Positions 1 through 64,000 of a stretch of 64,000 nt of DNA are shown in pieces. A model generated the notes under the pieces. It was not told the DNA's origin. It searched no databases and worked only from the letters and a program-made list of their open reading frames with translations. The position numbers and the translations under genes are program-made. Each line of letters begins with the position of its first letter. The first letter of the stretch is position 1. The DNA is from Sulfurimonas sp. (lineage in GTDB: Bacteria; Campylobacterota; Campylobacteria; Campylobacterales; Sulfurimonadaceae): assembly GCF_028714655.1 (NCBI RefSeq), contig NZ_JAQTLY010000002.1:124001-188000 (forward strand), in the 5' to 3' direction.

Positions 1-1085
1 TTTTTAGTGGTTATCCAATCACTCCATCATCTGAAGTAATGCATGTTGCATCTGACCTTTTACCTGAGGTTGGCGGAAAATTTATTCAAATGGAAGATGA
101 AATAGCAGGTATATGTGCTGCACTTGGTGCTTCAATGAGCGGCGTAAAATCTTTTACTGCAACTTCGGGACCGGGAATCTCACTTAAAGCTGAGCAGATT
201 GGTTTAGGTTTTATTGCAGAGATTCCTTTGGTTATCGTAAATGTTATGCGCGGTGGTCCCTCAACAGGTCTTCCTACGCGCGTATCTCAGGCAGATATCG
301 GTCAAGCGCAATATCCGACTCATGGGGATTATGCTTCTATTACTTTATGTGCAGGCAGTTTAACCGAGTGTTATACACAGACTGTTCGTGCATTTAACTT
401 GGCTGAAAAGTATATGACTCCTGTATTTATTCTTCTGGATGAAACAATCGGTCATATGCACGGTAAAGCCGTACTTCCCGATCTTGAAGAAGTTAAAGCC
501 GGCATAGTTAATCGTGCAACTTTTGACGGCGCACCGGCAGATTATAAGCCATATGATGTCCCTATGAACAAGCCTGCTGTACTAAACCCGATGTTTAAGG
601 GTTACAAGTATCATATAACCGGACTTCACCATGGACATGAAGGTTTCCCGACAGAAGATGCAGTTCAATGTGAATTTAATATTGAGCGTTTAGTGGGTAA
701 AATTAATACAGTAGCAGCAGAAAATGATGGTCTCGATGATTTACCTGATTATGAAGAGTATATGTTAGATGATGCAGAAGTTTGTATAATAGCTTACGGT
801 TCAATCGGACTCGGTGCTTATGAAGCAGTAAATAAACTTCGTGAACAGGGTATTAAAGCGGGTATGTTTAGACCGATTCTTCTTTGGCCGTCACCTGCAA
901 AAAGAATTGCCGAACTCGGTGCAAAATTTAAAGATAAAATCTTTATTACAGAGTTAAACATGGGTCAATACTCTAAAGAAATTGAAAGAGTTATCAAAAG
1001 AAATGATTTTACCACACTGCTTAAAGCAAACGGTCGCCCTATAGCGCCTGCTGAGATGGTAGCAAAAGTTAAGGAGATGATGTAA
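1..1085 (+). CDS. oorA: 2-oxoglutarate:ferredoxin oxidoreductase, alpha subunit (5' partial)
   Basis: Pyrimidine-binding type subunit of the OorDABC enzyme, which interconverts 2-oxoglutarate and succinyl-CoA with ferredoxin or flavodoxin and can run reductively in the reverse TCA cycle. The reading frame is open from base 3 (FSGYPITPSSEVMH), so the Met at 39 is internal and the true start and the expected oorD lie upstream of the window. Family marks seen are GYPITPSSE, ATSGPGISLK and LDETIGHMHGK. It overlaps oorB by one base, as in a coupled operon. About 360 residues are visible, so only a short N-terminus is missing. Confidence 0.93.
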   Translation, partial: FSGYPITPSSEVMHVASDLLPEVGGKFIQMEDEIAGICAALGASMSGVKSFTATSGPGISLKAEQIGLGFIAEIPLVIVNVMRGGPSTGLPTRVSQADIGQAQYPTHGDYASITLCAGSLTECYTQTVRAFNLAEKYMTPVFILLDETIGHMHGKAVLPDLEEVKAGIVNRATFDGAPADYKPYDVPMNKPAVLNPMFKGYKYHITGLHHGHEGFPTEDAVQCEFNIERLVGKINTVAAENDGLDDLPDYEEYMLDDAEVCIIAYGSIGLGAYEAVNKLREQGIKAGMFRPILLWPSPAKRIAELGAKFKDKIFITELNMGQYSKEIERVIKRNDFTTLLKANGRPIAPAEMVAKVKEMM

Positions 1086-1942
1086 TGGCATTCAATTATG
1101 ATAAATATTTACGCGTAAATAAGATGCCGACACTTTGGTGTTGGGGTTGTGGCGATGGTGTTATCTTAAAATCAACTATCCGCGCTATTGAAAAAATGGG
1201 TTGGGATATGGATACGGAAGTTTGTGTCGTATCGGGTATCGGATGTTCAGGTCGTTTTAGTTCATATGTAAACTGTAATACAGTTCATACTACTCACGGT
1301 CGTACTATGGCTTATGCTACGGGAATTAAACTTGCAAATCCGCATATTAATGTAATCGTTGTAGCAGGTGACGGCGACAGTCTTGCAATCGGTGGAAATC
1401 ACACGATTCATGCATGCCGTAGAAATATAAACTTAAATTTTATTCTTATCAATAACTTTATTTACGGTCTTACAAATTCTCAGATTTCTCCTACTACTCC
1501 TCAGGGTATGTGGTGTGTATCTGCACAAAACGGTAACATTGACCCGACTTTCAATGCGGCAAATTTGGCAATTGGAGCAGGGGCAACATTTGTTGCGCGT
1601 GAAACCGTAAATGATCCTAAAAAACTTGAAAAAATGTTAGTTAAAGGTTTTGAACATAGAGGTTATAGCTTTATGGAAGTGCTTTCTAACTGTCATATCA
1701 ATCTCGGTCGTAAAAACAAGATGGCAAATGCTATGGAAAATCTTAGCTGGATTGATAGTATAACCGTATCAAAGAAAAAATGGGATGAGCTTCCGCCTGA
1801 AGAGCAGATGAATAAATTGGCTACGGGTATTTTAAGAGAAGTAATACAACCTGAATACACTGACATGTACGAAGAGGTAATTAAAGCTGCTCAAGGCAAG
1901 CGCGGTAAAATCACACAAGCTGATTTTGCGAAAAAGATATAG
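1085..1942 (+). CDS. oorB: 2-oxoglutarate:ferredoxin oxidoreductase, beta subunit
   Basis: Thiamine pyrophosphate-binding subunit, 285 residues, full length for the family. It shows the N-terminal WCWGCGDG and GIGCSGR cysteine motifs and the TPP/Mg signature beginning GDGDSLAIGG and ending about 27 residues later in INNFIYGLTNSQ. The cysteines fit the cluster-binding loops of short 2-oxoacid oxidoreductase beta chains. The start ATG overlaps the oorA stop and the stop is 9 bases from oorC, so alpha, beta and gamma are made from one transcript. The assignment to 2-oxoglutarate rather than pyruvate rests on the Oor gene order and similarity to Campylobacter OorB. Confidence 0.93.
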   Translation: MAFNYDKYLRVNKMPTLWCWGCGDGVILKSTIRAIEKMGWDMDTEVCVVSGIGCSGRFSSYVNCNTVHTTHGRTMAYATGIKLANPHINVIVVAGDGDSLAIGGNHTIHACRRNINLNFILINNFIYGLTNSQISPTTPQGMWCVSAQNGNIDPTFNAANLAIGAGATFVARETVNDPKKLEKMLVKGFEHRGYSFMEVLSNCHINLGRKNKMANAMENLSWIDSITVSKKKWDELPPEEQMNKLATGILREVIQPEYTDMYEEVIKAAQGKRGKITQADFAKKI

Positions 1943-1951
1943 GAGCCTGAT

Positions 1952-2506
1952 ATGAGAAGTTCTTTAAGATTTACCGGTGTTGGCGGTCAAGGTGTTTTGC
2001 TTGCAGGCGAGATTATGGCAGCTTGCAAAATTAAAGATGGCGGTTACGGTTTAAAAACTGCAACATACACATCACAGGTTCGTGGTGGTGCAACAGTTGT
2101 TGATATAACATTGGATGACAATGAAATTCGTTATCCATATGCAAATGAGGGTGAAATCGATTTTATGCTTTCAGTTGCAAATGTATCATATCAGCAATTT
2201 AAAGGCGGCGTGAAGTTAGGCGGGATTATCGTAGTAGATCCAAATCTAGTTACTCCGACTGAAGAAGATAGAAAAAAATGGATTATTCACGAAATTCCTA
2301 TTATTACTATTGCAAAAGAAGAGGTCGGTAATGTTATTACTCAATCTGTTGTTGCATTGGCGATTACAAATACTATGACGAATGTTCTTGATAAACAATC
2401 TTTGATTGACACAATGCTTTCAAAAGTACCGGAAAAAGTTCATGCTGCAAATAAAAAAGCGTATGAGCTCGGTGAAAAATATGCTAGAGAGGCTATGGCT
2501 AAATAG
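1952..2506 (+). CDS. oorC: 2-oxoglutarate:ferredoxin oxidoreductase, gamma subunit
   Basis: Gamma-type subunit of 184 residues, the usual size. The N-terminus carries the glycine-rich FTGVGGQGVLLAGEIMA motif and the TSQVRGG block typical of the pyruvate/ketoisovalerate oxidoreductase catalytic gamma domain. It is the last gene of the oor operon: a strong hairpin followed by a T run starts 17 bases after the stop. A GGAG ribosome binding site lies just upstream of its ATG, overlapping the end of oorB. Confidence 0.93.
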   Translation: MRSSLRFTGVGGQGVLLAGEIMAACKIKDGGYGLKTATYTSQVRGGATVVDITLDDNEIRYPYANEGEIDFMLSVANVSYQQFKGGVKLGGIIVVDPNLVTPTEEDRKKWIIHEIPIITIAKEEVGNVITQSVVALAITNTMTNVLDKQSLIDTMLSKVPEKVHAANKKAYELGEKYAREAMAK

Positions 2507-2522
2507 TCTTAGTCTTTTTAAG

Positions 2523-2552
2523 AGTAACCTGTAAAAAGGTTACTTTTTTTTT
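2523..2552 (+). terminator. Rho-independent terminator of oorABC
   Basis: A 7-bp stem AGTAACC/GGTTACT with an 8-base loop is followed by nine T. It follows oorC directly and points in the same direction. Confidence 0.85.
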
Positions 2553-2597
2553 AAACATATATTTAATACTAAATAATATCTATAATATTATGAAATA

Positions 2598-3215
2598 TTA
2601 AACTCTAATGCTCTCCCAAAAAAATTCCACATGCTTCTCAAATTGTGTTGATAAATTTGTAGTAGAGCCGCTGTCAAATCTCAAAAGCGTAATCTGAAGC
2701 CTAATGTAAAATAGGGTGGATAAAAATTCATAAGCAACCATCATGGGATCAGCTGAACGAATCAAAGAGTTTTGCATCATTATAAAAAATGCCTCCGAGA
2801 GAACCTTTATATTTTCATTGTGAAATTCATTCATAAACTGCTCTCTAAGCTCTTTGTTTTGAAAAAGCTCTATAAGGAGCAGTCTAAACATATTTTCGTT
2901 GTTTTTATCAAATGTAAGAAGTTTGTACTGCATTGTAAACTTCTGTAAAAATGCTTTTCCTTTTAACGCCGATTCTTTAATGTCGCTATCGTTTTGAGAG
3001 AATGGTGTTGTAAAAATCTCTTTTGCAACGCACAAGAATATCTCCTCTTTATTTTTAAAATGATTATATAAAGCACTCTCTCTGATTCCGACTTCCGAAG
3101 CTATTTTTCGCACACTGGTTGCTTTATATCCATATTCGGAGAAGAGGGCTGATGAGACTTTTAGTATCTTTTGCTTAGTACCGATAGTTTTTTTGTTTGC
3201 CGTATTTTCGGACAT
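2598..3215 (-). CDS. TetR-family transcriptional repressor
   Basis: DNA-binding repressor of 205 residues. Residues about 13-60 form a TetR_N helix-turn-helix (KILKVSSALFSEYGYKATS, then VRKIASEVG and ALYNHFKNKEEIF). The C-terminal part is the variable ligand pocket and dimer domain. It is transcribed away from rnpB and the RND pump genes. The upstream region holds palindromes of 12 bp that fit a TetR operator, one of them directly next to the TATAAT (3261-3266 region, read leftward) of its own promoter, so autorepression is likely. By position it is the probable CmeR/AcrR-like regulator of the efflux operon, although rnpB lies between them. The ligand cannot be told. Confidence 0.88.
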   Translation of the reverse strand: MSENTANKKTIGTKQKILKVSSALFSEYGYKATSVRKIASEVGIRESALYNHFKNKEEIFLCVAKEIFTTPFSQNDSDIKESALKGKAFLQKFTMQYKLLTFDKNNENMFRLLLIELFQNKELREQFMNEFHNENIKVLSEAFFIMMQNSLIRSADPMMVAYEFLSTLFYIRLQITLLRFDSGSTTNLSTQFEKHVEFFWESIRV

Positions 3216-3236
3216 TTATAGCCTTTGTTACCGTAT

Positions 3237-3354
3237 GAACGGATGTTAATGTTTGTAGAATTATAAATGAACAACTGTTAATTTAACCTTATAGAAAAAG
3301 AACAATTGTTCATATGCTATTTTAGATTTAATAAAACAATATGAACAATTGTTC
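3237..3354. promoter_or_regulatory. Cluster of TetR-type operators
   Basis: Two perfect 12-bp palindromes GAACAATTGTTC lie at 3300-3311 and 3343-3354. A 10/12 match lies at 3269-3280, and a weak 8/12 match (GAAC....GTTA) at 3237-3248. The site starts are 32, 31 and 43 bases apart, close to whole helical turns, which suits dimers binding along one face. The 3269 site touches the leftward tetR -10; the 3343 site lies about 40 bases upstream of the probable rnpB -10 (TACTAT, 3392-3397). That TetR binds here is inference from location and symmetry. Confidence 0.8.
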
Positions 3355-3400
3355 TTTAATTAAAAAAAAGAGATATAAAGGAATGATTTTGTACTATTTC

Positions 3401-3763
3401 ACAGGTACAACAGATAGCGACTTGATTTGTTTCAAGAGGAAAGTCCGAGCTGCTCTAAGACAGTGTTCCATTTAACTAATGGCCGTGGTAACGCGAGGGA
3501 AAGTGCAACAGAAAGTTAAACTTCCGCTTTAGGGCGGTAAAGGTGAAAGGGCGGTGTAAGAGACCACCAGTCTTTATAGTAATATAGAGAGCTTGTAAAC
3601 CCAACATGGCAGCAAGAAACAGATGGTCAGCGTCTTAAGGGCGGAGCTGCGGTAGAAGTACCGTAGTTTTGCTTATGCTACTGTTTCGCTAGAATTACTA
3701 TGCAAATAGTAAAGTAGATTAATGCTATCAAAACAAAACTCGGCTTATAGTTGTACCTATCTG
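3401..3763 (+). ncRNA. rnpB: RNase P RNA, bacterial class A
   Basis: Catalytic RNA of RNase P, which trims tRNA 5' leaders. Conserved blocks in order are AGATAGCGACTT, GAGGAAAGTCCG (3436 region), GGTGAAAGGGCGGTGTAAGAG with ACCACCAG, and near the 3' end ACAAAACTCGGCTTAT. P1 can be formed by AGGTACAAC (3403-3411) with GTTGTACCT (3750-3758), placing both ends. The length of about 360 nt fits class A. A short hairpin with a T run follows. The exact ends are good to a few bases. The gene sits between tetR and the pump genes, which is unusual. Confidence 0.93.
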
Positions 3764-3771
3764 CTACAAAC

Positions 3772-3806
3772 GCCATAATTTATGGCTTAAATAAACTTCT
3801 TTTTTT
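3772..3806 (+). terminator. Probable rnpB terminator
   Basis: A short 7-bp palindrome (GCCATAA/TTATGGC, 3772-3786) is followed 12 bases later by a run of T (3799-3806). The tiny loop and the gap before the T run make it imperfect, so some read-through into the pump operon is possible. Confidence 0.5.
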
Positions 3807-4009
3807 CAGCAGTGACCGTAGCGTGACTAAATAAAGAGAAATTAGTACCTAATCAATAAATATATTATTTAATATGAATATGTTATGCTATATTCTTGGC
3901 ATCATCTATAAGTTTTAAATTAAAGCACTTCTTTTAAATTATGATATTATTACTTAAAAAATTTTAATTAAGATTTATACAGGGTGCCCTATATAAATTG
4001 GGAAGATAA

Positions 4010-5122
4010 ATGTTGGAAAAAGTGTTTTTTATAGGCGCGGTTTTACTCCTGGTGTTATCGGGATGCAGCCATAATCAAGATTCGGAAGACAAGGATAATT
4101 ATTCCGCAGAAGTAAGCGTAATGACGCTCAAAAAACAAAATATTGATGCACCTATGGAATTTACCGCTACAAGTGTTGCAAACAAACAGGTTCAGATACG
4201 CGCACGCATTGAAGGATATTTGTTGAGCAAAAATTATCGTGAAGGAAGTTATGTTCAATCCGGAGAGATTCTCTTTACTATTGATCCGCAACCTTTTCTG
4301 CTTGCCGTAACATCCGCAGAAGCCGCATTGGAAGGAGAAATAGCCAAAGAAGAGAATGCCGTACAAAATTTAAAGCGGGTTCAAAATCTCTTTGAGCAAA
4401 AAGCATCCGGTCAGCAAGAGCTTGATACGGCTATAGCAGCTAAGCGTACGCAAAGTGCGTTGGTTAGTGAAGCTAAAGCAGCTCTTGCTCAAGCTAAACT
4501 AAACTTAAGCTATGCGACAATCCGTTCTCCTATATCCGGATGGTCAGATAAAGTAATCCAACATGAAGGTAGCTATATCGTTCCTACTCAAAATGGCTTA
4601 TTGACGACTATTTATCAGAGCAATCCTATTTATGTAGATTTTTCAGTCGACGCTATCTCAATGGAGAAAATTAAAAAATCGATTAACAGTAGCGATAATA
4701 CACTTCTTATTGATATAATTCTTCCAAACGGGTATTTACATCCAAGCAAAGCCAAAATCTCTTTTTTAAGCCCAACCGTTGATTCGCTTAGCGGAACAAG
4801 AACGGTGCGGGCAGAACTGTCAAATCCAAACGGTGAGCTAGTACCGGGTGAATTTGTAAAGGTGAGAATTAAAGCAAGAATGGACAATACTCTTCTTATT
4901 CCTCACAAGGCATTGATGCAAGGGGCAAAAGGAACCTATGTTTACGTTATCGGCAAAAAGAATATCGCAGAGTCTCGAAGTGTTAAAGTAGGAGAGTGGG
5001 TAGAACATAATGTAGTTATACTTGAAGGGCTTAAAGAGGGTGAACAGATTGTTTGCGAAGGTAACTCAAGAGTTGAGGCAGGAAAAGCGGTAAAAATAGA
5101 CTCGGCTAAGAAAGTTCAATAA
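4010..5122 (+). CDS. RND efflux periplasmic adaptor lipoprotein (CmeA/MexA/AcrA type)
   Basis: Membrane fusion protein of 370 residues linking the inner-membrane pump to the outer-membrane channel. The signal sequence ends in a lipobox LSGC with Cys19 as lipidation site. Then come a split lipoyl domain (RARIEGYLLSKNYREGSYV and, after the coiled hairpin, YATIRSPISGWSDK), the alpha-hairpin at about 100-150, and beta-barrel and proximal domains with LVPGEFVKVRI. A GGAAG ribosome binding site precedes the ATG. The stop overlaps the next gene's start. The pump substrate (drugs, bile-like compounds or metabolites) cannot be read from the sequence. Confidence 0.92.
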   Translation: MLEKVFFIGAVLLLVLSGCSHNQDSEDKDNYSAEVSVMTLKKQNIDAPMEFTATSVANKQVQIRARIEGYLLSKNYREGSYVQSGEILFTIDPQPFLLAVTSAEAALEGEIAKEENAVQNLKRVQNLFEQKASGQQELDTAIAAKRTQSALVSEAKAALAQAKLNLSYATIRSPISGWSDKVIQHEGSYIVPTQNGLLTTIYQSNPIYVDFSVDAISMEKIKKSINSSDNTLLIDIILPNGYLHPSKAKISFLSPTVDSLSGTRTVRAELSNPNGELVPGEFVKVRIKARMDNTLLIPHKALMQGAKGTYVYVIGKKNIAESRSVKVGEWVEHNVVILEGLKEGEQIVCEGNSRVEAGKAVKIDSAKKVQ

Positions 5123-8100
5123 TGTTATCGCGATATTTCATTAATCGCCCTATTTTTGCCGGTGTCATATCTATTTTAATCGTTGTGCTTGGGTTTACGG
5201 CAACTCAAATGCTTCCCGTATCGCAGTTTCCAAATGTTATTCCTCCATCGATCAGCGTAAGTGTTACTTACCCAGGAGCCGATGCAAAAACAATTACGGA
5301 TACGGTTCTTGCCCCTATTGAAGCGCAAATTGCCGGGGCAGATAATCTTATGTATGTAAGCTCTTTGGCTTCAGGAATGTCCGGCAATGGACGAATCAGC
5401 TGTACTTTTGAGGTGGGAACCGATGTCGATAAAGCATTAAACGATATTCAAAACAGAGTCAATCTTGCTCAGCCGAGGCTTCCGAGTATAGTTAAGATGT
5501 TGGGAGTGGATGTCAAAAAGAGAACTCAAGATATCTTGATGATTACGGCTTTGTACTCTCCTGACGAGTCGATGAACGATATTGAAATCAGCAACTATGT
5601 TACTACGCATGTAATTAACAACATCAAGCGTCTTCACGGTGCAGGAAACGCGTTGGTTTCCGGTCAAAGAGATTATTCGATGCGTATTTGGCTTAACCCT
5701 GACAAGATGGCGTCAATGGGGATTGGTACTTCGGATATAGATACGGCAATCAATGAGCAAAACTTTCAGGTTAATCCCGGTCGTTTAGGGCAGGCGCCTA
5801 TTTTGAACCAGCAAATGACTGTGATGCTTACCTCCAAAGGGAGGCTTTCTACGGCAGAAGAATTTGAACAAATTATCGTTCGGACAAAGCCTGATGGCAC
5901 GATTGTTCGTCTTAGAGATGTAGCAAGAGTGGAACTTGGAACAAGTAATTATGAGTATTATGGTCGTTTCAACGGAAAACCGGCTGTTTTATTGGCTGTA
6001 TATGACCAATCAGATACTAATGCCATAGAGACGGTAGAAGCTGTAAATACTGAGTTAGAACGCCTCTCTAAAACTTTTCCTGCAGGATTGAAATATCAAA
6101 TAGCGCACAATGCAACCAAATTTGTAAAAATTTCTATTAAAGAGGTTATAAAAACACTCTCGGAAGCGTTGCTGTTGGTTATTGTAGTAATTTATCTCTT
6201 TTTGCAGAGCTTTAGAGCCACTATGATTGCTTTAATTGCTATTCCTATATCGCTTATGGGAGCATTTATCGGTATGTATCTGCTTGGGTATTCGATAAAC
6301 ACTCTGACACTCTTTGGAATGGTTTTAGCTATCGGGATAGTAGTCGATGATGCGATTGTGGTTGTAGAAAATATAGAGCGGATTATTCAGAGCGAACACC
6401 TTTCTCCAAAAGAGGCAGCAATCAAGGCGATGAGTCAAGTTTCTAGCCCGATTATAGCTATCGTTTTGGTACTTTGCGCTGTTTTTGTACCCGCAACCTT
6501 CGTGGGCGGCATGACCGGCGAGCTGTACAAACAGTTTGCGATGACGATTGCCGTATCTGTAGTATTTTCAGGCTTTGTGGCACTGACTCTCTCTCCTGCT
6601 CTTGGTGCATTGCTTTTACGCCGTCACGAGAAAGCTCCTTTGCCGCTTTTTGTGCGTTTCAATACGATGTTTGCGGATATGACAGAGCGCTATCTGCATC
6701 TCTCTTCTATAATGATTCGCAGAAGCCTTATTACTCTGCTGCTCTATCTTTCCGTTTTTGCAGTTATTTATCATCTATCTTCAACGCTGCAAAAATCATT
6801 TTTACCGGTCGAAGATCAGGGATTTTTTTTCACCGTTGTTTCTTTGCCTGAGGGTGCCACTATTGAGAGGACTCATGAGGCTGTAGTTAAAGCTGAAAAT
6901 GCGATTCAATCAATTGCCGGAGTTGAGAGCGTAGTGACGATTGTAGGAAGTAATTTTATGGGTGGAGGACAAGAGCCAAATTCCGCGACAATGATTATAC
7001 GGCTTGCTCATTGGGATCAGCGCAAGAGCGATGAGTTAAGCGTAAAGTCAATTATAAAAGAAGTTAAAAAAGCTACGGATTTCATTACGGATGCGAGTTT
7101 TAACAGCTATTCTCCACCGCCCATCAGAGGGGTAAGTAAAACAGGAGGGGTGCAGTTGTGGCTTCAAAGCCCCGACGGAGATATGGATTTGTTGGTTCAA
7201 ACTGCGCAAGATTTTATAAACAAAGCAAAAGAGATTCCACAGTTTAAGGATGTCACAAGTTCAATGCGTCCGTCTTCTCCTGTTTTGTTTATAGATGTGA
7301 ATCGTGAACGCGCAAAAATTTTAGGAGTTTCATTGGATGATCTATATTCAACGATTCAAAACACAATCGGTCTCTCGAATGTCGGTCAATTTGTTAAAGA
7401 CGGCAATACATACTGGGTTAAAGTTCAATCTGACGGAGATTTTAGGCGTGAACCGTCTGATATAGGCAGAGGGTATGTTAAATCTTCTTCCGGTGCGATG
7501 ATACCGCTTAGCTCTCTCATTAATGTAGAACAAAAATCGGCTGCCGTCAAAATTGAACACTTCAATACTACGCTTGCCGTTCCGATTAATGTAAGCCAAA
7601 AACATGGTGTGAGTACGGGAGAGATGATTAAACTGATTGAAGAGTTGTCAAAAAAATCATTACCGCCGCAGATTACCACCGGTTGGGACGGTATCGCCTA
7701 TCAACAGATTAAAGTGCAAGACAGAGCAAGAAGCATATTGCTTTTTGCGTTTGTAATCGTTTTTTTGATTCTTGCTGCCCAGTATGAAGCATGGACATTG
7801 CCGCTGGCGGTAATGCTTGCCATACCTTTTGGAATGGGCGGGGCATATATTGCAGTGTGGCTTACGGGTCAAAATAACGATGTCTTTTTCCAGATTGGAC
7901 TGCTTACTCTTGTCGCATTGGCGGCAAAAAACGCAATATTGGTAATACAGTTTGCCGAAGAGGAGCGTAAATCGGGAAAAAGCGTATATGATGCGACAAT
8001 GTCGGCGGCACGATTGCGTTATCGTCCGATGATGATGACATCATTAGCGTTTGTTTTCGGTGTATTGCCTTTAGCCTTTAGCACGGGGGCAGGGGCGGAG

Positions 8101-8238
8101 AGCCGCCATTCAATCGGCATAGGTATTTTAGGGGGAATGATTGCCGCGACATTCGTCGAACGCTATTTTATCCCTTATCTATACTATCAGGTTTCAACTT
8201 TACGAGAAAAGATACAACGATATAAGGAGAAGCGATGA
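5122..8238 (+). CDS. RND multidrug efflux transporter, HAE1 family (CmeB/AcrB type)
   Basis: Proton-driven inner-membrane pump of 1038 residues, the normal length. It has the 12-helix RND layout: a first helix at about 10-28, a porter domain, helices 2-6, a second large periplasmic domain and helices 8-12. The proton-relay Asp pair of helix 4 is present as IVVDDAIVVVENIER with D409 and D410, and a lysine of helix 10 is present in AAKNAILVIQFAEE. AcrB-like blocks such as GADAKTITDTVLAPIEAQI place it in HAE1 rather than the heavy-metal branch. It overlaps the adaptor and the outer-membrane gene by a few bases, so the three parts are translationally coupled. Confidence 0.95.
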   Translation: MLSRYFINRPIFAGVISILIVVLGFTATQMLPVSQFPNVIPPSISVSVTYPGADAKTITDTVLAPIEAQIAGADNLMYVSSLASGMSGNGRISCTFEVGTDVDKALNDIQNRVNLAQPRLPSIVKMLGVDVKKRTQDILMITALYSPDESMNDIEISNYVTTHVINNIKRLHGAGNALVSGQRDYSMRIWLNPDKMASMGIGTSDIDTAINEQNFQVNPGRLGQAPILNQQMTVMLTSKGRLSTAEEFEQIIVRTKPDGTIVRLRDVARVELGTSNYEYYGRFNGKPAVLLAVYDQSDTNAIETVEAVNTELERLSKTFPAGLKYQIAHNATKFVKISIKEVIKTLSEALLLVIVVIYLFLQSFRATMIALIAIPISLMGAFIGMYLLGYSINTLTLFGMVLAIGIVVDDAIVVVENIERIIQSEHLSPKEAAIKAMSQVSSPIIAIVLVLCAVFVPATFVGGMTGELYKQFAMTIAVSVVFSGFVALTLSPALGALLLRRHEKAPLPLFVRFNTMFADMTERYLHLSSIMIRRSLITLLLYLSVFAVIYHLSSTLQKSFLPVEDQGFFFTVVSLPEGATIERTHEAVVKAENAIQSIAGVESVVTIVGSNFMGGGQEPNSATMIIRLAHWDQRKSDELSVKSIIKEVKKATDFITDASFNSYSPPPIRGVSKTGGVQLWLQSPDGDMDLLVQTAQDFINKAKEIPQFKDVTSSMRPSSPVLFIDVNRERAKILGVSLDDLYSTIQNTIGLSNVGQFVKDGNTYWVKVQSDGDFRREPSDIGRGYVKSSSGAMIPLSSLINVEQKSAAVKIEHFNTTLAVPINVSQKHGVSTGEMIKLIEELSKKSLPPQITTGWDGIAYQQIKVQDRARSILLFAFVIVFLILAAQYEAWTLPLAVMLAIPFGMGGAYIAVWLTGQNNDVFFQIGLLTLVALAAKNAILVIQFAEEERKSGKSVYDATMSAARLRYRPMMMTSLAFVFGVLPLAFSTGAGAESRHSIGIGILGGMIAATFVERYFIPYLYYQVSTLREKIQRYKEKR

Positions 8239-9599
8239 GGCTTAACAATACTATTTTATTAAGTATAGTCGCTTTATTGGGTGCAGGTTGCAGCATAGAG
8301 CCTGATTTTACTCCTCCAAAACCAAATCTCCCGATTGAATGGAAAACAGGTGAGCAAAACAGTTCTGTTGAAGCACTAAACAAATGGTGGGAAAAACTTG
8401 GCGATTCGACTCTAAATGCGTTAGTAGACAAAGCGTTTGAACAAAACAGAGAGATTGCTGTTGTTGCGGCTCAAAATGAGAGTTTTATGGCGCAGTTGGG
8501 CATAGCGGAATCTAATCTTCTCCCGCATTTTGAGGCAGATGCTTCTATGTCTCGTCAAGAGTTGTTAAACAGCACCTCAAATAGAATATATGGGTTTAAT
8601 TTAGCCATGAGTCGATTTGAAATCGATTTTTGGAGCAAATATGCCCGTGCCGAAGAATCTGCCAAAGCTGCACTTTTGGCTAGCGAATATAATGCTAAAA
8701 TTGTTAAATCCTCTATCGCGGCAAATGTAGTCTCTGTTTATAATGCACTTTTAACTCAGCACCGCTTGCTTGAAAATGCCAAAAAAAACAGTTTGCTTTT
8801 GGAACAAATTGCATCCATCTCTAAAGCCAAATGGGAGCAGGGTGTAGGGTCATTTAGGGATGTTCTTCAAGCAGGAGCATCTGCAGATGAAGCGCGCGGC
8901 GAAATTCCGCCGATTGAGGCAAAAATATCGGTGTTGGAAAATGCTCTTTCGCTCCTTATAGGGGAATTTCCAAAAAGTTTTACGATACCTAATGCCGATA
9001 TATCGCTTTTAGAGATTGATATTCCCGTAGGGTTGCCTTCAGAGCTTTTACGACGACGCCCCGATATTTTGTCGGCGGAAGCATCCTTGCATTCAGCAAA
9101 TGCCTCTATAGGGGTGGCTAAAGCGGCATATTTTCCATCATTTTCTTTAACCGCTATGCTGGGGTATCAGAGTACGGATTTTGCCGCACTGCTAAAAGCA
9201 CCATCGCAAATATGGCAGGTTGCTCCGTCTGCCACACTGCCCATCTTTGATGCAGGGCAAATCGAAAATAAAGTCAAATATGCAAAAGCAAAAACCAAAG
9301 AAGCACAAGCACAATATGAACAGACAGTGCTTAAAGCATTGGGCGAAGTGGAGAGTGCTTTAAAGGAACGCCGTACTCTGGTAGACGAGTCTAAGGCTTT
9401 AACGAATGCACAGAAAAAATATATTCAGGCTGAACTCTTAAGCAGAGTCGAATACGATAATGGAAAAACAGGTTATTTGCCTCTGTTAATTATTCGGCAA
9501 TCATTAGTGATGAATGAAAAAAAAATAGTGTTAAACGAAGAGGCAAAACGAGAAAATTTTATTGTCTTGTGTAAAGTTCTCGGTGGAGGATGGGAATAA
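8235..9599 (+). CDS. Outer-membrane efflux lipoprotein (OprM/CmeC/NodT family)
   Basis: TolC-like channel of 454 residues completing the tripartite pump. The lipobox LGAGC gives Cys19 as the lipidated residue, followed by SIEPDFTPPKP as in NodT-family proteins. Two OEP repeats are visible, each with long helices rich in Ala and Glu, and the family block LPSELLRRRPDILSAEASL is at about 270-290. Start and pump stop overlap in ATGA. About 100 bases without a gene follow. Confidence 0.93.
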   Translation: MRLNNTILLSIVALLGAGCSIEPDFTPPKPNLPIEWKTGEQNSSVEALNKWWEKLGDSTLNALVDKAFEQNREIAVVAAQNESFMAQLGIAESNLLPHFEADASMSRQELLNSTSNRIYGFNLAMSRFEIDFWSKYARAEESAKAALLASEYNAKIVKSSIAANVVSVYNALLTQHRLLENAKKNSLLLEQIASISKAKWEQGVGSFRDVLQAGASADEARGEIPPIEAKISVLENALSLLIGEFPKSFTIPNADISLLEIDIPVGLPSELLRRRPDILSAEASLHSANASIGVAKAAYFPSFSLTAMLGYQSTDFAALLKAPSQIWQVAPSATLPIFDAGQIENKVKYAKAKTKEAQAQYEQTVLKALGEVESALKERRTLVDESKALTNAQKKYIQAELLSRVEYDNGKTGYLPLLIIRQSLVMNEKKIVLNEEAKRENFIVLCKVLGGGWE

Positions 9600-9705
9600 C
9601 CAATATGCGCATTTAATAGATACTGTTTTTTCAAGAGAATTTACATTATGTTAACCAATGTAATAAGTTAGAAATACAATTTAAAATAATACTAGAGAAA
9701 GAAAT

Positions 9706-9912
9706 ATGAATAGAAAAGAACAACTAATTATTGATATACAAAATTTATTAAACACATACGAAGATATTGGTAAAACATCTATAAATCCAAATTTATTAGA
9801 GTTTATGGATGAAAGCACCCTGCTTAGTATTATAGATTCTCTTCTAACTCAAAAAGAGAATGATAAAGAGTCTGATTTGGAATGGTTGGAGAAGTTTAAA
9901 AAATATAGATGA
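9706..9912 (+). CDS. Small hypothetical protein, helical and acidic
   Basis: 68 residues, no signal peptide or membrane segment, predicted helical by eye (LIIDIQNLLNTYEDIG and TLLSIIDSLLTQKENDKE). The start is supported by an AGAGAAAG ribosome binding site six bases upstream of ATG. I do not recognise a named family, but small proteins with this look are common in Campylobacterota. It stands alone between the pump operon and the response regulator; function unknown. Confidence 0.65.
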   Translation: MNRKEQLIIDIQNLLNTYEDIGKTSINPNLLEFMDESTLLSIIDSLLTQKENDKESDLEWLEKFKKYR

Positions 9913-10059
9913 AAATTACCTTGCTCTAAAAACTCAAATTTTATTAAACACACAAATTGTGTCATTGTGTTCGAATGTGATTTAATTTAATTTAATTTGT
10001 TTGGTTTGTTACCCAATTATCTGATATAATCATATCATATAAAAAAAAAGGATTTAGTC

Positions 10060-10605
10060 ATGTCTAATGTAGATTTGGTTCAATTAACACAAGAAACAAA
10101 AAAATTATCAGCAATGGTTGTTGAGGATGAAAAAGTCGCTAATGAGCTTTTAAGTTCTACTTTCAAAAATTTCTTCTCAGATGTGAAGTCATGTTTTAAT
10201 GGAAAAGAAGCTTTGGAAGCTTATATGAAGTCAGCTCCTGATGTCGTTTTTGTTGATATTATAATGTCTGAAATGGATGGTATAGAGCTCTCTCGCAGAA
10301 TTCGTGAGATTGATCCTACCCAGATTATTATTGTAATTTCAGCTAGTAATGATATAAAGAAAATATCGGAGTCTATCGAAGTCGGAGTAAATAGTTTCAT
10401 TCAAAAGCCGATTGATACTAAAAAAATAATTGAACTTTTGATTAGTGTCGTAGCTATGATTGCTAAAAAGAAAAAGATTGAGACAAGAACTTTCTCTATC
10501 TCTCTCCCGTTAGATTTATATGAAGTAGTAAATGATAATGCAAAAGCTGAGAGTATCTCTAAAAATGCAGTAATTATTAGAGCACTTCGTAGTTTTTACG
10601 AATAA
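10060..10605 (+). CDS. Response regulator with C-terminal ribbon-helix-helix domain
   Basis: 181 residues. Residues about 16-133 are a full receiver domain: acidic pocket E22/D23, phospho-acceptor D66 (VVFVDIIMSEMDG), switch S94 (VISAS) and K116 (IQKPID). After a lysine-rich linker (136-140), residues 142-181 match a CopG/Arc ribbon-helix-helix: a strand TFSISLP, helix LDLYEVVNDNAKAES, turn, then SKNAVIIRALRSFYE. This would make a dimeric DNA-binding output controlled by phosphorylation. A TATAAT at 10025-10030 and AAAGGA precede the ATG. No histidine kinase lies beside it, so it is an orphan. The receiver call is secure; the output domain is inferred from pattern. Confidence 0.85.
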   Translation: MSNVDLVQLTQETKKLSAMVVEDEKVANELLSSTFKNFFSDVKSCFNGKEALEAYMKSAPDVVFVDIIMSEMDGIELSRRIREIDPTQIIIVISASNDIKKISESIEVGVNSFIQKPIDTKKIIELLISVVAMIAKKKKIETRTFSISLPLDLYEVVNDNAKAESISKNAVIIRALRSFYE

Positions 10606-10662
10606 TTTGAATTTTTTTTGCTGAGTTTGCATAATTTTATAATTTATTAAGAAATAAATCTA

Positions 10663-10668
10663 TATAAT
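10663..10668 (+). promoter_or_regulatory. -10 box of tRNA-Glu
   Basis: TATAAT lies 30 bases before the mature tRNA 5' end, as expected for a short leader later removed by RNase P. No convincing -35 is seen, as is usual in this group. Confidence 0.6.
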
Positions 10669-10697
10669 TTCGGCTCAGCAATAAATGCTGGCAAAGT

Positions 10698-10772
10698 GGC
10701 CCCGTCGTCTAGCGGTAAGGATCCATGGTTTTCATCCATGTTACAGGAGTTCGATTCTCCTCGGGGTCACCA
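10698..10772 (+). tRNA. tRNA-Glu (anticodon TTC)
   Basis: 75 nt including encoded CCA. The acceptor stem pairs GGCCCCG with CGGGGTC (one G-T pair), the anticodon stem is CATGG/CCATG around loop TTTTCAT with anticodon TTC at 10731-10733, and the T arm carries GTTCGATTC. Its last 26 bases are the attachment core of the adjoining element; the tRNA is intact because the element brought an identical 3' end. Confidence 0.97.
10747..10772 (+). repeat. attL, 26-bp tRNA-Glu 3' end
   Basis: The left copy of the attachment core is inside the intact tRNA, covering its T arm, acceptor 3' strand and CCA. It is identical over 26 bases to 18863-18888. Confidence 0.93.
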
Positions 10773-11152
10773 CAACTATTGCCTATTTTAGGCACTCTCC
10801 AACTTTAAGAATTCACAAGGTCACCCCTTGGGTCATCTTTTCACTTTCAAAACATCTAAATCAACTCTTTAATCTACACATCAAAACTGATATTCAAACC
10901 ACCCTCTTCTCTTTGAAACTTCTAATATTTGCACATGCCAACAATCACAACTGGTCATACCATTACTAGGGGCTTATGGCGATGCCAAGGCTGCGATAGC
11001 AGACGAGGTTTTCGGGTGGGTGGGCATAGAGTGAAACGATTATGTCCATCCCGAACGAAACGCCATAGCCTCTAGTAATAACTTTCACCCTATTACTAAG
11101 GCATAACGGCATCTACTGATACCGTACGCTATATTTATAATTTTGAACTTCT
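10773..11152. other. Left-end non-coding stretch with a long stem
   Basis: I see no believable gene. A 19-20-bp imperfect inverted repeat pairs 10962-10981 with 11061-11079 (one bulge, one mismatch), and inside it 11014-11029 can pair with 11042-11054. This would form one elongated hairpin of about 118 nt. Near the tRNA, AAGGTCACC (10817) and TTGGGTCAT (10828) resemble motifs at the right end and may be integrase arm sites. Confidence 0.5.
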
Positions 11153-11629
11153 TTATGATGCTACTCTCCATGATACTTTGCTTGCCCCCTTTGTCTTTAC
11201 AGTCTGGCATCCATACTTTGCTTTTATGTCGTCCATGCTCTTTTGTTTTGGGTTTTTCCCTTTCATCTCTCCATAGTACCACATCTTCTTTTTTGAAGCC
11301 CATTTGAAATTTAACTCTTTAAGTATGTCTTTGATATTTTTAGTATCGCCACTCAACCAAATCCATGAACCAACTACTTCAATTACAATATTTTCATAAT
11401 GTAAAATTTTAGAGATAACTTTTTCAAGTTCTAGGTCAAACTCTGCATCTTCTGAAAAATTTAATCCATGTTCTAAAATATGGTTATATACTGAATTCAA
11501 TATTTTAAATAACTCATCTGTTCCGCCAACATCAGGATGTAATTTTTTAGCTAACTCTTTGTATATTTTTTTAGCCTCATTAATCCCATCTATACATTTA
11601 AATTGCTCTTCAATTTGTGCCCGTGTCAT
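11153..11629 (-). CDS. J-domain protein of mobile-element type
   Basis: 158 residues from the ATG at 11629; an in-frame TTG five codons upstream overlaps the GAAGGGG ribosome binding site and is therefore not chosen. Residues about 5-55 are a J domain with the HPD triad (LHPDVGG, H31-P32-D33), which would stimulate a DnaK ATPase. The C-terminal part holds VVGSWIWLSGDTKNIKDIL and LNFKWASKKKMWYY, a pattern I know from small J proteins on plasmids and phages. There is no G/F or zinc domain. It probably recruits host DnaK to an element protein such as the replication protein. It stands alone next to the non-coding region. Confidence 0.8.
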   Translation of the reverse strand: MTRAQIEEQFKCIDGINEAKKIYKELAKKLHPDVGGTDELFKILNSVYNHILEHGLNFSEDAEFDLELEKVISKILHYENIVIEVVGSWIWLSGDTKNIKDILKELNFKWASKKKMWYYGEMKGKNPKQKSMDDIKAKYGCQTVKTKGASKVSWRVAS

Positions 11630-11953
11630 GATATGCCCCTTCAATATTTGCTATAAGATTTTTAAAATCTTAGACGCTACAAGCGGAAGCTCTTCTCTCT
11701 TCCACCATTCTTTTTGGCTGAAAACCTTTTGAATACCGTCTGCTTACACTGCTACTCTTTATAATAAACTGGACGATAGTTCATTTTATTATCACGATAG
11801 TGGTGTATGCTCTAAGGGTTCACAAGTTTTCAGACAAATAGATAATAATCACGATAGTAAGAACCATGGAGTGAAGCGACCAACAAGAGCCTAGAGGCGA
11901 CTGAACGAGTACCATAAAACTAAAGAGCTGTGCCCGCAGGGATGGTTAACATC

Positions 11954-12021
11954 AACACGACATTCTTTTAAGCGTAGCGCCAACTTAATGCGAAGCTTTC
12001 AGTTGTAAAAGAATGTGTGTT
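11954..12021. repeat. Long hairpin
   Basis: A perfect 10-bp stem CATTCTTTTA/TAAAAGAATG (11961-11970 with 12006-12015) is extended outward to AACAC/GTGTT with one bulge. The apical part can form a second stem CAACT/AGTTG. Confidence 0.7.
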
Positions 12022-12031
12022 ATGTCTAAAG

Positions 12032-12166
12032 TAAACTTAGTTCATCCGCTGTGAATGTAAGTGGGTCAGTTTAGCTTCACACTTGTTTGAAGATAAACTT
12101 AGCCGTCTCATTCATGGCTGTAGGTGAAGTCAGTTTGCGTCCAAAGCTATTCCACTTGTTTGAGCG
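12032..12166. repeat. Tandem pair of structured units
   Basis: Two units start with TAAACTTAG (12032, 12094), continue with TCAGTTT (12066, 12130) and end with CACTTGTTTGA (12080, 12153). The sequence between these constants differs, yet each unit closes its own small stem: TTCA/TGAA in the first and AGCC/GGCT in the second. Each unit can also pair AAACT with AGTTT. Confidence 0.65.
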
Positions 12167-12315
12167 GAGCGAGTGAAGCCCAATGGCGTTTGAATGGAAC
12201 CATAGCAGTGAAGTGAGGCACGAACGGCACACTCCATCATCAAAACACCACACCAAAGAAACAATCACCCACTTCACATGCAACTACAAATACATACACA
12301 TAGAAAAATAGCAGA

Positions 12316-12451
12316 ATGAGACCTTGGCTCATGAAGCCGTGGAGATAGACCTTGGCTATCGTAACCTATGGAGTGAGACCGTGGCTCACGCAATGCCTAT
12401 TGTGGAACATGACCTTGGCATGTGGAATCATGGAAGCAGACCTTGGCTGCT
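12316..12451. repeat. Array of five hairpins with a constant loop and covarying stems
   Basis: Five 17-base hairpins lie at 12316-12332, 12344-12360, 12373-12389, 12407-12423 and 12435-12451, with start spacing 28, 29, 34 and 28. The loop is ACCTTGG in four and ACCGTGG in one. Stems are ATGAG/CTCAT, GATAG/CTATC, GTGAG/CTCAC, ACATG/CATGT and AGCAG/CTGCT: all different, all perfectly paired. Linkers begin mostly with GNAA and end in TGGA. The spacing is not a multiple of three and stops break every frame, so this is not a coding repeat. Confidence 0.85.
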
Positions 12452-12806
12452 GCAATAGCGTGTAAAAATATTATTTGTTTGTATATGGTGTGCGGGGGGA
12501 TATCTTTGTGTAGAGTCTGTGTAATATGTGTCACTATAGACATACGGGAAAATTTGTTGATTTGAAAACTTTTATCCCCTTATGGTAGCAATCGTGCAAG
12601 CATTGAGGAAGTATTGAGTGGATGCAAGGGTATAAGTATTGAGAATTTTGGTATTTTTTTTAAGTGTAATCATTGCATTTTGAGAGAGAATGGAACGAGG
12701 AAACAAGTGATGCTTGAAATCGAGTCATATCAATAAAAATTTATTTTTCATACTTAGACCCTTGATTTTTTAATACTATTTTTTTTTAAATAAAACTAAT
12801 ACAATA

Positions 12807-12825
12807 GTGTGTGACACCTATTTTT
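12807..12825 (+). repeat. Left 19-bp inverted repeat of the exported-protein module
   Basis: It starts GTGTGTGACACC and ends in T5, a perfect inverted copy of 14316-14334. It abuts the stop codon of the Sel1 gene. No target duplication was found outside the pair. Confidence 0.85.
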
Positions 12826-13271
12826 CATTCACAACCATAAAAACTTCCACCTTCACACCCCTTTTTAAGTAGTACTGCTGCTTTTATAGGATCTCGTTCT
12901 ACTCCTTGTCCTGCCTTATACATCGTTCCAAGACTAGTGCAACCAAAAGCTTCTCCACCCTCACAAGCTTTTTCGTATAAGAATGCTGCTGAAAAGTAAC
13001 TTTCCTTTACACCATTTCCCATATAATACATATTTCCAGCCTCATAGCAACTAGAAGATTCTCCACCATTGCAAGCCTCCGTATAATACATTGCTGCCAT
13101 AGGTTTATCTTCTTTTGTTCCGGTTCCGTAGAAATGCATAAATCCAAGTAAGCTACAGCTACGAGCATTTTTATCAAGAAGGCAGGCTATTTGGATATCT
13201 TTCAAGGTATCTGCAGACACTGGACTAAAAAACACACCTAACACTACTAGACTCAAAACTAACTTCTTCAT
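12825..13271 (-). CDS. Secreted Sel1-repeat cysteine-rich protein (Hcp-like)
   Basis: 148 residues with a signal peptide of about 20 (MKKLVLSLVVLGVFFSPVSA). The mature part has about three Sel1-like repeats of roughly 36 residues, each with paired cysteines in a C-x7-8-C setting (ACNGGESSSC, ACEGGEAFGC, GCEGGSFYGC), as in the Helicobacter cysteine-rich protein family. Such proteins are periplasmic or secreted helical solenoids for protein contacts. It lies 13 bases after the glycine-rich gene with an AAAGG ribosome binding site, and is last of the three-gene leftward module. The host process is unknown. Confidence 0.85.
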   Translation of the reverse strand: MKKLVLSLVVLGVFFSPVSADTLKDIQIACLLDKNARSCSLLGFMHFYGTGTKEDKPMAAMYYTEACNGGESSSCYEAGNMYYMGNGVKESYFSAAFLYEKACEGGEAFGCTSLGTMYKAGQGVERDPIKAAVLLKKGCEGGSFYGCE

Positions 13272-13284
13272 ATCTAACCTTTAA

Positions 13285-13599
13285 TTATTTATCATCATCT
13301 GCCACATGCCACGGATTTGAAGCATTCTTTCCACCGCCTTCGCCATATGATTCTCCACCGCCTTTACCGTAGCTCTTTCCACCACCTTCACCGTATGATT
13401 GTCCACCACCAGTACCATAACTTTTCCCACCGCCTTCACCGTAAGATTTTGACCCACCAGCACCATATGGGTTTGTTTCTACACTACCATAACTAGCACC
13501 CGCTTGAGGCTTGTCATATACTTTCCATCCATGTTGATACCCATCAGCAAAAACATTTACACATAGCAACACGAGTGCAGCTAAAACTATTTTCTTCAT
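13285..13599 (-). CDS. Secreted glycine-tyrosine-rich repeat protein
   Basis: 104 residues: signal peptide MKKIVLAALVLLCVNVFA, a short unique part (DGYQHGWKVYDKPQAGASYG), then about five tandem 8-residue units of the form K/Q/E-S-Y-G-x-G-G-G, and an acidic tail ending DDDK. At DNA level this is a 24-base tandem repeat, which may vary in copy number. The composition suggests a flexible, exported, surface or self-assembling protein; no enzyme motif is present. It shares its operon with two other exported proteins. I recognise no named family. Confidence 0.8.
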   Translation of the reverse strand: MKKIVLAALVLLCVNVFADGYQHGWKVYDKPQAGASYGSVETNPYGAGGSKSYGEGGGKSYGTGGGQSYGEGGGKSYGKGGGESYGEGGGKNASNPWHVADDDK

Positions 13600-13660
13600 A
13601 ATATTAAATCCTTAATTTGATTTGAAACCTTATTGGCATGTGGAAATTTTTCATACAGGT

Positions 13661-13685
13661 GTTCCACCTCGGGAGAGGATGGAAC
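13661..13685. terminator. Hairpin between the Cys-rich peptide and Gly-rich genes
   Basis: GTTCCACCTC pairs with GAGGATGGAAC (one bulge) around a GGGA loop. It sits downstream of the leftward 40-residue gene, so it may attenuate or process the transcript. There is no T run on the leftward strand. The flanking ATGGAACGAGGAAA also occurs at 12690. Confidence 0.45.
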
Positions 13686-13727
13686 GAGGAAAGTCAAGCT
13701 TGCTTCTAACTAAAGGGTTAATACTCC

Positions 13728-13850
13728 TTAGTTACATACCCATGACATACAGTTTCCACTAACATCTCTTGTTACACATGTGCAGGTTTGTGCATATGCT
13801 ATCGCAGTTATAGCAGTTAGTGCTGCAATCACTAGAAGAATTTTTTTCAT
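13728..13850 (-). CDS. Exported 40-residue peptide precursor with four cysteines
   Basis: The ATG at 13850 has an AAAGGA ribosome binding site nine bases upstream; longer frames start without one. The product is a clear signal peptide (MKKILLVIAALTAITAIAYA) and a mature part of only 20 residues, QTCTCVTRDVSGNCMSWVCN, with Cys at mature positions 3, 5, 14 and 19. It could form two disulfides. It is the first gene of the exported-protein module and its promoter region faces the XRE regulator. It might be a secreted effector, bacteriocin-like peptide or surface component; no family is recognised. Confidence 0.7.
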   Translation of the reverse strand: MKKILLVIAALTAITAIAYAQTCTCVTRDVSGNCMSWVCN

Positions 13851-13943
13851 ATTAAGTCCTTTTGTCTTTGTCATTACTAGATTCCATTTCAGGAAGCACA
13901 TTATAAACATTAAACAATAATAAATATTGTTCAATGCTCAAAA

Positions 13944-14013
13944 CAACACTATATATATGGTTGCATTAAAATCAACTGAAATCATACAATTCAACACTAT
14001 ATAAGGTGTTGAA
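13944..14013. promoter_or_regulatory. Paired operator-like palindromes for the XRE regulator
   Basis: TTCAACAC (13990-13997) and GTGTTGAA (14006-14013) form a perfect 8-bp inverted repeat directly before the XRE start. A related site, CAACAC to GGTTG, lies at 13944-13963, 48 bases away, with the same TATATA centre. The pair sits between divergent genes, so it could control both the regulator and the exported-protein operon. Binding by the XRE protein is inference. Confidence 0.7.
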
Positions 14014-14018
14014 GTAAC

Positions 14019-14273
14019 ATGTATGAACAGTTGGATATCGAAGCGAATGAGTTGCTTAATGTTATCTCATCCAATGTTGTCAAAATCAGAAAAGCCAAAG
14101 GCTATAGTCAACTCAAGTTGGCAACTGAAATGGGATATAGCAGTGCTTCTTATTTAGGTTGTATCGAAATCAGAAAAAATGGTCAGCACTTCAATATTAC
14201 ACAACTTCATAAAATCAGCAAAATCCTTGATGTACCAATTGCTCAATTTTTTGAACCACTGCAAGAAGAGTAG
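14019..14273 (+). CDS. XRE-family HTH regulator
   Basis: 84 residues. The region of about 15-73 is a Cro/C1-type helix-turn-helix: NVVKIRKAKGYSQLKLATEM, then YLGCIEIRKNGQHFNITQLH and ISKILDVPIAQFF. It has no ligand or protease domain. It is divergent from the three exported-protein genes, with a perfect palindrome right before its start, and lies within the 19-bp inverted repeats, so it probably regulates this module and itself. Confidence 0.87.
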   Translation: MYEQLDIEANELLNVISSNVVKIRKAKGYSQLKLATEMGYSSASYLGCIEIRKNGQHFNITQLHKISKILDVPIAQFFEPLQEE

Positions 14274-14315
14274 CATGTGGCATTGCTCACAGATGCAATT
14301 GGTTTTGGAGAATAA

Positions 14316-14334
14316 AAAAATAGGTGTCACACAC
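14316..14334 (-). repeat. Right 19-bp inverted repeat of the exported-protein module
   Basis: It ends TAGGTGTCACACAC and is the perfect reverse complement of 12807-12825. The 1.53 kb between the two repeats contains exactly the XRE gene and the three exported-protein genes. Confidence 0.85.
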
Positions 14335-14398
14335 ACTTTTATCCACTTTCTTGTTTTTTTAAGAAAAGGATGTCACTCTTTAATAAATTAGTTGTGAA

Positions 14399-14470
14399 TT
14401 AGACAAATTAGACACACCCTCTATGTGTAAGTTTATATACACATGCAGAGAGTGTCTGTCTAAGTGTCTA
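14399..14470. repeat. Long imperfect inverted repeat after the helicase gene
   Basis: Both arms contain two TTAGAC copies, an ACACCCTCT/AGAGAGTGTCT block and, at the tip, TGTGTA/TACACA. The hairpin touches the stop codon of the leftward helicase gene. It may be a transcription terminator or a replication structure beside the replication gene. Confidence 0.55.
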
Positions 14471-15736
14471 ACTTGCTAGTTTATAGTAGTATGTACTCTC
14501 CACCATTTCCTTATTTATAAATCCAGATTCGATTAAATCATCAAGTAACTCAATCCTTTCTCTACTTTTGAGGGTGCTAAAAGGTCTTGCTTTTTGAGCA
14601 AGGTGTGTGAGCGATACTTTACCGTCTTTAAGATTCTTGAACCATTTGATGGCTTTATGTTTGAGTATCTCATACCTTGTAGCTGATGCCTCTTTTTCAA
14701 ATGAAGCCATAAAACTTAAACTAGAGTGTTTAACAAGATTGTAGCACCATTTCAAAACTTCTAGCGACACAACATCTAGTTTTTCAAACGCAGTGAGTGC
14801 TGTTGCCAGTCTTATGGCGTTTTCTCTCCATCTTATGGATATAGCTCGTTTTACATCTGTTTCATCATTGAGACAGTATCTGTAAATGTCTGTATTTTTG
14901 ATGTCCGCATCTCCAATGTATTGATGATAATACGCTCTTGCTTTTTCTGAGAGTGGCACAATAAATTTGATTGAAGCATCATGATTTGTGAAATTATTTT
15001 TTTGCAACAGTTTTAAATGCTCAACCAACTCTTTTGGAACACCATTGAAAACTTTTTGCGGAAATATTGGCTCTACATCATGCCCATTTAGGATGATAAA
15101 CCTATTTAAAAAGCCATCATGTAGCATATCATCTGTTAAATGCTTAAATAGTTGGGTTTTGGTCGTTATGCCCGTGAGTCCAAAACAAGGTCTATCAAGC
15201 GTCCAAGGCTCATTGGTTTTTGTTTTACCGCCTGAGCTTGAGTACCTGCCTGATTCGTAGTTTCCATTTGTTGAGCTATAAAGATTTTTTATCTTCGCTG
15301 CTAATGATTTAAGATAGCCCCCTTTGTCACTCATCATGTTACCTAGATGGTCACCAAACTCATCGACAACTTGAATTGCTACATTTTGCTGCTTGAAAAT
15401 ATCATCTAATGCACCGATACTTGAAATCTTAGAAGAGATAATAAGCCTAGAATACTCTATAGTGTCCAATGCTTTAATGGGTGCATGCGTTGCAATATTT
15501 TTACCTGCACCAGTTTTGGCTATCAAGATTTGATAAAGTGTCGTTGAAGCACCGGTTTCTGTGTAAAAAGTTCTAGCTGTTATCGCACTTGCAATTGTAA
15601 ACAGTGTTGCCAATGCTGCTGTAGGGTGTGTTTTATGCTCAGAGCATAGTAGCCATTCTAAAGTCAGTTGACTCATTTGCAATTCAGCAGGGAATTTTTC
15701 CCAGCTGCTTGCTGTTGGTAGTGATGGTGTTTTCAT
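14468..15736 (-). CDS. P-loop ATPase, DUF3987-like replicative helicase
   Basis: 422 residues. The Walker A-like AKTGAGKN lies at 73-80, a Walker B-like VVDEFGDH at 123-130, and FGLTGITTKTQLFKHLTDD with GFLNRFIIL follows at about 190-220, the pattern of DUF3987 and related primase-helicase proteins of phages and islands. The C-terminal 70 residues look like a winged helix (LTHLAQKARPFSTLKSRERIELLDDL). It probably unwinds or initiates replication of the excised element. It overlaps the preceding gene in ATGA and ends at a long hairpin. Family name moderately sure; ATPase sure. Confidence 0.78.
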   Translation of the reverse strand: MKTPSLPTASSWEKFPAELQMSQLTLEWLLCSEHKTHPTAALATLFTIASAITARTFYTETGASTTLYQILIAKTGAGKNIATHAPIKALDTIEYSRLIISSKISSIGALDDIFKQQNVAIQVVDEFGDHLGNMMSDKGGYLKSLAAKIKNLYSSTNGNYESGRYSSSGGKTKTNEPWTLDRPCFGLTGITTKTQLFKHLTDDMLHDGFLNRFIILNGHDVEPIFPQKVFNGVPKELVEHLKLLQKNNFTNHDASIKFIVPLSEKARAYYHQYIGDADIKNTDIYRYCLNDETDVKRAISIRWRENAIRLATALTAFEKLDVVSLEVLKWCYNLVKHSSLSFMASFEKEASATRYEILKHKAIKWFKNLKDGKVSLTHLAQKARPFSTLKSRERIELLDDLIESGFINKEMVESTYYYKLAS

Positions 15737-16236
15737 ATAGCACCTCTACAGACCGTCAAAACTGTATCTTTTAAAGTTACAGTGATGCTCTTTAATGTGT
15801 ATTGCTCACTGTTTAACAGCTTGCCAATATCAGCATAAAGATGAGTAAACGCATCTTTATTTGAATTTTTAGTAGAATCTGCTAGAATTACCTCAGTAAA
15901 GTTCTGGTTAGTTCTTTCTGATATATTTAAAGTAGATGTTTCATCAGCTCTAACTGATTGAAATTCATCTACCTCTTCTGTTTCATAGTTAAGCCTATCA
16001 TCATTTACTGCTACTTTAGATTTTCGATTCCTTCTTTTTGCATCTTCATAAAGTATCTTAATGCCATTCACAGATTTTGTTCCATAACCAGCTGCTAATG
16101 CTCTTCTCGATATTGCGGAAGGACTTCTTCTTGGAAGCTTTACTTCTAAAACTTCTAACCTGATTCCATCTACCAATGAAGATAATAGTGCTTCATCTTC
16201 ATATTTACTCCAGTGTGCTTGGGTGTATAGATTCAT
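15733..16236 (-). CDS. Myb/SANT-like DNA-binding protein
   Basis: 167 residues. The N-terminal 50 (HWSKYEDEALLSSLVDGI through LPRRSPSAISRRALAAGYG) resemble a Myb/SANT or recombinase-type helix-turn-helix with the W...E...L spacing. The middle is polar and probably disordered; the C-terminus (about 125-167) is a separate beta-rich patch. It lies between the excisionase-like gene (adjacent, no gap) and the helicase (4-base overlap), so it may load or regulate the replication protein. Exact function not recognised. Confidence 0.68.
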   Translation of the reverse strand: MNLYTQAHWSKYEDEALLSSLVDGIRLEVLEVKLPRRSPSAISRRALAAGYGTKSVNGIKILYEDAKRRNRKSKVAVNDDRLNYETEEVDEFQSVRADETSTLNISERTNQNFTEVILADSTKNSNKDAFTHLYADIGKLLNSEQYTLKSITVTLKDTVLTVCRGAI

Positions 16237-16419
16237 TTAAGCAACCTTGGCTTTGACAATCATTTCATTGATTACCTCTGCATCATAGTACACATAAGCA
16301 CCTAGCTTGTGATAACTCAACTTGCCTTCACAGCGTAAACGGGCTTGTCTTGCTCGTGACATCCCTAACTTCTCTTCCAGATCCAATGGTCGTAACCATT
16401 TACTTCTTAAATCAATCAT
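16237..16419 (-). CDS. Excisionase/AlpA-like HTH protein
   Basis: 60 residues forming one MerR-type winged helix: WLRPLDLEEKLGMSRARQ, then ARLRCEGKLSYHKLGAYVYYDAEVINEMI. This is the layout of small recombination directionality factors and AlpA regulators, which bend DNA at att sites. AAAAAGGAATCAATA before the ATG gives a ribosome binding site, and TTGACA upstream may be a -35. It is first of a three-gene leftward operon with the Myb-like protein and helicase. Confidence 0.75.
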   Translation of the reverse strand: MIDLRSKWLRPLDLEEKLGMSRARQARLRCEGKLSYHKLGAYVYYDAEVINEMIVKAKVA

Positions 16420-16520
16420 TATTGATTCCTTTTTGTATGATTTTCAAAGCTCCCAATGCTAATTGGTATCTTTGATTGTCAAATTATAGTTTTAGAGGTG
16501 GGGTTGAGATGGGGACTTTT

Positions 16521-17606
16521 TTAATTATGATAATTGAACGAATCTATTATATTGGAATAGATAATTTTATCTTGTGAAATTATTTTTTTAGCTACATGTA
16601 GAGTAAAAGGTTTTATCTCGTCGGTCAAGCAACTGTCTTTTTTGGCAAGCTTCTTAATATCGTCTATATCTTTTTCATTGTTATCAATTTCAAACTCAGT
16701 TTCATATAACTCTTCTAGCACAATGCCTGAAAAGTTTGAATGATATAAAAAGGTGTCGTTTTTACCAGTAGATTTATCCATATAGAACAACTTTTTATAT
16801 AGTTTTGTAATTTCTTGTGTCTTATATCCAAGTGGCATGTGTATCATCATTATATGTATTACATGTGAGTTATAAACTAGGTATGTCATAAACCATCGAA
16901 TATAATGAATGTTATCAGGATTGTTATCGTACATATTGTCTATATATTTTTTTAATGCCTTTATTTGCTTGTCTAATTTTTTTTGCTTTTCTGTAGCATT
17001 ATCTTTATATTTAGGTTTTAGTTTTAACAAATATTTCTTTTTTTCATAAAACTCATTGGTTGTCATGTAGGTTTTATAGCATCTATATGTATCAAGAAAC
17101 TTCTCTACAACAAGATACTTATTATCTTTCACTTGATTTACTTCAGCCGCTTTCATAGCTTTGAGAATGAAATCTAAGTATCGGTTCTTTCTAGCTTCAA
17201 GCTCATCTTCATCATGGAGCATAGAATAAATTTTATTAGTTTCAGTGAAGTTTTCATAGTTTATTTCACCTAAAAAAGTATTAATTTGTTTAAATAATGA
17301 ATTTTTCTTTTTAGTGTCAGACCATTGCGAATCAGTATGTTTTTCAAACAAATATGTGTTAATTTTTTCAATCATATTATCAAAATCTTCTTTAGCAATT
17401 TCGTTTAACTCTAATAGCTCTTCAAGTGTTTTATTTTGCCATGCTTCGCACACACGACTATGGGTTATGCTATATTCTCTAAGTGAAAATTCGAACTTAT
17501 GCTTAATATCTCGATAGCTATAAACGCCTATTTCAGGTTCTTCAATATGAGAAAATTTAATAAAATATATTTTTATAACAGCATTGAGATTTTCATTATC
17601 GGTCAT
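16521..17606 (-). CDS. Unknown protein coupled to the integrase
   Basis: 361 residues from the ATG at 17606, which has AAGAGA just upstream and starts eight bases after the integrase stop; a longer frame reaching into the integrase gene is less likely. It is very rich in Lys, Asn, Tyr, Glu and Ile and more AT-rich than neighbours. It looks wholly helical, with heptad-like stretches (KQKKLDKQIKALKKYIDNMYDN), no signal peptide and one weak hydrophobic patch (YIRWFMTYLVYNSHVIHIMMI). I see no catalytic motif. Position beside the integrase is typical of accessory or defence cargo, but nothing in the sequence proves it. Confidence 0.75.
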   Translation of the reverse strand: MTDNENLNAVIKIYFIKFSHIEEPEIGVYSYRDIKHKFEFSLREYSITHSRVCEAWQNKTLEELLELNEIAKEDFDNMIEKINTYLFEKHTDSQWSDTKKKNSLFKQINTFLGEINYENFTETNKIYSMLHDEDELEARKNRYLDFILKAMKAAEVNQVKDNKYLVVEKFLDTYRCYKTYMTTNEFYEKKKYLLKLKPKYKDNATEKQKKLDKQIKALKKYIDNMYDNNPDNIHYIRWFMTYLVYNSHVIHIMMIHMPLGYKTQEITKLYKKLFYMDKSTGKNDTFLYHSNFSGIVLEELYETEFEIDNNEKDIDDIKKLAKKDSCLTDEIKPFTLHVAKKIISQDKIIYSNIIDSFNYHN

Positions 17607-17613
17607 TATCTCT

Positions 17614-18705
17614 TCACTCACCCAACAACCTTTTACTAGCATCCAGCGTATGCACCGATGAACTCTCTCGCTGCAGTGATAGATACTGCTTCACTGTTGC
17701 AGTATCTGTATGCCCTAACATGGCACTCAAATGTATGGCTTCAACTCCCATGGAAGATAGAGCAGATACAGATAAGTTACGCATCCAGTGAAAGTTATAC
17801 TCTGGCACTGTTGCCGCCCTCACCTTTTCCACATGCTCCCGTATTTCTGATATTGGCTTTAATGGGTCTCGGTCACTTGCAAATATATAACTACTAAATT
17901 TTTCACACTCTAGTAGTGCCGCTTTTACATCTTGTGGAAGCTTGAAACTCATGTCAGTATTGATTTTACTATTTACACCTCTAATGGTGTAGCTGTCATT
18001 CACAAAATCTATATCGCTCCACTTCAAGTGCAGTGCTTCCGTTTTTCTTCTTCCATAAAATCCAAATAAGAATAACGCTCTGATTTTATGATTATCTGCG
18101 AACACATCGTTTATAGCTTTGTAAACTTCTCGATATTTGGTTTCTGCATTACTGATTACTTTTTTCTCTTCTAGTTGCTTGCGTTTAATCTTGTGGATGT
18201 GCTTCACTGGTGAAAACTGTATCAGCTCTTCATCTATAGCCAGTCTAAAGATAGGAACCAAGATAGCAGTGCTCTTTTGTCTCGTAGAGTTGGCTAAATG
18301 TTTTGTGAGAGCTGTAATAGTTGATATATGCATCGCTGTCACGCTTGTTATCTTCAGTCTGCCAATAGTAGGCTTGATGTACCTCTCATAATGAAGCTTA
18401 TAAGATTTTTGTGTCTCTTCATTCCGCTCTGTCATCAGCTGCAGTCTGTCAAAGTATTCATCCACTGTAGCCACTAAATTGGCTCCAGACGATTCTACCC
18501 TCACCTTTGCACCTTTGAGTTCTTCTAACTTTATGTATGCAGTTTTTAGTTTATCTGCCTTTGTATGTGCAGGGTTAGCGTTGAATACTTGCCGTGTTGC
18601 CTTGCCGTTTATTCTAAAATTAAACAAAAATTTGCTAGAATCGCTTTTATGAATAAACAAGCCTTTGTGCTTTGTATCTAAGTAGTCACTGAGTAAGATA
18701 GCCAT
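17614..18705 (-). CDS. int: Tyrosine-type site-specific integrase
   Basis: 363 residues, the usual size for tRNA-targeting integrases. An N-terminal arm-binding domain and a SAM-like core-binding domain (about 75-175) precede the catalytic domain. Catalytic residues seen: R220 (GFYGRRKTEALHLKWSDID), K247 region, H306 and R309 (HWMRN), H332 (GHTD), Y341 (KQYLSL). It lies 157 bases from attR and reads inward. GAGGTG precedes the ATG. It should join the tRNA-Glu 3' end to the element's own copy. The next gene begins eight bases after its stop. Confidence 0.95.
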   Translation of the reverse strand: MAILLSDYLDTKHKGLFIHKSDSSKFLFNFRINGKATRQVFNANPAHTKADKLKTAYIKLEELKGAKVRVESSGANLVATVDEYFDRLQLMTERNEETQKSYKLHYERYIKPTIGRLKITSVTAMHISTITALTKHLANSTRQKSTAILVPIFRLAIDEELIQFSPVKHIHKIKRKQLEEKKVISNAETKYREVYKAINDVFADNHKIRALFLFGFYGRRKTEALHLKWSDIDFVNDSYTIRGVNSKINTDMSFKLPQDVKAALLECEKFSSYIFASDRDPLKPISEIREHVEKVRAATVPEYNFHWMRNLSVSALSSMGVEAIHLSAMLGHTDTATVKQYLSLQRESSSVHTLDASKRLLGE

Positions 18706-18756
18706 TGGGTCACACCTCTTTGATATTTATCTCCACGGGGTCATCGTTTGGGTCAC
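18705..18756. promoter_or_regulatory. Candidate integrase arm sites at the right end
   Basis: TTGGGTCAC-type motifs occur at 18705-18712 and 18748-18756 with a variant GGGGTCAT at 18737-18744. TTGGGTCAT (10828-10836) and AAGGTCACC (10817-10825) occur near attL. Repeats near both ends, but outside the core, are what arm-type integrase sites look like. The first also overlaps the integrase start. Confidence 0.45.
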
Positions 18757-18862
18757 ACTTACAATGTGATTGGATAACATTTAGAGACATTGATAAGTTT
18801 TGAAGATTGTAGCCACAGCGCACTTAGATATAGATAAATACTTTAAGATATAGAATAGTGAA

Positions 18863-18888
18863 GAGTTCGATTCTCCTCGGGGTCACCA
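18863..18888 (+). repeat. attR, 26-bp copy of the tRNA-Glu 3' end
   Basis: Identical to 10747-10772 over 26 bases; the sequence left of it (AATAGTGAA) no longer matches the tRNA, so it is only the displaced 3' fragment. Confidence 0.93.
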
Positions 18889-18993
18889 ACTTTCATCTTA
18901 TACACACATACAACAATCAAACGCTCACTAAACAACACAATCAAATACGACATCTGATTTTCACCATCTTTTAAGTATGCGCCAATTTTTTAG

Positions 18994-19017
18994 TGTTACG
19001 CACTTTTGAAAAAGTGC
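18994..19017 (-). repeat. Hairpin repeat downstream of glnS
   Basis: GCACTTTT/AAAAGTGC is a perfect 8-bp stem that, read leftward, runs into GTAACA. The 11-base TGTTACGCACT at 18994-19004 recurs at 21328-21338 on the other side of glnS in the same orientation. It can also serve as the glnS terminator region. Confidence 0.6.
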
Positions 19018-19042
19018 ATAAAAACTATTCCCTGCTCTTCTT

Positions 19043-21304
19043 CTACTGGTTTAACTTCTGCACAACAAGCTCATTGACCACGCTTGGATTTGCTTTGCCG
19101 CCTGTGGCTTTTAGAACTTGACCTACAAAAAAGCCAAGCAGATTGGTGTTCCCTGCTTTAAACTTGGCAACATTATCCTGATTTTTTGCAATTATCTCAT
19201 CAATAATAGGCTCAATTACGCTCGTGTCACTTATCTGAATAAGTCCTTTAGCCTTAACTATTTGCATAGGATCTTCTCCGCTTGTAGCCATCTCTTCAAA
19301 TACTGATTTGGCAATTTTATTTGAGATAGTACCATTATCAATCATTTTAACAAGTTCGGCTATCTCGGATGGAGTAAACTTCAGCTCACTGGCTTGTTTC
19401 TCTTTAAACTCTCTTGCTACCTCATTTGCTACAATGTTTGCGATAGTTACAGGGGAGTTGTGAAGTGAGAGTGCATTTTCATAAAAAGAGGAGAGTTTTT
19501 CATCTCTGGCTAAAATCTCGGCAAGCATACTGTTTAGTCCAAGTTCATTGGTATATCTGTTAAATAGTGACTGCTCTGCTTCACTCATAGATTCAGCTTT
19601 ACCCTCAATCTGAATTTTTTTATCTTCTCTTTTTTCTATCTTAGCAGCAGTTATTTCTGTGCTGTTTTTTTTGCCCCAAGACTCTTTAAGACCTACGATT
19701 TTGTTAAAAACCGGTTTTGTATCTGTGTAGTCAACGGAATCAGCATAAAAATACCCATGTCTTTCAAACTGGAATCTAACATCTGGTTTTTCTGTTACAA
19801 CTGCAGGTTCGACAAGTGCATTTTGTATGATTTTTAAAGAGTCAGGGTTGAGATCTTCTATGCTTTGCGGGTTTTCACAAGCATAGAGCCTTTCATAGAG
19901 TCTTACCTCCACTTTTTTAGCAGATACAGCGTCCACCCATTGGATAGCACTTTTGACTTTTATGCCGCTTGTGTCTTGTCCGCTTTTAGAGTCTGGGCTA
20001 TACTCCGCTATTATCTCAGTTATATTGCCGTTCTCATCTTTTTTAACCTCTTTGCATATGATGATATAGGCATGTTTGAGACGCACAGGCTGCTCTGGCG
20101 TGAGACGGAAGTAACCTTTTGGAGGGTTTTCATCAAAATCATCACGCTCAATATATATTTCTTTAGAAAAAGGAATCTTTCTTGACCCCTCTTTTGGTAT
20201 ATCATCAGGATAGTACGAAGCGTCAAGTTCTTCACTGCCCTCATAGTTGGCTATAGTTACTTTTAGAGGGTCAAGCACACTCATCACACGAGGTACTTTT
20301 GTGTTGAGATCATCTCTGATACAAAACTCAAGCTGCGAGACATCAACAGTGGAGTTTGCTTTTGCTATACCGATTTGATCACAGAAGTTTAAAATGGATT
20401 CGGGTGTATAACCTCTTCTTCTAAGCCCCGCAATGGTAGGGAGGCGAGGATCATCCCATCCGCTTACTCTTTTTTCATTAACCAACTCCAGAAGCTTTCT
20501 TTTGCTCATAACGGTATAGTTGATTCCAAGTCTTGCAAACTCATGCTGATAAGGGCGTGGCGGTTGAAGTCCAAGTGTCTCTAGTACCCAGTCATAGATA
20601 TCACGGTTATTTTCAAACTCTAGCGTACAGATAGAGTGGGTAATACCTTCGATGTAATCAGAGAGACAGTGACCAAAGTCATACATAGGGTAAATCGCCC
20701 ACTTGTCCCCTGCTCTATAGTGGTGTGCATGGCGTATGCGGTACAAAAGAGGATCACGCATCTTCATGTTTGGAGCAGACATGTCTATCTTGGCACGAAG
20801 AACATGCGCGCCGTCTGGAAACTCGCCGTTTTTCATTCTCTCTAAAAGGTCAAGATTCTCTTCTACACTGCGATTTGCATATTCACTGCGACGCCCCGCT
20901 TCTGTAACAGTACCACGGTACTCACGCATCGTCTCTTCATCCAAACTGTCAACATAAGCTTTGCCCATCTTGACAAGTTCTACGGCATACTCATAAAGTT
21001 TGTCGAAATAATCAGATGTATAGCGCACATCGCCATCCCACTTAAACCCAAGCCACTCAACGGCATCTTTAAGTGCTTCAACATATCTTGTATCTTCTGT
21101 GGTCGGATTAGTGTCGTCCATTCTAAGGTTACAGTGACCGTTATAATCGCGTGCGATACCAAAATTGATAGCGATAGATTTAGCATGTCCGATATGAGGG
21201 AAGCCGTTTGGCTCAGGAGGAAATCTTGTGATAATATTTTTATATTTGCCTGCTTTTAGGTCTTTTTCAACTATTGTGCGTAAAAAATCTTTGTGTTCAC
21301 TCAT
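19043..21304 (-). CDS. glnS: Glutaminyl-tRNA synthetase with C-terminal YqeY/GatB-like domain
   Basis: Charges tRNA-Gln directly with glutamine. 753 residues, about 200 longer than the E. coli enzyme. Class I signatures are HIGH at 37-40 (PEPNGFPHIGH) and VMSKR at 265-269; the GlnRS anticodon barrels follow to about 555. The last 170 residues (TAAKIEKREDKK onward, with LAEILARDEKLSSF and FTPSEIAELVKMIDNGTIS) match the YqeY/GatB tail domain, as in Deinococcus GlnRS, where it aids tRNA binding. Many Campylobacterota lack GlnRS and use GltX2 plus GatCAB, so transfer is plausible. The leader holds a three-hairpin repeat. Confidence 0.95.
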   Translation of the reverse strand: MSEHKDFLRTIVEKDLKAGKYKNIITRFPPEPNGFPHIGHAKSIAINFGIARDYNGHCNLRMDDTNPTTEDTRYVEALKDAVEWLGFKWDGDVRYTSDYFDKLYEYAVELVKMGKAYVDSLDEETMREYRGTVTEAGRRSEYANRSVEENLDLLERMKNGEFPDGAHVLRAKIDMSAPNMKMRDPLLYRIRHAHHYRAGDKWAIYPMYDFGHCLSDYIEGITHSICTLEFENNRDIYDWVLETLGLQPPRPYQHEFARLGINYTVMSKRKLLELVNEKRVSGWDDPRLPTIAGLRRRGYTPESILNFCDQIGIAKANSTVDVSQLEFCIRDDLNTKVPRVMSVLDPLKVTIANYEGSEELDASYYPDDIPKEGSRKIPFSKEIYIERDDFDENPPKGYFRLTPEQPVRLKHAYIIICKEVKKDENGNITEIIAEYSPDSKSGQDTSGIKVKSAIQWVDAVSAKKVEVRLYERLYACENPQSIEDLNPDSLKIIQNALVEPAVVTEKPDVRFQFERHGYFYADSVDYTDTKPVFNKIVGLKESWGKKNSTEITAAKIEKREDKKIQIEGKAESMSEAEQSLFNRYTNELGLNSMLAEILARDEKLSSFYENALSLHNSPVTIANIVANEVAREFKEKQASELKFTPSEIAELVKMIDNGTISNKIAKSVFEEMATSGEDPMQIVKAKGLIQISDTSVIEPIIDEIIAKNQDNVAKFKAGNTNLLGFFVGQVLKATGGKANPSVVNELVVQKLNQ

Positions 21305-21327
21305 TGTTTGTCAAACCTTTTTATTGA

Positions 21328-21417
21328 TGTTACGCACTAAAACGAACTCGTCCGTTTTAGTGGCAGGGACTAAAAAGTCCCTACAACCCCCTAAAGCTAC
21401 GAAAAACAAGTTTTTCG
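21328..21417 (-). repeat. Three-hairpin repeat in the glnS leader
   Basis: Read with glnS the order is CGAAAAAC/GTTTTTCG, then AGGGACT/AGTCCCT, then ACTAAAACG/CGTTTTAGT followed by GCGTAACA and an AT-rich stretch with AAAAAGG before the ATG. A second copy in the other orientation lies at 62077-62156. The direct repeat TGTTACGCACT at 21328-21338 matches 18994-19004. Confidence 0.8.
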
Positions 21418-21520
21418 AGATTTATAGAGTCAGCTTTTTAATTTTAAATAGTATTCTATCAAATTGGAGCTTTAGCTAAAACTTGATAAAATCCCAAAAT
21501 TAAATTATACAGGAATAGAA

Positions 21521-22789
21521 ATGCTAAGATTTGCGTTTAGTCCGACTCGTGATATGAACATTGGCGATTTAAGAATTGCCATATTGAATTATATTGTCTC
21601 AAAGCAGAGAGATGAAGGTTTAATCGTTCGCATAGAAGATATGGATAAAGAGAGAAATATAGAGCAAAAAGAGGAAGAAATGCTCGGTATTTTGGGACTT
21701 TTTGGCATTGAGTACTCTCATGTTGTCCATCAAAGCCAAAATTTCCGTTTTCATGCAGCGATGGCACTGCAGCTTTTACTTGAAAAGAAAGCTTTCAACT
21801 GTTTTTGTTCGCCAGAGTGGCTTGAAAAAAAGAGAGAAGAAGCCAAAAGCAACAACGAACCATACAGATATGATGATGCATGCGCTTCTTTGCCTGCAGA
21901 ACTTGTTATCGATAACGAAAATCCATTTACCGTGAGAATAAAAAAGTCGCAAGAATCTATAGCCATAAAAGACCATATCAATGGTGAGATGATTTTAAAA
22001 CCTCAAGATTTGGAGAGTTTCATCATCATGAGCGAGAATAAAAGACCGACTTACAGCTTTGCCTGCGGGATTGATGATATGCTCGGTGATATATCTTTAG
22101 TTATTCGTGATGAAGAGCATCTAAGCGATGCGCCAAAAGAGGATTGGATTCGAACATCGCTTGGCTATCAAAAGAAAATTGAATATGCCCATCTTCCTCC
22201 TATGCAAGATAGTAATTCAAGCGTAAAGTTGCTTCTTGAAGAGGGATTTTTACCATCAGCAATTGCAAATTATTTAATATCAACTGCCAATAAGCCGCCA
22301 AAAGAGATATTTGCCCTGCAAGAAGCTATAGGGTGGTTTAGCTTGGAAAATATATCCAAATCTCCTGCCCGTTTCGATATCGACATACTCAAACATATCA
22401 ACAGAGAACATCTGATGATGCTTGATGTCAAAGAACTCTCACGATATGTAGGTTTTGCAGACGAAGAGATAGGAAAACTTGCAAAAGTCTATCTTGAAGA
22501 GTCAAGCACAACCAAAGAGCTTAGAAGCAAGATAGGTGCTATTTTTGCACCAAAAGATATTCCCGAGGAGCTTAAAGAGAGTGTGGCAGTGATTGCTTCT
22601 GTTATCAAAAAGGCACCCTACTTTTATAGATATGAAGAGTTTGAAAAGCATATCATGCAAGAGTCCGGCATCAAAGGTGAAAATCTTTTAAAATCACTTA
22701 GGCTTCTTCTTACGGGCAGCGAGCATGGTCCTGATATTGCCGCTGTATATCAATGTGTCAAAAATTATATAGGTGAGATTGTCAAATGA
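21521..22789 (+). CDS. GltX2-like glutamyl-tRNA synthetase homologue lacking both catalytic signatures
   Basis: 422 residues aligning by eye with the GluRS family over its whole length, including the Rossmann fold, RIEDMDKERN and the helical anticodon domain, and closest in layout to the tRNA-Gln-specific GltX2 of Campylobacterota. HIGH has become NIGD (13-16), the preceding FAPSPTG has become FAFSPTR, and the KMSKS loop is absent: LPPMQD runs straight into SNSSVKLLLEEGFLP at about 230. The frame is open and normally composed. It therefore cannot be a normal ligase; it may be a decaying remnant or a retained non-catalytic protein. It is divergent from glnS and overlaps the YggT gene by four bases. 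Confidence 0.88.
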   Translation: MLRFAFSPTRDMNIGDLRIAILNYIVSKQRDEGLIVRIEDMDKERNIEQKEEEMLGILGLFGIEYSHVVHQSQNFRFHAAMALQLLLEKKAFNCFCSPEWLEKKREEAKSNNEPYRYDDACASLPAELVIDNENPFTVRIKKSQESIAIKDHINGEMILKPQDLESFIIMSENKRPTYSFACGIDDMLGDISLVIRDEEHLSDAPKEDWIRTSLGYQKKIEYAHLPPMQDSNSSVKLLLEEGFLPSAIANYLISTANKPPKEIFALQEAIGWFSLENISKSPARFDIDILKHINREHLMMLDVKELSRYVGFADEEIGKLAKVYLEESSTTKELRSKIGAIFAPKDIPEELKESVAVIASVIKKAPYFYRYEEFEKHIMQESGIKGENLLKSLRLLLTGSEHGPDIAAVYQCVKNYIGEIVK

Positions 22790-23070
22790 GTATTTTAGTT
22801 GAAATTATCCAAGGGCTAGGAGCAATTGCTCTTGGGCTTACCGATGTCTATATATGGGTGGTTATTATAACTGCCCTTCTTAGTTTTGTAAATCCGGATC
22901 CGTTTAATCCAATAGTCCAATTTTTATATAGAATTACAAATCCTGCATACGCATTTGTAAGAAAGTTTATAAGAACAAACTTCAACGGTTTGGATTTGGC
23001 ACCTCTGATAATTGTCGTAGGATTGCAAATTGTTACTGTACTGCTTCGTGCAATCTTGCACGCTCTTTAG
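22786..23070 (+). CDS. YggT family integral membrane protein
   Basis: 94 residues with two hydrophobic segments (about 3-35 and 68-92) around the family motif NPDPFNPIVQFLYRITNPAYAFVRKFI. YggT proteins are small inner-membrane proteins linked to osmotic stress or membrane placement of partners. The start overlaps the stop of the GltX2-like gene in ATGA, and its stop overlaps the converging lipoprotein gene by four bases. Confidence 0.9.
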   Translation: MSILVEIIQGLGAIALGLTDVYIWVVIITALLSFVNPDPFNPIVQFLYRITNPAYAFVRKFIRTNFNGLDLAPLIIVVGLQIVTVLLRAILHAL

Positions 23071-23588
23071 TGTTTAGGGCGCTTCTTGGAAGTCTTCAAT
23101 AAAATTTCATTTTTATATTTTAGCACGCCTGAAGATGCGTTGGCATCTTCAAAAACAAGGTTTATTGTATCTGCTTTTTCGAATGTAACGATATAGTATC
23201 TATTCCAATCATTTTTTATGTCAACAAGATGAGAAAATCTGTTTTCTTGTGAGAGTTCTTCTGCTTTGATAGGCAGCTTCGAGTTTAGCTTGATTTTTAA
23301 ATCAGTGTCCGTAGGTTTGCTCGGATCATATAGTTCTTTTTTTTCTTTGGTAAAGAAAAATATAAAGAAAGACTCATCTTGGTTAAATGTTTCAGGATAG
23401 ACTTCGTTTAGATATATTGCAGAAAAAACACCGCTTACTTCACCCTCTTTAGATACTATTTTACTGCTTTGCAAACTAGAAGCACTTCGTTCTTGATCTT
23501 TATCCATCTTAAATTCATAAAAGGCATTTTTTTTTGAACATCCCGCAAAAAGTATTAAAAAAGTTAAAAATATAAAAAAAGTTTTCAT
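23067..23588 (-). CDS. Hypothetical lipoprotein
   Basis: 173 residues. Signal sequence MKTFFIFLTFLILFAGC with lipobox FAGC and Cys17. The mature part is a single polar beta-rich domain with no cysteine and no catalytic motif; blocks such as ESFFIFFFTKEKKELYDPS and DWNRYYIVTFEKADTINLVF suggest a beta sandwich. It is a single gene converging with yggT. I do not recognise a named family. Confidence 0.8.
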   Translation of the reverse strand: MKTFFIFLTFLILFAGCSKKNAFYEFKMDKDQERSASSLQSSKIVSKEGEVSGVFSAIYLNEVYPETFNQDESFFIFFFTKEKKELYDPSKPTDTDLKIKLNSKLPIKAEELSQENRFSHLVDIKNDWNRYYIVTFEKADTINLVFEDANASSGVLKYKNEILLKTSKKRPKH

Positions 23589-23685
23589 TCAAATTCCTCG
23601 TAAATAGCAAGAGAATTATATCTTATTAAACAACCTTTTAACGACTATTTTGTATAATCACTCAAATTTTAATAAAGTACATAAA

Positions 23686-24189
23686 TTGAAAAAAAGATTA
23701 GCAGTTGCATTTACCGGTCCATCGAACAGCGGTAAAACCACTCTTATATTGAAAGTCGCAAGAAAACTTATACATGATTACAAAAAAGATGTCGCTATAA
23801 TCAAGCATGACCCAAAAGATAAAGCAAGGTTTGATGTTGAGGGAAAAGATAGTTATAAATTTTTTGATACCGGTGCGGAAGTTATAGTTACATCTCCAAA
23901 TCGAACAACCTACTTTTCTCAAAAACAAAAAGATTTAGATGAGATGATTAGACTCTTTGATAAATTTGACATATTATTGGTAGAAGGGTTGAAAAATTTG
24001 CCGCTGCCTAGAATCAGCGTATTTAGAAACTCGCTAGACAGCGCTTATTTTCCGTATATGAATGCTTTGGCAACTGATAGCAGCATAAATTTGAATGATT
24101 ATGATTTGCCTGGCAATATAGATGTTTTAGATATAAATAATAGTGACGCCGTAATATCTTGGATATTAAAAAATGCAAAGGAAGTGTAA
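23686..24189 (+). CDS. mobB: Molybdopterin-guanine dinucleotide biosynthesis adaptor MobB
   Basis: GTP-binding protein that helps attach GMP to molybdopterin. A P-loop GPSNSGKTTL near the N-terminus, then DVAIIKHDPKDKARFDVEGKDSYKFF and the MobB block LLVEGLKNLPLPRISVF. I start it at the TTG at 23686 (167 residues) because the longer frame from 23650 contains a clear TATAAT -10 box at 23653-23658, leaving a 5' leader of about 20 bases. It is followed four bases later by fbp. Confidence 0.88.
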   Translation: MKKRLAVAFTGPSNSGKTTLILKVARKLIHDYKKDVAIIKHDPKDKARFDVEGKDSYKFFDTGAEVIVTSPNRTTYFSQKQKDLDEMIRLFDKFDILLVEGLKNLPLPRISVFRNSLDSAYFPYMNALATDSSINLNDYDLPGNIDVLDINNSDAVISWILKNAKEV

Positions 24190-24193
24190 ATAG

Positions 24194-25036
24194 ATGACTG
24201 ATATATTTAGAGCAATACAAAAAAGCGCCATAAGAATAAAAGATGCAATAGATACAAAAGATATAGGCTACTCGCAACAAGAAAACAGTTCCGGTGAGAC
24301 TCAGCTTCAGCTTGACATCAAGTGCGATATGATTATAGAAGAAGAATTTTCTAATGTCTCTTCAATTCATACGATTGCAAGCGAGGAGAAAGAGCGTGAA
24401 GTGGTGCTGAATGAAGAGGGTAAATATTTTATCGCTTATGATCCGCTTGACGGTTCATCGCTAATCGATGTAAATTTAAGCGTAGGTTCTATTTTCGGGA
24501 TTTACGAAAACGCATTCGGTGCTAGAAATATGGTTGCTTCTTGTTATGTTGTTTTTGGTCCTCGCGTAGAGATGGTTTTTGCTCATAACAAAACAAAGCT
24601 TCATTTGCTGCAAAACGGAGATTTTGAATTTGTAAAAGAGATTCGTTTAAACGAAAAAGGCAAACTTAATGCACCGGGCGGAACGCAGCAAAATTGGGAA
24701 CCATACCATAAAGAGTTGGTTGATAGCTTTTTTGCGGACGGATATCGCTTAAGATATTCGGGCGGAATGGTTCCTGATTTACATCAAATACTTTTAAAAG
24801 GCGGCGGACTTTTTAGTTATCCCGGTACTTCCGATAAACCTAACGGAAAACTTCGCAAACTTTTTGAAGTATTTCCGTTTGCTTTTATCTATAAAGTTGC
24901 AGGCGGAGAGGCTATTGACGGAGTTAATGATTTGATGGAACTTGAATATGCGCATATACATGATACTTCGCCATGTTTTTTCGGTTCAAAGTATGAGATA
25001 CAAAGAGTAAAAGAAGTTTATGCAGCAAAAAGATAG
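24194..25036 (+). CDS. fbp: Fructose-1,6-bisphosphatase, class I
   Basis: Gluconeogenic enzyme hydrolysing fructose 1,6-bisphosphate. 280 residues. It has the class I metal and phosphate motifs: EEKE at about 67-70 (IASEEKE), [23 protein letters not shown] at about 89-111, [20 protein letters not shown] and the C-terminal GGEAIDG. In an autotroph it also serves hexose synthesis from fixed carbon. It overlaps the following small gene by 17 bases. Confidence 0.95.
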
Positions 25037-25211
25037 ATTTGAACTTCATCTTGAAGAGATGATTGTTAAATTGCAAAGTTGTCAAAAAAACAGAGAGTTA
25101 AAGAGCTGCAGTAATTGTGAACTTTACCTTAAATGTGAGCTAAGAGCCGATTATGTTAAATCGGTTTACAATAGTATGTCCAAGGGTGATACCGGTGGAT
25201 TTGAGTTTTAA
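25020..25211 (+). CDS. Small conserved cysteine protein
   Basis: 63 residues with the motif C-x2-C-x5-C ([11 protein letters not shown]) followed by a conserved-looking ending, [19 protein letters not shown]. Small proteins with this ending occur in Campylobacterota next to fbp and metG, as I recall; function unknown. The cysteines could bind a metal. It overlaps the fbp stop. Its last 12 codons are duplicated downstream as part of a 127-bp tandem repeat. Confidence 0.75.
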
Positions 25212-25428
25212 ACTATCTGACACGAATGTGTCAAGCTTCAGTGCCATAGCGGCTAGCGTAGCAAAGCGGGACTTGTTCCGATTTGCGTTTTTAATCAGTA
25301 ATATGTCCAAGGGTGATACCGGCGGATTTGAGTTTTAAACTATCTGACGCTCTAGCGTCAAGCTTCAGTGCCATAGCGGCTAGTGCGGCTGAGCGGGACT
25401 TGTCCCGATTAGCGTTTTTAATCAGTAA
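25175..25428 (+). repeat. 127-bp tandem duplication with covarying hairpins (metG leader)
   Basis: Two 127-bp copies (25175-25301, 25302-25428). Each begins inside the 3' end of the small gene and ends before metG. Hairpin 1 is TGACAC/GTGTCA in copy A (25218-25233) and TGACGC/GCGTCA in copy B (25345-25360). Hairpin 2 is GCAAA/TTTGC with CGGGAC/GTTCCG in A (25261-25286) and GCTGA/TTAGC with CGGGAC/GTCCCG in B (25388-25413). The differences preserve pairing. GTGCCATAGCGGCTAG precedes and GCGTTTTTAATCAGTAA follows. Confidence 0.9.
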
Positions 25429-25439
25429 AAGGATGAAAA

Positions 25440-27374
25440 TTGAGTAAATATATAACAACACCGATATATTATGTTAACGGCGAGGCTCATATAGGGCATG
25501 CATATACCACATTTATAGCAGACAGTATAGCAAGATATGAAAAATTAAAAGGTGAGGATACATACTTTTTAACAGGCACGGATGAACATGGCCAAAAGAT
25601 AGAGGAATCAGCTCAAAAAAATGGCAAAGCTACTCAAGAGTTTGCCGATGAGATAAGCGCTACATTTAAAAACTTATGGGATGAGTTTGGCATAAGATAT
25701 GATAAATTTATCCGTACAACAGATGAAGAGCATAAAAAAGGTGTGCAAAAAGCTTTTGAGGCAATGTATGCAAAAGGTGACATATATAAAGATTTTTACG
25801 AGGGTCACTACTGCGTAAGCTGTGAGACTTTTTTTACGGAAACTCAGCTTGTTGACGGCGAATTTTGCCCTGATTGCGGCAGAAGCACAAATGTGATTAA
25901 AGAAGAGAGCTATTTTTTCAGACTCTCAAAATATGAAGATGCCCTCTTAAAACATTATGCGGACAATCCTGATTTTATTATGCCTAAATCTCGCGCAAAT
26001 GAGGTTATCAATTTTGTAAAAGGCGGTTTGCGTGACCTTTCAGTTACGAGAACATCTTTTACTTGGGGTGTTAAAATGCCTGAGTCGATTAAAGATGACA
26101 AGCATGTAATGTATGTTTGGCTTGATGCTCTTATGAACTATATAACCGCTCTTGGGTATGGGACAACTGAAGAAAATATGCGCTATTGGCCGGCTTCCGT
26201 TCAATTTGTAGGCAAGGATATACTTCGTTTTCATGCTATTTACTGGCCTGCATTTTTAATGAGTCTTGATCTTCCTCTTCCAAAGCATATCGGTGCTCAC
26301 GGTTGGTGGACGAGAGACGGAGAGAAGATGAGTAAATCAAAGGGTAATGTTATCTCTCCAAAACAGGTTTCCGATGCTTACGGTGTTGAAAACTTAAGAT
26401 ATTTTATGCTTAGAGAGGTTCCTTTTGGACAAGACGGCGATTTTTCTCAAAGAGCTTTTATAGATAGAATAAATTCAGAGCTTAGCAATGATTTGGGAAA
26501 TCTTTTAAATCGTATTATCGGTATGAGCGGCAAATACTCCGATTTTGAGATAGATAGCGTGGATGTGCTAAAGTATCATAAAAAAGAGATTGATGCAATG
26601 AATGTTGTTTTAGATTCACTCGATACTTATATGGAAAATTTACAAACACATAGATATCTTGAAGAACTATGGAAACTGTTTTCAATCGGGAACAAAGCCA
26701 TAGAAGAGCATGCTCCGTGGGTTAAAATGAAAGAAGAGAGAAAAGATGAAGCGCTTGCAACGGTAGCACTTGTTGCAAATATATTGGCAAAAGCTTCGAT
26801 TATGCTCCACCCTATCATGCCTAAAACGACAAATATTATTGCCGATACTTTAAACTTTAACATAGATAATGCAAGCTACAAAGAGCTTGTTATTGATAAA
26901 AAACTACTGAAATTATTTAATATTAAACAGACTCCGCCACTCTTCCCTCGTATTGAAGAGCCGTTAATGCCTGAAGCTCCTCTCGCTCATCCAAATGCTT
27001 CAAAAGAGAGTATTCAAGCAGTTAAAGAGTGTGCAAAAGAGCAGGACAATCTTATAGAGATCGGTCAGTTTTTTCAAACGGCCTTAAAAGTCGGTATCGT
27101 TGTTGAGGCCGAGATTGTTCCAAAGAGCAGCAAGCTTTTAAAACTAAAAGTTGATTTAGGCGAAGAGTCTCCAAGACAAGTAGTAGCGGGAATAAGAGAG
27201 TTTTATACACCTGAGTCGCTTATAAACACTCAAGTTTGTGTAGTTGCAAACTTAAAACCTGCAAAACTTATGGGTATGCTCTCAGAGGGAATGCTTCTTG
27301 CGGCAAAGGATGAGGATGGTTTATGTTTGATTAGACCGGAAAAACCTAAAAAAGCAGGCACGCCTATTGGATGA
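25440..27374 (+). CDS. metG: Methionyl-tRNA synthetase
   Basis: 644 residues. HIGH is at 17-20 (AHIGHAYTT), a zinc knuckle with four cysteines at about 126-148 (YCVSCETF, FCPDCG), and KMSKSKGNVISP at about 295-306. The C-terminal 110 residues form the EMAP/Trbp111-like tRNA-binding domain (ALKVGIVVEAEIVP, VVANLKPAKLMGMLSEGMLLA), which dimerises the enzyme. The start is a TTG at 25440 with AAAAGGA about eight bases upstream. The leader holds two copies of a hairpin repeat. The next gene overlaps its stop. Confidence 0.96.
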   Translation: MSKYITTPIYYVNGEAHIGHAYTTFIADSIARYEKLKGEDTYFLTGTDEHGQKIEESAQKNGKATQEFADEISATFKNLWDEFGIRYDKFIRTTDEEHKKGVQKAFEAMYAKGDIYKDFYEGHYCVSCETFFTETQLVDGEFCPDCGRSTNVIKEESYFFRLSKYEDALLKHYADNPDFIMPKSRANEVINFVKGGLRDLSVTRTSFTWGVKMPESIKDDKHVMYVWLDALMNYITALGYGTTEENMRYWPASVQFVGKDILRFHAIYWPAFLMSLDLPLPKHIGAHGWWTRDGEKMSKSKGNVISPKQVSDAYGVENLRYFMLREVPFGQDGDFSQRAFIDRINSELSNDLGNLLNRIIGMSGKYSDFEIDSVDVLKYHKKEIDAMNVVLDSLDTYMENLQTHRYLEELWKLFSIGNKAIEEHAPWVKMKEERKDEALATVALVANILAKASIMLHPIMPKTTNIIADTLNFNIDNASYKELVIDKKLLKLFNIKQTPPLFPRIEEPLMPEAPLAHPNASKESIQAVKECAKEQDNLIEIGQFFQTALKVGIVVEAEIVPKSSKLLKLKVDLGEESPRQVVAGIREFYTPESLINTQVCVVANLKPAKLMGMLSEGMLLAAKDEDGLCLIRPEKPKKAGTPIG

Positions 27375-28366
27375 GACTTGAAAATTTTTTAGCACTCACG
27401 CAAGCCGCTCTTATCAATGAACCGTGTGTACACAGCTTTGAAAATATTGTTTTTGAAGCGCACAAGGTAAAGAGAGGCGATCTTTTTTTTGCTTATAACA
27501 ATGAAGAGATTGAATTAGCAGTTGAAAACGGCGCCTATGGTGTAATATTTGATAAACCGACGCAAATAAGCGATAATGAAATAGCTTGGATAAAAGCTAA
27601 AAACTTAGATGATGCTTTAAAAAAATTACTCCGCTACAAAGTGATAGAAAAAGAGATTATAGCTTACGAGTGCAATGAGATTGTTTTAAAGTTCTCCCTG
27701 CAAGTCATTACGGGGTCAAATTTTCTTACTGTAACTGGGGATTTAAAATCTGTTTTTAAAGCTCTTTGGAATGTGGAGGAGAAAACAACTATACTCTTCT
27801 GCCCTGCTCTAAACGATAAAGATATTTTTGCAATCGTAAAAAAAATTCCGAATACCTCTTTTTTACCTATTGAAATAGTGGAGCAGACTCTGTTTGAGAC
27901 ATCATTTGTCTATGATGATATTTTTTACGAAAGACAGCTGATATCTCCGTTTTTTATACCATATTTGGAAGAGTTATTACATCTTTATAAAACACTGAAA
28001 ATTGATTATAAATTGAGAAAATTTACCTCTATAGGGCATTTTGAAGCGGTTTTTACAAATAAAAAATTTGAAATAAAAAGTTTCGGTAGCAGTGATAAGG
28101 TACTAATATTTGAACCCAACATAAATTTAATAGATTCCCAGATTTTATTTTTGAAACGCCATGCGTCTTGGGCGAAGATTATTTTTATAGCTCCGTCAAA
28201 TATTAAATTCCAAGAGAGCGAAAATATTTTTACATATAAAAATGAAAAAGATATTATCAATATATTAAGAAACAATAAATTTAATTTTGCACTTATAGTA
28301 GGCATTGACAAATCCATACTAAACAGATCGCTATCTAATCAAATCCAGCTTACCATGGATTTTTAG
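27371..28366 (+). CDS. Degenerate Mur-ligase-like protein
   Basis: 331 residues. The N-terminal 95 resemble the MurE/MurF substrate-binding domain (EAHKVKRGDLFFAYNN, AVENGAYGVIFDKP, IKAKNLDDALKKLLRY). Where a Mur ligase has the ATP loop GTNGKT this protein has ITGSNFLTVTGDLKS, and no later Mur motif is evident, so ATP-dependent ligation is unlikely. The rest is an unrecognised alpha/beta part. It overlaps metG by four bases, an arrangement I recall from Campylobacter, where the follower of metG is also uncharacterised. Confidence 0.7.
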   Translation: MRLENFLALTQAALINEPCVHSFENIVFEAHKVKRGDLFFAYNNEEIELAVENGAYGVIFDKPTQISDNEIAWIKAKNLDDALKKLLRYKVIEKEIIAYECNEIVLKFSLQVITGSNFLTVTGDLKSVFKALWNVEEKTTILFCPALNDKDIFAIVKKIPNTSFLPIEIVEQTLFETSFVYDDIFYERQLISPFFIPYLEELLHLYKTLKIDYKLRKFTSIGHFEAVFTNKKFEIKSFGSSDKVLIFEPNINLIDSQILFLKRHASWAKIIFIAPSNIKFQESENIFTYKNEKDIINILRNNKFNFALIVGIDKSILNRSLSNQIQLTMDF

Positions 28367-28449
28367 TAATTTTGAGATATTTTTTAAACTATAAGTAAAA
28401 GTTGTAAATTATGTATAATTACACATCTATTTAATCCGGCGGTACTTAT

Positions 28450-29706
28450 TTGAAATCTGTTTTTTTTATACTTTTTGTTTTTAAAACTCTTTTATCGGCT
28501 TCTTTTAGCGGAATTATTGTGGATAAAACGACCTCTCTTCCTATCGCAAATGCGATTGTTAGCAACTCAAGCATTAGCACGAGCAGCGATGCAAACGGAA
28601 GCTACATCATAAACAGTGATGAAAAAGCATTATTTATCAAAGCCTACGGTTATAAACCTTATAAACTTAATCTTGACGATAATGTTACGGCTATAAAACT
28701 TGAACCCATAACTGTAAAAGCGCTCTATCTGACATTTTGGGGTGCAAATATAAACTCTAAAACTATAAAAAATATACTTGATATCATTGATAAAACAGAA
28801 ATCAATTCGATTGTCGTCGATGTAAAAAATGAGTATGGTTCAACCTCATATAAAACGGCTTCCGATAAAGCAAACGGCTATGGAGCGGCAAACAATAGAA
28901 CAATTAAAGATATACAATCTTTTATCTCTTTGATGAAATCAAAAAATATCTATACAATTGCTAGGATAGTTACATTTAAGGATGAGTTGCAAGCTTCAAA
29001 TAATTTTGAATATGCAATAAAAAATAAAAAAAATGAACTCTCAAGAGATGCCGATAAAATGGCATGGATCGATCCGTTTGATAAAAGAAGCCATGAGTAC
29101 ACTGTTGCAATTGCAGAGGATGCAGCTAATGCCGGATTTGATGAGATAAATTTTGATTATATTCGTTTTCCGGCAAAAACAGAGCTAAAACTCTCAAAAG
29201 AGAGTACGGAAGAAAACAGGGTAAAAGCCATAGAAGATTTTTTGCTCTTAGCTAAAAACAGACTAAGAAAATACGGTACTTTTATCTCAGTTTCCATTTA
29301 TGGAGACACTTGTTGGCGAGAAGATGATACGGGAATCGGACAAAAAATAGAATCGCTCTCAAAACATGCGGATTATATTGCTCCGATGCTATACCCTTCG
29401 GGATTTGCTCAAGGTTCGTTTGGCGTAAAATATCCGGCAGACTATCCATATATTACTATCTATAAAAGCATAAAAAATATAGAGGGTAAAATAGACTCAA
29501 AAAGAGTTAGACCTTGGTTGCAATCATTTAAAGATTATGCACACTCAAGAAGAGAGTATAAAAAATTTGAGATAAGAGAGCAGATAAAAGCGACAGATGA
29601 TATAAAAACAAGCGGCTGGATGATGTGGTCGCCCTCTAGCAAGTACAATATTGATTGTTTTGTTAAGAAAGAGAAAAATGCTTTAATTCTCGGTTCAACG
29701 CTTTAG
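28450..29706 (+). CDS. Putative glycoside hydrolase-like protein (DUF4015/GHL13 type), exported
   Basis: 418 residues starting at TTG. Signal peptide of about 18 (KSVFFILFVFKTLLSASFS). Residues about 19-80 look like a carboxypeptidase-regulatory-like beta sandwich (GIIVDKTTSLPIANAIVSN). Then a TIM-barrel-like domain: INSIVVDVKNEYGS, IYTIARIVTFKDE, MAWIDPFDKRSHEY, FDEINFDYIRFPA, YIAPMLYPSGFA and WMMWSPSSKY, the pattern of the DUF4015 putative glycosyl hydrolase family. A TATAAT at about 28415 could serve as -10. Substrate unknown, possibly cell-wall or surface sugar. Its 3' end overlaps the converging gene by 44 bases. Confidence 0.85.
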   Translation: MKSVFFILFVFKTLLSASFSGIIVDKTTSLPIANAIVSNSSISTSSDANGSYIINSDEKALFIKAYGYKPYKLNLDDNVTAIKLEPITVKALYLTFWGANINSKTIKNILDIIDKTEINSIVVDVKNEYGSTSYKTASDKANGYGAANNRTIKDIQSFISLMKSKNIYTIARIVTFKDELQASNNFEYAIKNKKNELSRDADKMAWIDPFDKRSHEYTVAIAEDAANAGFDEINFDYIRFPAKTELKLSKESTEENRVKAIEDFLLLAKNRLRKYGTFISVSIYGDTCWREDDTGIGQKIESLSKHADYIAPMLYPSGFAQGSFGVKYPADYPYITIYKSIKNIEGKIDSKRVRPWLQSFKDYAHSRREYKKFEIREQIKATDDIKTSGWMMWSPSSKYNIDCFVKKEKNALILGSTL

Positions 29707-30325
29707 CATCAGGCATATATTGCTCAACTAGCGAATGAAACCTTTTTGAGTGATTCATATGTGCCAGATGCGCCAGTTCATGCACGACTATAAAATCAAT
29801 CAATCTTTTGTCAATTTTTATGAGTCCGGTATTTAAAGTTATAACTCCTCTTGAGCTACAACTTCCCCATCTGCTTCTCATTTTTCTAAATTTAATTTCA
29901 CTGTAGCTTAAGTTCATTATATTTGAATAGTGCTCTACCCTTGGGGTAATGTAGCTTTGTGCATAATTTTTATAAAATTTGTCATAGCATTTAGAAATAT
30001 TGTCATCGTTTGATACGGCTACATTACCAAGATACTCTCTTAACTCTTTTGCTTCGTCAATATCAATACTGAAAATTTCTCCAAATAGTATAACTTCGTC
30101 TTGAATATTTACCTTTTTATGCAGATTTTTTTCTACAACCTGTAGCTGTTTTCTTATCCAAGACTCTTTCTCCGTGAGAAGTTTTTGGATATAGTCATTT
30201 GAAACTTTAGGTGTTTTAAGAGTTATTTCACCGCTTTTCTTAACGCTAATATAACTATTTTTCAAATTTGCTTTACATAGATGTAAGATTTTTAAATTAT
30301 TGAAATTTATCTCACTGATACTCAA
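29663..30325 (-). CDS. YgjP-type M48-like metalloprotease-fold protein
   Basis: 220 residues. The zinc motif HELAH with a third His after it (VVHELAHLAHMNHSKRF) lies in the C-terminal part, preceded by RKMRSRWGSCSSRGVITLN, the hallmark of the DUF45/YgjP (WLM) family. The known E. coli member has been described as a UTP pyrophosphatase-like protein; peptidase activity is not established. It overlaps the queC stop region by 14 bases and converges with the GHL13-type gene. Confidence 0.87.
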   Translation of the reverse strand: MSISEINFNNLKILHLCKANLKNSYISVKKSGEITLKTPKVSNDYIQKLLTEKESWIRKQLQVVEKNLHKKVNIQDEVILFGEIFSIDIDEAKELREYLGNVAVSNDDNISKCYDKFYKNYAQSYITPRVEHYSNIMNLSYSEIKFRKMRSRWGSCSSRGVITLNTGLIKIDKRLIDFIVVHELAHLAHMNHSKRFHSLVEQYMPDAKALNRELKHFSLS

Positions 30326-30986
30326 TTGGGTCTTTTACTCCGGCTAATTTAAAACCATTCAATCTTAAGCGGCAGCTATCGCAAACTCCGCATGCTTTAT
30401 CTTCGTCTTTATAGCAGCTCCATGTTAGATGCAGAGGAACTTTCAATTCAAGTGCAGATTGGACAATCTGAGATTTTTTAAGATGTACAAGCGGCATAAA
30501 AATCTTTACTTTTGTTTCATCTTTTGTACCGAGATTTATACTCTGTTCCATACTTTTAATGTATGATTCTCTACAATCCGGATAACCGCTGCTATCCTCC
30601 TCGACAACACCTATGCTAATAGCTTCTGCCCCCTCTTTTTCCGCTATGGCTGCCGCAATGCTTAGAAATATGCCGTTTCTAAACGGTACATATGTAACTG
30701 GAACCCCATTTTCCAAACCGCCCGTGGGCACAGCTATGTTTTTATCGGTTAATGCCGAAGCTCCTATTTGGGCAAAAAAATCCAATTCTATTACATATCT
30801 GTTTAAAACACCCAGTTCATCACAGATGGCATTAAAGCATGAAAGCTCTTTGCCCTCTGTTCTTTGTGCATAATTAAAATGCACGGACACAATTTCATAT
30901 CCGATTTTTTTCATCATATATGCACTCAGAGTAGAGTCCATACCGCCGCTCATAATGCAGAGTGCTTTTTTGTCTTTAGTAATCAT
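30312..30986 (-). CDS. queC: 7-cyano-7-deazaguanine synthase QueC
   Basis: Makes preQ0 from carboxy-deazaguanine, ammonia and ATP for queuosine in tRNA. 224 residues. The PP-loop SGGMDSTLSAYMM is at about 14-26, and the C-terminal zinc cysteines are in CYKDEDKACGVCDSCRLR. It is followed by the YgjP-type gene in the same direction with a 14-base overlap. Confidence 0.95.
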   Translation of the reverse strand: MITKDKKALCIMSGGMDSTLSAYMMKKIGYEIVSVHFNYAQRTEGKELSCFNAICDELGVLNRYVIELDFFAQIGASALTDKNIAVPTGGLENGVPVTYVPFRNGIFLSIAAAIAEKEGAEAISIGVVEEDSSGYPDCRESYIKSMEQSINLGTKDETKVKIFMPLVHLKKSQIVQSALELKVPLHLTWSCYKDEDKACGVCDSCRLRLNGFKLAGVKDPIEYQ

Positions 30987-31083
30987 AAAAATATTTTAAC
31001 ATAATATTTTAATCTTCATTAAAAGATATAACCAATATAATGCTTAAATATAGAGTTTATTGCAAAATTGCAAGAAAACTTTG

Positions 31084-31130
31084 GTGCCTTAGCGGCTAGC
31101 GTAGTCAAAGAAATTACTTTCTTTGGCGTT
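31084..31130 (+). repeat. Single copy of the leader hairpin repeat
   Basis: GTGCCTTAGCGGCTAGCGTA matches the metG-leader repeat at 19 of 20 bases, but the hairpin arms are replaced by CAAAGAAA/TTTCTTTG (31106-31113 with 31118-31125), again perfectly paired, followed by GCGTT and an AT-rich run to AAAAAGGGAG before the next start codon. Confidence 0.8.
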
Positions 31131-31155
31131 CAAATTAAATAAAAAGGGAGATATT

Positions 31156-31329
31156 ATGGATGTTTCATCAACGACTGCTCCGTCTTCGCCTCAAATAGAA
31201 GCAATGAAAAAGGCTGCCGAAGTGCAAGAGCGTCAGATTTCAAAAGTTTTAGAGAGTGCAACTGAGCAATCAAAACAGACGGTGGCGCAAAAAACCGGTC
31301 TTGGAAACCATTTAAACATAGCCGGTTGA
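31156..31329 (+). CDS. Small protein, possibly YjfB-like
   Basis: 57 residues from the ATG at 31156, chosen because AAAAAGGGAG lies seven bases upstream; a longer frame has no ribosome binding site. It is polar and helical (EAMKKAAEVQERQISKVLES) and ends GLGNHLNIAG. The ending and helix resemble YjfB-type putative motility proteins, but that match is weak. The leader carries one copy of the hairpin repeat. Confidence 0.6.
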   Translation: MDVSSTTAPSSPQIEAMKKAAEVQERQISKVLESATEQSKQTVAQKTGLGNHLNIAG

Positions 31330-31330
31330 T

Positions 31331-31365
31331 TATAAAATGGGTGCTCTTTGCGTACCCGTTTTATA
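31331..31365 (+). terminator. Hairpin terminator after the small gene
   Basis: TATAAAATGGGT pairs with ACCCGTTTTATA (one T-G pair) around an 11-base loop. No strong T run follows, so termination strength is uncertain. Confidence 0.55.
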
Positions 31366-31377
31366 GAAAATATTTGA

Positions 31378-31383
31378 TATAAT
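31378..31383 (+). promoter_or_regulatory. -10 box of ybeY
   Basis: TATAAT ends eight bases before the ybeY ATG. Transcription would start at or next to the A of ATG, leaving no room for a ribosome binding site. Confidence 0.55.
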
Positions 31384-31390
31384 CTTTCTC

Positions 31391-31810
31391 ATGATTGAAC
31401 TTGACAACAGAACCTCATTACAAATTGATATCGATACAGTAGAAAAGATAGCTGATTCTCTAACAAAAAAAGAGATAGAACTCATTATTACGAATAGCCA
31501 AGAGATGAGAGAAATAAACAAAACTCATCGCAATATCAATAAAGATACCGATGTTTTAAGTTTTCCGTATGAAGATATGCCTATGTGTCCGCTTGGAAGT
31601 ATAGTTATCTCCTCTTTTTATATAGAAGAAAAAGCAAAAGAGTTAGGTCATAGCCAAAATGATGAATTTGCGTTGCTTTTTATACACGGTTTGCTTCATC
31701 TTTTAGGATATGATCATGAGACCGACAGCGGCGAAATGAGAGAAAAAGAGGCAGAACTTATAAAAAAATTTAATCTGCCGCAAAGCTTGATAGTAAGAAC
31801 TGAGGGGTAG
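31391..31810 (+). CDS. ybeY: Endoribonuclease YbeY
   Basis: Zinc-dependent RNase for 16S rRNA 3'-end maturation and ribosome quality control. 139 residues, with the H-x3-H-x5-H zinc motif HGLLHLLGYDH at about 105-115 and the N-terminal block DTDVLSFPYED. The usual length is kept. No Shine-Dalgarno sequence is visible and a -10 box lies just before the ATG, pointing to a leaderless message. Confidence 0.93.
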   Translation: MIELDNRTSLQIDIDTVEKIADSLTKKEIELIITNSQEMREINKTHRNINKDTDVLSFPYEDMPMCPLGSIVISSFYIEEKAKELGHSQNDEFALLFIHGLLHLLGYDHETDSGEMREKEAELIKKFNLPQSLIVRTEG

Positions 31811-31821
31811 ATTTTAATTTA

Positions 31822-33609
31822 CTACTGTTTTATATACCCTAACTCTAATAATTTGTCATATATATCTGAGACGATTTTTCCGGTAGCAGAACCGCCGTGC
31901 CCTCCATGTTCAACAAATGCTAAAACTACATATTGAGGGTTCTCATATGGACCGTAAGTCGTAAACCATGCATGAGAGCGGGTATAATACTCCATGTCAT
32001 GTTCTGATTCTCTATTCTTTATATTTTGCATAATGCCTACGACTTGAGCCGTTCCTGTTTTGCCTGCAATTTTAACTTTTGAACTTACATAATTCACGGC
32101 TGTTCCGCCCGGAGCATTACAAACTTCATACATGGCTTTTTGAATAATCGGCAGTTGTTTTAGCTCATTTTCATTAAGTACCTCTTCAAATCTAGGTTTG
32201 ACGACTTGGAGACCTAACATGCTTGCAAAGCGTGGGTATGGAAGTTTGCCGGTTGCCATAAGAGCTGTAAATCTTGCTATTTGCATCGGTGTCGTTAAAA
32301 AATCTCCCTGCCCTATGGATGTGTTTACCGTCTCTCCGATGTACCAAGGTTGATTGTGTTTTTTTCTCTTCCATTCACGAGATGGAACCGTGCCGACAAA
32401 CTCATTTGGCAAATCTACCTCAGTTTTTCTTCCAAGACCGTATCTGTTAAGTCCTTCACTCATTTTGTCGATGCCTAGTTTAAGACTTCCTTTGTAAAAA
32501 AAGTCATCACAACTTTCTCTTATGGCCTTCTTAATCTCCACTTGTCCGTGACCCTCTTTTTTCCAGCATCTAAATACTCTCTGTCCAAGCGGCATTGATG
32601 CGGTACAGTATGTATTCCAGTTAGGACCGATTTCAGGTGAAGAGATATATATTAGTCCAAGTCCTGTTTTTATAGTTGATCCGGGTGGATAAAGCCCATG
32701 AATAAGTTTGTTTGTAAACGGCTTATCTGGGCTAACAGATAGTTTTTCCCATAACTCATTACTGATTCCTGTTACAAAAGTATTTAAATCATACTCCGGA
32801 AAGCTGCTTGCAGATAAAATAGCACCGTCAACGCCCATAACTATAACTGCACCGGATTTATTTTGAAAAAGAGACGATATATATTTTTGAAGTTCGATAT
32901 CTATGTTTAAGATTAATTTTCTATCTTCTATAGCCCGCTCAATAGAGAGCTCTTCTACTTTTTGATTGTTTGCATTAACTTTTATCTCTCGTTTACCTGA
33001 TAAACCCTGCATATATGTATTGTAATATCTTTCAATACCTGTTTTGCCGGTGTAACCTATAAGCTCTATAAGTTTTTCTTCTTCAACATCGCTCTTGTTT
33101 GCACGAGAAACATAGCCGATTGTATGTGATGAAACTTCTTTGTACGGATAATATCTTTTTGGTGAAGATATTATGTTAATATTTTCCCTTAAATTCAATA
33201 TTGAGTATACAGGCATAATTTCTTCGTATGATACAAACTCAACTATATCAATAAAATTATGATTGTAGTATGAATCAGCTTTTTTATAATCTTTAATTAT
33301 TTTTTCTTTATCTAGTTTTGGCAATAATTTAACAAGTGTGTTTACCTCTTCTTCAAATATATGCAGGTTCTTTTTTAGTCCTAGATGCGGAGCTAATTGT
33401 ATTTTAAAACCAAGTTGATTAATGGCAACAGGTCTATTGTTTATATCAACTATTTCGCCTCTTACGGGTGCTATTTGCTCAGTTTTAATAGTGTTGTTGT
33501 AGGATAGTCTTTCATAGTAACTATTTGATTCAACCGATAGTGAAAAAACTCTTACGAGAAGTGCCAGCCATATAGCAATAAATATAAAAAGTATAAATTT
33601 TATTTTCAC
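31822..33609 (-). CDS. mrdA: Penicillin-binding protein 2 (peptidoglycan transpeptidase)
   Basis: Elongasome transpeptidase, 595 residues. One N-terminal membrane helix (about 4-25), a pedestal domain (RGEIVDINNRPVA at about 50-62), then the transpeptidase with S311-T-I-K314, the SCD version of SxN at about 368, and KTGTAQ near 523. Start overlaps the stop of the upstream membrane gene, as with mreD-mrdA pairs elsewhere. It ends 12 bases from the converging ybeY. Confidence 0.94.
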   Translation of the reverse strand: MKIKFILFIFIAIWLALLVRVFSLSVESNSYYERLSYNNTIKTEQIAPVRGEIVDINNRPVAINQLGFKIQLAPHLGLKKNLHIFEEEVNTLVKLLPKLDKEKIIKDYKKADSYYNHNFIDIVEFVSYEEIMPVYSILNLRENINIISSPKRYYPYKEVSSHTIGYVSRANKSDVEEEKLIELIGYTGKTGIERYYNTYMQGLSGKREIKVNANNQKVEELSIERAIEDRKLILNIDIELQKYISSLFQNKSGAVIVMGVDGAILSASSFPEYDLNTFVTGISNELWEKLSVSPDKPFTNKLIHGLYPPGSTIKTGLGLIYISSPEIGPNWNTYCTASMPLGQRVFRCWKKEGHGQVEIKKAIRESCDDFFYKGSLKLGIDKMSEGLNRYGLGRKTEVDLPNEFVGTVPSREWKRKKHNQPWYIGETVNTSIGQGDFLTTPMQIARFTALMATGKLPYPRFASMLGLQVVKPRFEEVLNENELKQLPIIQKAMYEVCNAPGGTAVNYVSSKVKIAGKTGTAQVVGIMQNIKNRESEHDMEYYTRSHAWFTTYGPYENPQYVVLAFVEHGGHGGSATGKIVSDIYDKLLELGYIKQ

Positions 33610-34058
33610 AATATACTCATAATAAAAAATTCAATCACCATGTAATAGATTATATGATAATCTATACTTGGAGTCGGGAGTAGAAATATTTTTGATAAAA
33701 GTAAATGAAAAACGAAAAAGCCGATATATACAAAAATAACGGTTGCGATTTTTATACATGCATTGCAGCTGATGGTTTGAATTAATTTTGGTATAAGATA
33801 TTTATAAATAAATGTAAAATATATAATAGTGCTAAAGAGTACATATCCATTTTGTGCCTCAAAAAGCAATAAACAGAAAAATACTAAAAATAGAGAAGTT
33901 ACATCTTCTTTCTTGAGCGCTTGCGAAAATAATACAAATAAAATCACGAGCAACGGCGGTATAAATAGGTAAATACCGCTTAATGCAGTGTATAATATAA
34001 ATACGACAGTATATATATACGGTGTTAAAGAGTTTTTATTAGAGATACTTCGTTGCAT
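33606..34058 (-). CDS. Membrane protein, MreD-like by position
   Basis: 150 residues with four to five hydrophobic helices (YIYTVVFILYTALSGIYLFI, LLVILFVLFSQA, VTSLFLVFFCLLLFEA, IATVIFVYIGFFVFHLL). MreD proteins have this size and precede mrdA in rod-shape operons, and the start of mrdA overlaps this stop. Sequence motifs of MreD are too weak to confirm by eye. Its first 34 bases overlap the end of the upstream acetyltransferase gene. Confidence 0.65.
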   Translation of the reverse strand: MQRSISNKNSLTPYIYTVVFILYTALSGIYLFIPPLLVILFVLFSQALKKEDVTSLFLVFFCLLLFEAQNGYVLFSTIIYFTFIYKYLIPKLIQTISCNACIKIATVIFVYIGFFVFHLLLSKIFLLPTPSIDYHIIYYMVIEFFIMSIL

Positions 34059-34486
34059 ATCGGAAAAAGTTTACATTTAATACAATCAGCCCAAATTTTA
34101 TGCTCAGGAATTGATTCTTTTGGAATTTCAACAAACCCAAGTTTTTCGAAAAACGACTGTTTATATGTTAAAGTAAGAACTTTTTTTAGACCGAGTGTTT
34201 GAGCCTCTTGCATAGCTTTAGCTATTAAACTTTGCCCTATCCCCATACCTCTTTTAGACTCTTTTACGATAAGCGACCTAATCTCCGCCAATAACGGAGT
34301 ATGAATATGAAGCGCACAAAACCCGACTATTTCGCCATCCTCTTTGGCAAGTATATATGATCTTATATTTGTTGCTATTTCATCGGAGTTTCTTGCCAGT
34401 ATCACACCGGCTTCAACTTCCGGTGCAACAAGTTTTTGCATACTCTCAATGTCTGATAATGTAGCTTTAGTTAATTCAATGCTCAT
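34025..34486 (-). CDS. GNAT acetyltransferase, probable N-acetylglutamate synthase
   Basis: 153 residues with a GNAT fold: acetyl-CoA loop SKRGMGIGQSLIAKAM, strands KVLTLTY and the FFEKLGFVEIP ending. The C-terminal cysteine block KIWADCIKCKLFPICNE is a mark I associate with the short N-acetylglutamate synthases that serve arginine biosynthesis in bacteria without ArgA. The gene overlaps engB upstream and the membrane protein gene downstream, within one leftward transcript. Confidence 0.78.
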   Translation of the reverse strand: MSIELTKATLSDIESMQKLVAPEVEAGVILARNSDEIATNIRSYILAKEDGEIVGFCALHIHTPLLAEIRSLIVKESKRGMGIGQSLIAKAMQEAQTLGLKKVLTLTYKQSFFEKLGFVEIPKESIPEHKIWADCIKCKLFPICNEVSLIKTL

Positions 34487-35093
34487 CAGAATCTCCTTTT
34501 AAAATATCATGTATAACACTTAGAGCTTTTTGCAGACCTCTCTTTTTTGAACTTGAAACCATTAAAGCATGAGGAAACTCTTTTTTAAGCGCACTTTGTT
34601 CTTTTTGATTTAGTTTGTCTATCTTTGTAAAAATTTGTAATATATGCTGAGTTTCATCCGAGTGTTCAAGCAAAAAATCACTTACCGATTTGTCAATCTC
34701 CAAAAACGGATGTCTGCAGTCAACAAGATGAACAAAAATCTTTATTTGTTTTCGTTTTGATATATAATCGGTTAAATTTTTCTCCCAATCGCTTTTTATC
34801 GAGTGTGAAACTTTCGCATATCCAAAACCCGGTAAATCAACAAATTTTGCAAAACTCTTATCTGAATTTTCTCTATCTATAAATGTAACATCAAAGTAGT
34901 TGATAAGTCTTGTTTTTCCAGGTGTAGACGATACTTTTGCCAAACCTTTATGATTTGCCAAAGCGTTTAGCAAAGAGCTTTTTCCGACATTTGAACGAGC
35001 CATAAAAACAACTTCGTTTTGCTCCTCCGAATCAGGCGCACCGGCAATATTAGGAGCAGAAGTTATAAATTTTGCATCAACGATTTCGATCAC
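34476..35093 (-). CDS. engB: Ribosome biogenesis GTPase EngB (YihA)
   Basis: 205 residues. GTPase motifs in order: G1 ARSNVGKSSLLN, G2/G3 STPGKTRLINYF and FVDLPGFGYA, G4 TKID, G5 SSKK. Acts in assembly of the large ribosomal subunit. It overlaps lptA upstream by four bases and the GNAT gene downstream by 11 bases. Confidence 0.94.
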   Translation of the reverse strand: MIEIVDAKFITSAPNIAGAPDSEEQNEVVFMARSNVGKSSLLNALANHKGLAKVSSTPGKTRLINYFDVTFIDRENSDKSFAKFVDLPGFGYAKVSHSIKSDWEKNLTDYISKRKQIKIFVHLVDCRHPFLEIDKSVSDFLLEHSDETQHILQIFTKIDKLNQKEQSALKKEFPHALMVSSSKKRGLQKALSVIHDILKGDSDEH

Positions 35094-35569
35094 TTTTTAC
35101 CCTCTTTTTTATCTTCAGGTATATCAAAAATCATAATAACAGGCTCTTTTTCGGCACCTTTTGCATATGCTTTGCCTTCTATAGTTTTTAAAATAACCTC
35201 TTCGCCTATAATCTCTTTTTTTTCATTAATCTGTTTTAAATGAACATCTTTAAAAAAATGATACTCTTTTTCTTTTGGAAGATACACTACTTTTTGTGCT
35301 TTGCCTTTGTATATGGCACCCTCAAGCGTTTGTATATTAAAAGAAGCACTTCCTTCCGCAATAAATTTAGTCGGCTCCTGATTGCTATTTGTGTGAATAG
35401 TAACTTTTGACGCATTTAGCTCATCAGAGCCTCTTATTATATTTACATCGCCTTCAAAAACAGAGATACCGGCTTTTTGATCTGCATTAAAAAGCTTTGC
35501 CTTTACTTTTAACTCTTGTGAAAACAGTGCCGTTGCTAAAAAAATTGTTAAAAAAATCGTTCTTCTCAT
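35090..35569 (-). CDS. lptA: LPS transport periplasmic protein LptA
   Basis: 159 residues. Signal peptide MRRTIFLTIFLATALFS; the mature part is the OstA-like beta-jellyroll (AGISVFEGDVNIIRGSDELNASKVTIH) that carries lipopolysaccharide across the periplasm. It is overlapped by lptC upstream and engB downstream, and kdsC lies one gene further up, an arrangement common to LPS export clusters. Confidence 0.9.
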   Translation of the reverse strand: MRRTIFLTIFLATALFSQELKVKAKLFNADQKAGISVFEGDVNIIRGSDELNASKVTIHTNSNQEPTKFIAEGSASFNIQTLEGAIYKGKAQKVVYLPKEKEYHFFKDVHLKQINEKKEIIGEEVILKTIEGKAYAKGAEKEPVIMIFDIPEDKKEGKK

Positions 35570-36087
35570 TTATTTCTCTCTTCTAGTTGATACTTTACTA
35601 CCACATCTTTTGATTCTACTCTCTCTAAAGAGTTATTATACTTTAATTCTTTTCCATTCACTATATTTGAACCCTTATAAAGTACATAATCCCCATCCGC
35701 CGTAGCAAATGCTGTTTTTTTATTATAAGTGGCTTTTTGTGTTTCAAAAGTCAATCCGTCTTCTCTTGCATATACGATATCCCCATCTAAGTAAACTATA
35801 TCATCTTTGTATATGCCGCTATTTGATTTCATATTTGCTAGATATTCTTTAGAATTATCCGTGTAATTTATTTTTTCAACCGTGTATCTATCGGTATATC
35901 TTGTTGCTATATCACCGTTCATCAAAGTAATAAGTCCTTTGGTATTAAGTTCATGCATAGTAAAAAATGAGATGCTAAAAAGAGGCACATCACCGAATTT
36001 CTGCTGTGATATCTCTGAAGGCTTAAATATAAGAAATATCATTAATAAACAGGATAAAATGAATAAAAAGAAATAATTTATATTCAT
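35566..36087 (-). CDS. lptC: LPS export protein LptC
   Basis: 173 residues: a single N-terminal membrane anchor (YFFLFILSCLLMIFLIF), then a periplasmic domain of beta strands with the DUF1239/LptC pattern (GIYKDDIVYLDGDIVYAREDG and TFETQKATYNKKTAFATADG). It joins the inner-membrane LptBFG pump to LptA. It lies between kdsC and lptA with a four-base overlap to lptA. Confidence 0.88.
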   Translation of the reverse strand: MNINYFFLFILSCLLMIFLIFKPSEISQQKFGDVPLFSISFFTMHELNTKGLITLMNGDIATRYTDRYTVEKINYTDNSKEYLANMKSNSGIYKDDIVYLDGDIVYAREDGLTFETQKATYNKKTAFATADGDYVLYKGSNIVNGKELKYNNSLERVESKDVVVKYQLEERNK

Positions 36088-36088
36088 A

Positions 36089-36583
36089 CTACAACCATGG
36101 AGCTAAAAATTGCTCTCTTAAATCATTCTCATCGATTAAGATGTCTATCATCTCTCTTACCGCACCTTCGCCGCCGTTAGTCGTAAGTGTGGTATCAACA
36201 AGCTCTCTGATCTCTTTTACCCCGTCTTTGGGAGTAAAACTTCTGCCTGCTCTTTTTAACATTCTCATATCATTTAAATCATCGCCTATTGCAGCAACTT
36301 CGTAATCTTTGAGTTCAAGCAAATCGACAAGTTCGCTAAGCACTTTTTCTTTATCTTTAACACCCTGATATAGATACTTAATGCCCAGCTCTTTGGCTCT
36401 TCTCTCAACTATATCAGACTCTCTTCCCGTTATGATGGCGGCATGCCAACCCATTTTTATCCAAGAACTTATAGCAAGACCGTCTTTTACATTAAAATTT
36501 TTTGTCTCGCTGCCGTCAGATGAGTATATTATCTCTCCGTTTGTAAGACAACCGTCAACATCTAATATAATAAGTTTAATCAC
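36089..36583 (-). CDS. kdsC: 3-deoxy-manno-octulosonate-8-phosphatase KdsC
   Basis: HAD phosphatase that makes free KDO for lipid A-core synthesis. 164 residues, C0-type HAD without a cap. Motif I is DVDGCLTNG at 8-16, motif II around ITGR at about 51, Lys in YQGVKDKEKVL, and motif III GDDLNDMRM at about 101-109. Neighbours hisB and lptC overlap or abut, within one leftward operon. Confidence 0.93.
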   Translation of the reverse strand: MIKLIILDVDGCLTNGEIIYSSDGSETKNFNVKDGLAISSWIKMGWHAAIITGRESDIVERRAKELGIKYLYQGVKDKEKVLSELVDLLELKDYEVAAIGDDLNDMRMLKRAGRSFTPKDGVKEIRELVDTTLTTNGGEGAVREMIDILIDENDLREQFLAPWL

Positions 36584-37152
36584 AATACATCTTTTGTGCT
36601 TGGAATACCGACTCTATCGTTTTTTTGCACTGCACGACGAATCGCAACCGCAACTGCTTTAAAAGCGGCTTCGATGATGTGGTGTCTGTTTTTTCCTCTA
36701 AGTGCTACTATATGCGCACTGATTTTTGCATTTGAGATAAAAGCCTTGAAAAATTCTTCGACAAGTTCAGTATCGAATTGCCCGACTTTTCCCGTTACAT
36801 CAATTTCATAAACTAAATATGGGCGATTGCTTAAATCCAAATCACAGCTAACGCATGCTTCATCCATCACGATATTCGCACTGCCGAAACGCTCCATATT
36901 TTTGAGAGGATATATAGCTTCTGCCAAAAGAGAACCAAGAACGATACCGACATCTTCCACGCTGTGGTGATCGTCTATGTGCGTATCGCCTTTGCATCTT
37001 ATCTCCAAATCTATTAAAGAGTGTTTTGAAAAACTCTCCAGCATATGATCTAAAAAACCGACTCCCGTATCTATGTTACTATTGCCGACTCCATTAAGAG
37101 AGAGCGAGATAGTTATATCCGTCTCTTTTGTTTTTCTGCTTTTACTAATCAT
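36580..37152 (-). CDS. hisB: Imidazoleglycerol-phosphate dehydratase
   Basis: 190 residues, the monofunctional form without a phosphatase domain. Metal-binding motifs are FLDHMLESFSKHS at about 33-45, GDTHIDDHHSVEDVGI at about 55-70, and EEFFKAFISNAKISAHI plus GKNRHHIIEAAFKA in the second half. Histidine pathway step six. It overlaps kdsC by four bases; the mix of LPS and histidine genes in one run is normal for this group. Confidence 0.95.
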   Translation of the reverse strand: MISKSRKTKETDITISLSLNGVGNSNIDTGVGFLDHMLESFSKHSLIDLEIRCKGDTHIDDHHSVEDVGIVLGSLLAEAIYPLKNMERFGSANIVMDEACVSCDLDLSNRPYLVYEIDVTGKVGQFDTELVEEFFKAFISNAKISAHIVALRGKNRHHIIEAAFKAVAVAIRRAVQKNDRVGIPSTKDVL

Positions 37153-37155
37153 TGT

Positions 37156-37956
37156 TTAATCCTCTCTAACGATAAATGAATTTTTAAAATTTCCGATTGA
37201 CTTATAATCTCTTGCTTCTTGTTCGCTTCTAAAGCCTTTTAGCCATACTTTAAACATTCTTCCGTTTTCTGTTTGCATATCTTTGATAATAGTCTTATAT
37301 CCGTCAGTATCATTATATTTTTTTTGGGTTGCAAGAGCACCTTCAATTTTAGAAAAAGATGCAATTTGAATAGCAAATCCATCTATAATCTGTTCTTGAG
37401 GGGAACTTTTCAACTCATCTCTAGGTGGGATTTGTTGCCCTCCTTTTGCATTAAAACCAAGCACTTCAACTATTACCGGTGCCGTTCCGTCATTAAGCAT
37501 ACCTATCTTGCGAGCTGCCGTATTGGATAAGTCGATAATTCTTGTGTCTACAAACGGTCCTCTGTCGTTTATTCTAACAACAGTGTTTAAACCGTTTCTT
37601 TGATTTGTTACTTTTACTATCGTATTCATCGGCAGAGTTTTATGTGCGGCAGTCATATCGTACATGTTATAAGTTTCACCGTTGGAAGTGGATTTGCCAT
37701 GAAAATCCGGACCGTACCAACTTGCATTACCGCTAAACTCATCGCCAACGCTTACAACAGTCGGATAATATTTTATTCCTCTGATTTCATAAGGTTTCAT
37801 CGTTGGATGTACATAATCTTTTTTACTGATATAAGGGGTGCGTATATCTTTTTCTTCAGGATAAGTTTGCGGATATGTACTTTTGCTCCTTGAACTACAT
37901 CCGGCACCTAAAATTAGTATAGAGACGGCAATAAAAATAGATAATTTTTTATCCAT
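37156..37956 (-). CDS. rlpA: RlpA-type septal lytic transglycosylase lipoprotein with SPOR domain
   Basis: 266 residues. Lipobox LGAGC near residue 20. A double-psi beta-barrel (about 75-165) with GNASWYGPDFHGKSTSNGE and RINDRGPFVDTRIIDLS, including the catalytic-type Asp of DRGPF, then a C-terminal SPOR domain (FAIQIASFSKIEGALATQ) that binds denuded septal glycan. It follows mltD with touching ends, forming a peptidoglycan-cleaving pair. Confidence 0.92.
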   Translation of the reverse strand: MDKKLSIFIAVSILILGAGCSSRSKSTYPQTYPEEKDIRTPYISKKDYVHPTMKPYEIRGIKYYPTVVSVGDEFSGNASWYGPDFHGKSTSNGETYNMYDMTAAHKTLPMNTIVKVTNQRNGLNTVVRINDRGPFVDTRIIDLSNTAARKIGMLNDGTAPVIVEVLGFNAKGGQQIPPRDELKSSPQEQIIDGFAIQIASFSKIEGALATQKKYNDTDGYKTIIKDMQTENGRMFKVWLKGFRSEQEARDYKSIGNFKNSFIVRED

Positions 37957-39176
37957 TAAAGCTTCAGCCTTTCACCCTCTTTAACTAATTTCCCTTTAAG
38001 CTTGTTTTGAATTTTTATATTTTCTATACTTATTTTGTATGTTTTTGATATTGATTCTAAAGTATCGCCTTTTTTAACCGAATAGTAAAAATGATTATTT
38101 GTTTTTTCAACATTAGTTTTACTGTTCATCGGAATAACCACTCTTTGTTCAAAATTTACTTTGTCACTTTTGAGATTGTTAAAATCCATAATCGTTTTAA
38201 ACGGTACTCCATACGCTTTTGCTATCTTAAAAACAGTATCGCTCTTTTTTGCCACATGAATTTTATATATATTTTTTGTTTTTTCCTCAAAATATTTCTG
38301 CTTAAATTCAGAGAGTTTAATGTACGGGATATAGATATTGTAGCTGTTTACATTGGATGGAGTAAAATCAAATTTTAAGTGCCTATTTAATTTTTGCAAC
38401 TCTTCAAGAGGTATTCCTATAAGCTTAGAGACTCTTGATAATGACTCGCCGCCCGGAACCTTAACCGTAGATATGGAGTATGCGTTTGCTCTATTGAGCA
38501 GATATTCATATTCGCTTTCCAATAAAAAATGCTCGTCGTTACCCATCATTGCCAGTGCAACGATTCTTCTTATATAAAGTCTGCTCTCTTTTGGTATATA
38601 TGTCATTTTCGGATCCAATAAAACAGATAGTTCATCGCTGCCGGCATTCTCTATAGCTTTGCTTAGTTTCCCGTCCCCGCAGTTATAGGCGATTGCCGCT
38701 AAATACCATTTGCCGAATTTTTTATAAAGATTTGAAAGATATTTCGCGGCGGCTTCCGTTGATTTGATAAGATCTCTTCTCTCATCGACAAATTCATCTA
38801 TCCTTAGACCGTACTGCTTGGCTGCCGGAGGCATAAACTGCCATAAACCGGATGCTTTTTTAACTGAATACGCTCTTGTTAAAAATTCTGATTCCGCCAT
38901 CGAAAGAAAAAGAAACTCGGGCGGTATATTGTACTTGGCTAAAATATTTTTTATAGCAGGGATAAAAATATATGCATCATCCATTGCCCCAAAAAATCGC
39001 TCATCTTTAAATATTTCTACATTGCTATACTTGATTTGGTTCATAACAGGATCGTTCAAAAAAGATGCATCAATGTCAAAAGAGTCTAAAATAGCAACCT
39101 GTCTACCGTAATTTGAACCATATATTAGGTTTGCACTGAGTAAAAACGGCAATAAAAGCAGTAAAATATATTTCAA
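37956..39176 (-). CDS. mltD: Membrane-bound lytic transglycosylase D-like, with LysM domains
   Basis: 406 residues. Signal peptide of about 17. The SLT domain (about 75-190) has the catalytic Glu in FLSMAESEFLTRAYSVKKASGLWQ with GLWQFMP and AIAYNCGDG. LysM modules follow (YKIHVAKKSDTVFKIAKAYG and YYSVKKGDTLESISKTYK), with a weaker one before them. It cleaves glycan strands, making 1,6-anhydromuropeptides. The start of rlpA touches its stop. Confidence 0.92.
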   Translation of the reverse strand: MKYILLLLLPFLLSANLIYGSNYGRQVAILDSFDIDASFLNDPVMNQIKYSNVEIFKDERFFGAMDDAYIFIPAIKNILAKYNIPPEFLFLSMAESEFLTRAYSVKKASGLWQFMPPAAKQYGLRIDEFVDERRDLIKSTEAAAKYLSNLYKKFGKWYLAAIAYNCGDGKLSKAIENAGSDELSVLLDPKMTYIPKESRLYIRRIVALAMMGNDEHFLLESEYEYLLNRANAYSISTVKVPGGESLSRVSKLIGIPLEELQKLNRHLKFDFTPSNVNSYNIYIPYIKLSEFKQKYFEEKTKNIYKIHVAKKSDTVFKIAKAYGVPFKTIMDFNNLKSDKVNFEQRVVIPMNSKTNVEKTNNHFYYSVKKGDTLESISKTYKISIENIKIQNKLKGKLVKEGERLKL

Positions 39177-39253
39177 AATAGCAACCCTTATCGTAAGTTT
39201 ATTGATTATATCTTAACCAAAAAAACATTAAAAAGAGTTAAGTATTTTTAATA

Positions 39254-40030
39254 CTAAGAAATATTAAAAAGTGCAAGAGCATTTTGAGAGGTTGTTTTTT
39301 CTATATTTTCTATTGATATTTCTAAAAGTTCAGATATTTTTTTTGCCACAAAAATTGTATATAGCGGTTCATTTCTCTCGCCTCTATGGGGAGTCGGTGT
39401 TAGATACGGACCGTCTGTTTCAATTACTATTTTCTCAAGTGGGATTTTTGGTAACACATGAATAAGCTTCTTAGCATTGCTAAAAGTCAAAACACCGCCT
39501 ATTCCAAAATAAAAGCCCTCTTTTGCCAAAGAGAGCAGTTCTTCATCTGCATTATAGCAGTGTAATACTCCGCCGACATCTTTCGCATTATATTTTAAAA
39601 GTATCTCTTTAGAGTCTCTTGAAGCATCTCTTATATGCACGATTAACGGTTTTTTATACTTTTTTGCCAACTCAATCTGGGCTATAAAAACCTCTTTTTG
39701 CCTGCTTTTTTCTTTCTCTTTTTCTTCATCACTGCCCTCAAGCCTGAAATAATCAAGCCCGCATTCACCGATTGCAACGCATTTTGGATGATTTATATAT
39801 TTTTCAAATTCGTGTTTATCAAATGCATCCATATCGTAGGGATGAACTCCGACGGCAAAATAGACATCACCGTTATTATCGGCAATCCAAGCGGCTCTCT
39901 CTATGTTTTTCGGGTCTGCACCGGGAATAATAAATCGTTTAACTCCGCCTTCTCTGGCTCTATTTAAAACTTCATCCAAATCATCTTTATATCTTTCGTC
40001 GTCAAGATGTACATGTGTATCAATTATCAT
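39254..40030 (-). CDS. tatD: TatD-family metal-dependent DNase
   Basis: 258 residues with the TIM-barrel metal ligands HVHLDDERY near the start, GECGLDYFR at about 92-100, LIVHIRDASRD, VLHCYNADEE and ETDGPYLTP at about 203-211. TatD proteins are 3'-5' DNases linked to repair. It starts seven bases after the recN stop in the same direction. Confidence 0.93.
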   Translation of the reverse strand: MIIDTHVHLDDERYKDDLDEVLNRAREGGVKRFIIPGADPKNIERAAWIADNNGDVYFAVGVHPYDMDAFDKHEFEKYINHPKCVAIGECGLDYFRLEGSDEEKEKEKSRQKEVFIAQIELAKKYKKPLIVHIRDASRDSKEILLKYNAKDVGGVLHCYNADEELLSLAKEGFYFGIGGVLTFSNAKKLIHVLPKIPLEKIVIETDGPYLTPTPHRGERNEPLYTIFVAKKISELLEISIENIEKTTSQNALALFNIS

Positions 40031-40036
40031 ATTTTC

Positions 40037-41575
40037 TCATTTTGTGTGCAAATTAAGCAGTTCTTTGGCAAATTTTTTAGCTTCTTGCGTGATGCTCTCA
40101 CCGCTTATTATTCTTGCTATTTCATCTACTCTATCATTAAAATCAAGTTCTTTTACATACGATACATCGCCTTTTTTGTGTACTAAAAAGTGTTGATCGC
40201 CCATGGAAGTAAGCTGCGGTTGATGCGATATTACAAATATCTGAAAATGCCCGGAGAGCTGTTTTAGTACTTTTGCAACACTCATAGACTCTTCACCGCT
40301 TAAGTTCGCATCTATCTCATCAAGCATCAATACTCCGCCTGCTTTACTCATAAACTCCGACTTTAGAGCTAAAATAGCCAATCTTAGTCTATTAAATTCA
40401 CCCGTGCTTACCTTTTGCAAATCGGTTGCGTGCAGTTTTACGGATATCTCATCTTTTCCGAAAAATTCAAATTCGGTGTCATTTATCTCAACTTTTGCAT
40501 CCCGCAAATATAACTCTTTTAGATATCTGTTTAAATCGCCGTTAAAAGAGTCTATCTCGCCGTGGCGAAGCTCACTAAGTCTGTTTGCCAAATCTTTTAC
40601 TTTTTTACCTAAAGCTGCCTCTTTTGCTTCTAAATCGCCTTTTGTAATCTCTATATTTTCATACTTTGCAAGTTCTTGTATCTTCTGTTCTTTATATTTT
40701 AGAGCATCTTCTATGCTTCCGTATCTTCTTTTTAGTTCACTAAGTTCTTCAATGCGGTTTAAAACATCTTCCACATTGATTTCATCAAGCATACTAAATC
40801 TCTCCTCTGCACTCTCCATAATCGCCCTGAGTTCATTCATGCTGTCGCTAAAAAAAGAGCTATCGGCATTTAACAAATCTAGCGCATTAAAAACATTGTG
40901 CTCGTGTTCAAAAATAGCATTTGCTTGAGATAAACTTTTTAAAACTTTCTCCTTTCTTGACAACTCTTTTTTAATCTCCAAAAGCTCGCTGTCTTCCGAA
41001 GCTTTCGGGTTTATAACCTCTATTTTTTTGATCTCGTAAGCTGCAAACTCTTTTAATTCAACAATTCTTCTCTGTTCTTCTTCAATAGAAAGTAGTTCTT
41101 TTCTGATTCTCTTATACTCTAAAAAATTTTTACCGTATTCATCTCTTAGCTTGGTTGCGTTGAGATTTTTTTTATCCAGCCTATTATCTAAAATAGATAA
41201 AAGATTTTCATTTTCAAAGTCGCTGAAATCTCTTAGAGAGAGGTGTCTTAAGTAGTTTGAAGTCAAGTCGCCCATAGCTTTTTTAGAGATACTTTGGTTG
41301 TTTATAAAATATCTTGATTTCTCTTTTTTTATATGTTTAAAAATATAAACATCGTCAGATTCTATACCGGCATCATCCGTGTTCAGCTCCCATGCTACGG
41401 TAGACTCGCATAGCATAGCATCGCATGAGTTTGTACCAAAAGAGGATAAAATCGAGTTCATCAAAATTGATTTACCGCTTCCGCTTGGTCCCGTAAACAC
41501 GACAAGCCCAGATTTTAAATCCAGTTCAACCTCTTTAAAACTAAGGTACTCTTTTAAGTAAAATCTCTCTATCAT
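40037..41575 (-). CDS. recN: DNA repair protein RecN
   Basis: SMC-like ATPase for double-strand-break repair. 512 residues, short for the family but complete. Walker A is FTGPSGSGKSILMNSI at about 29-44; two coiled-coil stretches follow; the ABC signature is KVSTGEFNRLRLAILALKS, and Walker B GGVLMLDEIDANLSGEES. It begins the leftward recN-tatD pair; upstream is a 250-base intergenic region with a palindrome. Confidence 0.93.
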   Translation of the reverse strand: MIERFYLKEYLSFKEVELDLKSGLVVFTGPSGSGKSILMNSILSSFGTNSCDAMLCESTVAWELNTDDAGIESDDVYIFKHIKKEKSRYFINNQSISKKAMGDLTSNYLRHLSLRDFSDFENENLLSILDNRLDKKNLNATKLRDEYGKNFLEYKRIRKELLSIEEEQRRIVELKEFAAYEIKKIEVINPKASEDSELLEIKKELSRKEKVLKSLSQANAIFEHEHNVFNALDLLNADSSFFSDSMNELRAIMESAEERFSMLDEINVEDVLNRIEELSELKRRYGSIEDALKYKEQKIQELAKYENIEITKGDLEAKEAALGKKVKDLANRLSELRHGEIDSFNGDLNRYLKELYLRDAKVEINDTEFEFFGKDEISVKLHATDLQKVSTGEFNRLRLAILALKSEFMSKAGGVLMLDEIDANLSGEESMSVAKVLKQLSGHFQIFVISHQPQLTSMGDQHFLVHKKGDVSYVKELDFNDRVDEIARIISGESITQEAKKFAKELLNLHTK

Positions 41576-41672
41576 TTATATACCTTGTAAAATATTCTCA
41601 AATTATACTTCTTTATGGTTAAAATTTAAAAGATTAGCAATCTTAGCTATTTTAAGAGAAAATAGTAAGAAA

Positions 41673-41689
41673 TATTGCAAATTGCAATA
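41673..41689. promoter_or_regulatory. 17-base palindrome, candidate operator
   Basis: TATTGCAAATTGCAATA is a perfect inverted repeat about one central base, in the gap between the divergent recN and the small CxxxCxxC gene. No T run follows, so an operator is likelier than a terminator. A TATAAT for the rightward gene lies at about 41750. Confidence 0.45.
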
Positions 41690-41828
41690 ATTTTTCTATT
41701 CTTTAAAATTATTATGTTCTTTAGAGATGTCATTATTTATGTAGTGCTATAATTTTTTTAGAGTAAACGCCTTTTGATAAACCTTTATGCATAGTCTAAA
41801 AAAATAAGCAAAATGAGGAAATATAAAA

Positions 41829-42035
41829 ATGAAAATAAAACTTTGTAAAAAATACTCTAAAAAAAATAAACTGGTAAAGAAGATAGTTTTAAATTATCCG
41901 TCTGCAGAGGTTACAATAAAATCTTGTATCGGAATGTGTAAATACTGTAAGTCAATGCCTACTGCCATAGTTGATGGTGAAAAAATCAAAAAAAAGAGTA
42001 TTAAAAAATTTATAAAAGCATTAGACTCAAAATAG
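41829..42035 (+). CDS. Small cysteine protein, DUF1450/YuzB-like
   Basis: 68 residues, very lysine-rich. The motif CIGMCKYCKSMPTAIVDGEKI at about 38-58 (C-x3-C-x2-C) followed by a Val-Asp-Gly turn and a final helix resembles the thioredoxin-like DUF1450 proteins, which have a similar cysteine-proline-'A-x-V-D/N-G' layout. It might bind a metal or act in redox; function unproven. ATGAGGAAATATAAAA gives the ribosome binding site. Confidence 0.65.
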   Translation: MKIKLCKKYSKKNKLVKKIVLNYPSAEVTIKSCIGMCKYCKSMPTAIVDGEKIKKKSIKKFIKALDSK

Positions 42036-42039
42036 AGTC

Positions 42040-42894
42040 TTACTCTCCCCATCTTAATTTCTCTTTTAAAACATCAAAATAGTTATACTCTTCTTTATGT
42101 ATCAATTTAACTGTTTTGGTTGCCAGTTTTATATGAACGCTCTCACCGAGTTCCAGTTCATGTACATCTTGTCCGTCTATGATTATCAAAGCTCTCTCTT
42201 CGGATGTCTTCATCTCAATTGCAAATCTTCCCGGAAGGACAATAGGTCTTTGTGTCAGGGAATGTGGGCATATGGGAGTCAGGGCAAATACATTGCTCAT
42301 AGGAAAAAGAACCGGTCCGCCTGCCGAGAGGTTGTAAGCCGTAGAACCCGTAGGAGTAGAAACGATTACACCGTCTCCGTAGTAAGTATTGAATGAGCGG
42401 GAATCAATTAAAGTTTCTATATGTATCATATTTGAAACTCTAGTACGAGTGAGTACAATGTCGTTGAAGGCATACATTTTTATCTCTTTTGAGTTTTTAA
42501 TTACCGTTGCTTCAAGGACGGCTCTCTCATCGATTCTATACTCATTTTTAATGATTTTTTGAACAAAAGCATCAAGCTCATCTAAAGATAAATCTGCCAA
42601 AAAACCAAGATTGCCTGCATACACGCCGAGTATCGGGATATCATAATCAAATGATTTTCTAACTGTGGATATAAGCGTGCCGTCACCGCCAAAACTTACC
42701 AAAAAATCAGACTCTTGGCAGATTTTTTCAAAGCTCTCACCAACCATTCCAATCATTTGAGCACTTCTGTTTTCCAATAAAACTTCTATATCGTAACTTT
42801 TAAAAATTTTCTCTAATTTAGCATAACCGTCTTTTAACTCAGGGGTTGACGGTCTTAAAATTACACCGATTTTTTTAATTGTTTTACCGTTCAA
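42040..42894 (-). CDS. nadK: NAD kinase
   Basis: Makes NADP from NAD and ATP. 284 residues. The GGDGTLI motif (FLVSFGGDGTLISTV) is at about 67-73, the catalytic NE/D block reads YAFNDIVLTR, and GDGVIVSTPTGSTAYNLSAGGP is the glycine-rich NAD site. It is a single leftward gene that converges with the small cysteine-protein gene with a four-base gap. Confidence 0.95.
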   Translation of the reverse strand: MNGKTIKKIGVILRPSTPELKDGYAKLEKIFKSYDIEVLLENRSAQMIGMVGESFEKICQESDFLVSFGGDGTLISTVRKSFDYDIPILGVYAGNLGFLADLSLDELDAFVQKIIKNEYRIDERAVLEATVIKNSKEIKMYAFNDIVLTRTRVSNMIHIETLIDSRSFNTYYGDGVIVSTPTGSTAYNLSAGGPVLFPMSNVFALTPICPHSLTQRPIVLPGRFAIEMKTSEERALIIIDGQDVHELELGESVHIKLATKTVKLIHKEEYNYFDVLKEKLRWGE

Positions 42895-43031
42895 AATGAC
42901 TCTTTAAAGAAAATATTTCGTAAATTATACACTTTTGATATTAAAAATCAAAACGCCGCTTCGATTACTTAAGATTAGTTGATATACAATGACCCTATTA
43001 AATTGTTCTAACATAATCAAAGGAGTCTCTT

Positions 43032-43643
43032 ATGAAGATATTGGTTGTTTACTATTCGATGTATGGACATGTATATAAGTTGGCAGAAGCAGCAGCCCAA
43101 GGAGTGCAATCCGTAGAAAATGTTGAAGTCGTATTCCGACGGGTTCCGGAAACTCTCTCCCAAGAGGTGTTAGAAAAAATGGGCGCGCTTGAGGCTCAGA
43201 AACAACAAGCTCATGTGCCTTTTTGTACCGTAGATGAACTAGGCGAAGCCGATGCAGTTATTTTTGGAACACCGACTCGATTTGGCAATATGTGCGCTCA
43301 GATGCGTCAGTTCCTTGATGCTACGGGACAACTTTGGATGAGGGGAGCGTTGGTGGGAAAAGTCGGAAGCGTTATCGTTAGCTCAAATACCCAGCACGGC
43401 GGGCAAGAATCTACTATCCTTAGTTTCCACACTACCCTTTTACATCACGGTATGGTAATTGTCGGGTTGCCGTATACATTCCAAGGGCAGACGACTATGG
43501 ATGAAATCAGCGGTTGCTCCCCATACGGAGCATCTACTATTGCAGGTGTCAACGGGAGTCGTATCCCAAGCAAAAACGAGCTTGCGGGAGCGTATTTTCA
43601 GGGAGAACATGTTGCACGAATTGCAAAAAAACTTATGGCATAA
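43032..43643 (+). CDS. wrbA: NAD(P)H:quinone oxidoreductase, WrbA type
   Basis: Flavodoxin-like FMN protein of 203 residues. FMN phosphate loop [18 protein letters not shown] at about 7-24, second loop [18 protein letters not shown], and third loop [15 protein letters not shown] with [18 protein letters not shown]. It reduces quinones by two electrons and is linked to oxidative stress. A GGAG ribosome binding site precedes the ATG. Single gene; about 350 bases without a gene follow, described under the aspS leader. Confidence 0.94.
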
Positions 43644-43696
43644 ATAAAAAACACATTCTTAATGGCAAAATAATTGCCCGATAAGCCAAGTTTGGA

Positions 43697-43702
43697 TATA
43701 AT
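43697..43702 (+). promoter_or_regulatory. Probable -10 box of aspS
   Basis: TATAAT in GGATATAATCG, about 25 bases before the left arm of the leader structure. A start near 43709 would give a leader of about 290 nt containing the whole folded element. Confidence 0.6.
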
Positions 43703-43726
43703 CGCGAAAATTATTTTAGGACTCAT

Positions 43727-43996
43727 TAAGTCCTTAGCCATAAATAACCCCAACTTCAGAAGCTTAAAAAGAGGGCTAATGTGAGGCGAAACTTTGCAGT
43801 TGCACTTATTGTGCTGCAAAAAGTTTTAACGAAGCAGTAGCCCTCTTTTTAAACTTCCCTTCGGGCAATAAGAAAATAGACCCTATTGCGTCGTTAGATT
43901 TTTTTGAATTAGTATAACTAGTCCTGCGAAAATCTGCCTAGCACTAGAGCTATTTTCTTATTGCTGAAGCTGGGGTTATTTATGACTAAGGACTTA
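43727..43996 (+). promoter_or_regulatory. Structured aspS leader: three-way junction hiding the ribosome binding site
   Basis: Outer helix: 43727-43759 pairs with 43964-43996 (31 of 33 bases). Inside lie two adjoining hairpins: arms 43761-43778 with 43838-43855 (17 of 18), containing TTTGCAG/CTGCAAA, and arms 43865-43879 with 43950-43964 (15 of 15). The AAGGA ribosome binding site of aspS (43988-43992) is in the right arm of the outer helix and would be blocked by TCCTT of the left arm. The 356 bases between wrbA and aspS hold no gene. A transposon-like origin (MITE) is an alternative. Confidence 0.75.
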
Positions 43997-43999
43997 TTT

Positions 44000-45742
44000 A
44001 TGAGAACTCATTATTGTACAGATTTAAGTGAAGCAAATATAGGACAAGATGTTGTTCTAGCCGGTTGGGCAAATAGCTACCGTGATCATGGCGGGATTGT
44101 TTTTATAGATTTAAGAGATAAAAGCGGTCTGATTCAGCTTACATGCGACCCTGAAGATAGCGCATCTGCGCATAAAATAGCAAACAGCGTTCGCGATGAG
44201 TTTGTTCTTGTTGCAAAGGGCAAAGTTCGTCTTCGCGGAGAGGGTTTAACAAATCCTCGTCTAAAAACCGGTGCGATTGAAATCGTTGTGGATGAGCTAA
44301 TCATAGAAAACAAATCGGCGGCAGTTCCGTTTGTCATCGGCGATAAAAATGTCGGAGAAGAGACAAGACTTAGATACCGCTACTTGGAGTTAAGAGACCC
44401 GTCAATGTATGAGACTTTCCGTCTTCGCTCAAAAGCTGCAATTGCCGCTAGAAACATCTTAGACGAGAACGGCTTTTTAGAGGTTGAAACTCCAATTCTA
44501 ACAAAATCGACTCCAGAGGGTGCAAGAGACTATCTGGTGCCTTCTCGCGTTCACAGCGGCGAATTTTACGCTCTTCCGCAATCTCCGCAACTTTTCAAAC
44601 AACTTCTCATGGTAGGCGGATTTGACAGATATTTTCAGATAGCTAAATGTTTTCGCGATGAAGATTTAAGAGCTGACCGTCAGCCTGAGTTTACTCAAAT
44701 AGATGTTGAGATGAGCTTTTGCGATCAAGAAGATGTTATGCTTATAGCAGAAAAGCTGCTTGTTGCTATGTTTGGCGCTTGCGGGGTAGAGATTAAGCCT
44801 CCGTTTAACCGTATAGCTTATAGGGATGCGATGGAATGGTACGGTTCGGATAAGCCGGATTTAAGATATAACCTTAAAATGGTTGATGTTATCGATATTT
44901 TCTCAAGATGCGATAATGAAATATTTACAAGTATTGCAAAGCAACCGCATAAAAACCGCATAAAAGCTCTAAAAGTGCCGGGTGCAGATCTGGTTTTCTC
45001 AAAAAGAGAGATGAAAACCTTTGAAGATTTTGTACGCCAGTTCGGTGCGCAGGGGCTTGGATATTTTCAAATGAAAGAAGACGGTCTAAAAGGTCCTTTG
45101 GTTAAGTTTTTTAGCGACGAAGACATAGCGCTAATCATCGAGAGAACAGAGCTTGAAGTCGGCGATGTCGTATTCTTCGGTGCTGGAGATAAAAAGACGG
45201 TTTGGGACTATATGGGTCGTCTTAGAATTTTCATAGCAGAGCATGAGAAGATGAATCTTGTCGATAAAGATGCTTATGAGTTTGTTTGGGTTGTTGATTT
45301 TCCTATGTTTGAAGTTGAAGAGGGAAGAGTAAAAGCGCTTCACCACCCGTTTACTCAGCCAAAAGATACCGACAAAGATGATGTAGAAGAGATAGACTCT
45401 ATCGCTTATGATATCGTTTTAAACGGTACGGAGCTTGGCGGCGGAAGTATTCGTATCCACAAGGAAGAGATGCAAGAGGAGATTTTTAAACTTCTTGGAA
45501 TCACGGAAGAGGAAGCTAGAGAGAAGTTTGGTTTCTTGCTTGACGCATTGAAGTTCGGCGCACCTCCACACGGCGGTTTTGCTATCGGATTTGACAGACT
45601 TATGATGCTTATTTCTAAAAAATCAAGTATTCGTGATGTTATAGCATTCCCTAAAACGCAAAAAGCTTCTTGTATTCTTACAAAAGCGCCTAGTGAAGTG
45701 GATGCTGCCCAACTTAAAGATTTGCACATAAAACTTAGATAA
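44000..45742 (+). CDS. aspS: Aspartyl-tRNA synthetase
   Basis: 580 residues from the ATG at 44000 (MRTHYCTDL), preceded by AAGGA; a longer frame reaches into the leader and is rejected. N-terminal OB-fold anticodon domain ([23 protein letters not shown]), class II motif 2 ([20 protein letters not shown] at about 214-233), the bacterial GAD insertion (about 280-420), and motif 3 ([17 protein letters not shown]). Many Campylobacterota AspRS are non-discriminating and also charge tRNA-Asn; that cannot be settled here. The adenylate kinase start overlaps its stop by one base. Confidence 0.95.
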
Positions 45743-46311
45743 TGAAAAAACTCTTTTTAATCATCGGAGCGCCCGGCTCCGGTAAGACTACCGATGCAGA
45801 GCTTATCGCTAAACAAAACAGCGATATAACGCACTACTCTACAGGTGATATGCTTAGAGCGGAAGTCGCGAGCGGTTCTAGTCTTGGAGTTGAGATAGAT
45901 AGCTATATATCCAAAGGACTTATTGTTCCTATTAAAATAGCCATAGAGACTATCATAAATGCCATCAAAAACGCTCCCACAGATATAATCATTATTGACG
46001 GATATCCAAGAAGTATGGAGCAGCTGAATGCTTTAGATGAATATCTAAGCAGTGACTCATCTTTAGAACTTTGCAGCGTTATAGAGGTTAAAGTAAGCCG
46101 AGAGACGGCTTGTGATAGAGTTTTGGGTCGTGCTCGCGGAGCGGATGATAAAACGGAAGTATTCAACAACCGTATGAAAGTTTATACTGAGCCTCTTGCA
46201 GACATTCAAGCATTTTACAGTGATAAAAATCTATTGCACACGATAGATGGTGAGAGAACTATAGAAGAGATAGTTTTAGAGATGGAAAATTTTATAAAGT
46301 CAAAAATATAA
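45742..46311 (+). CDS. Adenylate kinase, short (LID-reduced) type
   Basis: 189 residues, as in the usual Campylobacterota Adk. P-loop GAPGSGKTTDAELIA at 8-22, [17 protein letters not shown], and IIDGYPRSMEQLNAL; the LID is short (LGRARGADDKTEVFNNRMKVY). It directly follows aspS with a one-base overlap, so it shares the aspS leader. A second adenylate kinase gene converges on it 22 bases away. The K-to-T change after GKT (GKTT rather than GKGT) is worth noting but does not exclude activity. Confidence 0.88.
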   Translation: MKKLFLIIGAPGSGKTTDAELIAKQNSDITHYSTGDMLRAEVASGSSLGVEIDSYISKGLIVPIKIAIETIINAIKNAPTDIIIIDGYPRSMEQLNALDEYLSSDSSLELCSVIEVKVSRETACDRVLGRARGADDKTEVFNNRMKVYTEPLADIQAFYSDKNLLHTIDGERTIEEIVLEMENFIKSKI

Positions 46312-46333
46312 TTGAACCCTTTAAAAGGTTCAA

Positions 46334-46334
<1 letters not shown>
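46311..46334. terminator. Bidirectional terminator between the two adenylate kinases
   Basis: ATTGAACC pairs with GGTTCAAT around an 8-base A/T loop, between the stop codons of converging genes. Confidence 0.65.
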
Positions 46335-47035
<701 letters not shown>

Positions 47036-47101
47036 CTATAAATAAACCTCCTCTGAAGCCTAAATTTAATAAAATATATTCAATTAACTAGAGGAAGACA
47101 A

Positions 47102-48346
47102 ATGCCATTTTCTAAACTTGGTTTATCACCGCAAATCCAAAGTGCACTTAAAAAAAGCGGATTTACGACTCCGACACCCGTTCAAGAGAATGTAATCCCT
47201 CTTGTACTTAATCATAACGACATTATGGCAATGGCACAGACGGGAAGCGGTAAGAGTGCCAGTTTTATATTGCCTATTTTGGAGCTTTGGTCTAAGAGTG
47301 TTAGTGAAGGAAAGTCGAAGATAAAAGCTCTTGTTTTAACTCCGACTCGTGAACTTACTCTTCAGGTTGCAGATGCTTTTTCTACTTTTGGTGCAGATTT
47401 ACAGAGAAAACCAAAAGTGGTTAGTATAATCGGCGGAGAGGGCATAGGTGAGCAAATCTATGCTATTCAGCAAGGATGCGATATCTTAGTGGCAACATCA
47501 GGAAGATTGCTGGATGTTCTTACAAAAAAACAGACAAATCTCTCGCATTTAGAGTTTTTTGTTCTTGATGAAGCGGATAAAATGCTAAATCTTGGTTTTG
47601 CCGAGGAGTTGGAAGCTATACTTGAAGCAATTCCGCAAAAGCGTCAAAATCTTCTCTTTTCGGCGACCTACCCTCAAAAGATTTTGGATATTGCTTCAAA
47701 AATCACGCAAAATCCAATTCGAGTAACAATAGAGCAAGAAGTTCCGACTGTTGAGAGTGTTACTCAACGCGTTATAGAGGTAAATCGTGAAAATCGAGGT
47801 CCGCTTCTAAGGCATCTGCTTGAGAGTGAAAAACTAGAACAAGTGCTTGTATTTATGGCAAATAAAAGAGCTACAGACAATATAGCTGCCAAGTTTAAAA
47901 AATACAGTTACGCGGCAGAGTCATTTCATGGTGACCTCTATCAAGATGAACGAACTCATACGCTAAATGAATTTAAGGCTAAAAAAATACGCATACTTTT
48001 TGCAACAGATATAGCGGCAAGAGGACTCGATATCGACAATATTTCGTGTGTTGTAAATTTCGACCTTCCCCGCTCTCCCACCGACTATATACACCGTATC
48101 GGTCGTACCGCAAGAGCCGGTAAATCCGGAATTGCCATCTCTTTTATCTCAAATGAAGACAAAGCTCATTTTGGCATCATCGAAAAACGCTGTAAAGTGA
48201 ATTTAGTTAGAGAAGAAGTAGAGGGATTTGAACTTTTTGGAGAAGCTCCTATAAAGGCAAAAGGACAGGCGCCGGTTAAGGGTAAAGGAAAAAGTAAAAA
48301 AGACAAAGCAAGAGAAAAAGCTTTAAAAGAGGTTAACAAAGAATAG
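47102..48346 (+). CDS. DEAD-box RNA helicase, RhlE-like
   Basis: 414 residues. Q motif FTTPTPVQENVIPL, motif I AQTGSGKSASF, Ia PTRELTLQ, II DEAD (VLDEADKML), III SAT, V ATDIAARGLDI, VI HRIGRTARAGKSG. A short basic lysine-rich tail (PVKGKGKSKKDKAREKA) binds RNA. Helps RNA unwinding in ribosome assembly or decay. GAGGAAG gives the ribosome binding site. Single gene ending at a bidirectional hairpin. Confidence 0.93.
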   Translation: MPFSKLGLSPQIQSALKKSGFTTPTPVQENVIPLVLNHNDIMAMAQTGSGKSASFILPILELWSKSVSEGKSKIKALVLTPTRELTLQVADAFSTFGADLQRKPKVVSIIGGEGIGEQIYAIQQGCDILVATSGRLLDVLTKKQTNLSHLEFFVLDEADKMLNLGFAEELEAILEAIPQKRQNLLFSATYPQKILDIASKITQNPIRVTIEQEVPTVESVTQRVIEVNRENRGPLLRHLLESEKLEQVLVFMANKRATDNIAAKFKKYSYAAESFHGDLYQDERTHTLNEFKAKKIRILFATDIAARGLDIDNISCVVNFDLPRSPTDYIHRIGRTARAGKSGIAISFISNEDKAHFGIIEKRCKVNLVREEVEGFELFGEAPIKAKGQAPVKGKGKSKKDKAREKALKEVNKE

Positions 48347-48353
48347 CCTCTTC

Positions 48354-48378
48354 CATGTTAAGCAAGAGACTTAACATG
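48354..48378. terminator. Bidirectional hairpin between converging genes
   Basis: CATGTTAAG/CTTAACATG, a perfect 9-bp stem with a 7-base loop, located between the helicase and the converging acidic-protein gene. Confidence 0.6.
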
Positions 48379-48401
48379 TGAAGATTTGCAAGACTCACTT
48401 G

Positions 48402-48689
48402 CTATTTGTCTTCAAATCCGAAATCATCGTCATCGCTGCCATTTTGTGCTTCTAAAATATCATCGATTAGCTCTTTACACTCGTCTTCGTCAATGTCTCC
48501 ATTTTTTATATCATCTAAAACATCTTGCAGGTCTGCTTTGAATTCGCGAAGCTCCTCTATCTCTTCTCTTGCATCTTCGCTTGCTTCTTTGCTGTCGGCA
48601 ATCTCTTCAAAAATTTCATCTAATCTTTCGTTGATATCAGGAATAACATTTTTTGTTATCAGCTCTTCTAGTTGTTGTGCATATGACAT
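48402..48689 (-). CDS. Acidic coiled-coil hypothetical protein
   Basis: 95 residues from the ATG at 48689, which follows AAAAGGTG; the in-frame GTG upstream lies within that ribosome binding site. Almost entirely helical and very acidic, with heptads in LDEIFEEIADSKEASEDAREEIEELREF, a possible EF-like acidic stretch (NGDIDEDECKELIDD) and a DDDDFGFED tail. Cytoplasmic. I know no named family; it may be a small protein-binding or chaperone-like factor. Confidence 0.78.
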   Translation of the reverse strand: MSYAQQLEELITKNVIPDINERLDEIFEEIADSKEASEDAREEIEELREFKADLQDVLDDIKNGDIDEDECKELIDDILEAQNGSDDDDFGFEDK

Positions 48690-48787
48690 AAAAAACACCT
48701 TTTAAAATTTAGTTCTGCAATTATACTCTATATAAGAGTATTCTAACAATGTCTAAACTATAATTGATAAAAAAATAAAAGAGCAGT

Positions 48788-49519
48788 ATGAATTTTTATG
48801 CTTGTATAATCGGCAGTGAGATATTAAACGGTCGCAGAGTAGATAAACACTTTGAATTTTTAAAAAATGAGCTTCAAAAGTACGGACATGATCTTTTTGC
48901 CTCTTTCGTTATAAAAGATGACGAAAATCTGATTAAAAAAATCTACAAGTTTATAAAAGATGATGAACAAAGCGTTATGTTCTCTTTTGGCGGTATCGGT
49001 GCGACACCCGATGATTTGACAAGAGCAATCGCCGCGGAAATTTTTACTTTACAGCCGCTAGAACGGCATAAAAAATTTGAACAAGACATTATAGAGAGAT
49101 TTGGCGAAGAAGCATTTCCTCACAGAATTCATATGGCTGATTTACCGCAAAATTCCGAGCTGTTGTTTAACCCTATTAACAATATGTCGGGTTTTTCTCT
49201 GGAAAACAGATACTTTTTTACTCCGGGATTTCCGCAGATGTCCCATCCGATGGTTAGCTTTGTGATAGAAAAATTATTTAGCAAATCCGTACAAAAATAC
49301 AGGCTTACTCTTTTAGCACAAACAAGTGAAAATACGCTTATAAACCTAATGAAAGAAGTTTCATCGGATATAGAATTTTCATCTTTGCCGATACTAAATG
49401 ATGGAAAAGCTTCCGTGGAGATATCGCTGTGCGGGGTTGATAAACTATATGTAGAAAAACAGTTTGGACTTTTTACAAAATTTTTAAAAGAGTCAAATAT
49501 CGCTTATAACCTTATTTAG
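48788..49519 (+). CDS. CinA/MoeA-type molybdopterin-binding domain protein
   Basis: 243 residues, a single MoCF-binding domain with GSEILNGRRVDKHFEFLKNEL near the start and FSFGGIGATPDDLTRAIAAEI at about 64-84, as in the N-terminal half of CinA. The C-terminal amidase part of full CinA is absent. The family includes nucleotide pyrophosphatases and cofactor-binding proteins, so the activity is not certain. Single gene; it ends six bases from the converging ankyrin gene. Confidence 0.87.
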   Translation: MNFYACIIGSEILNGRRVDKHFEFLKNELQKYGHDLFASFVIKDDENLIKKIYKFIKDDEQSVMFSFGGIGATPDDLTRAIAAEIFTLQPLERHKKFEQDIIERFGEEAFPHRIHMADLPQNSELLFNPINNMSGFSLENRYFFTPGFPQMSHPMVSFVIEKLFSKSVQKYRLTLLAQTSENTLINLMKEVSSDIEFSSLPILNDGKASVEISLCGVDKLYVEKQFGLFTKFLKESNIAYNLI

Positions 49520-49524
49520 CAAGG

Positions 49525-50028
49525 TTATCTAGCGTAGTTTCTGTTTTTAGGTGTATTTTCGTCATAATTAAGAAGCAGCAAAATACTCTTTTTGTTTGTT
49601 TTTCTGGCAAAGTCTACTACGCTGATTCCTTTTGAATCAACGGCATTTTTATCCGCTCCATGTTCTATTAAAAACTTTGTCATTTCAACTCTTCCGTAAC
49701 ATACCGCTGCCATTAGAGGAGTAAATCTGCTTCTTCTTTTTGTGCTGTTTACATCAAAACCTCTTGAAATAAGATATTTAACCATCTCAAGGTTGTCATA
49801 AGTGACAGCCATATCAAAGATAGTAACACCCTCTTCGTCATAATCATAAATATCTGCACCGTTTTCAACCAATAGCATTGTTAAATCAAAATCACATTTA
49901 TATCTAAGTGATAACGCTAAAACCGACTCGCCGCTTTCGGTTGCTTCGTTGACATCAGCACCGTCTCTAATCTGTTTTTTAACACCTAAAAAGTCATTGT
50001 TCTTTAATAATTCAATCCATTTGTTCAT
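49525..50028 (-). CDS. Ankyrin-repeat protein
   Basis: 167 residues with no signal peptide and about four ankyrin repeats: DGADVNEATESGESVLALSL, NGADIYDYDEEGVTIFDMAV, RGFDVNSTKRRSRFTPLMAA and HGADKNAVDSKGISVVDFAR. It is a cytoplasmic protein-binding scaffold of unknown partner. It is divergent from dapD with a short gap. Confidence 0.88.
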   Translation of the reverse strand: MNKWIELLKNNDFLGVKKQIRDGADVNEATESGESVLALSLRYKCDFDLTMLLVENGADIYDYDEEGVTIFDMAVTYDNLEMVKYLISRGFDVNSTKRRSRFTPLMAAVCYGRVEMTKFLIEHGADKNAVDSKGISVVDFARKTNKKSILLLLNYDENTPKNRNYAR

Positions 50029-50105
50029 AACGACAGTATATACTAAAATTGCTATTAGTAATGTTTAAGTATAATATTTTTTATAAATTATTTAAGAGAG
50101 AATTC

Positions 50106-51302
50106 ATGGAAATTATTCAAACTACAGATGCTTTTAAAGCACTTATCCAAGATATAAAATCATCAACTGCGGGATATAAAGATCCTTTGGCATTTGGTAT
50201 ATGTAGAGTAGATTTAGGACAGTTAAATATCGGTAAAACTCTTCAAGCTACTTATCCGATTATTAATTGGAATGAAAATTTCGGAAGTGCTGCTATTTTT
50301 ATAAGAGCGCTTGAGGAACAAGGTATAAATGTTGATTTTACACAAAGCGAAGTTGTTTGTGACATAAACTCTGCATTTTTGAAAAACTGTCTAAAAGCAT
50401 TTACTCCTTATTCGGATGAAGCTTTCGGCGATGCTCATAAAAATATTCAAGTTGTCTCTGCACTCTACAACCAAATTATGAGCAAAGGTTCCCTAGAAGG
50501 TGAGTTTAAAGTAACATTTATTTTTGCCGATGAACCTCTAAAGAGCGTTGAAGCGGCTTATTTAAAACTCTACGCTCTTTCTCAAGCAAAAGTTGAACTA
50601 AGAAGCATCAACTTAAACGGCGCTTTCGCAGCACTGCCTAATGTTGCGTGGTCAAATGGCAAACCTATTGAGCTTGATTACCTTCGTGAATTTGAAATTG
50701 AGTTAAAACTTGCAAATGAGTACCCGCATATAGATTTTGTAGATAAATTTCCAAGATTTCTGCAACACATTATTCCGGCTGACAACACTCGTGTACTTGA
50801 TACCTCAAAAGTTAGATTCGGTGCTCAACTCGCAGCCGGAACTACGGTTATGCCGGGTGCATCATACATTAACTTCAATGCCGGAACGACAGGTCCGGTA
50901 ATGGTTGAGGGTCGCATCTCAAGCTCTGCAATCGTCGGAGCAGGCAGTGATGTCGGCGGTGGAGCTTCAATCCTCGGTGTACTTAGCGGAACAGACGGAA
51001 ATCCTATTACTATCGGTAAAAACACGCTGCTTGGTGCGAACTCTACTTGTGGAATTCCGCTTGGTGACGGATGTATCATTGATGGCGGGTTGGCAGTTTT
51101 TGCGGGAACAAAATTTCATATTAACGATGAAGAGATAAATGAAATACAAGAGGTAAATCCAAATGCAAACTTGGATAATATAATGAAAGGAAAAGAACTT
51201 GCAGGGCTAAACGGGCTTCATTTTAGACAAAACTCTCAAACAGGACAGTATGTAGTTCAAAGAAGCACGAGAGAAGTTAAACTAAACGCAGATCTTCACT
51301 AG
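50106..51302 (+). CDS. dapD: Tetrahydrodipicolinate N-succinyltransferase, long type
   Basis: 398 residues from the ATG at 50106, which follows AAGAGAG; the longer frame lacks support. Lysine and diaminopimelate pathway. An N-terminal domain of about 200 residues precedes a left-handed beta helix with hexapeptide repeats (VRFGAQLAAGTTVMPGASYI, GRISSSAIVGAGSDVGGGAS, GKNTLLGANSTCGIPLGDG). This long form is the one found in Campylobacterota, distinct from the 270-residue E. coli enzyme. Confidence 0.9.
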   Translation: MEIIQTTDAFKALIQDIKSSTAGYKDPLAFGICRVDLGQLNIGKTLQATYPIINWNENFGSAAIFIRALEEQGINVDFTQSEVVCDINSAFLKNCLKAFTPYSDEAFGDAHKNIQVVSALYNQIMSKGSLEGEFKVTFIFADEPLKSVEAAYLKLYALSQAKVELRSINLNGAFAALPNVAWSNGKPIELDYLREFEIELKLANEYPHIDFVDKFPRFLQHIIPADNTRVLDTSKVRFGAQLAAGTTVMPGASYINFNAGTTGPVMVEGRISSSAIVGAGSDVGGGASILGVLSGTDGNPITIGKNTLLGANSTCGIPLGDGCIIDGGLAVFAGTKFHINDEEINEIQEVNPNANLDNIMKGKELAGLNGLHFRQNSQTGQYVVQRSTREVKLNADLH

Positions 51303-51410
51303 TCTTTTCTAATTTGTACGAAGCTTTATTGATAAAATGGCACCTCAAAAGCTTTGTACAACTTTTAGTTTGCCGATATTATAATAATAGATATAGATTA
51401 GGAGTTTACA

Positions 51411-51716
51411 ATGAATATCTCAAACAATATCTCATCCATACAAGCTCATCAAACAATGATGAATACGAGTGCAAATAATGTTGCAAATGTCAATACGGGC
51501 GGTTTTGTACCGACTGATACGAAAATTGTCGGCAGTGAAAATTCATTAAGAGCGGAGAGTAGAAAGCAAGATGACAGCGGTTCAAAAATGAGTCAGACGG
51601 ATCTTGCTAAAGAGATGACAACCCAAATAGTTACTCAAGATGCTACTGCTTTAAATGTTACGGCTATAAAAACACAAGATGAGATGTTAGGTTCACTTTT
51701 AGATATAAAAGCTTAA
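51411..51716 (+). CDS. Small flagellar rod-like protein (FlgC/FlgG-type termini)
   Basis: 101 residues. The N-terminus has the axial-protein motif NTSANNVANVNTGGF, and the C-terminus has DLAKEMTTQIVTQDATALNVTAIKTQDEMLGSLLDIKA, like the paired helices of rod and hook proteins. The middle domain of true rod proteins is lacking, so it is a minimal axial protein. It stands apart from the other flagellar genes. GATTAGGAGTTTACA gives a strong ribosome binding site. Confidence 0.8.
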   Translation: MNISNNISSIQAHQTMMNTSANNVANVNTGGFVPTDTKIVGSENSLRAESRKQDDSGSKMSQTDLAKEMTTQIVTQDATALNVTAIKTQDEMLGSLLDIKA

Positions 51717-51747
51717 CACATCAGAGTAGCAGAAGCTACTGTGTTAA
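51712..51747. terminator. Bidirectional terminator overlapping two gene ends
   Basis: CTTAACACA/TGTGTTAAG (9 bp) encloses GTAGC/GCTAC. It includes the stop codon of the rod-like gene and the last codons of the converging lipoprotein gene. Confidence 0.6.
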
Positions 51748-53073
51748 GATATTCATGCTTACTAAAGTTCTAAGTAGTGAACTCTCTTCGTCATAGTTTT
51801 TTAAATGTTTTCCCAGAGTCAAAGAGCTAAAAACGCTTTTCCCTACCACTACTCTGCCTTCCACGCCATCTTTTTTGGTTTTTATACCCCATGTATTATG
51901 AAATACGATAATCTCATCATTATAGGTTCCAACATAAAGAACGACATGTCCCTTTTTGTAAAGAATTGTCTGAAAAGGAACTGCTTTTTCTTTTATTACT
52001 CTTATCTTATCTTCATCGCTTAAGCCGCTCAAAGATATAACGGTGCCTATTTTGCTTTGCTGAAGTGAGTTTCTAGGAAGCCAGATACCAAACGGTGTAA
52101 ACATATCTCTAAGCATTGAGGAGCAATCCCTCTGTTCATACATACCGCCCCATCCGTAATTGGTTTTTGACACCTCATTGATAACGGCAATTAAATTATT
52201 TTCATCTAGCTTCATTATCTCTTTGGCAGCTATGTTTTTAGAAATCTTTGACTTAAAAAAGAGCGGTTTTGAATTTTTATATGACGATACCGTTAAAACC
52301 GTATATGTCTCTTCATCTTCAGAGACAAGAGCGAACATCATACCGATTTTTGATTTATACAAAAAATTGCCCTCAGAATCGTAAATAGGTTCATCTTCTT
52401 TAGTAACGGCAACTTGTTGTGCATTTTGCCAAGCTTCAATATGTTTTTTTTCTAAAATGGCAAATTCGTTTGTTTTTATCCATCCCGATGCAAAGTTGCT
52501 AAATACATATGCCCACTCTCTATCTTTTGAGTAGTGTGAAACTAAGATAGGCTCATTTGCATGCACGGTGCTATTTTGAAGATAGTCAAACGGAAATCCC
52601 TCTCCGGCAAGAGAGGGGTCTTTTAGCAGCGGTTTAATTGTCGGAAAAGATCTTAAACTGACCTCTTTTAGCGTTACGGCTTTTGCATTAAGGGTTGCGT
52701 AAGTGTCAAAATTTGCATTATTTAGCATTGTGTCAAAAAAGCTTTGTTCTAACGGTTGTAGATTTTCTCCGTAACTTTTGCCGGGGCGATATGAAAAAAA
52801 CGGCCATTTTACGGAGATTAGCCCCTCTTTTGGTTTGTCGATATTCCATATGCTAAAATAGCGCTGCTCATATTTTTTTTGAATTTCGTAAAAAGAGATG
52901 TTTTTATCGATATTTTTTGCAAAATAACTTACATTTTGAGGTATATTTTGCAAATCATATATATCTTTGGCGGTTACTTTTTTTTCATCAATTTTGATAT
53001 CGCGCAGAGAACAGCCGGTCAATAAAATAATTGATAGAATTATAAAAATATATCTCACTCTTTCAACCTTCAA
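51736..53073 (-). CDS. NlpC/P60 peptidoglycan hydrolase lipoprotein with SH3 domains
   Basis: 445 residues. Lipobox LLTGC near residue 21. A long N-terminal region, then SH3-like domains (about 160-280, with SHYSKDREWAYVFSNFASGWI), then an NlpC/P60 domain with catalytic Cys in GWGGMYEQRDCSSMLRDMF, His in KKGHVVLYVG and a second polar residue near FHNTWG. Likely a periplasmic D,L-endopeptidase. Its start overlaps the upstream repressor gene by four bases. Confidence 0.9.
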   Translation of the reverse strand: MKVERVRYIFIILSIILLTGCSLRDIKIDEKKVTAKDIYDLQNIPQNVSYFAKNIDKNISFYEIQKKYEQRYFSIWNIDKPKEGLISVKWPFFSYRPGKSYGENLQPLEQSFFDTMLNNANFDTYATLNAKAVTLKEVSLRSFPTIKPLLKDPSLAGEGFPFDYLQNSTVHANEPILVSHYSKDREWAYVFSNFASGWIKTNEFAILEKKHIEAWQNAQQVAVTKEDEPIYDSEGNFLYKSKIGMMFALVSEDEETYTVLTVSSYKNSKPLFFKSKISKNIAAKEIMKLDENNLIAVINEVSKTNYGWGGMYEQRDCSSMLRDMFTPFGIWLPRNSLQQSKIGTVISLSGLSDEDKIRVIKEKAVPFQTILYKKGHVVLYVGTYNDEIIVFHNTWGIKTKKDGVEGRVVVGKSVFSSLTLGKHLKNYDEESSLLRTLVSMNILTQ

Positions 53074-53729
53074 TCAACGCTTCCAAATCTGCTTACTACT
53101 CTTCCTATAACTTCTATTTCATTTGGGTCTAGCGTAAGGGTTGAGTAAACTTGATTGTCTGAGATTATATCTATTTTCCCGTCTATTCTTTTTTGAACTC
53201 TTTTTATAAAAAGCCCTGCCTCTGTTCGTATCGTAAATATGCCGCCTCTTTGAAGATCCGTTTTGCTTCTGTTAATAAAAACAATATCGTTATAGCTAAA
53301 TGTCGGTTCCATAGAGTCACCGGTTACATTGATAGCTTCTATATTTTTTAGCTCTCTTTCTCCTCCGAGTATCATAGCAAACTCATGAGGAATCTCTATT
53401 CCGCCCGCTTCTTCATGCTCTGCATCTGCTCCGCCGCCTGCAGATGCGCTTATATGGCTAAAATATCTAACTATAAAAAATTTATTTGTTGCTTCAACAA
53501 GGCTCTCCGGTGATTGACCGTAGAGCATCCAGTTGATTGATATGGATTTTGTTGCACAAAAATCTAAAAGTTCATTAAAAGGTATTTTATTTCTTTTTTT
53601 CATGGTTGCAAAATTCATCTGACTTATGCCTAAGATGTCGGCAACATCTTTATCATACATTTTTTTGCCGTTAAATTCGGTAGAGACGATGCTTTTAATC
53701 TCTTCTACTATTTCAAGAAAATTTTTCAT
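53070..53729 (-). CDS. S24-type repressor (HTH plus LexA-like domain)
   Basis: 219 residues. The N-terminal 65 form a CI-type helix-turn-helix (DVADILGISQMNFATMKKRNKIPFNELLDFC). The C-terminal S24 domain has catalytic Ser in NVTGDSMEPTFSYND and Lys in GLFIKRVQKR. The linker AHEEAGGIEIPHEFAM could hold the self-cleavage site; an AG pair is present in EEAGGIE. It resembles phage-type repressors and may respond to DNA damage. A GGGTACCC palindrome lies 18 bases upstream of its start. Confidence 0.88.
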   Translation of the reverse strand: MKNFLEIVEEIKSIVSTEFNGKKMYDKDVADILGISQMNFATMKKRNKIPFNELLDFCATKSISINWMLYGQSPESLVEATNKFFIVRYFSHISASAGGGADAEHEEAGGIEIPHEFAMILGGERELKNIEAINVTGDSMEPTFSYNDIVFINRSKTDLQRGGIFTIRTEAGLFIKRVQKRIDGKIDIISDNQVYSTLTLDPNEIEVIGRVVSRFGSVD

Positions 53730-53746
53730 ATTACTTCCTTATTTAG

Positions 53747-53754
53747 GGGTACCC
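53747..53754. promoter_or_regulatory. Candidate operator of the S24 repressor
   Basis: GGGTACCC is a perfect palindrome in the otherwise AT-rich gap before the repressor gene, where autorepression sites are usual. Confidence 0.45.
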
Positions 53755-53882
53755 TTTATTTAAATATTTAAGATTATATACTATTTTTGCAATTTAGTCA
53801 AAAATAATATGACAAAATGCAATATTTTTTATCTTTATTTAAAATATTGTGTAATGTATAAAATTAAATAAAAGGATTTAAA

Positions 53883-53966
53883 ATGAAAACAATGGTAAAA
53901 AATGTACAAAATCTGCTAAATAGATTTGAGAATTTTGCAGAGAGATGGGCTGATATTTTATTTTAA
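53883..53966 (+). CDS. Possible 27-residue peptide
   Basis: A short frame with an AAAAGGA ribosome binding site eight bases before ATG and a TATAAA-type -10 upstream. The peptide (MKTMVKNVQNLLNRFENF, then AERWADILF) would form an amphipathic helix. It is divergent from the S24 repressor with the GGGTACCC site between them. Its stop overlaps the converging 51-residue gene by four bases. No family is known. Confidence 0.45.
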   Translation: MKTMVKNVQNLLNRFENFAERWADILF

Positions 53967-54118
53967 AAATCAGACTTCTCTTTCTCTTTTGATTTTTTCT
54001 CATCGGCTTCTCGCTGGGCTTCTCTTGCGGCTGATTTATTTTTGTGATAACCGCCGAAGATAAAAATCATAAAAAGTATAAAAAGAGTCAACATAACTAT
54101 ATCGACAAACAGGCTCAT
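53963..54118 (-). CDS. Small membrane protein, 51 residues
   Basis: The ATG at 54118 overlaps the trmL stop in ATGA, which supports translation by coupling. The product has one membrane helix (VDIVMLTLFILFMIFIFGG, about 5-23) and a charged coiled tail (REAQREADEKKSKEKEK). Likely an inner-membrane protein with cytoplasmic tail. No named family is recognised. Confidence 0.65.
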   Translation of the reverse strand: MSLFVDIVMLTLFILFMIFIFGGYHKNKSAAREAQREADEKKSKEKEKSDF

Positions 54119-54585
54119 ATCTTCTCTTTAAATGCGGCGTAATTTTGTTTTATTGCTTCATAAAGCACTATTCCCGTACTTATAGCCAAGTTTAAACTTC
54201 TGCCCTCTTTTGTCATAGGTATAGTTATGTTTTGCTCTTTGTATCTGTTTAAAATATCCTCAGGTATGCCTGCAGTCTCACTTCCGAAAAAGATATAATC
54301 GCCCTCTTTAAATTGTGCGTCAAAATAGGGTTTATCTGTTTTTGTGGTTGCAAAATAGGCATTATCTTTTATTGTATTGTTTGCAAAAAAATCATCTAAA
54401 CTCTCCCATACATGCAAATCAAGTTTATGCCAATAATCAAGTCCCGCACGCCTAACAGCCTTTTCGTCAATATCAAATGCTATAGGTTTTATGATATGCA
54501 ATGCTGCACCTGCATTGACGCAGAGTCGCCCTATTGCGCCGGTATTGTTTGGGATTTGCGGATTTACGAGTACGAGATTAAACAA
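54115..54585 (-). CDS. trmL: tRNA (cytidine/uridine-34-2'-O)-methyltransferase TrmL
   Basis: SPOUT methyltransferase of 156 residues for the tRNA wobble base. Motif 1 NPQIPNNTGAIGRLCVNAGA near the start, motif 2 YIFFGSETAGIPEDI and motif 3 IPMTKEGRSLNLAISTGIVLYEA form the trefoil knot and SAM site. It follows purU with an 8-base gap in the same leftward run. Confidence 0.93.
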   Translation of the reverse strand: MFNLVLVNPQIPNNTGAIGRLCVNAGAALHIIKPIAFDIDEKAVRRAGLDYWHKLDLHVWESLDDFFANNTIKDNAYFATTKTDKPYFDAQFKEGDYIFFGSETAGIPEDILNRYKEQNITIPMTKEGRSLNLAISTGIVLYEAIKQNYAAFKEKI

Positions 54586-54593
54586 CTGCTATC

Positions 54594-55430
54594 CTAAAAA
54601 ATTACGGTTTTATTTGCATAAACAAATATTCTGTCTTCAAGGGCAAGTTTTAGGGCGCGAGAGAGAACTACTTTTTCAACATCTTTACCGGAACGCTGCA
54701 TATCTCTCCAGCTATAAGCATGGTTTACATGTATAACCTCTTGGGCTATAATGGGACCCTCGTCAAGATTGTTGTTTACAAAATGCGATGTGGCGCCGAT
54801 AATCTTTACGCCTCTGTCATAAGCTTGTTTATAAGGATTTGCTCCTATAAATGCAGGTAAAAAAGAGTGATGAATATTTATAATTCTATTCTCGTATGCT
54901 TCTATAAATTTAGGAGTTAAAATTCTCATATATTTTGCTAAAACTATATAGTCTATATCTTCAAATCCTGCCAAACACTCAAGTATTTTATCTTCATGCT
55001 CTTCTCTGTCCAATCCTACATGCGAAATGGCAATAAATGGAATGTTAAATTTGCCGACTAAAGACTCTAAGTCGCTATAGTTTGATACAACGGCCAAAAT
55101 ATTTGCTTCTAGTTCTCCGGCTTCATGACGAATCAGAATATCACCCAGAGCATGCATCTCTTTTGTAGCCATTATTATGATATTTTTCTTTTGAGGTGCA
55201 ATGACTTCTATGTTTGCACTAACGGGCATCACATCGCTTATGAGTTGATGTAGTTTGATAAGTTCTATATCACCGTCAACGACGCTTCTCATAAAAAATT
55301 TATTATTCTCTTTATCGACAAATTCACTGTTTGACAAGATGTTTAAATCATTTTTGTAAAAAACGGTAGATACTTTATGCACCAAACCTTTTTCATCATT
55401 GGCATCTATTAGCACTCGGTATTGGCTCAT
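54594..55430 (-). CDS. purU: Formyltetrahydrofolate deformylase
   Basis: Releases formate from 10-formyl-THF. 278 residues: an N-terminal ACT domain (about 3-80, RVLIDANDEKGLVHKVSTVF), then a formyltransferase fold with NIHHSFLPAFIGANPYKQAYDRGVKIIGATSHF and the catalytic Asn, His and Asp (NLDEGPIIAQE). Overlaps the CiaD-like gene by four bases. The neighbours are those seen near purU in Campylobacter. Confidence 0.94.
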   Translation of the reverse strand: MSQYRVLIDANDEKGLVHKVSTVFYKNDLNILSNSEFVDKENNKFFMRSVVDGDIELIKLHQLISDVMPVSANIEVIAPQKKNIIIMATKEMHALGDILIRHEAGELEANILAVVSNYSDLESLVGKFNIPFIAISHVGLDREEHEDKILECLAGFEDIDYIVLAKYMRILTPKFIEAYENRIINIHHSFLPAFIGANPYKQAYDRGVKIIGATSHFVNNNLDEGPIIAQEVIHVNHAYSWRDMQRSGKDVEKVVLSRALKLALEDRIFVYANKTVIF

Positions 55431-55819
55431 TTACGATTTCCTCTCTCTAACTCTTCTACCCTAGAATCAATAGTGACTAGTACATACTCTAAAAAATTTA
55501 GCGTCATATCAACTTTAGCCTCTATATTTGTGTTGTTTGGCGCTTGAAAACCTTCAAACAGTACAAGCAGTCTCTCTCTGATCGATGTCAAAAAAAGCAT
55601 CTCACTGCTAATACTATTCTGTTCTTCTTCAATAATTGAATCAATAGTTGAATCCATTATTGATTCAAGTTCAGATTTAGCTTCAACTTTGAACTCTCTT
55701 CTTATTATCGGTTTAAAATCATCTATTGATTTTTGGTTATTTATATCAGGTTTTATATCTTCCATCTCTGCCAAAGTCGAGAGAATTACATCTTTTAACT
55801 CCATAACTTCAATAACCAC
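55427..55819 (-). CDS. CiaD-like C-terminal domain protein
   Basis: 130 residues, acidic, all helical. The C-terminal half (LFLTSIRERLLVLFEGFQA and NNTNIEAKVDMTLNFLEYV) resembles the conserved domain of Campylobacter CiaD, whose gene also lies near purU as I recall. In a free-living relative it is unlikely to be an invasion factor, so the conserved domain probably has an older role. It overlaps the TPR gene upstream by 25 bases and purU downstream by four. Confidence 0.7.
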   Translation of the reverse strand: MVIEVMELKDVILSTLAEMEDIKPDINNQKSIDDFKPIIRREFKVEAKSELESIMDSTIDSIIEEEQNSISSEMLFLTSIRERLLVLFEGFQAPNNTNIEAKVDMTLNFLEYVLVTIDSRVEELERGNRK

Positions 55820-56043
55820 CTTTCAAATTCATTAAACTCAATCTCTTCTTCCATCTTTACAAAATACTCTTTCATCTGAGTATTTACATTTAAAAACTTT
55901 TTTCTCATACCCGAGAGTCTTCGTATTGCAATTTTAGCATCGCTATTTGAGGGATCTTTTTTCAAAATCTCCTTATAAATTTCAAGTGCTTCTTCTTTTA
56001 AGCCTTGTAATTCGTAAATATTTGCTAAAGTTAATGTTTTCAT
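55795..56043 (-). CDS. Short TPR protein
   Basis: 82 residues. One clear tetratricopeptide unit, [32 protein letters not shown], then a helical tail ending ERWLLKLWS. It overlaps the leuB stop by four bases and the CiaD-like gene by 25 bases, so the two small proteins are probably made together and may bind each other. Confidence 0.8.
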
Positions 56044-57107
56044 TTAGCTGCGTAATTAGCAATAATCGAGCCCATTTCACTCGTTGAACAAACTTCTTTT
56101 GCGTCATATTGAGCTAAATCTTTTGTTCTGTATCCCTCTTTAAGCGCTCTTTTTACGGCAGCATCTATTTTATCTGCAGCATCATTTTCGCCAAGAGCGT
56201 ATCTAAGCATCATAGAAGCCGATAAAATGGTTGCAATCGGGTTCGCGATTCCTTGCCCTGCAATGTCCGGAGCAGAACCGTGGATAGGCTCATAAACACC
56301 TATTTTAGCTCCGACGGAAGCTGATGGAAGCAGCCCGATAGAGCCCGATAGCATGCTTGCCTCATCACTTAAAATATCACCGAAAATATTTCCCGTAAGC
56401 ATAACATCAAATTGTCTAGGGTCACGGATAAGCTGCATTGCCGCATTATCTACATACATATGGCTTAGTTCAACTTCCGGATATTCGCGTGCCACTTCCG
56501 TAACCACTTCTCTCCAGAGCTGTGAAACATCCAAAACATTTGCTTTGTCGATTGAGCAAACTCTTTTGCTTCTAGTCATTGCTATTTTAAACGCCTGATG
56601 AGCAATTCTTACAATCTCTTCGCGTGTGTAGACCATAGTGTTCCACCCTTTGTTCTCGTCACGGCCTTTTGGCTCACCGAAGTAGATTCCGCCGATGAGT
56701 TCGCGAACAACCATCAGATCTACCCCTTTAATAACTTCAGGTTTTAATGATGATGCATTTATAAGCTCGTCAAAAACAGTTGCAGGACGAAGGTTTGCAT
56801 AAACGCCAAGCTCTTTACGGAATCTTAAAAGTCCGCTCTCGGGTCGTTTCTCGCGAGGCAGATTGTCCCATTTTTGTCCGCCGATTGCACCGAAAAGTAC
56901 GGCATCGCTGTTTAATGAGATATTAATTGTCTCTTGAGGAAGCGGGTCACCCGTTATATCGTAAGCACAACCGCCCATTAAAGCCTCTTCGTACTCAAAA
57001 TCAAAATCAAAACAAGACGCGACGGAGTCCAAAACTTTTACGGCTTCATCTATAATCTCAGGACCGATTCCATCACCTTTAATAAGTGCAATTTTATAAG
57101 TTTTCAT
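56040..57107 (-). CDS. leuB: 3-isopropylmalate dehydrogenase
   Basis: Leucine pathway oxidative decarboxylase of 355 residues. Substrate and NAD motifs: GDGIGPEI at 10-17, [17 protein letters not shown] with its arginines, [16 protein letters not shown], and the signature [25 protein letters not shown]. It touches leuD (one-base overlap), as usual. Confidence 0.96.
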
Positions 57108-57610
57108 TATTTACCTTTAATTTCGTTTTGTGCATAATTCATAAGCCCGCCAGCATCTATAAGCTCTTGCATAAATGCCGGAATCGGAATAAAGCTATAT
57201 GTTTTGCCTGAAGTTTTGTTTGTAATAGTTCCGTTGTTCATATCGACACTTATCTTATCACCCTCGGCTATTTCGTCGCTCTCACGAAGTTCAAATATAG
57301 GAAGCCCCATGTTAAATGCGTTACGATAAAATATTCTTGCAAAAGTCGGAGCGATAACGGCAGCGACACCGGCAGCTTTTAGCGCTATGGGAGCGTGTTC
57401 ACGAGAACTTCCGCAACCGAAATTTTCACCCGCAACTATAACATCGCCTCTGCTCATTTTGCCGACAAATTCCGGATCTGCATCTTCCATAACATGTTTA
57501 GCCAACTCCTCCGGTACCGAAGTGTTTAAATAACGAGCCGCTATGATTAAGTCCGTATCGATATCTTTGCCGAATCTCCAAACTTTACCGTCAATATTTG
57601 CTTTTTGCAT
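57107..57610 (-). CDS. leuD: 3-isopropylmalate dehydratase, small subunit
   Basis: 167 residues, archaeal-type small subunit length. Signature [21 protein letters not shown] and [12 protein letters not shown]. Pairs with LeuC (not in the window) to isomerise 2- to 3-isopropylmalate. First of the leuD-leuB-TPR-CiaD-purU-trmL leftward run. Confidence 0.95.
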
Positions 57611-57685
57611 ATAAATTCCTAACTATATTTAAAATAATTTTGTGATTATAGCTAAAATGAGATTTTAGTTTTCTAAAAGGAGTAT

Positions 57686-57721
57686 AAGGCAGTTTGATAT
57701 TAATTCGTATCAAGCTACCTT
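57686..57721 (-). terminator. Terminator of flgG
   Basis: AAGGCAGTTTGATA pairs with TATCAAGCTACCTT (two mismatches) just after the flgG stop read leftward. A T-rich stretch follows on that strand. Confidence 0.6.
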
Positions 57722-57731
57722 TATGTAGTTA

Positions 57732-58520
57732 TTATCTTTTTAATCCGTTTACGGTTTGAAGCATTTCATCACTTGTCGTAATTACTTTTGAGTTTGAATC
57801 ATAAGCTCTTTGTCCGGTAATAAGGTCTGTCAATTCAACAACAAGTTCGACATTGCTAAGTTCGACAAATCCTTGTCTAATCACTCCAAGACCGTCTGAA
57901 CCGGGATTTCCCTCTACCGGCTGACCGGAACTGTCGGTTTCAATATATAAGTTATCTCCCATGGAGTGCAAACCGGCAGGATTTACAAAGTTTGTTAATG
58001 ATAATTTACCTATCTGGGTTGCTTGTGTCTGACCGGTTTGAACAGCCGTTACGGTTCCGTCCGTACCGATACTGATATTGGTTGCATCAGGCGGAATAAC
58101 AATTTCAGGAACCATTTTATAACCGTCACTATTTACCACTATTCCGTTTGCATCAATTTTAAATGCGCCGTTTCTTGAATAAACCTCAGTCCCGTCAGGT
58201 AGTTCAAGTTTAAAAAAACCTCTGCCTGTAACCGCAATGTCTAGTTGATTGTCTGTCTGTTTTAAACTGCCTTCAGAAAATATTTTATTTATAGCCGTAG
58301 GTCTTGAACCCAGACCTGCTTCTATTCCTGTAGGACTTTTGCTGACATCGCTAGTAGATGTACCGGCGTATTCCATAACTTTGTACATAAGGTCGGCAAA
58401 CTCTGCACGGGATTTCTTAAAACCTATCGTATTGACATTGGCAATATTATTTGCCGTAGTATCTATTTGCGTCTGCATACTCAACATTCCGGTTGAAGCA
58501 GTATAAAGTGATTGCATCAT
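57732..58520 (-). CDS. flgG: Flagellar distal rod protein FlgG
   Basis: 262 residues, the normal length. N-terminal axial motif MLSMQTQIDTTANNIANVNTIGFKKSRAEF, the YSRNGAFKIDANG block of FlgG, and the C-terminal VELSNVELVVELTDLITGQRAYDSNSKVI. It builds the straight rod through the outer membrane. The second rod gene lies 12 bases upstream in the same operon. Confidence 0.95.
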   Translation of the reverse strand: MMQSLYTASTGMLSMQTQIDTTANNIANVNTIGFKKSRAEFADLMYKVMEYAGTSTSDVSKSPTGIEAGLGSRPTAINKIFSEGSLKQTDNQLDIAVTGRGFFKLELPDGTEVYSRNGAFKIDANGIVVNSDGYKMVPEIVIPPDATNISIGTDGTVTAVQTGQTQATQIGKLSLTNFVNPAGLHSMGDNLYIETDSSGQPVEGNPGSDGLGVIRQGFVELSNVELVVELTDLITGQRAYDSNSKVITTSDEMLQTVNGLKR

Positions 58521-58532
58521 GGTCTAAACTCC

Positions 58533-59354
58533 TTAAGATTTTTTAGCAATTTTTTCAATTGCATCGCGGTTCATATCATTCATCTGTGTATCCATCGCTT
58601 TTTGATACATACCTACCAAACGATTTGTTTCTATCATCTGCGTCATCATTTTTACGGCATTTACATTGCTTTTTTCTATAAAACCCTGTCTGACGGCACC
58701 GCTTCCTTCCAAGCTTTCAAACTCGGTTACACCGTCGTATCTATAAAGATTGTTCCCCTCTTTTTTAAGCATCGCAATATTGTCCGGCTGTGCTATAAAA
58801 ATCTTAGAACCTGTCGTGAATTTTGCACTATTTGGCACATCCGTAAATATTTGTCCGTTTTTATCCACTTGAACAATATTATCTTCAGGATTTAACATTA
58901 TCGACTGATTTGTTGAAAAATAATCACTTGGTAAAACTTCATAGCCGTCTTTTGTTACCAGCTTGCCTTGATCGTCTTTAGTAAATGAACCGTCTCTGGT
59001 AAGTCTGACCCCCATCGGAGTTTTAACTAGAAAAAACAGTCCTTCTTTGGATAACGCCATATCTAAAGGATTATCGCTTTTTTCCATATTTCCGACAGAG
59101 TAATCCGTATATGAGTCTACTATTTGCGGAGCTTTATTCATGGCTCTATTTAAAAATTGAGCAGCCTCTTTGGTGTGATTTGCATTTGGCAGTTCATCTC
59201 TTGCTTCTTTATATAAACGCAAAAAATCACCGACGACAAGATTTTGTTCCTTGAAGCCGATTGTATTTACATTGGCAAGGTTGTTTGAAATAGTATCAAG
59301 GCGGTTAAATTGAGTAACCATCCCTGCTGCCGAACTATAGTATCCGCTCTGCAT
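58533..59354 (-). CDS. flgF: Flagellar proximal rod protein FlgF (FlgG2-like)
   Basis: 273 residues with the axial motif FNRLDTISNNLANVNTIGFKEQ, LTRDGSFTKDDQGKLVTKDGYEV, and C-terminal RQGFIEKSNVNAVKMMTQMIETNRLVGMYQKAM. In Campylobacterota this paralogue is often named FlgG2; position before flgG fits FlgF. Divergent from rpoD. Confidence 0.9.
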   Translation of the reverse strand: MQSGYYSSAAGMVTQFNRLDTISNNLANVNTIGFKEQNLVVGDFLRLYKEARDELPNANHTKEAAQFLNRAMNKAPQIVDSYTDYSVGNMEKSDNPLDMALSKEGLFFLVKTPMGVRLTRDGSFTKDDQGKLVTKDGYEVLPSDYFSTNQSIMLNPEDNIVQVDKNGQIFTDVPNSAKFTTGSKIFIAQPDNIAMLKKEGNNLYRYDGVTEFESLEGSGAVRQGFIEKSNVNAVKMMTQMIETNRLVGMYQKAMDTQMNDMNRDAIEKIAKKS

Positions 59355-59485
59355 AAAATACCTTTTAAATCTATTTTTTCACTTTAAGCAATCTATGTTC
59401 CAACATTTAAAGAAGAAAAAGTTAAGAGTGTTTGGGTATAATCCACCTTTAAAAAATCTTATCGAATCAACAAGGTGTATTTTAT

Positions 59486-61357
59486 ATGACAGCTAAAGAA
59501 CTCAACAAAGCTATTGAAACATTCTTTGCAAATCAAAAACCAAAAGAGTGTTTAACATATGAGTCGTTAATAGAACTTTTTGATAAACAGCCTACTTCTG
59601 CGCAAGCAAGCAGCATTCATAAACTTATACAAAAACACAAAGCATGTATTTACACATCATCCGAACATGCAAAACTTCTTAATGATAAAGAAGCAGAAGC
59701 TCGAAAAAGCGCTCAAAGAAAGATGATAGAAAATAACGAAACTGATAATTTTGATATATTAAAAGAGCATGAACTCCTAGAGTGGTCTAGATCTGATTCT
59801 CCTGTTCGTATGTATCTTCGTGAAATGGGACAAATACCGCTTCTAACAAAAGAAGAGGAGATTGAGATCTCTAAAAAGATTGAAAACGGGGAAAGCATAA
59901 TTATAGATGCTATATGTTCCGTTCCATATTTGATTGATTTTATTTTGGACTATAAAGAACCTCTTATTAACCGTGAGAGAAGAGTTAAAGAGTTATTTAA
60001 AAGTTTTGAAGATGAAAAAGAAGATAGCGACGATCTAGATGTAAACGAAGACGAAGAGAATGAAGATGAAGAAGGCGTTGAAGTCGAAAAAACATTAACC
60101 GCAAAAGATAAAACAAGAGTTGAAAAAGTAACGGTTAGTTTTAAAGCACTGGAAAAAGCAAAAAAAGAGTGGGTAAAGCTTGTTGAAAAAGTACCGGAAG
60201 ATGTAAACGAGGAGCCTAATCTTGATACTGTTTTATATTTTTTAACATTAACATATAAAAAGAAAATCTTAAAAGAGAGTTTATTGGATCTGGGACCAAC
60301 CTCAAAACTAATCAATGAACTTGTAAAAGCTATGGAAACCGCACTTAAAAGTGATGAAGGGTATGATAAAGAGTTAAAAAGATTAGAATATAAACTCCCG
60401 CTCTTTAATGCTACGCTAAAAGCAAATCACAAAGTTTTAGTTGACAAAATTTGTGTTTTAACTAAAGAAGATATTGCAAGTATGGTTCCTGAAGCTACCA
60501 TGGTCAGTACATATATGGAGATTAAAAAACTTGTTCAAACGAAAGAGGCTTCAAAAAACAGTTTTAGCATGGAACCTGAAAAGCTGGCAGATATTTTAGA
60601 ACAAATTAAACGCGGAAAAAATATATCCGAAGTTTCAAAAACAAGAATGGCAAAATCAAATCTAAGACTTGTCGTCTCAATCGCAAAAAGATATACAAAC
60701 CGCGGACTTCCTTTCCTTGACCTTATTCAAGAGGGAAACATCGGTCTTATGAAAGCGGTTGATAAGTTTGAGTATCAAAAAGGTTATAAATTTTCAACAT
60801 ATGCTACATGGTGGATTCGTCAAGCTATCTCTCGTGCCATAGCCGACCAGGCAAGAACGATTCGTATACCGATTCACATGATAGAGACGATTAACCGTAT
60901 AAATAAAATAATGCGTAAACATTTACAAGAACACGGTAGAGAGCCTGATGTTGAGGTTATCGCACTAGAAGTCGGTTTATCTGTTGAAAAAGTTAAAAAT
61001 GTTATCAAAATCACCAAAGAGCCTATAAGTCTTGAAGCTCCAATCGGTAGTGAAGATGATGGAAGATTTGGTGACTTTATCGAAGATAAAACATCGCTTT
61101 CGCCGTCTGATGCTATACTAAAAGACGACTTAAGAGTTCAAATCGAGAGTGTTTTAGAACAGTTAAACGAGAGAGAAAAAGCGGTTATTAAACTTCGTTT
61201 TGGAATTATGGATGATGAATCGGATAGAACGCTTGAAGAGATAGGAAAAGAGCTTAATGTTACGCGTGAAAGAGTTCGTCAAATAGAGTCTAGTGCTATT
61301 AAAAAGCTAAAACATCCTAAAGTTGGAAGAAAACTTAAAAATTATATAGAAGAGTAA
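59486..61357 (+). CDS. rpoD: Primary sigma factor RpoD (sigma-70)
   Basis: 623 residues. Region 1.1-like N-terminus, region 1.2 [21 protein letters not shown], an acidic non-conserved insert (about 170-195, [20 protein letters not shown]), region 2 ([37 protein letters not shown]), region 3, and region 4 ([19 protein letters not shown]). The housekeeping sigma factor recognises TATAAT boxes seen across this window. The next gene follows 10 bases after its stop. Confidence 0.96.
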
Positions 61358-61367
61358 GTAGCAAAAA

Positions 61368-62051
61368 ATGACTTTTGAGCAGCAGTGGATAGAATATGAT
61401 TATAACCCGTTTGTATTATTTAGTTCAAGCGGAAAAATCATATCACTCAACTCGGAAGCACAATTTTTGCTTGGTTCGGCTACTGTAGATGAGCTTTTTA
61501 ATCTTGCGACTGCTTATGCAAGCGTATCATTTGGTTTTAAAACAACATTTTTGGAATTAAATTTCGGACGATACAGATTTTTTGCGATTACGGTAGGTTA
61601 CGAAAATGATGAAGAGATTGGAATCAAGCTCTACCAAGCCCCCTCTTTTAAACTTAACAAACCAAAACTAATCGGCGAACTAACAAATATATATACGCTG
61701 GTCGACTTATGCATCTCAACTTATTCGATAAACTCAAAAATTATCTTTGAAAAAGATTTTGACCCGACAATTCCTGAAATAATTATTGACTCAAATAATT
61801 TCATAAAAGCATTAAATAAAATGTACTTATGTTATGAAAATAATGAAAAAATAGTAACTAAAATATTTTATAGAGTCGGTGAACATATAAAATTTGATGG
61901 GAACAAATATAGCATTTTCTCTATTGAAGTTAGTTCGCAAGATGTCAATGAAGAGAGGGTTAATGAGTTGAAAGTATTTGCTGCGGATAAGAACTTCTAT
62001 ATAGATTTCCAAAAAAAGATAACGATGAATATTCCTATGATTACCTACTGA
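61368..62051 (+). CDS. PAS-like hypothetical protein
   Basis: 227 residues, soluble. The first 110 look like a degenerate PAS sensor (YNPFVLFSSSGKIISLNSEAQFLLGS, then the strand-rich part ending EEIGIKLYQAP). The second half resembles a degraded histidine-kinase ATPase core by its position and by IIIDSNNFIKALNKMYL, which recalls an N-box, but the glycine boxes are missing. It lies directly behind rpoD and may be cotranscribed. Function unknown. Confidence 0.65.
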   Translation: MTFEQQWIEYDYNPFVLFSSSGKIISLNSEAQFLLGSATVDELFNLATAYASVSFGFKTTFLELNFGRYRFFAITVGYENDEEIGIKLYQAPSFKLNKPKLIGELTNIYTLVDLCISTYSINSKIIFEKDFDPTIPEIIIDSNNFIKALNKMYLCYENNEKIVTKIFYRVGEHIKFDGNKYSIFSIEVSSQDVNEERVNELKVFAADKNFYIDFQKKITMNIPMITY

Positions 62052-62076
62052 GTTATATGATTAACTGAGTAGTTCT

Positions 62077-62156
62077 CGAAAAACTTGTTTTTCGTAGCTT
62101 CAGGGGGATGTAGAGACTTTAGTCCATACCACTAAAACGGAGGCGTTCGTTTTAGT
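62077..62156 (+). repeat. Second copy of the glnS-leader three-hairpin repeat
   Basis: CGAAAAAC/GTTTTTCG (62077-62094), a decayed GACT/AGTC hairpin (62115-62124) and ACTAAAACG/CGTTTTAGT (62131-62156) occur in the same order as upstream of glnS (read leftward there). Here it lies between converging genes and is not a leader. It may act as a terminator. Confidence 0.75.
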
Positions 62157-62679
62157 ATGTGTCATCGGTAATGAAATCTTTTGAAATAATATAACCTATT
62201 ATTATACCTATAAGAAGAGACGGAAGATAAATAGGAATATCTAGAAGTTCATTGTTTTTAAGTGCAATAAAACCCAAAATCAAAAATAGATACGGAATGA
62301 GCCTAAAGAGTGAAACACCCGCCTTAGCGCTTTTTTTAACATCCCCAAAATTAAAAATTTTTATCTTTTTCTTCTCTTCTTTAACTATTGTCTTTAAATC
62401 AAGCTCCTCTGCGGGAGTTTCATTTATAGGCGTTTCATCATAAAGTTCATACGGGTCTTCCAACTCATCGTAAAAATCTCTTTTTTCATCTATATTTTGT
62501 GCATTAACTTCACTTTTAACCATTTTTTGATATGCGTACATTGAACCTAGTATTATAATAAAACTACTTAGAAATGCTATTTGCAGATTTATAAAAAATT
62601 TAAAAGAGATGAGATATGTGAGCAGAATAAAAATTTCTGCTACAACTATGAGTTTAAAAGTTTTTTTTGTTATCGTCAT
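62152..62679 (-). CDS. Integral membrane hypothetical protein
   Basis: 175 residues from the ATG at 62679 (a neighbouring ATG at 62682 is equally possible); the much longer frame runs back through the upstream gene in another phase and is rejected. Two N-terminal helices (LIVVAEIFILLTYLISF, IAFLSSFIIILGSMYAY), an acidic loop with NETPAEELDLKTIV, and two C-terminal helices (LIPYLFLILGFIAL, YLPSLLIGIIIGYII). It overlaps the AtpZ-like gene by 26 bases and may act with it. Family not recognised. Confidence 0.75.
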   Translation of the reverse strand: MTITKKTFKLIVVAEIFILLTYLISFKFFINLQIAFLSSFIIILGSMYAYQKMVKSEVNAQNIDEKRDFYDELEDPYELYDETPINETPAEELDLKTIVKEEKKKIKIFNFGDVKKSAKAGVSLFRLIPYLFLILGFIALKNNELLDIPIYLPSLLIGIIIGYIISKDFITDDTY

Positions 62680-62983
62680 CATCATCTTCATCATCTTGAA
62701 GCTGCTTTTTAATTGCATAACGAGGCTCTTTTGCCAACTCTTCGTAATCTTTATATTGTTTTGCATAAGCCTTGTAAACATTGAGTATGGCTGCTGCAAT
62801 ACCGATAAAAACTCCTATCCATAGTGTCCAAGGAGTTTCTGTAATATTTTTTATCAATAAACCGATACCGACACCCATCAGAACTGCTACGACTATAGAA
62901 ATCCCTAACGATAGGCTGTCCGCTGCTTCTATGATAGGCTTTATTCTTGGAGCTTTTTGCTCATGCTGTTCTTTATTTTGCAT
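62654..62983 (-). CDS. AtpZ/AtpI-like membrane protein
   Basis: 109 residues with two helices ([19 protein letters not shown] and [20 protein letters not shown]), the two-helix layout and G-rich pattern of AtpZ/AtpI F0-assembly proteins, followed by a tail with a run of Asp ([10 protein letters not shown]). It may help c-ring assembly or ion uptake. It overlaps hemL upstream by 11 bases and the next membrane gene by 26. Confidence 0.78.
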
Positions 62984-64000
62984 CTGTTATAGCTTTAAAG
63001 ACTCTGGCACTAGCCGCAATAGTATCTTCAATCATCTCATCCGTAACGGCAGTTGAAATAAAGCCCGTTTCATAGAGTGAACATGCAAAGTAAAAGCCCT
63101 CTTTTAACATCATAGAGTGAAATTTCGCAAACAGCTTCTCATCTGAATTGCAGGCATCTGCAAAGTTTTTAACCGGTTTGTCGTTAAAGAAAAAGCCGAA
63201 CATACTTCCTCTCGTATCTATCTGCATAGTTATTCCACAGGCAGATGCCTCTTTTTGCATCCCCTCGACCAATCTTTTAGCGCGCTCGTTTAAGACTGAT
63301 ATAACTTGCGCATTTTTCTTCAGCTTAGAGATTGCCGCAAGTCCTGCCGCCATAGCAACCGGGTTACCGCTTAGCGTGCCTGCCTGATATACCGGACCTT
63401 CCGGTGAGAGTTTTGCCATAATATCCGATCTTGCTCCAAAAGCTCCAACAGGCATACCGCCGCCGATAACTTTACCAAGAGTTACGATGTCCGGTTTGAC
63501 TCCCGTAATTGATTCTGCACCATGAACCGTTGCACGAAAACCGCTCATAACTTCATCAAAAATAAGCAGTGTGCCGTTTGCGTCGCATAACTCTCTTAAC
63601 TCATGCAAAAATTCTTTATCAGCCGGAACAAGCCCCATATTGCCTGCAATCGGCTCTATAATTACACATGCGATATTTTTTGAGTCATTAAAACACTTCT
63701 TTACGCTCTTGATGTTGTTATACTCTGCCAAAAGAGTGTGCTTTGTAAAGTCGGCAGGAACACCCGGTGAACTTGGATTTCCAAAAGTTGCGGCTCCGCT
63801 TCCTGCTTGAACTAAAAGCGAATCACTATGACCGTGATAACATCCTGTAAACTTTACAATGTCATCACGGTTTGTATATCCGCGCGCAAGACGAATTGCG
63901 CTCATTACAGCTTCCGTTCCGCTGCTTACAAATCTTATTTTATCAATAGAGTCAAACATAGAAATAACAAGTTCTGCCAAATCACTCTCGGCTTGTGTCG
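62973..64000 (-). CDS. hemL: Glutamate-1-semialdehyde 2,1-aminomutase (5' partial)
   Basis: Tetrapyrrole pathway, makes 5-aminolevulinate. The frame is open to the window edge ([15 protein letters not shown]), so about 85-90 N-terminal residues lie outside. Class III aminotransferase marks: [49 protein letters not shown] and the PLP lysine in [17 protein letters not shown]. Begins the leftward hemL - atpZ-like - membrane protein run. Confidence 0.95.

Follow-up and report, generated by a model that had tools for sequence, protein, structure and literature searches.

A predicted large structured RNA of small, tRNA-targeted integrative elements in Sulfurimonas, ending in an array of sister hairpins

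The window analyzed here, a 64-kb stretch (64,000 nucleotides) of a Sulfurimonas sp. contig, contains an integrative element of 8142 bp (8.14 kb) bounded by 26-bp repeats of a tRNA-Glu 3′ end. The integration site is tRNA-Glu (TTC), located by ARAGORN at 10698–10772 on the + strand, whose last 26 bases (10747–10772) constitute attL; the second copy of this direct repeat, attR, lies at 18863–18888 (+). A tyrosine integrase (17614–18705, − strand; Pfam Phage_integrase, phrog_1) completes the arrangement expected of an integrative element, an integrase and, at a tRNA gene, direct att repeats, which is likewise seen in a second genome, G006. Other products of the window element are a primase/helicase-like replication protein (14468–15736, −; phrog_3022, E 2.5e-45), an XRE-type helix-turn-helix regulator (14019–14273, +), identified by Pfam HTH_3 and all-against-all blastp, and a DnaJ-like protein (11153–11644, −; phrog_15863, PHROG E 1e-35, Pfam DnaJ below cut-off), whose gene is divergent from the RNA described below. 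A Sel1 gene also lies within the element.

Five hairpins, each with a 5-bp stem and a 7-nt loop, occupy positions 12316–12451 on the + strand, with start spacings of 28, 29, 34 and 28 nucleotides: hairpin 1 (12316–12332, +, ATGAG-ACCTTGG-CTCAT), hairpin 2 (12344–12360, +, GATAG-ACCTTGG-CTATC), hairpin 3 (12373–12389, +, GTGAG-ACCGTGG-CTCAC), hairpin 4 (12407–12423, +, ACATG-ACCTTGG-CATGT) and hairpin 5 (12435–12451, +, AGCAG-ACCTTGG-CTGCT). A sequence-only reading had described these stems, loops and spacings, which were recovered at exactly the same positions, and had suspected a mobile element around them, as the tRNA-Glu att repeats and the integrase bear out. The array is intergenic; the sole listed ORF nearby (12077–12283, −) ends before it. 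Perfect 5-7-5 hairpins reach their highest density in the window here: the 136-base array holds five, versus a mean of 0.10 and a maximum of 3 in 5000 dinucleotide shuffles. With the five loops given, the chance of perfect stems at all of them is ~1e-15 under the local base composition, and the remaining five ACC[T/G]TGG sites of the window have merely 0–2 of five stem pairs. In thermodynamic folding, the array is not more stable than shuffled sequences (z −0.34). Nearest-neighbour folding gives mixed support, with high probability for some of the hairpins only; alternatives compete, and not all five hairpins are favored. The case for the array therefore rests on covariation.

The sequence-only reading had missed the larger feature to which the array belongs as its 3′ part and which takes in the intergenic region from ~11655: comparison with relatives predicts a structured RNA of ~0.8 kb on the + strand (~11655–12455). 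Its 5′ structured domain (11655–12235, +, 5′ end approximate) is supported by homologues, covariation and shuffle tests, and is joined to the array by an A/C-rich linker (12236–12315, +) that, judged from its sequence and from comparison with relatives, has no recognized conserved structure. When the whole intergenic region was searched as DNA against the genus, relatives of window positions 11700–12230 were found in other genomes. An alignment of the 5′ domain (five sequences, with G153 represented by the stretches on either side of a ~700-bp insertion) contains 162 predicted pairs, 34 of them doubly compensated, and a core alignment of seven sequences contains a long helix with 97% of its cells paired and seven pairs changed on both sides; the structures were derived from the same alignments in which pairs were counted, so these absolute counts are inflated, an effect that the shuffled and slid controls reduce without abolishing it. 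The two halves of the domain fold beyond column shuffles, with z-scores of −8.6 and −8.0. The ~700 bp inserted in the 5′ domain of G153 (L257 2640–3310) includes an ORF that resembles a phage DNA methyltransferase (phrog_799).

The strand of the RNA follows from wobble pairs. In the 3′ half of the 5′ domain, reading the + strand gives 27 G-U and 9 A-C pairs, versus 5 G-U and 20 A-C pairs in the reverse reading, and the RNA is therefore assigned to the + strand; the 5′ half, taken alone, leaves the strand undecided. The sequence-only reading had proposed either an RNA or single-stranded DNA hairpins, and this strand bias in the attached domain favors the former. Hairpins in single-stranded DNA could serve the element when it replicates, transfers or integrates, as the location of the array near attL would suit, and variable stems around a constant loop can also be read in single-stranded DNA. 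However, the array is attached to a domain with RNA-type wobble pairs on one strand, and no rolling-circle or relaxase gene was recognized among the element proteins scanned, which makes this explanation very unlikely.

Among the genomes searched, the RNA was found in several species of the genus. A core model matches 7 of 135 Sulfurimonas genomes, with E-values of 1e-20 to 1e-27, and nothing credible beyond the genus among the 397 class genomes searched; a model built on a different part of the 5′ domain matches five of the seven, and G006 and G103 lack the part in question. In this sample of seven genomes, several of them draft, six have a hairpin array downstream of the core. This co-occurrence is independent evidence, because the loci were found without use of the hairpins. 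Strong matches to a two-hairpin model (E <1e-5) occur only in six of the seven core-bearing genomes, at one locus per genome and two in G026. Pairs unused in model building, namely window hairpins 3–4, the second pair of G026 and the second locus of G026, were recovered with E-values of 1.7e-7 to 2.1e-6. Downstream of the 5′ domain, G088 has hairpins with AGCAG and GTGAG stems; the stems are ATCAG (loop ACTTCGG) and GCGAG in G150, ATCTT and GTGAG in G153, ACAAG in G006, and GTGAG, GCAAG and GCAGTG in G026. The second G026 locus is an array without the 5′ domain that adjoins tRNA-Glu, and in G103 the core stands alone, with no array recognized. A further hairpin-like stretch, GCCGTACC[G/T]TGTAGGC, lies 5′ of the array in G088, G150 and G006, and slightly altered in G153.

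Models R1, R2 and R3, run over 377–397 genomes of the class, gave no credible match outside the genus, in a search that scores 8–15 candidates per genome and may thus miss distant relatives. Of the weak R2 matches (E >1e-3), eight were inspected and none had an array, and minus-strand matches of R1 and R3 were dismissed as the shadow of true + strand matches. The window copy and four relatives had no match in Rfam 15, either at gathering thresholds or at E-values up to 1–10; in BLASTN against phage and plasmid collections, neither the array nor the whole RNA had a match, and strict core patterns and two element proteins were likewise not found in viral contigs. A loose two-loop pattern, sought in genome and viral collections, gave hits that, among the matches listed, were scattered over unrelated organisms and were treated as chance. 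The sequence-only reading had known of no described family and had suggested an Rfam scan; the window copy is indeed without a match there, and none came from phages or plasmids. Judged from sequence comparison, this is a real, previously undescribed RNA family with an unusual modular tail, and almost certainly a conserved mobile-element RNA carrying such a hairpin array.

The neighborhoods of the relatives are partly alike. Repeats involving tRNA-Ser flank the G006 RNA, and the far end codes for an integrase-like protein, judged from its own sequence and a weak blastp match to the G088 integrase; in G088 the RNA is enclosed by an 18-bp repeat and an integrase is present. In G150 and G103 an integrase was not seen, and the mobile-element setting is not established for either. 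Relatives of the XRE regulator stand beside the RNA in G088, G150 and at both G026 loci (three genomes, four loci), besides G000, and by all-against-all blastp this is the one protein widely common to the RNA-bearing elements; we know of no RNA binding by this regulator. In G088 an ArdA antirestriction gene (L258 4955–5509) is located just upstream of the RNA and divergent from it, a place taken by the DnaJ-like gene in G000 and G153. Just 3′ of the array in G150, a 400-aa ORF (L256 3609–4811) resembles, by eye, an IS256-type transposase. A run of 6–9 G follows ~45–110 bases 3′ of the array in several copies (window ~12495; L259 10197; L322 8058, −).

Apart from the array, the window element has a second conserved structured element with GGGTGGGTGGG, at 10962–11083 (+), predicted from its RNA fold (z −5.5), relatives and covariation; 12 of its 36 pairs are doubly changed, and it has no Rfam match. 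It recurs in the same mobile elements, at L255 ~6530–6680 (−), L257 ~1640–1790, L258 ~4765–4915 and L322 ~8225–8362 (−), and in L322 it lies directly 5′ of the hairpin array.

Covariation within the array is pronounced. In a two-hairpin alignment of eight rows, not fully independent in that two rows have a common hairpin and three come from the window, 8 of 10 pairs are doubly changed, 93.7% of cells are paired versus 64.4% after shuffling, and the covariation score is 0.786 versus 0.184 for shuffled and at most 0.19 for slid controls. For 11 distinct single units, the score is 0.81 versus 0.19. Selection for structure, which the sequence-only reading had deduced from the five unlike stems, is upheld by the covariation that keeps stems paired among relatives. 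That reading had also proposed a covariance-model search and named homologues with broken stems as evidence against itself: the two-hairpin model recovers arrays in related genomes, and in five further genomes the stems are maintained.

The typical unit has a 5-bp stem of free sequence and is separated from the next by a linker of ~11 nt that starts with G-N-A-R and ends with R-A or A-A. The loop follows the consensus A-Y-Y-N-N-G-G, sometimes one base longer, while stem sequence and hairpin number vary. Its first base is A in 11 of 11 seven-base loops, and positions 2-7 and 3-6 are C-G or U-G in 20 of 22 cells (U-G once, broken twice). The loop that the earlier reading called constant is only partly so, relatives having variants such as ACTTCGG, ACCGAGG and ACTTTAGG, among others; the edges of its linkers are kept too, but TGGA is typical of the window copy and relatives mostly have CGAA or CGGA. 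Since loop sequence and length vary in relatives, the recognition motif appears looser than in the window copy.

Several known repeat types were compared with this pattern and rejected. CRISPR repeats are identical, whereas here stems differ and loop and linker edges are kept; REP/BIME palindromes are dispersed through the genome in many copies, whereas strong matches mark a single locus in each genome except G026, which has two. The RNA of type III toxin-antitoxin systems (ToxI) consists of near-identical tandem repeats, unlike these differing stems, and no ToxN-type toxin was detected by Pfam among ORFs scanned around the array or by PADLOC among five element ORFs. A mimic of the tRNA anticodon arm, with its 5-bp stem and 7-nt loop, does not agree with the eight-base loops of some units or with the absence of the conserved U33.

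In protein-sponge RNAs of the CsrB/RsmZ type, hairpins recur whose loop is constant and whose stems vary. The layout of the array recalls them, and a CsrB-like RNA titrating the translation regulator CsrA through GGA sites would match the TGGA in the linkers of the window copy. Such an RNA would also fill a gap, since CsrA control in Campylobacter jejuni is reported to operate without antagonising small RNAs (PMC4894983). Against this, GGA lies outside the loops, is enriched in none of six arrays (p 0.13–0.90; ANGGA p 0.10–0.42) and gives way to CGAA in several relatives; the window RNA differs further from CsrB/RsmZ in its ~580-nt conserved 5′ domain and its location in a mobile element. A CsrA sponge is highly improbable.

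Phage satellites offer another comparison. The satellite PLE has a transcript with antisense homology to the leaders of its own genes, and P4-like satellites have regulatory RNAs (PMC7567579). By analogy, the loops could be seeds pairing with CCAAGG or CCACGG in target mRNAs. However, complementary hexamers within the elements number 0–3 per element on the strand counted, are not consistently enriched and are absent in G006, and the loop drifts among relatives; an antisense role is accordingly quite unlikely. The family resembles the noncoding RNAs of PLE and of phage ICP1 in a broader sense, in that satellites and phages have long or abundant noncoding transcripts (PMC7567579), and differs in that packaging genes were not recognized in the window element, a comparison made by description and not by sequence.

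The loop pairs permit, as read from sequence, two arrangements: in one, an A is bulged and two pairs close a 2-base loop; in the other, self-complementary loops contact each other. The inner C-G pairs are nearly invariant, and the bulged-A reading is therefore without proof from covariation. Under it, ATCAG-A-C(UUCG)G-CTGAT would contain the classical UUCG tetraloop. Were the bulged-A reading right, each hairpin would recall, in form only, the coat-protein operators of MS2-type RNA phages, in which a lower stem is followed by a lone A on the 5′ side, two further pairs and a small loop, with many sites along one RNA in both cases. The upper pairs of the array are different and its loop is shorter, a coat protein was not found, and there is no sign of kinship.

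The second arrangement would allow self-assembly: CCNNGG loops would kiss between RNA copies, and the tail would aid a homo-oligomer, as in ROOL and GOLLD cages. The loop retains its CC and GG ends from unit to unit, the 8-base loops ACCTTAGG, ACTTTAGG and ATCTAAGG are nearly self-complementary around a central mismatch, and GOLLD, ROOL and OLE are RNA-only complexes using kissing loops (PMC12286853). On the other hand, the commonest loop, ACCTTGG, would leave two central U-U mismatches, and the same positions could pair inside their own hairpin; self-assembly is unlikely. A bolder version is more doubtful still: a new, self-assembling class of large mobile-element RNA whose 3′ sister hairpins, their stems diversified in matched pairs, would be multivalent hooks by which an RNA-only particle docks or sequesters a factor of the host or of a phage.

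GOLLD and ROOL are large ornate noncoding RNAs of phages and prophages, often beside tRNA genes and with a poorly conserved linker (PMC12286853). The window RNA is like them in size class, complex fold, mobile-element setting, tRNA neighborhood and the poorly conserved linker (PMC12286853), and agrees with what marks these families, a predicted structured RNA of >500 nt in a mobile element beside a tRNA. In G000 and G006, the proximity to tRNA is due to integration into tRNA genes. Unlike a family member, the window RNA does not match the GOLLD or ROOL covariance models of Rfam 15, even at permissive thresholds; it differs further in the 3′ sister-hairpin array on its A/C-rich linker and in its carriers, which are small integrative elements. 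The resemblance thus lies in setting, not in sequence.

We favor, with a probability of roughly 0.6, a large noncoding RNA of small tRNA-targeted integrative elements whose array tail displays several sites to a partner. The loop, its first A, the edges of the linkers and the pairing of the stems are kept, and the sequence of the stems and the number of copies change, which argues for display of a motif and not for a DNA operator. The 5′ domain would fold, and the A/C-rich linker joins it to a tail, proposed to be flexible, with a varying number of hairpins. Each hairpin, read as a stem and a bulged A below two short pairs (CC/GG) that carry a loop of 2–3 nt, would present one recognition motif. 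The tail may then collect several copies of one partner. This would most likely be an RNA-binding protein, supplied by the host or by a phage (invading or helper), that is titrated or docked on the 5′ domain; further copies of the RNA itself are the less likely choice. Stems would differ within an array because only pairing matters in them, and unlike stems would limit mispairing and recombination among neighboring hairpins. For the tail taken by itself, we put multivalent display at even odds.

To our knowledge, GOLLD and ROOL have no known function, and few structured RNAs of very large size are known to us from bacterial mobile elements. The modular tail is a natural handle, with one small motif, varying copy number and interchangeable stems, and lets short synthetic RNAs be used to fish for the partner and the effect of valency be tested directly. 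The family suggests that small integrative elements, besides phages and prophages, carry such large RNAs.
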